Virus record (IMG/VR): IMGVR_UViG_3300013103_000076
Span: 1 to 20,519 of that record
DNA: 20,519 bases
From: a virus
Strand: one strand, 5' to 3'
Below the pieces are notes generated by a model that worked only from the letters and a program-made list of their open reading frames with translations, did not search any database and had not been told where the DNA came from. How positions within the stretch are numbered: position 1 is the stretch's first letter; each line of letters opens with the position of its first letter. Below, one piece after another: positions 1 through 20,519 of the stretch. The position numbers and the translations under genes were made by a program.

Positions 1-12
1 AGGAAAAATAGA

Positions 13-321
13 ATGGCTAGTATAATGATAAAAATAAGTGAACAAAATGTAGATGTTGAAATAGAACCCGAAGATATTTTCACTTCCTCAGTAAATGAGG
101 ATAAAGATTTTGCAAATTATTTTTTTAGACAAATGAAAGAATATCCTCAAAAATATAAGGAATTTTTAGAAGAAAATAATCTTAAAGAACATATAAAAAA
201 AGATAACTTGTTTGATGAGGAAAAGATAGAGAAAGCAATACCCTCACAAATTCATGGTAGGAGAATAAGGAAAATAATTGCTCAAGCTATCACCAAAAAA
301 CTAATTGGTAAGGGGAGCTAA
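13..321 (+). CDS. hypothetical phage protein, 102 aa, possibly truncated by window edge
   Basis: I do not recognise this protein. It is a small, charged, largely helical protein: an acidic first half (residues 10-70, rich in E/D/K) and a basic C-terminal tail containing HGRRIRKIIAQAITKK (about residues 81-96). There is no signal peptide or membrane segment. The ATG at 13 follows AGGA at 1-4 with about 8 nt spacing, so it is a reasonable start. The reading frame is also open back to base 1, however, so the gene could begin outside the window. An alternative ATG at 25 has no ribosome binding site. It lies upstream of the methyltransferase in the same direction, in a likely co-transcribed set. 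Function unknown. Confidence 0.6.
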   Translation: MASIMIKISEQNVDVEIEPEDIFTSSVNEDKDFANYFFRQMKEYPQKYKEFLEENNLKEHIKKDNLFDEEKIEKAIPSQIHGRRIRKIIAQAITKKLIGKGS

Positions 322-348
322 AAAACACTTAAAAAAGAGAGGTCAAGA

Positions 349-417
349 ATGTTTGGAATAAAAAGATTAGAAAAGAAAAAAGAAATAGAGGAAAGGAAAA
401 AAGAATTATGGAGTTAA
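349..417 (+). CDS. possible 22-residue basic/acidic small ORF
   Basis: This is a short reading frame (MFGIKRLEKKK..., 22 codons plus stop) in the 130-base gap between two larger genes. It has a GAGAGG-like ribosome binding site (338-343) about 5 nt before its ATG. The peptide is almost entirely K/E/R and would be helical. Such composition arises easily from purine-rich phage DNA, so only the placed binding site argues for expression. The rest of the gap (418-451) holds an A-rich tract and a 9-codon frame, and no recognisable regulatory site. Confidence 0.3.
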   Translation: MFGIKRLEKKKEIEERKKELWS

Positions 418-451
418 AATATGAAAAAAATAAAAAAAAAATGTAAATAAT

Positions 452-1249
452 ATGGACAAATTGGCAAATATCTTTACAATAAATACTGTAAATAAAGTTT
501 TTACAGATGTTACTAATAATGTTAGTTCTAGTGCGGAATATGGTGGTAACACTTTAACTTATATTTCTAGGGGAAAACTATATTCTACTATTTATGTTCA
601 ATTAGCTAACTATTTTAGGATAATTAAGGAATTAAAAAAGGATGATATTATAGTAGACATAGGATGTGGATGTGGTGAATTATTTACTGTTATGAGAGAA
701 AATCTTAAAGGTAATCCTTATGTAGGGTTTGAGATAAATGATACTAATATTAACAAATTGAAGAAAAAATTAAAAAAACCTGATAGAGAGAAGTTAATAA
801 AATATGATGTAACTTTACCTCTTCCAATAAAAACAAATACTGTAAATATTTGTACAGCCAATTTTTTATTAGAACATATGAGTAGAGATAGTGCATTTTC
901 TCTGTTTAGAGAGATGGTAAGAATAGTAAAGGAAAATGGATTGATATTAATTACATTACCAATACGAAAAGATGGAGAGGAGAATGAGAGACAAAAACAT
1001 ATTTATGAATGGCATTTGTATGATATTGATGACTTATTAAAAGAGATTGATAACGTAATTCTTGAGGAAAAATATATGTGTAAAGTTAAAATACATGATA
1101 TTTTAAATAGTAGATATAAAGATATTTATATTAAACTAAAAAGTAAAATAAATCCAATATTTATAGGAATAGTATTTGCTCCTTTATTTAAGAATAAAGG
1201 TAGAGATATTTTTCTAAAATTCAAGAAGGTTAATAACAAGTTATATTAA
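452..1249 (+). CDS. class I SAM-dependent methyltransferase (Methyltransf_11/25-like)
   Basis: Predicted cytoplasmic S-adenosylmethionine-dependent methyltransferase; substrate unknown. Motif I is VDIGCGCGE (residues 68-76), which forms the SAM-binding glycine loop. The acidic residue at the end of strand 2 is E94 in VGFEIN, the next acidic turn is YDV (118-120), and the post-I motif region is NFLLEHM (137-143), followed by EMVRIVKENGLILITLP (154-170), the usual strand 4/strand 5 pattern. This Rossmann core covers residues 45-175. The C-terminal 90 residues are basic and not recognised. The length (265 aa) fits small-molecule, RNA-cap or sugar methyltransferases more than DNA methyltransferases, and there is no DPPY motif. 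The ATG at 452 lacks a clear ribosome binding site because the upstream DNA is A-rich. Expression may depend on coupling to upstream translation. The PP-loop/HAD gene follows 95 nt later. Confidence 0.85.
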   Translation: MDKLANIFTINTVNKVFTDVTNNVSSSAEYGGNTLTYISRGKLYSTIYVQLANYFRIIKELKKDDIIVDIGCGCGELFTVMRENLKGNPYVGFEINDTNINKLKKKLKKPDREKLIKYDVTLPLPIKTNTVNICTANFLLEHMSRDSAFSLFREMVRIVKENGLILITLPIRKDGEENERQKHIYEWHLYDIDDLLKEIDNVILEEKYMCKVKIHDILNSRYKDIYIKLKSKINPIFIGIVFAPLFKNKGRDIFLKFKKVNNKLY

Positions 1250-1254
1250 AGATG

Positions 1255-1260
1255 AAGGAG
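1255..1260 (+). promoter_or_regulatory. ribosome binding site AAGGAG for a 25-codon ORF
   Basis: AAGGAG sits exactly 6 nt before the ATG at 1267. This is the best evidence that the tiny frame following the methyltransferase gene is translated. It also favours the start at 1267 over the in-frame ATG at 1252, which overlaps the binding site. Confidence 0.5.
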
Positions 1261-1266
1261 ATTTGG

Positions 1267-1344
1267 ATGACTTTGTCAAGATTTGTTTATTTTGTATGGG
1301 GATTGGTTGTTTATCATATGGTGAAGGAAATAATAGAGAGATAA
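1267..1344 (+). CDS. possible 25-residue single-pass membrane peptide
   Basis: This short frame begins MTLSRFVYFVWGLVVYHM and ends in a charged KEIIER tail. Residues 5-18 are hydrophobic and aromatic, enough for a short membrane-associated helix. It has an ideally spaced AAGGAG, and its stop codon (1342-1344) abuts the ATG of the PP-loop/HAD gene at 1345. That zero-gap layout is typical of translational coupling in phage operons. No family is recognised. It may be a membrane peptide or simply a coupling leader that helps ribosomes reach the next gene. Confidence 0.4.
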   Translation: MTLSRFVYFVWGLVVYHMVKEIIER

Positions 1345-2703
1345 ATGGGAAATTATATAGAATTATTGGTAAAATCAGAAGAAAGAAGAAAAGCTTTGAA
1401 CTATTCCTTTAGAGAAAGGATGAAAATAACTGATAAAATTATTAGAACTTATCTCTCTCTTGCTAAATATCCTGTCATACAGTTCTCTGGAGGAATAGAT
1501 AGTTGCTTTATGGCATATTTGATACATAAGATAAATCCTAATGTTCCTTGCGTATTCAACGATTGGGGGTTGTTTTTTCCTGAACAAGAAGAATTTTGTA
1601 TTAATTTTTTTAAAAATTATAATTTTAAATATTATATAAGCAGGAGCAATTGGGATTATAAAAGATTTTTTAAGAAATATGGTTTCCCTATATTTAAGGG
1701 AGTAAGACAATTTATAAATAGTAAAGATTATCCTAAGTATAATATCACTACTAAATGTAGGATGTTAAAACATAGTGCTTGGAGAAATTTTTTAAAGGAA
1801 CATAAATGTGATTATTATTTTGTAGGAATATTAGCAGATGAAAGTCCACAAAGAAAGGCTTTATTTACGGGATATGGATTTGTTAGTGCAAAGAAAGGAG
1901 AACCAACAAGAGTCAAACCTATAGTATTAATTAAGAAGGAGGAAATATTTAAATATTGTAATGAGAAGAATATATTATACCCTAAAGAATTTTATAAGGA
2001 TAGCTATAAAGGAAAAACTTTCTACTATACACACTGCGATTTGGGTTGTTACATCTGTACACCAAGATTTAAAGAAGAAGGATACGGAAGATTAGGAAGA
2101 AATACTAGAAAGAATCCAATATTGTTAAAAGAGACATTAGAGATGGGGTTAAGGGATAGTTTAGAAAAAATAATAAAAGATTATCCTGAAGAGAGTTGGT
2201 ATATAAAGAACTATTTGGAAGAATATGATAAAATAGAAGAACCTATAACAGCTTACGATTTAGATGGAGTAATAATGCCGTTAATAAAGAGAGATAAGAA
2301 ATATTTTGAACAGAGCGGGATAGAAAGAAAGTTGTTTGAAGAACAAAAGAAGAAGCATTTTATAAACTCTCCTATTACTTTAAGACCAATAGAAAGGGAA
2401 TTTTATATAATTTCTAGTAGGAGAGAAAAATATAGAAATACTACAGAAGAATGGTTAAAGAAGAAGAAGGTTAATTATAAAAGGTTGATACTAATGGAGG
2501 GGGAATTAACATTTAAACATATAGTTGAACATAAGTATAAGTGGTTAAAGGAGTTAGGTGTAAGGCGATATTATGAAGATGATGAAAAAATAATCAAGGA
2601 ATTAAGAAGAATGCTACCAAATGTTGAGTTTGTAAATATTAAGCAACCTGTTATTGTGCAAGAAGTTGTAGAAAATAAAAAAAATATTTTAACTTTTTTT
2701 TAA
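1345..2703 (+). CDS. PP-loop ATPase (PAPS-reductase/DndC-like) fused to HAD phosphatase-like domain
   Basis: A two-domain protein. The N-terminal domain (about residues 25-260) is an ATP-pyrophosphatase of the PAPS-reductase type. The PP-loop is FSGGIDS (47-53), and the typical GILADES turn (161-167) is followed by an arginine. Cysteines at 138 (KCRM), 231, 235 and 238 (CDLGCYIC) could hold a metal or an Fe-S cluster, as in some relatives. The C-terminal domain (300-435) shows HAD motif I as YDLDGVI (nucleophile D305, acid D307), a motif II serine in IISSRR (355-360), candidate motif III lysines near 391-399, and motif IV as YYEDDEK (409-415). This matches 5'-nucleotidase-like HAD enzymes. 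PP-loop enzymes adenylate a substrate, and HAD enzymes remove phosphate. A combined role in nucleotide or nucleic-acid modification is inference. The ATG directly follows the stop of a tiny upstream ORF. Confidence 0.8.
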   Translation: MGNYIELLVKSEERRKALNYSFRERMKITDKIIRTYLSLAKYPVIQFSGGIDSCFMAYLIHKINPNVPCVFNDWGLFFPEQEEFCINFFKNYNFKYYISRSNWDYKRFFKKYGFPIFKGVRQFINSKDYPKYNITTKCRMLKHSAWRNFLKEHKCDYYFVGILADESPQRKALFTGYGFVSAKKGEPTRVKPIVLIKKEEIFKYCNEKNILYPKEFYKDSYKGKTFYYTHCDLGCYICTPRFKEEGYGRLGRNTRKNPILLKETLEMGLRDSLEKIIKDYPEESWYIKNYLEEYDKIEEPITAYDLDGVIMPLIKRDKKYFEQSGIERKLFEEQKKKHFINSPITLRPIEREFYIISSRREKYRNTTEEWLKKKKVNYKRLILMEGELTFKHIVEHKYKWLKELGVRRYYEDDEKIIKELRRMLPNVEFVNIKQPVIVQEVVENKKNILTFF

Positions 2704-2719
2704 AAAAGCACTAAACATT

Positions 2720-2748
2720 TTGCAAAAATCCGTTATATATATTATAAG
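2720..2748 (+). promoter_or_regulatory. candidate sigma70-type promoter
   Basis: TTGCAA (2720-2725) and TATAAG (2743-2748) are separated by exactly 17 bases and match the -35 and -10 consensus at 4/6 and 5/6 positions. The site lies in one of the few true gaps in the window (2704-2772), just before the zinc-finger gene. The predicted transcript would start only about 18 nt before the ATG, so it would barely include the GGGGAGG binding site. In DNA this AT-rich, chance matches are common, so confidence is low. Confidence 0.25.
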
Positions 2749-2772
2749 GGGAGGAAAAGGAATGGGATTATT

Positions 2773-2997
2773 ATGGAAAACTACGATATTTATGAAGATA
2801 AAAAAATACAATTTTGTGCATATTGTCATAATATAATAGAGGAGAATGAGCCTTTTATTAATTCAAAAGGATCTGTTTATCATTTATATTGTTGGAAACA
2901 GATGAATACTTATTATGATGATTTAGATTTCTATGATGACTTTAATGATGTAGAAGATAGGGAGGAAGAGTATGATAATAGAAGAGAAACTAGATAA
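2773..2997 (+). CDS. small zinc-finger protein with acidic tail, 74 aa
   Basis: The N-terminal half holds a probable single zinc site: C15-A-Y-C18 followed after 18 residues by H37-L-Y-C40, a CxxC...HxxC pattern seen in LIM-like and treble-clef knuckles. Residues 46-70 are almost all D/E with aromatic residues, which suggests a DNA-mimic-like or protein-binding tail. A GGGGAGG sequence (2748-2754) lies about 18 nt upstream; GAGGAAAAGG brings the purine-rich stretch closer. The gene overlaps the next by 26 nt in another frame. The exact role is unknown; small zinc proteins of this kind in phage replication modules often act as adaptors or transcription modulators. Confidence 0.7.
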   Translation: MENYDIYEDKKIQFCAYCHNIIEENEPFINSKGSVYHLYCWKQMNTYYDDLDFYDDFNDVEDREEEYDNRRETR

Positions 2998-3523
2998 ATT
3001 TTTGGATTTAATATACGATCAAATATCTTATGGAGGAAAGAAATATGCTTTAACTGTAGGAAGGGAAAGTACAGATGAAATATTTGATGTAGCAGGATAT
3101 AAATGGCTTCTAGGAACATTATTAAAGTATAGATACAGATATATGAACTTAGCAAGAGAAAGAGATATTTTGAAAATAGCAGCATATTGTTATATTATAT
3201 GGCTTAAAAGAGGTTTCTTTATTAGGGAAGAAGGAATATCAGATGTACTAGATACTGATATAGAATTAAAGAATAAATATTTTTCTACTTTCTCTAATAT
3301 AATAAAAGAATATCATAAGATATATAAAATAGACCTTGATAAAGTAACTGATAAAATGGAAACGGCTTCTGCTATTATAAAAGCATGGATATATAATGGG
3401 TGGGATAATGTAAAACAGAAGATTTTGAATGAAGTTTTTTGTTTGATGTTTTATGAATGGAATAAAAAATATTCTAATATACAAAAATACAATACAGATA
3501 CTTGGAATGAAAAAGAGAAGTAA
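2972..3523 (+). CDS. all-helical protein resembling MazG-like/nucleotide-associated phage domains
   Basis: 183 residues, predicted helical. The central part carries a DEIFDVAGYKWLLGTLLK stretch (residues 35-52) and then RERDILKIAAYCYIIWLKRGF (about 62-82). The D-E-x-x-D-x-A-G-Y pattern and the paired amphipathic helices recall MazG-type or 'nucleotide modification associated' all-alpha phage proteins that act on (d)NTPs. I cannot confirm the metal-binding acidic residues that would prove pyrophosphohydrolase activity. The start overlaps the zinc-finger gene by 26 nt and has a GGGAGGAAG binding site (2959-2968). The neighbourhood of nucleotide enzymes fits, but the call is tentative. It could be an unrelated helical phage protein. 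Confidence 0.45.
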   Translation: MIIEEKLDKFLDLIYDQISYGGKKYALTVGRESTDEIFDVAGYKWLLGTLLKYRYRYMNLARERDILKIAAYCYIIWLKRGFFIREEGISDVLDTDIELKNKYFSTFSNIIKEYHKIYKIDLDKVTDKMETASAIIKAWIYNGWDNVKQKILNEVFCLMFYEWNKKYSNIQKYNTDTWNEKEK

Positions 3524-4265
3524 TAAAACTACCAATAACATTCTTAATTCTTTAAAAGAAGAGGAGAAAATAATTGTTTTTGATGGTGGTCATTATTCCC
3601 ATACAGCAATTTATTCTTTTATTAAAAATAGATTTCTACCTATAGGATATACTTACTTAAATATGATAGGAGGAGATTTAAAAAGAATTTATAATAATAA
3701 TGATATAATAATTATAGCTATTGATAAAGGGAAAAGTTGGAGAAAACTTATTGATGGAGAATATAAAGCTAATCGTAAAAAGATTGATAAAAGTTATTGG
3801 GAAGAAATAAATAAAATTAATGATATATTAAATTTATATACTCCTATACACGTTATAGGAGATTGGGGATATGAAGCTGATGATATTATGGCAGTTGTGA
3901 GTAAAGTTTATAAAGATAAAAAAGTTTTATTAGTTTCTGCTGATAGTGATATAGAACAATTGACTTATTATGATAATGTTTTTCTTTTCAGTCCCAAAAC
4001 AAAAAGATTTAAAGATAGAATAAAAGATGTGGAAGGATTTATTCTAAAAAAAATAAAGAAGGAAGTTACAGATAATTTAATAGCACCTATAATTACTGTG
4101 GAAGATAGAATAAGAAGAGAAAGTATAGTATCATTATTAAAGTTGCCTGAAGGAGTAGAAGAGAGTATAAAGAAAATGATATCAGTATTGCCTAAAAAGA
4201 ATTTTATAGAACAAAAAATTCCCTTTCGTAAGATGAGAGAAAAATTTAAACAAATATTTACTTAA
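3507..4265 (+). CDS. 5'-3' exonuclease / flap endonuclease-like (PIN-like fold)
   Basis: Predicted metal-dependent nuclease of the T4 RNase H / Pol I 5'-nuclease group, which removes RNA primers and flaps. Numbering is from the ATG at 3507 (252 aa). The motifs are FDGGH (25-29), the acidic AIDKGKSWR (71-79), YKANRKK (86-92) corresponding to the arch lysine/arginine motif, YEADDIM (122-128), and LVSADSDIEQL (142-152), which equals the usual SGDKDLLQL. The later GDxxDN helix-hairpin-helix motif is not evident. The segment around TDNLIAPIITVEDR is a degenerate counterpart at best. A longer reading from 3453 is open but would overlap the previous gene by 71 nt, and its 18 extra residues are not family-like. 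The 3507 start overlaps by 17 nt and has only a weak binding site. Confidence 0.75.
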   Translation: MKKRSNKTTNNILNSLKEEEKIIVFDGGHYSHTAIYSFIKNRFLPIGYTYLNMIGGDLKRIYNNNDIIIIAIDKGKSWRKLIDGEYKANRKKIDKSYWEEINKINDILNLYTPIHVIGDWGYEADDIMAVVSKVYKDKKVLLVSADSDIEQLTYYDNVFLFSPKTKRFKDRIKDVEGFILKKIKKEVTDNLIAPIITVEDRIRRESIVSLLKLPEGVEESIKKMISVLPKKNFIEQKIPFRKMREKFKQIFT

Positions 4266-4281
4266 ATATTGGAGGTATGGT

Positions 4282-4677
4282 ATGAAGGTTGTAGCAATAA
4301 GTAGAGATGGTATATATTATAAAATAGGAGATGATTATGATAGTGCTATTTGGTATGAAAGAGGTGAAAATTCTCCTCAATTACAGAGAGGAGATGACGT
4401 AGATGTAGAATATACAGTAAGAGAAATAAATGGAAGGAAGGTAAGAGTATTAACAAAGGTTACTAAAAATGAAAGTTCTCCTTCTATACAGAACAATTCT
4501 TCTGATGATAGAATAGTCGGTGATAGAACAGCAAGTATAGAGAGACAAGCCTTATTAAAAGCCGCTTGTCAAGCTATAAAAACGATGCCAGGTCAGTTTG
4601 CAACTGTTGATGAATTGGGAAATGATGTTATTAAATTATTTAGAAGATTAAAAGAGGAGTTTTACAGTGGTTCATAA
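4282..4677 (+). CDS. putative OB-fold protein of the replication module, 131 aa
   Basis: Residues 1-62 look like a small beta-rich domain (alternating hydrophobic residues, GDDVDVEYTVREINGRKVRVL at 38-57) compatible with an OB fold. A Ser/Asn/Asp-rich linker (63-84) follows, then a helical segment, SIERQALLKAACQAIK (85-100) and VIKLFRRLKEEF (116-127). An OB domain followed by an ERQxxLKAA helix recurs in small phage proteins found beside primases and ssDNA-binding functions. Binding of single-stranded DNA is inferred from that and from the position directly before the primase-helicase, which it overlaps by 11 nt. GGAGGT at 4271-4276 gives a strong start at 4282. Confidence 0.45.
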   Translation: MKVVAISRDGIYYKIGDDYDSAIWYERGENSPQLQRGDDVDVEYTVREINGRKVRVLTKVTKNESSPSIQNNSSDDRIVGDRTASIERQALLKAACQAIKTMPGQFATVDELGNDVIKLFRRLKEEFYSGS

Positions 4678-7600
4678 TAAATTGATAGATTATTTAAGTA
4701 AAAAAATTAAAAATTTTAGAGGTTCTAATTCTATATGCGTTTGTCCTAAATGCAATAAACCTTTGGCACAGATTAGACCTTTTTTAGGTTATAGTTTATT
4801 TTGCTTGAAGTGTGGAGATTTGGGGAATATCTATGATATTGTTAGACTAGTTGAAGAAGATAAGAAAGAGATGAGTAATGAAGAAATAGAAGAATATATC
4901 TCTAACTTATTGAATCTCAATATAATAACTAAAAAAGAAATTGATAAAATTCTAAATTTTTATAAGAAAAATAATTTTAGTTTATTAAGAATAATAAGAA
5001 ATGGTAAAATTCCTGTTGAGAAAAATTGGACTAATATAGAGCATAGAGATAAGGAAGAGTGGAAAAGATGGTTAGCTGAAAAAGCAAATATAGGAGTAAG
5101 AACAGGAAAAGTATCAGGAATAACAGTTATAGATATAGATAGTAAAGATTTACCTCCTTTAATAGATAGTATAGATACATTAGTGCAAGAAACAAATAAG
5201 GGGTTTCATTATATATTTAAGTATGATGAAGAATTACCAAAAACTAGAATTGATGAGTTAAAAATTGATATTGAAAACGATGGTGGTCAAATCATTGTTT
5301 CTCCATCCAGTATAGATGGATTTGTTAGGAAAATAAATTTTAAAGATATTGTAGAAATTCCTATTGAATTGAAAGAATGGTTATTGAAGAAAATGGTTGA
5401 GCCTAAAATTACAAAAAAGATAGAAACTTATACAGAGCTAACTACAGATTCAATAGGAAGTATAGAAGAAGGAAATAGAAATAGTTTGTTAATTAAACTA
5501 GGAGGAATATTTAGAAAACAATTTTCAACAAAAGAGACTACTACTGCTCTCTCTATCATTAATAATACCTTATGTAGTCCTAAGTTGCCACAGAGAGAAT
5601 TATATAATATAATAAAAAGTTTAAATAAATATACTGAGATAGATGAACGAGAGACTACATCTAAGGTTTTAGAGTATATAAAACTAGTAGGAGAAGCTAC
5701 TTCTAAGGATATAGAGCAAGCATTAAGAATAGAAAAAAAAGAGGTGGATAAAATATTAAGCTATTTGCTTAAAGAAGAGTATATAATAAAAATAAGACGG
5801 TTATATAAAGCATTAAAGAAAATAGAGTGGAAAGAAGAATTTTCTAATGAAAGTAGATTAATTGATTATAAAATGCCTTATTTCTATGATGTGGCTATTT
5901 TTAGAAATTCAGACCTTCTTATTTTTGGCTCTTCAACAAAAAGGGGAAAATGTTTAGCTTATGGATATTTACTAACAAATCAAGGATTTAAAAAAATAGA
6001 ACATATCGGTAAGAATAGAAAAGAAGGTATTAATAAAGTAAGCAGACATTTGCGTATTTGTTCTGCTACAAATAAAGAACATTCTTATAGAAATCCAAAT
6101 TATTTTTATAAAGAAAAAGTAAATGAGACTATAAAAATTGAGACATATTATGGTTTTGATTTAGAAGGTACTCCAGAACATCCTATATTAGTAATAGAAA
6201 CAATAAAAGAAAAATTAGATAAACCTAGAAAGTTTGGTAAAAGAACCATTTATTATAAAAGTAAACGAATCAAAAAATTTAAACAATTAAAAGATTTAAA
6301 AGAAGGTGATGAAGTTATTATATACTCTCCTCAATTATTTCCAACAGCACCTTATATTAGTAAATTTAATTATAAAAAAAATAAACATGTTACAAATATA
6401 AATGAAATAAATATTCCAAAAACTTTAGATTACGATTTTGCTCGCTTGTTGGGGTATATAGTGGGTGATGGTAATCTACAAAAAAATGGAATTAGCATTT
6501 ATCAAGACATAAAGTATGCCAATATAACAAAGGATATTGCAGATATTGTAAAAAAAATTGGGTTGCAACCAAAAATAAAGAAACAAAAAAAATCTAATTG
6601 TTATAGAATTAAAATTAACTCAGCAATTTTATATTCTTTTGTAAAAGAAAAGGTTTTTGGAATTAAAGCTAAAAAAATTAAAAATTTAAGATTACCTTTT
6701 CGGTTTGTACCCAATATTATATTGAATGGAAGCTACGAAGTTCAAAGAGGATTTATTGAAGCTATTTTTGATTGTGAAAGTTATTTAAGTAAAAGTGGTC
6801 TGTTATCTATTAGCATGGCAAACAAAGAATTGATAAAAACTTTACAGATGATGTTATTAAATTTTGGTATTATATCTAAGTTTAGAAGCAAAAAAAATAA
6901 GAAATATAATAGATATTATTATTATTTGATTTTGCCTGTTCAAATGACACATAAATTTTTTAAAATTTTTGATACAAAAAAGTATAATGTTAATCTTATT
7001 AAGAATCCACAAAAAAGAATATACCACATAAAAAATTTAGGCAATAATCAATATAAAAAAAGCAAGTACTTTATAGATACTATAGTAAAAAAAGAAATTA
7101 TACACAAAGAAAAATATGTCTATGATTTTAATATAGAAAATAATAAATATAAAGTAAACAATCAATTTTGGTGCAATGGGTTTGTAAATCATAATACTCA
7201 TATTGCACTAAATTTAATAGCTGATTTTGTGCAACAAGGTAAAAAACCTTATTATATTAATTTAGAAGCAGGTAATAGGTTTAGTATTATAGCTCTTCAT
7301 TTAGGATTAAAAGAGGGAGATTTTTATTATGCTACTGAATTCGATCCAGAAGAAATAGAGTTAGAAGATAACGCTATTACTATTATAGATTGGTTATTAC
7401 CAAAAGATTATTCTACTACTGATAAAATATTTCAACATTTTAGTAAACAATTAGTAAAACATAAAGGAAATTTGATAGTGTTTGTTCAATTGAGAAGTAA
7501 TGGTGATTTTTTTGCTAAAGATTTAATAGGTTTTTTTCCTTCTTTAGTGGCAAGGTACTTTTACGATGATGATACTGGTGAAACTGGATATTGGAATGTA

Positions 7601-7714
7601 GATTATATTAGGGAAAGTAAGCATAGGTATATTAAAGAAATGAAAATACCATGTAAGTATTTATGGGAAGAAAAAAGATTAATAAGAATAGATGAATTAG
7701 AAAGAGGTAAATAA
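4667..7714 (+). CDS. primase-helicase with intein in the Walker A motif
   Basis: A 1015-residue precursor; 600 residues remain after splicing. It starts at GTG with GAGGAG 7 nt upstream. Domains in order: a zinc ribbon (C26-x2-C29, C46-x2-C49), as in primases; a prim-pol (archaeo-eukaryotic primase) domain at about 105-240 with the metal motif VIDID (154-158), KGFHYIF (178-184) and GGQIIVSPSS (206-215); a PriCT-like helical segment EEGNRNSLLIKLGG (267-280); a winged-helix-like segment (330-385); and a RecA-type ATPase. The P-loop is GSSTKRGK (421-428) joined after splicing to T844. A Walker B-like AITIIDW follows, then a VFVQLRSN strand. It should prime and unwind DNA at the phage fork together with the family B polymerase encoded downstream. 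Without splicing the P-loop is broken, so the ATPase should be inactive. Confidence 0.88.
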   Translation: MVHNKLIDYLSKKIKNFRGSNSICVCPKCNKPLAQIRPFLGYSLFCLKCGDLGNIYDIVRLVEEDKKEMSNEEIEEYISNLLNLNIITKKEIDKILNFYKKNNFSLLRIIRNGKIPVEKNWTNIEHRDKEEWKRWLAEKANIGVRTGKVSGITVIDIDSKDLPPLIDSIDTLVQETNKGFHYIFKYDEELPKTRIDELKIDIENDGGQIIVSPSSIDGFVRKINFKDIVEIPIELKEWLLKKMVEPKITKKIETYTELTTDSIGSIEEGNRNSLLIKLGGIFRKQFSTKETTTALSIINNTLCSPKLPQRELYNIIKSLNKYTEIDERETTSKVLEYIKLVGEATSKDIEQALRIEKKEVDKILSYLLKEEYIIKIRRLYKALKKIEWKEEFSNESRLIDYKMPYFYDVAIFRNSDLLIFGSSTKRGKCLAYGYLLTNQGFKKIEHIGKNRKEGINKVSRHLRICSATNKEHSYRNPNYFYKEKVNETIKIETYYGFDLEGTPEHPILVIETIKEKLDKPRKFGKRTIYYKSKRIKKFKQLKDLKEGDEVIIYSPQLFPTAPYISKFNYKKNKHVTNINEINIPKTLDYDFARLLGYIVGDGNLQKNGISIYQDIKYANITKDIADIVKKIGLQPKIKKQKKSNCYRIKINSAILYSFVKEKVFGIKAKKIKNLRLPFRFVPNIILNGSYEVQRGFIEAIFDCESYLSKSGLLSISMANKELIKTLQMMLLNFGIISKFRSKKNKKYNRYYYYLILPVQMTHKFFKIFDTKKYNVNLIKNPQKRIYHIKNLGNNQYKKSKYFIDTIVKKEIIHKEKYVYDFNIENNKYKVNNQFWCNGFVNHNTHIALNLIADFVQQGKKPYYINLEAGNRFSIIALHLGLKEGDFYYATEFDPEEIELEDNAITIIDWLLPKDYSTTDKIFQHFSKQLVKHKGNLIVFVQLRSNGDFFAKDLIGFFPSLVARYFYDDDTGETGYWNVDYIRESKHRYIKEMKIPCKYLWEEKRLIRIDELERGK
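5951..7195 (+). mobile_element. LAGLIDADG intein in primase-helicase P-loop (415 aa)
   Basis: The intein runs from Cys429 (CLAYGYLLTN) to Asn843 (CNGFVNHN) and is followed by Thr as the +1 residue. The N-terminal splicing domain has block B GTPEHPI (TxxH at 502-505). The endonuclease domain has two LAGLIDADG helices, LLGYIVGDG (594-602, acid D601) and GFIEAIFDCES (695-705, acid D702). The C-terminal block F/G is VYDFNIENNKY...FVNHN. All expected splicing residues are present: Cys1, block B His, terminal His-Asn and +1 Thr. The endonuclease looks intact. The insertion lies between the P-loop lysine and threonine, a classic site for inteins in ATPases because the target DNA is highly conserved. 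Confidence 0.9.
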
Positions 7715-8031
7715 TGAAAGAAAAATTAACAAAAATAGACTTAGAACTTAAAAAGATACTAAGAGAAACAGAGAAGAATATGAGAAAGAAAAAATTAAAT
7801 GACGAATTACAAGATATAGTTAATTTAATTAATAAATTCTCATCCTTACAAAATAAAGATAATCTTGTTATGGTTGGTGGAATAGTTGTTTTTGATGATA
7901 GAGGAGAAGTAGATAGTAAAAAGAATGTATTATTTGCTTTTGGGAATAAAGAAAATATTAGATTAACCTTAAATGAATTAAGGGATAGAATTGAAGATAA
8001 TGCGGATGAAGAAGATTTTGTAGATTTTTAA
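7714..8031 (+). CDS. hypothetical phage protein, 105 aa
   Basis: Not recognised. Residues 1-50 form a charged helical region. Residues 51-80 are beta-rich (LVMVGGIVVFDDRGEVDS, then VLFAFGNKEN), and the C-terminus is a short helix with a very acidic end (EDNADEEDFVDF). The start codon overlaps the stop of the primase-helicase gene as TAATG, so translation is probably coupled and the two proteins may be made in related amounts. There is no membrane segment or metal-binding cysteine. Position suggests an accessory replication protein, but nothing in the sequence proves that. Confidence 0.6.
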   Translation: MKEKLTKIDLELKKILRETEKNMRKKKLNDELQDIVNLINKFSSLQNKDNLVMVGGIVVFDDRGEVDSKKNVLFAFGNKENIRLTLNELRDRIEDNADEEDFVDF

Positions 8032-8040
8032 TGAAAAGTA

Positions 8041-8490
8041 ATGATGAGCAATTTTATAATTTATCTAGCGGGTTATATAAGTGGTAAGAAACTAAAAGAA
8101 TGCATAGAGTGGAGAAAATATTTAAGGACTTACTATGCTTCTAAAGGTTGGTCAATAGTGTGGCTTGATCCTCTTAAAGGTTTAACTGCTCGTGATATAG
8201 AACCTCATGCTATAGTACATCGTGATTATAATAGTGTAAAAAAGGCTAATTTAATAGTAGCTAATCTCAATACATTTGGACAGGAAAGACCAAGTGTTGG
8301 AACTTTTTGTGAGTTAGCTTGGGCATGGGAACAGAAAAAACCTATTGTTATAATTACAGAAAAAGAGTATTATATAAAACATCCTTTTATAAATTATTTT
8401 GCAAGTTGGATAGTTAAGAATGTAGAAGAAGTAGTAGGAAAGAAAATAATCCCTTATTTTTATAAGGGAACAGTAACGGCAAAATATTAA
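8041..8490 (+). CDS. nucleoside 2-deoxyribosyltransferase-like enzyme
   Basis: The Rossmann-like fold of the nucleoside deoxyribosyltransferase family is visible. It starts with IIYLAGYISG (residues 6-15), the glycine-rich nucleotide-binding start. WLDPLKG (41-47) follows, then IVHRDYNSVKKANLIVANL (58-76) with the conserved aspartate D62, and GTFCELAWAWEQKKPIVII (87-105), where E91 corresponds to the catalytic glutamate of the GTxxE motif. The length (149 aa) is typical of the family. These enzymes swap or hydrolyse bases on 2'-deoxyribonucleosides, and phage members can supply or remove nucleotides for DNA synthesis or modification. The ATG at 8041 is immediately followed by a second ATG, and either could be used. 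It sits among replication genes and works on the same pool as the reductase downstream. Confidence 0.78.
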   Translation: MMSNFIIYLAGYISGKKLKECIEWRKYLRTYYASKGWSIVWLDPLKGLTARDIEPHAIVHRDYNSVKKANLIVANLNTFGQERPSVGTFCELAWAWEQKKPIVIITEKEYYIKHPFINYFASWIVKNVEEVVGKKIIPYFYKGTVTAKY

Positions 8491-8501
8491 GGAGGTGGAA
8501 G

Positions 8502-8759
8502 ATGAAAGAAAAGAAAGAGTTGAGTTCTATAAGAGGTAAAATAAATACTTTAGAGGATAGTATTTTAGATGAAATGCAAGATTTTTCTATATCAATGGGT
8601 AAATTAATTGAGAAATATGAGAGTTTTTGGGGTAGAATGATAGATCATATTCTTGATGAGACTAGTAATATATTTAAAAGAATTAAAATAGAAGAAAAAA
8701 ATGGTAAGGTAATTAAAGTAGTTGTAGATGGGAAAGAGTATGTAAAGAAGGAGAAATAA
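8502..8759 (+). CDS. hypothetical helical protein, 85 aa
   Basis: Not recognised. Residues 5-60 are predicted helical with heptad-like spacing of hydrophobic residues (LEDSILDEMQDFSISMGKLI), and the C-terminus is a small beta hairpin of GKVIKVVVDGKEYV (68-81). GGAGGTGG (8491-8498) gives a strong start at 8502. It lies 11 nt after the deoxyribosyltransferase gene and 1 nt before the next gene, so it is part of one transcript. No catalytic motif is visible. Confidence 0.6.
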   Translation: MKEKKELSSIRGKINTLEDSILDEMQDFSISMGKLIEKYESFWGRMIDHILDETSNIFKRIKIEEKNGKVIKVVVDGKEYVKKEK

Positions 8760-8760
8760 T

Positions 8761-9027
8761 ATGCCTTATATAAGAAAAGAGGTAAGAAAAGAAATCGATA
8801 ATATTGAAGTTTATAAATTGTTTATAAATATGCCATTAGAACAATTTGTAGGTAATCTAAGCTATTTAATATATAAGATTATTAAAATGTGGTTAACAAG
8901 ACATGAGAAGAGATATTATACCTTGTGTGCTATTTTGGGGGCTTTATCTTCCGTAAAAGTAGAAATAGAAAGAAGGATATTAAGTCCATATGAATTGAGT
9001 AGGAAGGTGGAAAATGGAGACATCTAA
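8761..9027 (+). CDS. conserved phage protein, MPYI...ENGD type (DUF6899-like)
   Basis: 88 residues. It begins MPYIRKEVRKEIDN and ends PYELSRKVENGDI, with a central GNLSYLIYKII (31-41), TLCAILGALSSVKVEIERRI (54-73) and SPYE. This pattern (MPYI start, a G-x-L-x-Y-x-I helix, a G-x-L-x-x-x-K-x-E-x-x-R-R helix, then PYE...ENGD) is that of a small domain common in phage and prophage genomes, often near replication genes and of unknown function. The assignment comes from memory of the family rather than a search. It overlaps the next gene by 14 nt. Confidence 0.65.
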   Translation: MPYIRKEVRKEIDNIEVYKLFINMPLEQFVGNLSYLIYKIIKMWLTRHEKRYYTLCAILGALSSVKVEIERRILSPYELSRKVENGDI

Positions 9028-9283
9028 AAAAGAGGAAAAAAAAGATAAGAGAAAGAGAATAGATCCTAAGGCTTGGGCTAAGAAATATCTAAAGGATGGA
9101 TGGGAATTTGAACATTTTGCTGGCTTTGGAGATGGAAAAGTAATTTTGTGTGATATTTGTGGGAAAAGAAGCAGTGTTAGAGGAGAACTAATAAATGAAA
9201 AATGGGTCTATAGATGCTCAATGTGCAGGAGCAAAAACTTATTGCCTAAAAAAGAAGAAGATACAACAGAAACTAAATCTTAA
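9014..9283 (+). CDS. four-cysteine zinc ribbon protein, 89 aa
   Basis: A very basic N-terminal tail (residues 4-30, many K/E/R) is followed by a compact zinc ribbon: C46-D-I-C49 and C68-S-M-C71, 18 residues apart. Such proteins usually bind nucleic acid or a partner enzyme. GGAAGG (9002-9007) precedes the ATG by 6 nt. The 3' end overlaps the RuvC-like gene by 89 nt in another frame, so the last third of this protein and the start of the resolvase share DNA. The exact job is unknown. Confidence 0.65.
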   Translation: METSKKEEKKDKRKRIDPKAWAKKYLKDGWEFEHFAGFGDGKVILCDICGKRSSVRGELINEKWVYRCSMCRSKNLLPKKEEDTTETKS

Positions 9284-9764
9284 GTTAAAAGAAGGATATT
9301 ATTTAGGGTTAGATACCGCTTTAAAGACAGGTTGGTGTAAAATAAGAATAGTTAATGATAATATATTTATAGAGGGTGGGTCTGTAGATGTTAATAAAAT
9401 AAAAGGGATAAATAGATTATTTACTTTAATAGATGTTTTTAGGAAATTAATAACAGGTAAAGAGGACGCAATTATTATAGAAGATACTTTTAATAGGCTA
9501 AATCCAGTTGCTTTTAAGCTTATAAGCAGGATAGGAATGATAGTATTTGTTATAGGGTATATAAAAGGGATTAGAAATATGCAGTGGAAGTATGCTAATT
9601 CTGCAAGAAAAGAACTAGGATTTAAAGGAAATCTAAAAAAAGAAGAATTTCAAATACAGTTTTTAAATAAACTGGGAATAGAAGAGAAAGACAATGATTA
9701 CGTCGATGCTATAGCATTAGCTATGTCTGGAGCTAAATATGAGAAATATGGTTTTAAATGGTGA
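9195..9764 (+). CDS. RuvC-like Holliday-junction resolvase (RNase H fold)
   Basis: Predicted nuclease that cuts branched DNA during phage recombination and packaging. The RNase H-like core starts at YYLGLDTALKTGW (residues 35-47, catalytic D40), then AIIIEDTF (92-98, E96) and DNDYVDAIALAM (166-177, D168 and D171). This is the acidic D...E...DxxDA pattern of RuvC. The first 33 residues are unlike the family and overlap the zinc-ribbon gene. No ATG, GTG or TTG exists in frame between 9198 and the core, and AGGAG (9181-9185) precedes the ATG at 9195 by 9 nt, so this start is probably real. Length 189 aa fits. The gene overlaps the DNA methyltransferase by 26 nt. Confidence 0.72.
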   Translation: MKNGSIDAQCAGAKTYCLKKKKIQQKLNLKLKEGYYLGLDTALKTGWCKIRIVNDNIFIEGGSVDVNKIKGINRLFTLIDVFRKLITGKEDAIIIEDTFNRLNPVAFKLISRIGMIVFVIGYIKGIRNMQWKYANSARKELGFKGNLKKEEFQIQFLNKLGIEEKDNDYVDAIALAMSGAKYEKYGFKW

Positions 9765-11484
9765 TTGTTTAATAGAACTGAAAAAAATTCCTAGTAATAC
9801 TGTAGATTTGGTTGTCACTTGCTATTCAGAAGATACTGAGGTTTTAACTGATAAAGGCTGGAAATTTTTTAAAGACTTAAATAGAGAGGACTTAATCGCA
9901 ACTTTAAATCCTAAAACGGAATATTTAGAGTATCAAAAGCCTATCGAATATCAGAAAAGCTTTTATGAAGGAGAAATGTTTTTAATAGAACATAAGAATA
10001 TAAATTTATTAATTACACCTAATCATAATCTTTATTATCGTTCTCAATGGAATGCAAAAAAGAACAATTATAAACTTTCTCCTGTTAAGAATTTAAATCT
10101 TTCGGCTTCAACTTTAATATTTTTTAAAAATCAAGTTAAATGGGAAGGAAAAAGTGAAAAATATTTTATTTTGCCCGAAGTGAAACTGTCTCATAGATTT
10201 AAATATAAAAATATAAAAACAAAAATTCCGATAGAAGATTGGTTACATTTTTTGGGGTGGTTTATAGCCGAAGGTTCTTTAGGTAAAATTTCTAAAATAG
10301 TAATAACACAAAAGAAATATAAAGAAGAGATAGAAGAGCTCCTTAAGAGATTACCTTTTTCTTATAGGAAATATGAAAGAAGAAATGGAACTTGTGATTT
10401 TAAGATTACTTCTAAACAGCTTTATAATTATCTTCTTAAAAATATAGGAAAAAAACAAGAAGAAAGAAAGATACCAACAGAATTTCTTCGACTCAAAAAG
10501 AAATATCTATCTACTCTATTTGAAGCACTGATGAAAGGAGATGGAGATAACTTTAAGAGAGGACGATACTGGACGACATCTCCTTATTTGGCCAATCAAA
10601 TTCAAGAAATAATATTAAAATTGGAATATAACTCTAATTTAAAAATTAGAAAAAGAGAGAAACGGAAAAAATTTTATCAGATTTCTATTCAGAAAAATAA
10701 AGAATGTGAAATAAAGCTAAATAAACATATTAGAAAAATATTTTATAGAGGTTTTGTTTACTGTGTTTCTGTTCCTAATAAAACATTAGTTGTTCGAAGA
10801 CAAGGAAAAATAAGTATTTGTGGAAATAGCCCCCCTTATAATATAGGAATAGATTATGATAGTTGGAATGATAATTTAGATTGGAAAGATTATTATAATT
10901 GGTGTAGGAAATGGTTAAAAGAAACCTATAGAGTTTTAAAAGAAGATGGAAGATTTTGTTTAAATCATTATTTATCTTTAGGTAAGAGTTTTAAAAGAGA
11001 AGCTCCTCTAATGAACTTAAATTATATTAGTTGTTTTGAAATAGGATATAAACATCATTCTGTAGCTATATGGAAAGATATTACTTTGGCTAGAAAAACC
11101 GCTTGGGGAAGTTGGTTAAGTGCTTCTAGTCCATATTTAAACAGTCCTTTCGAGGGTATTTTGATATTGTATAAAAAGTATTGGAAAAAACAAAAAGAAG
11201 GAATAAGCACTATAAATAAACAGGATTTTATTGATGCTTGTAGAGGAATTTGGAATTTAGGAACAGATGGTAAAAGACTTACAAAAGCAACTTTCCCTGA
11301 AAAATTACCAGAATATTGCATTAATTTGCTCTCTTATAAAGGTGATTTAATTTTAGACCCTTTTGCTGGAAGTGGAACTACTTTGGTTGTTGCTAAGAGA
11401 TTAAAAAGAAATTATATAGGAATAGAGATTAGTAAGAGTTATTGTGATATTATTAAAAAGAGATTGGGACAAGAATATTTATGA
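9739..11484 (+). CDS. DNA methyltransferase (beta-class, N4-C/N6-A) with intein in TSPPY motif
   Basis: Precursor of 581 residues; 245 after splicing. The extein begins with LNGDCLIELKKIPSNTVDLVVT. After splicing this joins SPPYNIGIDYDSW, giving the catalytic motif IV TSPPY. The SAM-binding motif I, DPFAGSGTT, is near the C-terminus, followed by YIGIEISKSYCDIIKKR. Motif IV before motif I is the beta-class order. SPPY is common in N4-cytosine enzymes but also occurs in N6-adenine ones, so the target base is not fixed. It would modify phage DNA, perhaps against host restriction; no restriction partner is evident, although a PD-(D/E)XK nuclease gene follows with a 4-nt overlap. GGAG (9729-9732), 6 nt before the ATG at 9739, supports the start. 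Confidence 0.88.
   Translation: MRNMVLNGDCLIELKKIPSNTVDLVVTCYSEDTEVLTDKGWKFFKDLNREDLIATLNPKTEYLEYQKPIEYQKSFYEGEMFLIEHKNINLLITPNHNLYYRSQWNAKKNNYKLSPVKNLNLSASTLIFFKNQVKWEGKSEKYFILPEVKLSHRFKYKNIKTKIPIEDWLHFLGWFIAEGSLGKISKIVITQKKYKEEIEELLKRLPFSYRKYERRNGTCDFKITSKQLYNYLLKNIGKKQEERKIPTEFLRLKKKYLSTLFEALMKGDGDNFKRGRYWTTSPYLANQIQEIILKLEYNSNLKIRKREKRKKFYQISIQKNKECEIKLNKHIRKIFYRGFVYCVSVPNKTLVVRRQGKISICGNSPPYNIGIDYDSWNDNLDWKDYYNWCRKWLKETYRVLKEDGRFCLNHYLSLGKSFKREAPLMNLNYISCFEIGYKHHSVAIWKDITLARKTAWGSWLSASSPYLNSPFEGILILYKKYWKKQKEGISTINKQDFIDACRGIWNLGTDGKRLTKATFPEKLPEYCINLLSYKGDLILDPFAGSGTTLVVAKRLKRNYIGIEISKSYCDIIKKRLGQEYL
9820..10827 (+). mobile_element. LAGLIDADG intein in DNA methyltransferase (336 aa)
   Basis: The intein spans Cys28 (CYSEDTEVLTDKGW) to Asn363 and ends in ISICGN, with Ser as +1. 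Block B is TPNHNLY (TxxH at 93-96). LAGLIDADG helices are FLGWFIAEGS (171-180, acid E178) and LFEALMKGDGD (260-270, acid D268). Block F is FVYCVSVPNKTLVV. The penultimate residue is Gly instead of the usual His (GN rather than HN), which in known inteins can slow or alter Asn cyclisation but is tolerated in several. The insertion splits T from SPPY in the methyltransferase catalytic loop, so the unspliced protein should be inactive. Confidence 0.87.
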
Positions 11485-11825
11485 GAAATTATAAAAAAAG
11501 TAGTAAAGCAGGATTTAAACTAGAAGAATTTGTTGCTAATAATTTAAAGATTATAGATAAATATTCTAGACCTACACGAGGTTCGGGATCAGGTAATGAA
11601 ATTGGAGATGTAAGTAATAAATATTTTTATATTGACTGTAAAGAGAAACATACTAGTAGCAATATAATTCTAAAATATAAGGAAGAATGGTTACATTTAT
11701 ATAACAAACTTCCTTTAAGTAATAATAAACCTCTTATATTTATTGTAGAGAATAAGGAAAGAGAACAATTTGTTATATTGAACTTTAATGATTTTTTAAG
11801 GATAATAGAAAAAGGAGTGAAGTAA
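11481..11825 (+). CDS. PD-(D/E)XK nuclease-like protein (Hjc-like resolvase or restriction-type)
   Basis: 114 residues. GFKLEEFVANNL (residues 11-22) offers the N-terminal glutamate helix, and SRPTRGSGSGNEIGDV (29-44) is a glycine-rich stretch before D43. YFYIDCKEK (48-56) then gives D52-x-K54, so D43...D52-C-K54 matches the PD-(D/E)XK metal site. Small proteins of this form include archaeal Hjc-type resolvases and VRR-like phage nucleases. The ATG overlaps the methyltransferase stop by 4 nt (ATGA), and the RecA gene follows 4 nt after its stop, so it is placed in a recombination operon. It could instead be the nuclease partner of the methyltransferase. The short length favours a recombination nuclease. 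Confidence 0.65.
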   Translation: MRNYKKSSKAGFKLEEFVANNLKIIDKYSRPTRGSGSGNEIGDVSNKYFYIDCKEKHTSSNIILKYKEEWLHLYNKLPLSNNKPLIFIVENKEREQFVILNFNDFLRIIEKGVK

Positions 11826-11829
11826 AATA

Positions 11830-12702
11830 ATGGCAGATATAAATAAATTACGAAAATTACTTAAAGAGACAAATAAGAAATTAGGTTTAAATGCTATGAG
11901 GTTTGGATCTGATCTTTTAGTGAGAGAAAGACAGTCTACAGGTATAGCGGAAATAGATAAATTTTTAGGTGGAGGATTTCCCTACGGACAATTTTCTGTG
12001 GTGTGGGGAGAAACAGCTAGTGGTAAGACTTCTTTGATGTATTCTACTATTGCAAAAGCACAGAAAGAAGGAAAAGTTTGTTATTATATAGCTATGGAAG
12101 CAAGCTATGATAGTAAAAGAGCAAAATTATTTGGAGTTAATACTGATGAATTAGTAATAGGTCAATTTCCTACAGCAGAAAAAGCATTAGATACTATTAT
12201 AAAATTATCTAATGAAAAAGCTGTTGATTTAGTGATACTTGACTCGATTCATGGTTTAGCTCCAAAAGGCGAGGTTGAAGATAAAAAGGGAGAAAAGAGT
12301 TTGGAAGATGACACTATGGCATTATTAGCAAGGAAATTAAGTCAATTCTTCAGGAGAGCTGTTCATCCTGTTAGTCAGGGAAATGTTTGTGTTATATTAA
12401 TAGGACAAACTAGAACAAGTGTAGGTTTTATCGCTTTAGAACAACTGACCAGTGGGAATGCATTAAAACATTATGCTTCTTTGATACTTCATATGCGAAG
12501 GGGTCAAAAATCAGATAGCCCCACTAGATCTATTAAAGATGAAAACGGGAAGACAAAAAGAATAATAGTAGGATTTGATTGTAAGATAAAGATGGATAAA
12601 ACACAGATTACAGGAACAGAACATGAATTAAGTGAGATTCATGTCCCTTTTTATTTTGAAGGTGGATTTGGTGAAGCGATAAGAAAAAGGAGGAAAAGAT
12701 GA
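11830..12702 (+). CDS. RecA/UvsX/RadA-like recombinase
   Basis: ATP-dependent strand-exchange recombinase core, 290 residues. It has STGIAEIDKFLGGGFPYGQ (residues 36-54), Walker A GETASGKT (60-67), a catalytic-glutamate region YIAMEASYD (86-94), Walker B DLVILDS (133-139), and a strand with a terminal polar residue VCVILIGQTR (186-195). The L2/ssDNA-binding segment LTSGNALKHYASLILHMRR (206-224) includes the GNALK-H-Y signature of the RecA family. It is shorter than bacterial RecA (about 350 aa) and lacks most of the C-terminal domain, as in phage versions. It would act with the exonuclease, the resolvase and the PD-(D/E)XK nuclease in recombination-dependent replication or repair. A 4-nt overlap (ATGA) links it to the next gene. 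No intein is present, even in the P-loop. Confidence 0.88.
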   Translation: MADINKLRKLLKETNKKLGLNAMRFGSDLLVRERQSTGIAEIDKFLGGGFPYGQFSVVWGETASGKTSLMYSTIAKAQKEGKVCYYIAMEASYDSKRAKLFGVNTDELVIGQFPTAEKALDTIIKLSNEKAVDLVILDSIHGLAPKGEVEDKKGEKSLEDDTMALLARKLSQFFRRAVHPVSQGNVCVILIGQTRTSVGFIALEQLTSGNALKHYASLILHMRRGQKSDSPTRSIKDENGKTKRIIVGFDCKIKMDKTQITGTEHELSEIHVPFYFEGGFGEAIRKRRKR

Positions 12703-12959
12703 CGATAAAAGAACAAACAAATTTACTTACAAATGTTATTGCTAGTTTACAGGGTTTAAAAAATGCAATTGGTGGAATAGGAACAGATAATACTACAAAA
12801 GCAGGAAATGGCAAAAAAATTATATTTCTAAAACAATTAAAATATGATTCTAAATGTTTTAATTGTGGGGTTAGGTTAAGAAAAGAATATGGTGGATATT
12901 ATGCTCCTGATAGTAAGAAAATTTATTGTAAAAAATGTTCTTTAAGTTTGCAGAAATGA
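12699..12959 (+). CDS. small zinc ribbon protein, 86 aa
   Basis: Residues 1-40 form an amphipathic helix and a Gly/Thr-rich linker. The C-terminal half is a zinc ribbon with C53-F-N-C56 and C77-K-K-C80, separated by 20 residues. The start overlaps the RecA stop by 4 nt (ATGA), and GGAGG (12690-12694) lies 4 nt upstream. Placement directly behind the recombinase suggests a recombination or replication accessory protein that binds nucleic acid, but no specific family is recognised. Confidence 0.62.
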   Translation: MTIKEQTNLLTNVIASLQGLKNAIGGIGTDNTTKAGNGKKIIFLKQLKYDSKCFNCGVRLRKEYGGYYAPDSKKIYCKKCSLSLQK

Positions 12960-12976
12960 TAGATAGGAGGTAGGAG

Positions 12977-13402
12977 ATGATAGAAGAATTAGTTAGTAAA
13001 ATAGAAGAAATATATAGAAGTGGAGAGGATTATATTAAAGAAGCTAGAGATATAGCCCAGAAAATGAAAGAATATCCCAATAAATTAGATAACGTATTCT
13101 ACCTAGATTGCCAAGATAAATTAGACATTATTTATGATGAATTATTGGAGAGGTCGTTACGAGTATCTACGTTATTAAAAGATGCAGAGGCATTTGCTAT
13201 TTTATCAGTTAGAGATAAATATCAAGACGAAAAGAAAAAACCTAATGCAGATCAATTAAAATCTGAAGCTAGAGAACTATATAGTAGTATAGCTTCTTAT
13301 GATGCAGTATTAGATTCTTGGCAAAAGTCTGTTAGAAATTATGTTTCTGGTGCTAGGGCTCATATTAATGCTTTAGCAGGAAGGGAGAATAAGAGTGAAT
13401 AG
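12977..13402 (+). CDS. helical protein of unknown function, 141 aa
   Basis: Not recognised. The whole protein is predicted alpha-helical with hydrophobic residues at heptad-like spacing (LVSKIEEIYRSGEDYI near the start, LDSWQKSVRNYVSGARAHI at about 112-130), so a coiled coil or helical bundle is likely. GGAGGTAGGAG (12966-12976) gives a strong start at 12977. It overlaps the polymerase gene by 8 nt. Its position between RecA and DNA polymerase suggests a processivity, mediator or ssDNA-related accessory role; that is inference only. Confidence 0.6.
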   Translation: MIEELVSKIEEIYRSGEDYIKEARDIAQKMKEYPNKLDNVFYLDCQDKLDIIYDELLERSLRVSTLLKDAEAFAILSVRDKYQDEKKKPNADQLKSEARELYSSIASYDAVLDSWQKSVRNYVSGARAHINALAGRENKSE

Positions 13403-15503
13403 CTTGCCGTTAGTTAATATAGGAAATAAGGATAGGATTATATATTTATTTCTAAGAAGAGATAAACAATTAATAATAAGAAAAGATAAGTCTTTTTATC
13501 CTTATTTCTTCGAACCTGATGAGAAGGGAAATTATTTAAGTTATGACGGAATTCCATTAAAGAAAGTTATAACAAATACTCCTAAAGAAATACCAATAAT
13601 TAGGAGCGAAGATAGTTATAGTAGCGATATAAAATATACGAAAGTATATACTATAGATAAAATTGATAATATAGAAAAAACTAATTATAGATTTGCGTTC
13701 TTAGATATAGAAATACAAAGTAGGGATGAGTTTCCTGATCCTAAAACAGCAAAATATCCAATTTCTTCTATAACTTATTGGGATAATTATAATAAGGAAT
13801 ATAGAAATTGGTTTCTCTTAGATTATGCCACCGAAGGAGAAATGTTAGATAGTTTTGTTAAATATATTAATGCAAATACACCCGATATTATTTTAGGATG
13901 GAATGTAGTGAAGTTTGATTATCCTTATTTGAATAATAGAATAAAAAATTTTGCAAGAAAAATTAGTCCTGTTCATTTGGTTAGAAAGGGAGAAGGAAAA
14001 GATATATTTTATCCTATAGGCATAAGTATTGTGGATTATCTTGCGATGTTTAAAAAGGTATTTATAAGAGAAAAAATATTTAACTTAGATTATATAGGAG
14101 AAAAATATTTGGGAAAAGGAAAACAGTATAAAAATAAGGATTTAGATTTTGGGTCTTTAGATAAAGAAATTAAGTTAAGAAATATAGATGATGTTAAAAT
14201 TCTTGTTGCTTTAGAAGAAAAATATAATTTATTTCCTTATTATGATGAAATAAGAAGATTAGCATTGTGTCAATGGGAAGATTTAATTTTTAATAGTAGA
14301 ATAATAGAGATGCTTCTGTTTAAAGAAGCTAAAAAGAAAAATATAATTTTACCAAATAAAAAAGAGAATAAAGAAGAGAAAATAAAAGGAGCTATAAGAA
14401 ATAGTTTAGCTTTAGGAGATTATTATGGTGTAGGGACAGCTGATCTTACATCAGCTTACCCTTCTATGATAATAAATTTTTGTTTAGACAGTAATAATAT
14501 AAGCAATAAAAAGGAAAAAAATACTGTAGAAATAAATGGAATTTGTTTTAGGCAAGATCCAGAAGCATTAGTTCCTTTAGTATTAAGAAAAATACTAACT
14601 CTTAAAAATGAACTGAAGCCAAAAGCTAAAAAAGATCATAGTCTTAAAAATTTATATATGGCGGTAAAAGGAATTACGAATTCGGGCTATGGGGTTTTAG
14701 CCAACGAGCATTTTAGATTGTTTGATCCAAGAGTTTCGGGGGCAACTACTTATTTGGTTAGGAATGTTTTAAATTATGTTATGCACAAGATAAAAAAAGA
14801 TGGATATAAGATATTATATTATGATACAGATAGTTGCTTCTACGATACTAAGGAAGATATAACAGATAAACTTAATGCTTATATACAAGAATGGGCAAGA
14901 AAGATGGGGAAGGATAATATAGATTTAGAATTTGATTATGAAGGTTATTTTGATAAAATATTCTTTTTGGGAAGATGTCATTATTATGCTTATATGCATG
15001 GAGAAAAAGAACCAGAGATAAAAGGAGTGGAAATAAAAAGAAGTAGTTCAAGTAAGTATGAAGCTTATTTTCAGAAAGAATTATTTGAGAAGATCTTTGA
15101 TAAAGAAACTATAGATAGTATAGTAGACTGGATTAAAAAAGAGATGATAAGGATAAAAACTTTGGATCCAGTAGAATATGGTTTTCCTTTTAGAAAAAAT
15201 GAAAAAAAGTATGTATATGAACCTATATTTATAAGAGCTTATAATAATACAAAATATTTATATGGTAAATCTCTTAATACTACTAAACCAATGTATTATA
15301 CTTATATACAAGAAAGGTCATTTAATAATAATAAAGCTATAGATGTAATTGCTTTTTCAGAAGATTTTAAAGATTTTTTAAGTAAAGAAAAAATAGATTG
15401 GAATAAGATGATAGATAGAAATATAGTATCTAAAGCAGAGGCAATTTTTGAAGCTAAAGGATGGAATATAAATTTAATAAAACCGCAAGTAATACTCTTT
15501 TAA
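13395..15503 (+). CDS. family B DNA polymerase with 3'-5' exonuclease
   Basis: Replicative polymerase of 702 residues, compact for family B. The exonuclease domain is complete: Exo I FLDIEIQS (102-109, D104/E106), Exo II GWNVVKFDYP (168-177, D175), Exo III RNIDDVKIL (262-270). Polymerase motif A is TADLTSAYPSMI (348-359, D350), an A for the usual L in SLYPS. Motif B is KGITNSGYG (425-433) and motif C is YYDTDS (475-480). The start is GTG with GGGAG at 13383-13387. No TPR1/TPR2-type insertion or terminal-protein priming gene is seen, and with a primase-helicase encoded upstream, RNA/DNA-primed synthesis is more likely than protein priming. All catalytic residues are present and no intein interrupts the conserved motif C, a frequent intein site elsewhere. 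Confidence 0.92.
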   Translation: MNSLPLVNIGNKDRIIYLFLRRDKQLIIRKDKSFYPYFFEPDEKGNYLSYDGIPLKKVITNTPKEIPIIRSEDSYSSDIKYTKVYTIDKIDNIEKTNYRFAFLDIEIQSRDEFPDPKTAKYPISSITYWDNYNKEYRNWFLLDYATEGEMLDSFVKYINANTPDIILGWNVVKFDYPYLNNRIKNFARKISPVHLVRKGEGKDIFYPIGISIVDYLAMFKKVFIREKIFNLDYIGEKYLGKGKQYKNKDLDFGSLDKEIKLRNIDDVKILVALEEKYNLFPYYDEIRRLALCQWEDLIFNSRIIEMLLFKEAKKKNIILPNKKENKEEKIKGAIRNSLALGDYYGVGTADLTSAYPSMIINFCLDSNNISNKKEKNTVEINGICFRQDPEALVPLVLRKILTLKNELKPKAKKDHSLKNLYMAVKGITNSGYGVLANEHFRLFDPRVSGATTYLVRNVLNYVMHKIKKDGYKILYYDTDSCFYDTKEDITDKLNAYIQEWARKMGKDNIDLEFDYEGYFDKIFFLGRCHYYAYMHGEKEPEIKGVEIKRSSSSKYEAYFQKELFEKIFDKETIDSIVDWIKKEMIRIKTLDPVEYGFPFRKNEKKYVYEPIFIRAYNNTKYLYGKSLNTTKPMYYTYIQERSFNNNKAIDVIAFSEDFKDFLSKEKIDWNKMIDRNIVSKAEAIFEAKGWNINLIKPQVILF

Positions 15504-15525
15504 TAGAGATAAATGGAGGTACAGT

Positions 15526-15738
15526 ATGAATATATGGCAGGTAAAAATACAGAATATGGAAAGTCATCAAATCTTTTATACTTTCTTACATGGATTAACT
15601 GAATTATCTACATTCTTGGCAGGAGTTAACAGAAATTTATATATAGTAAGGGAGATAAAAGGTTTGGAAGCGGGAACTATAAAAGAACCTGAGCATTTTT
15701 TTGCTAGAGAGGCACAATTAGAGTTAGGTGTTAACTAA
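15526..15738 (+). CDS. hypothetical protein, 70 aa
   Basis: Not recognised. It starts MNIWQVKIQNMESHQIFYTF with a beta-rich N-terminal half, contains LNRNLYIVREIKGLEAG-like alternation in the middle (about residues 35-50), and has a helical end. GGAGGT (15515-15520) precedes the ATG by 5 nt. It lies between the polymerase and another small gene in the same direction. It has no transmembrane segment and no catalytic motif. Confidence 0.55.
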   Translation: MNIWQVKIQNMESHQIFYTFLHGLTELSTFLAGVNRNLYIVREIKGLEAGTIKEPEHFFAREAQLELGVN

Positions 15739-15756
15739 AAATAAAGGAGGGTAGAG

Positions 15757-15987
15757 ATGGCACTTACTATAGTAGATTTAATTGAGGAAGTGAAGAAAGC
15801 AGAAGAAGAATCTGGTAAAGCAAAAACCAATGAAGATTTCTACAAAATAATTGTTAAACTAGTTACTTTGATTCTTAAGTTATTGCAAAGTATAAGGTCA
15901 AATCAAGTAAAGCTACTAAGGGCTCAGGGGATTCCTGTTGGTAGAAAGGAATATCCCAGTAAAGAGAAAGAAGAGAAAAGTAAGTAA
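15757..15987 (+). CDS. hypothetical helical protein, 76 aa
   Basis: Not recognised. It is a mostly helical protein with an amphipathic core (FYKIIVKLVTLILKLLQSI, residues 28-46) and a highly charged basic C-terminal tail ending in KEKEEKSK. The central segment is hydrophobic but contains several lysines, so a helical bundle is more likely than a membrane span. GGAGGG (15746-15751) precedes the ATG by 5 nt. It is the last small gene before the reductase, from which it is separated by a stem-loop. Confidence 0.55.
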   Translation: MALTIVDLIEEVKKAEEESGKAKTNEDFYKIIVKLVTLILKLLQSIRSNQVKLLRAQGIPVGRKEYPSKEKEEKSK

Positions 15988-15994
15988 AAAATTG

Positions 15995-16018
15995 GGGAGT
16001 GGCTATACTAGCCCTCCC
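15995..16018 (+). other. stem-loop between the polymerase operon and nrdJ
   Basis: GGGAG (15995-15999), a bulged T, then GGCTA (16001-16005), loop TAC, TAGCC (16009-16013) and CTCCC (16014-16018) form a 10-bp hairpin with one bulge. It is the only GC-rich structure in this AT-rich gap (15988-16072). On the + strand no T-run follows, so it is not a standard intrinsic terminator. Read on the opposite strand it is followed by a run of six T, but no gene on that strand would need it. It may be an RNA processing or stability element or a protein-binding operator ahead of the reductase gene. The rest of the gap holds an AT-rich stretch and the AAGGAG binding site of nrdJ. Confidence 0.55.
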
Positions 16019-16072
16019 TACCAAAGGATAAATATATAAATAAAATTTTATATTTGAGAAAGGAGAAGAAAA

Positions 16073-19000
16073 GTGAGTCATATGAGTATTTATACTTCAC
16101 CAATAATAACAGAATCATTTTTAAAAAAATATAAGAAAAGACAACCCAATTGGGGATTAAATGGATTAGGATATGTAGTGTATAAAAGAACATATTCTAG
16201 AATTAAGCCTAATGGAAGTAAAGAAGAGTGGTATGAAACAATAGCTAGATGTATAAACGGTGTTCAAGAGATAGGAGCAGAATATACTAAAGAAGAAGCA
16301 GAAAGATTATATGATTTAATATTTAATTTAAAATGTTCTTTTGCTGGGAGAATGTTGTGGCAGTTAGGAACAAAAAATGTTAAAAGATTTGGTGCAAATT
16401 CACTTCTTAATTGTTGGGGTATAAAACTAGATAGTATTGATAGTTTTTGTTTCTTATTTGAGAATCTAATGTTAGGAGGAGGAGTTGGATTTTCTATCAG
16501 AAGAGAAGATGTTCATGAATTGCCTAGAGTAAAAAAAGATGTAGTAATAACCCATAAGAATACTAAAGACGCAGATTTTATAGTACCTGATAGTAGAGAA
16601 GGATGGGTATATTTATTAAGAAAAGTATTAAAATCGTTTTTTTATTCAGGAAAATCCTTTACTTATTCTACTATATTGGTTAGAGGATATGGGGAACCAA
16701 TAAAAGGATTTGGAGGAACAGCCAGCGGTCCAAAAATTCTTATAAATGGAATAGAAAATATTTGTAAGATATTACGGGCAAGAGAAGGAAAAAAATTAAG
16801 ATCACTTGACGCTTTAGATATAGCAAATAATATTGCAAGCATTGTTGTTAGCGGTAATATCAGAAGATGTTTGCCTTATGATAGTCTAGTACATTGCAAA
16901 GATGGACTAAAAGAAATAGATAAAATTAAAGTTGATGATAAAGTACTAACTACTGAAGGATATAGAAAAGTAAAAAATATTTTTTATCAAGGAGAACAAG
17001 AAGTATATAAGATAACTACAGAAAATAGTGAATTTGAAGCCACTGGAAATCACAGAGTTGCTGTTATGATTTCTATCAATGAATATATTTGGAAAACTGT
17101 TAGAGATTTAAAGAAAGGTGATAATTTAATATTAACAAGAAAAAGTATTGAAGGTAAAAAAACTTATTTACCTTCTTGGGAATATATTAAACCAAAAAAA
17201 AGTACAACATGTAAGAATATAATAATTCCTGAGTTAGATGAAGATATTGCTTGGTTAATAGGAACTATCCATGCTAATGGTTATGTTTATGCTAATAAGG
17301 AAAAAAATGGTTTTAATGCTAGATTAACGATTGCTTTTAATAAAAAAGATATTAAATTGGCTCTTAAAGCAATTAGAATATTAAGAAGATTTAATGTTAA
17401 TCCAATTTTAAAAGAAAGAAAAAAAGAAAATACTATAGTAGTTAGAGTAATGTCAAAACAATTGGCATGGTACTTTTATAATAATATTAAAAAACCTAAA
17501 ACTCCTATAATAATACCTTCTTTTATTAAAGAAGCCAAGGAAAATATTAAATTAAGTTATTTATATGGAATTGCTGAATGTGATGGAGCTTTAAATAATA
17601 AACCAATTAGGATTGTTGGTACAATATATAATTCTTTTGCTTTAGATATTCAAAGATTATTATTTTCTTGTGGGATAGAAACAAAATTGGGAGGAGGCAA
17701 ATCTAGAAAAAATAAAAAATGGAAACCTATTTGGCATGTTTCTCTTATGAGTATTGATTCACAAAGAAAATTTTTGGATAAAAATAAACTTTTGAAATCT
17801 TTTAAAGTTAATAAATTTTCAAGATTATCAAATTCTTATTCAAAAGAATTGATTAAAAACAGTGGAATAAAAATAAAGATACAAGAAAAGTTATCTTTAG
17901 ATAGATACATCAAGAAAATCAGTGACAGAGTTGCTTATATACCTTCAAAAGTAATTAAAATTGAGAAAAGCAGGAAAGTTAAAACCTATGATATTGAAGT
18001 AAAAGATAAAAATGAATTTTTTTGTAATGGATATTTAGTACATAACTCAGCGACAATGGCTCTTGGTGATCCTGATGATTATTTGTTTATAAGAGCAAAA
18101 AGATGGAATAAGGGTAATATACCTAATTGGAGAGCTATGAGTAATAATACTATTTATGCTGATGATTATGATCATATTATTCCTGAAGTCTGGGAAGGTT
18201 ATAAAGGAAATGGAGAACCTTATGGTCTTTTTAATGTAGAACTATCTCAAAAGTATGGAAGATTGGGAGAGAAAATAAAAGACAATTGTGAATTACTAAA
18301 TCCTTGTGTTACTGGTGATACTTATATAAATACTGTTGAAAGAGGTTTTATCAAAATTGAAGATTTGTATAAACTTCAAGAAAGTGGTTTTGATGGGTTT
18401 TTAGAAGTTAAAAGAATAAAAGTACATTGTCTAGATAGAGCAAACCAAAAAAGTACTGCTTCCATCGTAAGAGTTTTTAAAACTAGAAAAAATGCAAAAA
18501 TAATTAAAATTAGAACAAGAGGAGGAGTCATAAAATGTACTTATGATCATCTTATAAATACTATAAATAGAGGATGGGTAAAGGCTATTGAGTTGAAAAA
18601 TAATGATATCTTATATGGACTAAGTGGTAGGAGTAATGTCGTTTGCGCTAGAGATATTCTTGGTGTAGAAAAAGTTGAGAATGAAGATGTATATGATATG
18701 TCTTTATTTAGTCAGCATAATTTTTTTGCTACTAGTGAATTAAAAGGAAAAAATGATATTAAATTTAGTGGTATCTGTATTCATAATTGTGGAGAGGTTA
18801 ATATTGAAAGTGCTGAATGCTGCAATTTGTCTGATACCTTTTTACCCAATGTTAATTCAAAAGAAGAATTATGGGATTGTATACGGTTATTATATAAGAC
18901 ACAGAAGACTGTTGCAGCAATGCCTTTTATACATGAAGTAACAAATAAAGTTGTTCATAGGAATATGAGATTAGGAATAGGAATAACAGGAATATGTCAA

Positions 19001-19459
19001 TCCTTGAATAAATTAGAATGGTTGGATAATATTTACAAAAAAATAAGAAAATTTGATAAGGAATGGAGTAAAAAAAGAGGATGGAATGAAAGTATAAAAT
19101 TAACTACTATAAAACCTAGTGGGTGTGGGGTGAAAGATACAGAAATAAGAACTGAAAAGGGAATAATGACTTATGAAGAAATATTTAGATATTTCGGCTA
19201 TGACATATATAAATATAAAAATAGAGTTTGGTTGCCTACAAAAAATAAAATACTTAAAGTATATAATAAAGAAAATAAGTTAGAGAAAATATCAAAATTA
19301 TATTTTAATGGAAAAGAAGAAGTATATAAATTTACTACAGAAGATGGGAAAACACATTATTTTACGAAAGATCATAGTTTTTTAGTAAGAAATAAAGGTT
19401 GGATAAAAGTAAAAGACTTAAAAGAAGGAGATGATATAATTGAGTATAGAGAAATGTAA
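16073..19459 (+). CDS. nrdJ: class II ribonucleotide reductase N-terminal part, broken by two inteins and half of a split intein
   Basis: Adenosylcobalamin-type reductase that makes deoxynucleotides, closest in pattern to the monomeric Lactobacillus enzyme (RTPR). Visible motifs: YKRTYSR (37-43), LLNCW with C114 (first redox cysteine), GGGVGFS (135-141), FGGTASGP (213-220), SGNIRR (260-265) joined to SATMALGD, LLNP (741-744) joined to CGEVNIESAECCNL (C906 catalytic thiyl cysteine, E908), and LTTIKPSG (1010-1017). The 1128-residue product contains 463 extein residues; relatives have about 740. The C-terminal quarter, with the terminal CxxC pair, is absent and must come from a second gene past this window. 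The GTG at 16073 has AGGAG 7 nt upstream; an ATG at 16082 is a weaker alternative. Active enzyme needs two cis- and one trans-splicing reactions. Confidence 0.9.
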   Translation: MSHMSIYTSPIITESFLKKYKKRQPNWGLNGLGYVVYKRTYSRIKPNGSKEEWYETIARCINGVQEIGAEYTKEEAERLYDLIFNLKCSFAGRMLWQLGTKNVKRFGANSLLNCWGIKLDSIDSFCFLFENLMLGGGVGFSIRREDVHELPRVKKDVVITHKNTKDADFIVPDSREGWVYLLRKVLKSFFYSGKSFTYSTILVRGYGEPIKGFGGTASGPKILINGIENICKILRAREGKKLRSLDALDIANNIASIVVSGNIRRCLPYDSLVHCKDGLKEIDKIKVDDKVLTTEGYRKVKNIFYQGEQEVYKITTENSEFEATGNHRVAVMISINEYIWKTVRDLKKGDNLILTRKSIEGKKTYLPSWEYIKPKKSTTCKNIIIPELDEDIAWLIGTIHANGYVYANKEKNGFNARLTIAFNKKDIKLALKAIRILRRFNVNPILKERKKENTIVVRVMSKQLAWYFYNNIKKPKTPIIIPSFIKEAKENIKLSYLYGIAECDGALNNKPIRIVGTIYNSFALDIQRLLFSCGIETKLGGGKSRKNKKWKPIWHVSLMSIDSQRKFLDKNKLLKSFKVNKFSRLSNSYSKELIKNSGIKIKIQEKLSLDRYIKKISDRVAYIPSKVIKIEKSRKVKTYDIEVKDKNEFFCNGYLVHNSATMALGDPDDYLFIRAKRWNKGNIPNWRAMSNNTIYADDYDHIIPEVWEGYKGNGEPYGLFNVELSQKYGRLGEKIKDNCELLNPCVTGDTYINTVERGFIKIEDLYKLQESGFDGFLEVKRIKVHCLDRANQKSTASIVRVFKTRKNAKIIKIRTRGGVIKCTYDHLINTINRGWVKAIELKNNDILYGLSGRSNVVCARDILGVEKVENEDVYDMSLFSQHNFFATSELKGKNDIKFSGICIHNCGEVNIESAECCNLSDTFLPNVNSKEELWDCIRLLYKTQKTVAAMPFIHEVTNKVVHRNMRLGIGITGICQSLNKLEWLDNIYKKIRKFDKEWSKKRGWNESIKLTTIKPSGCGVKDTEIRTEKGIMTYEEIFRYFGYDIYKYKNRVWLPTKNKILKVYNKENKLEKISKLYFNGKEEVYKFTTEDGKTHYFTKDHSFLVRNKGWIKVKDLKEGDDIIEYREM
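16868..18046 (+). mobile_element. LAGLIDADG intein in nrdJ after SGNIRR (393 aa)
   Basis: The intein runs from Cys266 (CLPYDSLVHCKDGLKEI) to Asn658 (FFCNGYLVHN), with +1 Ser from SATMALGD. The N-terminal splicing domain includes an ATGNHRV block B (GNH in place of the usual TxxH). The endonuclease helices are AWLIGTIHANG (first motif, with N instead of the usual catalytic acid near its end) and YLYGIAECDGA (second motif, acidic CDG). Block F/G is TYDIEVKDKNEFF...LVHN. Splicing residues are intact. The altered first LAGLIDADG motif (HANG rather than GDG/AEG) suggests the endonuclease may be weakened or dead. Confidence 0.88.
18305..18787 (+). mobile_element. mini-intein in nrdJ directly before catalytic cysteine (161 aa)
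   Basis: The intein runs from Cys745 (CVTGDTYINTVERGFIKI) to Asn905 (SGICIHN); the +1 residue is Cys906 of CGEVNIES. Block B is CTYDHLI, and block F is VYDMSLFSQHNFF. Between the N-terminal and C-terminal splicing parts there is no endonuclease domain, so it is a mini-intein. In the spliced protein LLNP joins CGE, restoring the NPCGE motif whose cysteine carries the thiyl radical in ribonucleotide reductases. The same cysteine must therefore serve as the nucleophile of splicing. Confidence 0.88.
19124..19459 (+). mobile_element. N-terminal half of a split intein at the end of the nrdJ ORF
   Basis: After LTTIKPSG the frame continues as CGVKDTEIRTEKGIMTYEE (Cys1018 onward), which is intein block A. 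Then come a strand-rich segment, KFTTEDGKTHYFTKDHSFLV (block B with TKDH), and the closing block GWIKVKDLKEGDDIIEY. The frame ends at a TAA after EYREM. The 111 residues match a complete N-terminal split-intein half, which usually ends right after this last strand. In relatives KPSG is followed by T, so +1 Thr (or Ser) is expected on the missing C-terminal part. No C-terminal intein half (block F/G, HN) lies in the remaining 1060 bases. Confidence 0.85.
19425..19430 (+). promoter_or_regulatory. ribosome binding site AAGGAG deciding a TTG start
   Basis: AAGGAG lies inside the last codons of the split-intein half and 9 nt before TTG at 19440. A stop codon in the endonuclease frame (19437-19439) directly precedes the TTG, so no earlier start is possible. 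The next ATG (19563) would cut away the first two cysteines of the zinc knuckle, so the TTG is favoured. Confidence 0.65.
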
Positions 19460-20519
19460 AAAATGTGGGGGAAAGTTTAGAAAAAATGCTCGTAAAGGCA
19501 AGACAGTCACTTTTTTACATATACCAAGTAATGAAGAAGTAACTTTAACTGCGTTTAAAGATATGTGTTATTTTTGTGCTAAAAATGAATACGCAAACTG
19601 GATTAAAAAACGCAATTTAAAAATGAATGGAAGATTTCAAAAAGAGTTTTGGATATATCATTTCCCAGAATATAAAAATAAAATTGAAAATAGATCACAA
19701 GGAAAAGGATCTTTACAACATTACTTAAATATTGGAAGAACAGAAAAAGATTATAAAGAAAAAAACAAACTGTTATCAGTTGGTTACGATACATTAAAGA
19801 GAAATGGTTTATCAGAAAGTGAAATAAAAGGAATAAAAGATAAACATTCAAAAAAATCTGCTATAAATCTTGAAAATTTAATAAGAATATATGGAAAAAA
19901 AGAAGGAACGCAAAGATATATATCTCGGTTATTATCTTCGAGAGAAAGGAGTATATGGTGTAGAGAATACTGGGTTAAAAAGGGATATACTATCAAAGAA
20001 GCAAAAGAAAAGATTTCTAAACTACAAATAAGAGATAAACATTGGTTTATAAAAAAATATGGTACAAAAGTTGGGTTAAAGAAATATAAAGACTGGTGTA
20101 GAAAAAAGTCTGTAACATTAGATAATTATATATCTAAATACGGAGATAAACTCGGTAAGAAAAAATTTAATAAAGTAAGAAGTAATAAAACTTATTCTAA
20201 TTTAGAATATAATTTTTTTAAAGATTTGGTTGCAAGATATGAAAAAAAGAAGAATGTTTTTTGGGGGGATAACCAATGGAAATTTGGTCTGAGAAAAAGT
20301 GAATGGAAATATTATAATAAAAAGGTTTTTTATATAGATTTTTTAGATAAAGATAAAAAGAAAATTATAGAGTTTAATGGAGATTTATTTCATGCCAACA
20401 AATTATTTTTTGCAGAAGATGACATCTGCAATCCTTTTAATAAGTTAACAGCTAAAGAAATATGGGAAAATGACAGAAGAAGGTATGAATTTTACACAAA
20501 GTTAGGATATAAATATTTA
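19440..20519 (+). CDS. freestanding Vsr-like (EDxHD-type) homing endonuclease, 3' end outside window
   Basis: The frame is open for 360 codons to the right edge, so the gene is partial. It overlaps the end of the nrdJ/split-intein gene by 20 nt. Domains: an N-terminal zinc ribbon (C6-x2-C9, C43-x2-C46); a middle region with three repeats of a KYG-type DNA-binding module (RIYGKKEGTQRY at 149-160, KKYGTKVGLKKY at 205-216, SKYGDKLGKKKF at 232-243); then a Vsr/PD-(D/E)XK-like nuclease domain with NLEYNFFKDL (254-263), YIDF (298-301), IIEFNGDLFHAN (309-320) and KEIWENDRRR (339-348). The EFxGDxxHAN signature is that of phage homing endonucleases of the very-short-patch-repair fold. It would cut an uninterrupted reductase allele to spread this locus; the target is inferred. 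TTG start with AAGGAG. Confidence 0.85.
   Translation, partial: MSIEKCKKCGGKFRKNARKGKTVTFLHIPSNEEVTLTAFKDMCYFCAKNEYANWIKKRNLKMNGRFQKEFWIYHFPEYKNKIENRSQGKGSLQHYLNIGRTEKDYKEKNKLLSVGYDTLKRNGLSESEIKGIKDKHSKKSAINLENLIRIYGKKEGTQRYISRLLSSRERSIWCREYWVKKGYTIKEAKEKISKLQIRDKHWFIKKYGTKVGLKKYKDWCRKKSVTLDNYISKYGDKLGKKKFNKVRSNKTYSNLEYNFFKDLVARYEKKKNVFWGDNQWKFGLRKSEWKYYNKKVFYIDFLDKDKKKIIEFNGDLFHANKLFFAEDDICNPFNKLTAKEIWENDRRRYEFYTKLGYKYL

What the first reader, a model, noticed from the sequence alone, without database searches (positions are those of the whole stretch)
19081..20519. Fractured nrdJ: split-intein half followed by a freestanding Vsr-like homing endonuclease
The reductase ORF stops after a complete N-terminal intein half, placed exactly between KPSG and the expected T of a conserved motif. 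A homing endonuclease gene starts 20 nt before that stop from its own ribosome binding site. This is the 'fractured gene' layout known mainly from environmental phage DNA (as I recall, work of Pietrokovski and colleagues, who also linked it to EDxHD/Vsr-like endonucleases). The prediction is that a C-terminal intein half plus the last quarter of NrdJ follows the endonuclease just beyond the window, and the two proteins are joined by trans-splicing. Here the same gene also carries two contiguous inteins, which would be an unusually complex case and a potential new source of a fast split intein.
Basis: partly seen in the sequence, partly recalled or inferred. Interest (0 to 1): 0.9.

Follow-up and report, generated by a model that had tools for sequence, protein, structure and literature searches.

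The report
Phage reductase gene broken at split-intein
A phage gene for making DNA building blocks is broken in two at an intein, with a DNA-cutting selfish gene sitting at the break; this is a clear new example of a known arrangement ("fractured genes"), in which the two protein halves are expected to rejoin themselves by trans-splicing.

Summary
The class II reductase ORF (nrdJ, 16073-19459) ends in a 111-residue intein N-half (19124-19456) placed exactly at KPSG|T. A homing-endonuclease gene starts at 19440, 20 nt before that stop, in another frame with its own Shine-Dalgarno, and runs off the contig. The same ORF holds two contiguous inteins (16868-18046, 18305-18787).

The predicted C-half lies beyond the contig, so it was sought in relatives. 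Five viral loci carry the whole arrangement at the homologous reductase site: IntN-stop, same endonuclease family, then IntC...HN|T plus the reductase C-terminus. Two (L038, L044) are the same NrdJ type (HN|TLSLLGG...GGACP). The closest endonuclease found (37% identical over its length) sits at this same site. In 69 of 80 endonuclease clusters an intein C-half directly follows, against 6 of 251 control ORFs. The nuclease domain has the Vsr / I-Bth0305I (EDxHD) fold with its catalytic residues. The phage Aes123 relative belongs to an intein with demonstrated trans-splicing.

Not shown: this phage's own C-half, its splicing and homing. The split site differs from that of NrdJ-1.

The parts
16073..16867 (+). 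NrdJ N-extein, segment a (GTG start)
   Evidence: RTPR/RNR models; alignment with intact viral NrdJ
16868..18046 (+). Contiguous intein 1 (393 aa, LAGLIDADG_3), between NIRR and SATMALGD
   Evidence: PF14890, PF14528; relatives read straight through
18047..18304 (+). NrdJ extein segment b
   Evidence: alignment
18305..18787 (+). Contiguous mini-intein 2 (161 aa), inserted NP|CGE directly before the reductase's radical Cys
   Evidence: TIGR01445 best stretch 745-828; boundaries from alignment; catalytic role of the Cys from knowledge of class II RNR
18788..19123 (+). NrdJ extein segment c ending TTIKPSG
   Evidence: 60-68% identical to 14 viral loci
19124..19456 (+). Split-intein N-half (111 aa, Cys1, block B TKDH), stop TAA 19457-19459
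   Evidence: aligned with IntN of L038, L029 and homologous-site inteins of L030, L032
19425..19430 (+). Shine-Dalgarno AAGGAG of the endonuclease gene, inside the IntN coding sequence
   Evidence: sequence
19440..20519 (+). Freestanding homing-endonuclease gene (TTG start, overlaps the nrdJ stop by 20 nt, cut by contig end): N-terminal Cys pairs, KYG-type repeats, C-terminal nuclease
20196..20519 (+). Vsr/EDxHD nuclease domain of the endonuclease (residues 253-360; conserved D300, E311, D315, H318, D345), C-terminus missing
   Evidence: invariant columns; PDB profile hits; fold match of closest relative

Best explanation
This is a fractured class II reductase gene. The first ORF makes the N-terminal ~463 extein residues of NrdJ followed by an intein N-half; a second ORF makes a Vsr/EDxHD homing endonuclease; a third ORF, just past the contig end, makes an intein C-half (about 34-40 residues ending HN) followed by T and the last ~185 residues of NrdJ. 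The two intein halves associate and ligate KPSG to T by trans-splicing, while two contiguous inteins in the first ORF excise in cis, so one active reductase needs three splicing events. All three inteins sit at conserved motifs of the reductase, two of them in the active site, so the precursors should be inactive until spliced. The endonuclease most likely cuts intein-less alleles at this conserved codon stretch, so that repair copies the whole IntN-endonuclease-IntC block. Shown here: IntN, the site, the endonuclease family and fold, and the full layout in relatives. Inferred: this phage's own C-half, trans-splicing and homing.
For: Exact placement at KPSG|T against intact NrdJ. Five complete relatives at the homologous site with this endonuclease family: L038 and L044 (same NrdJ type), L039, L091, L029. 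Closest endonuclease (L039, 37% over the full length, E 5e-69) is at this same site. Of 80 clusters of the endonuclease family, 69 are followed by an intein C-half by a fixed pattern, versus 6 of 251 control ORFs; three more are visible by eye (L038, L044, L010). Endonuclease tree follows insertion site: 16 changes for 14 sites, minimum 13, shuffled mean 46. Nuclease fold: I-Bth0305I Z 10.7, Vsr Z 10.4. Aes123 PolB relative, same layout with 16-17-nt overlaps, is the source of a trans-splicing intein with measured kinetics (PMC11923092).
Against: The C-half is not in the window and no overlapping contig was found. No splicing or cleavage data. The nuclease model is of the relative L039; the window's own truncated protein modelled poorly (pLDDT 57). 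The endonuclease starts with TTG, not ATG. The tree does not show the reductase-site endonucleases to be one clade (3 changes).
Confidence: 0.92

Rival explanations
1. A contiguous large intein with an in-frame endonuclease, apparently broken only by a sequencing or assembly error near 19440-19459.
For: The two frames overlap in a 20-nt stretch, where a single indel would fuse them.
Against: The endonuclease frame is closed at 19437-19439 directly before a TTG with a well-spaced AAGGAG. Relatives independently show separate ORFs with small overlaps or gaps on both sides of the endonuclease. This nuclease family sits between intein halves in most loci.
Confidence: 0.04
2. Genes in pieces without splicing (as in Aeh1 nrdA/mobE): the two NrdJ parts assemble non-covalently, or the gene is dead.
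For: A known fate of a phage reductase split by an endonuclease (Friedrich 2007, cited in PMC3653736).
Against: The first part ends in a complete intein N-half with Cys1 and block B, not in a bare extein; the break lies in the conserved KPSG|T motif; exteins keep the catalytic NPC and CC motifs and 61-68% identity with intact NrdJ.
Confidence: 0.03
3. The endonuclease is an unrelated neighbour and the C-terminal part of NrdJ is elsewhere or lost.
For: The contig ends inside the endonuclease.
Against: The same endonuclease family is followed directly by an intein C-half in 69 of 80 clusters, and in all five complete loci at this site.
Confidence: 0.03

Closest known systems
[quoted passage not shown] 2009, NAR 37:2560)
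   Same: Gene broken at a split intein, freestanding endonuclease in the break; [quoted passage not shown]
   Different: Text not held here, so site-by-site identity could not be checked; this case carries two further contiguous inteins in the same ORF
Aes123 PolB1 split intein (Aeromonas phage, JN377899)
   Same: IntN ORF, Vsr-type endonuclease with a 16-nt overlap, IntC ORF; endonuclease homologous; trans-splicing shown (PMC11923092)
   Different: Host gene is DNA polymerase; cysteine-less intein, whereas this one starts with Cys
NrdJ-1 split intein
   Same: Split intein in a reductase, marine metagenome origin
   Different: Native exteins NPC|SEI with Ser+1 (PMC13123727); this one is at KPSG|T with Thr+1 expected. 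The window's contiguous intein 2 (NP|CGE) lies one residue from the NrdJ-1 site
L038 / L044 (IMG/VR contigs)
   Same: Same NrdJ type, same site, same endonuclease family, complete with C-half
   Different: No contiguous inteins; L038 endonuclease only 32% identical, on another branch of the tree
I-Bth0305I (EDxHD) and E. coli Vsr
   Same: Nuclease fold and conserved acidic/His residues
   Different: I-Bth0305I is intron-encoded; Vsr is a repair enzyme; identity 15-18%
Trichodesmium erythraeum dnaE (own knowledge)
   Same: One gene with contiguous inteins plus a split intein
   Different: Cyanobacterial chromosome, no endonuclease gene in the break

Membership tests
Fractured gene with split intein (Dassa 2009 type) | ORF ends in an intein N-half inserted in a conserved motif of the host protein | tested here: met
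Fractured gene with split intein (Dassa 2009 type) | Split at the usual endonuclease position (IntN about 100 aa) | tested here: met
   IntN 111 aa; usual size about 100 aa per PMC11923092
Fractured gene with split intein (Dassa 2009 type) | Freestanding endonuclease gene directly after the N-half | tested here: met
Fractured gene with split intein (Dassa 2009 type) | Following ORF with IntC ending HN and the rest of the host protein | not testable with these tools
   contig ends at 20519; met in five relatives at the same site
Fractured gene with split intein (Dassa 2009 type) | Trans-splicing of the two halves | not testable with these tools
   needs experiment; shown for the Aes123 relative (PMC11923092)
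EDxHD / Vsr-like homing endonuclease | Conserved acidic and His catalytic residues | tested here: met
   D300, E311, D315, H318, D345 invariant in 11 homologues; D, E, G, D, H invariant in 62 rows
EDxHD / Vsr-like homing endonuclease | Vsr/PD-(D/E)XK nuclease fold | tested here: met
   model of closest relative pLDDT 92; I-Bth0305I Z 10.7 rmsd 2.6 over 96 residues, Vsr Z 10.4; profile to Vsr E 0.003. The window's own truncated protein was not modelled well
EDxHD / Vsr-like homing endonuclease | Cleavage of, and homing into, the intein-less site | not testable with these tools
   only indirect: endonuclease tree follows insertion site
Genes-in-pieces reductase (Aeh1 nrdA type) | Break without splicing element | tested here: not met
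   intein N-half at the break

The most novel reading that the evidence does not exclude
One reductase site (the residue before the conserved T of PxG|T) has passed through a series: contiguous mini-intein (Campylobacter phage PC14), break with a different, HNH-looking endonuclease (Klebsiella phage phiKp_21), and break with Vsr/EDxHD endonucleases (window and five relatives). This would suggest that endonuclease genes repeatedly invade and break mini-inteins, and that this nuclease family lives almost only in such breaks, with lineages bound to one insertion site. The window would add a reductase that needs two cis- and one trans-splicing event.
Probability: 0.5. Interest if true: 0.5.

Novelty: new member of a known kind. 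Interest (0 to 1): 0.42.

Why it matters
It adds a Thr+1, Cys1 split intein at a site other than that of NrdJ-1, with complete natural relatives (L038, L044) that can be made and tested at once; fast split inteins are widely used tools. The family survey gives a simple rule: finding this endonuclease in a phage contig nearly always marks a split intein, in both the usual and the N-terminal split form, so it is a practical search handle. The link between endonuclease lineage and insertion site makes the homing role testable.

Tried and rejected
Exact-match scan with the window's last bases found no overlapping contig. Whole-window megablast against phages: no match. Structure prediction of the window's truncated endonuclease gave pLDDT 57 and was not used; the nuclease domain of L039 with 62 rows gave 92. 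Pfam and NCBIfam have no significant model for the endonuclease. Dassa 2009 and Carvajal-Vallejos 2012 are not held. Considered and set aside: frameshift error, genes-in-pieces without splicing, unrelated neighbour (see rivals). L007-L009 appear to have the endonuclease after, not before, the C-half ORF, an exception to the rule. L029 and L091 join as long branches in the tree, so that pair may be false.

Full report
Observation. The window is a complete 20,519-base viral record. ORF 16073-19459 encodes a B12-type ribonucleotide reductase (RTPR model 8e-60; phrog_367 5e-83). Three intein blocks interrupt it. Intein 1 (393 aa, 16868-18046) has LAGLIDADG_3 matches; intein 2 (161 aa, 18305-18787) is a mini-intein inserted NP|CGE; the third starts at 19124 right after TTIKPSG and ends at the stop 19457-19459 after 111 residues. 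With the inteins left out, the 463 extein residues align with intact viral NrdJ at 61-68% identity, and those proteins read KPSGTLSLLAG... across the break.

The endonuclease gene. It starts TTG at 19440, 20 nt before the nrdJ stop, 9 nt after AAGGAG. Its frame is closed by a TAA immediately before the TTG, so it cannot be a plain continuation of the intein. It has N-terminal Cys pairs, a repeated KYG-type module (the BLASTP alignments overlap one another) and a C-terminal nuclease domain cut short by the contig end, about 34 residues early judged by its closest relative.

What follows the endonuclease. The contig ends, and no identical contig extends it. The prediction was therefore tested in relatives. 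A pattern scan for HN|TLSLL(A/G)G found L038: the same NrdJ type, TTIKPSG|CVVPSTK... ending in a stop, a freestanding endonuclease, then MKLIKKEICENFTVDCEVEDTHCYQLENGIVSHN|TLSLLGGATPG...CEGGACPVR. The endonuclease survey gave a second, L044, with the same layout, and two further reductases broken at the homologous site, L039 (KPEG|T) and L091 (APTG|T); L029, from a huge uncultured phage, is a fifth (APTG|T). The closest endonuclease of all, L039 at 37% identity over the full length, sits at this same site.

How general the association is. Ninety loci of the endonuclease family fall into 80 clusters at 90% identity. A fixed pattern for an intein C-half at the start of the next ORF is met in 69 clusters, and in 6 of 251 control ORFs taken more than 2.5 kb away. 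The pattern misses at least three that are plain by eye (L038, L044, L010), and several others are cut by the contig end. The loci were retrieved by the endonuclease alone, so the association is not circular, though they are the relatives nearest to the window's protein and not all Vsr-like phage nucleases. Host genes include PolB, TerL, DnaB-like helicase, RecA-like, IMPDH, NrdD and dUTPase (assigned by eye from flanking motifs). In a tree of 72 endonucleases the insertion site needs 16 changes, minimum 13, shuffled mean 46; 23 PolB rows fall on one side of a branch. This fits endonucleases that home to one site, though related phages contribute to the clustering.

Fold of the nuclease. D, E, G, D and H are invariant in 62 rows, and with D345 in 11 rows. 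A profile finds Vsr and I-Bth0305I in the PDB, weakly (E 0.003 and 0.045). The model of the L039 domain (pLDDT 92) matches I-Bth0305I best (Z 10.7, 2.6 A over 96 residues), then Vsr (Z 10.4). Mitochondrial ribosome proteins reach Z 9 in the same list, so the fold call rests on fold, profile and residues together.

Mechanism. The Aeromonas phage Aes123 record shows the same three-ORF layout around a homologous endonuclease, and its intein trans-splices (PMC11923092). By analogy, the window's IntN and the missing IntC should ligate KPSG to T. From knowledge of reductase structure, PSG|T lies in the substrate-phosphate loop and NP|C precedes the radical cysteine, so unspliced precursors should be inactive. 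Splicing and homing for this phage are inference.

Relation to known work. Fractured genes with split inteins and a new endonuclease family were described by Dassa et al. 2009 (cited in PMC3653736, which credits them with 7 nrdA and 2 nrdJ cases; the paper itself is not held). This is therefore a new member of a known kind. It is not the NrdJ-1 intein, whose native exteins are NPC and SEI (PMC13123727). At the same reductase site one also finds a contiguous mini-intein (Campylobacter phage PC14, L030) and a break with a different endonuclease that looks HNH-type by eye (Klebsiella phage phiKp_21, L032), which hints at an evolutionary series.

Noticed in passing
window 4667-7714: Primase/helicase-like protein (Prim-Pol, PriCT_1) with a further LAGLIDADG intein in its P-loop (GSSTKRGK|C...HN|THIALN). 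With the methylase intein, the 20.5-kb contig holds four contiguous inteins plus one split one.
   Followed up: partly
window 9739-11484: DNA methylase (N6_N4_Mtase 4e-44) interrupted by a LAGLIDADG intein at its catalytic SPPY motif; the intein ends GN instead of HN.
   Followed up: partly
window 16868-18046: Intein 1's first LAGLIDADG motif reads LIGTIHANG, with Asn where the catalytic Asp is usual; its endonuclease may be inactive.
   Followed up: no
L043, L059, L063, L064, L067, L068, L078, L080, L083, L087, L095, L113: The same endonuclease family also sits at breaks where the downstream intein part is 110-150 residues long or more and contains block B, i.e. the atypical N-terminal split, mainly in P-loop ATPases and terminase.
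   Followed up: partly
L004 8985-10819: A second fractured gene in the same viral contig as the broken NrdD: an NrdG-like protein with a split intein and a different endonuclease between the halves.
   Followed up: no
L031 (Campylobacter phage CP21) 1500-5620: PolB annotated as many small ORFs; part of this is a split intein with this endonuclease family.
   Followed up: partly
L119: The only bacterial-genome hit is a Rickettsiales MAG contig that carries a fractured PolB and phage-like genes, so probably a misbinned phage.
   Followed up: partly
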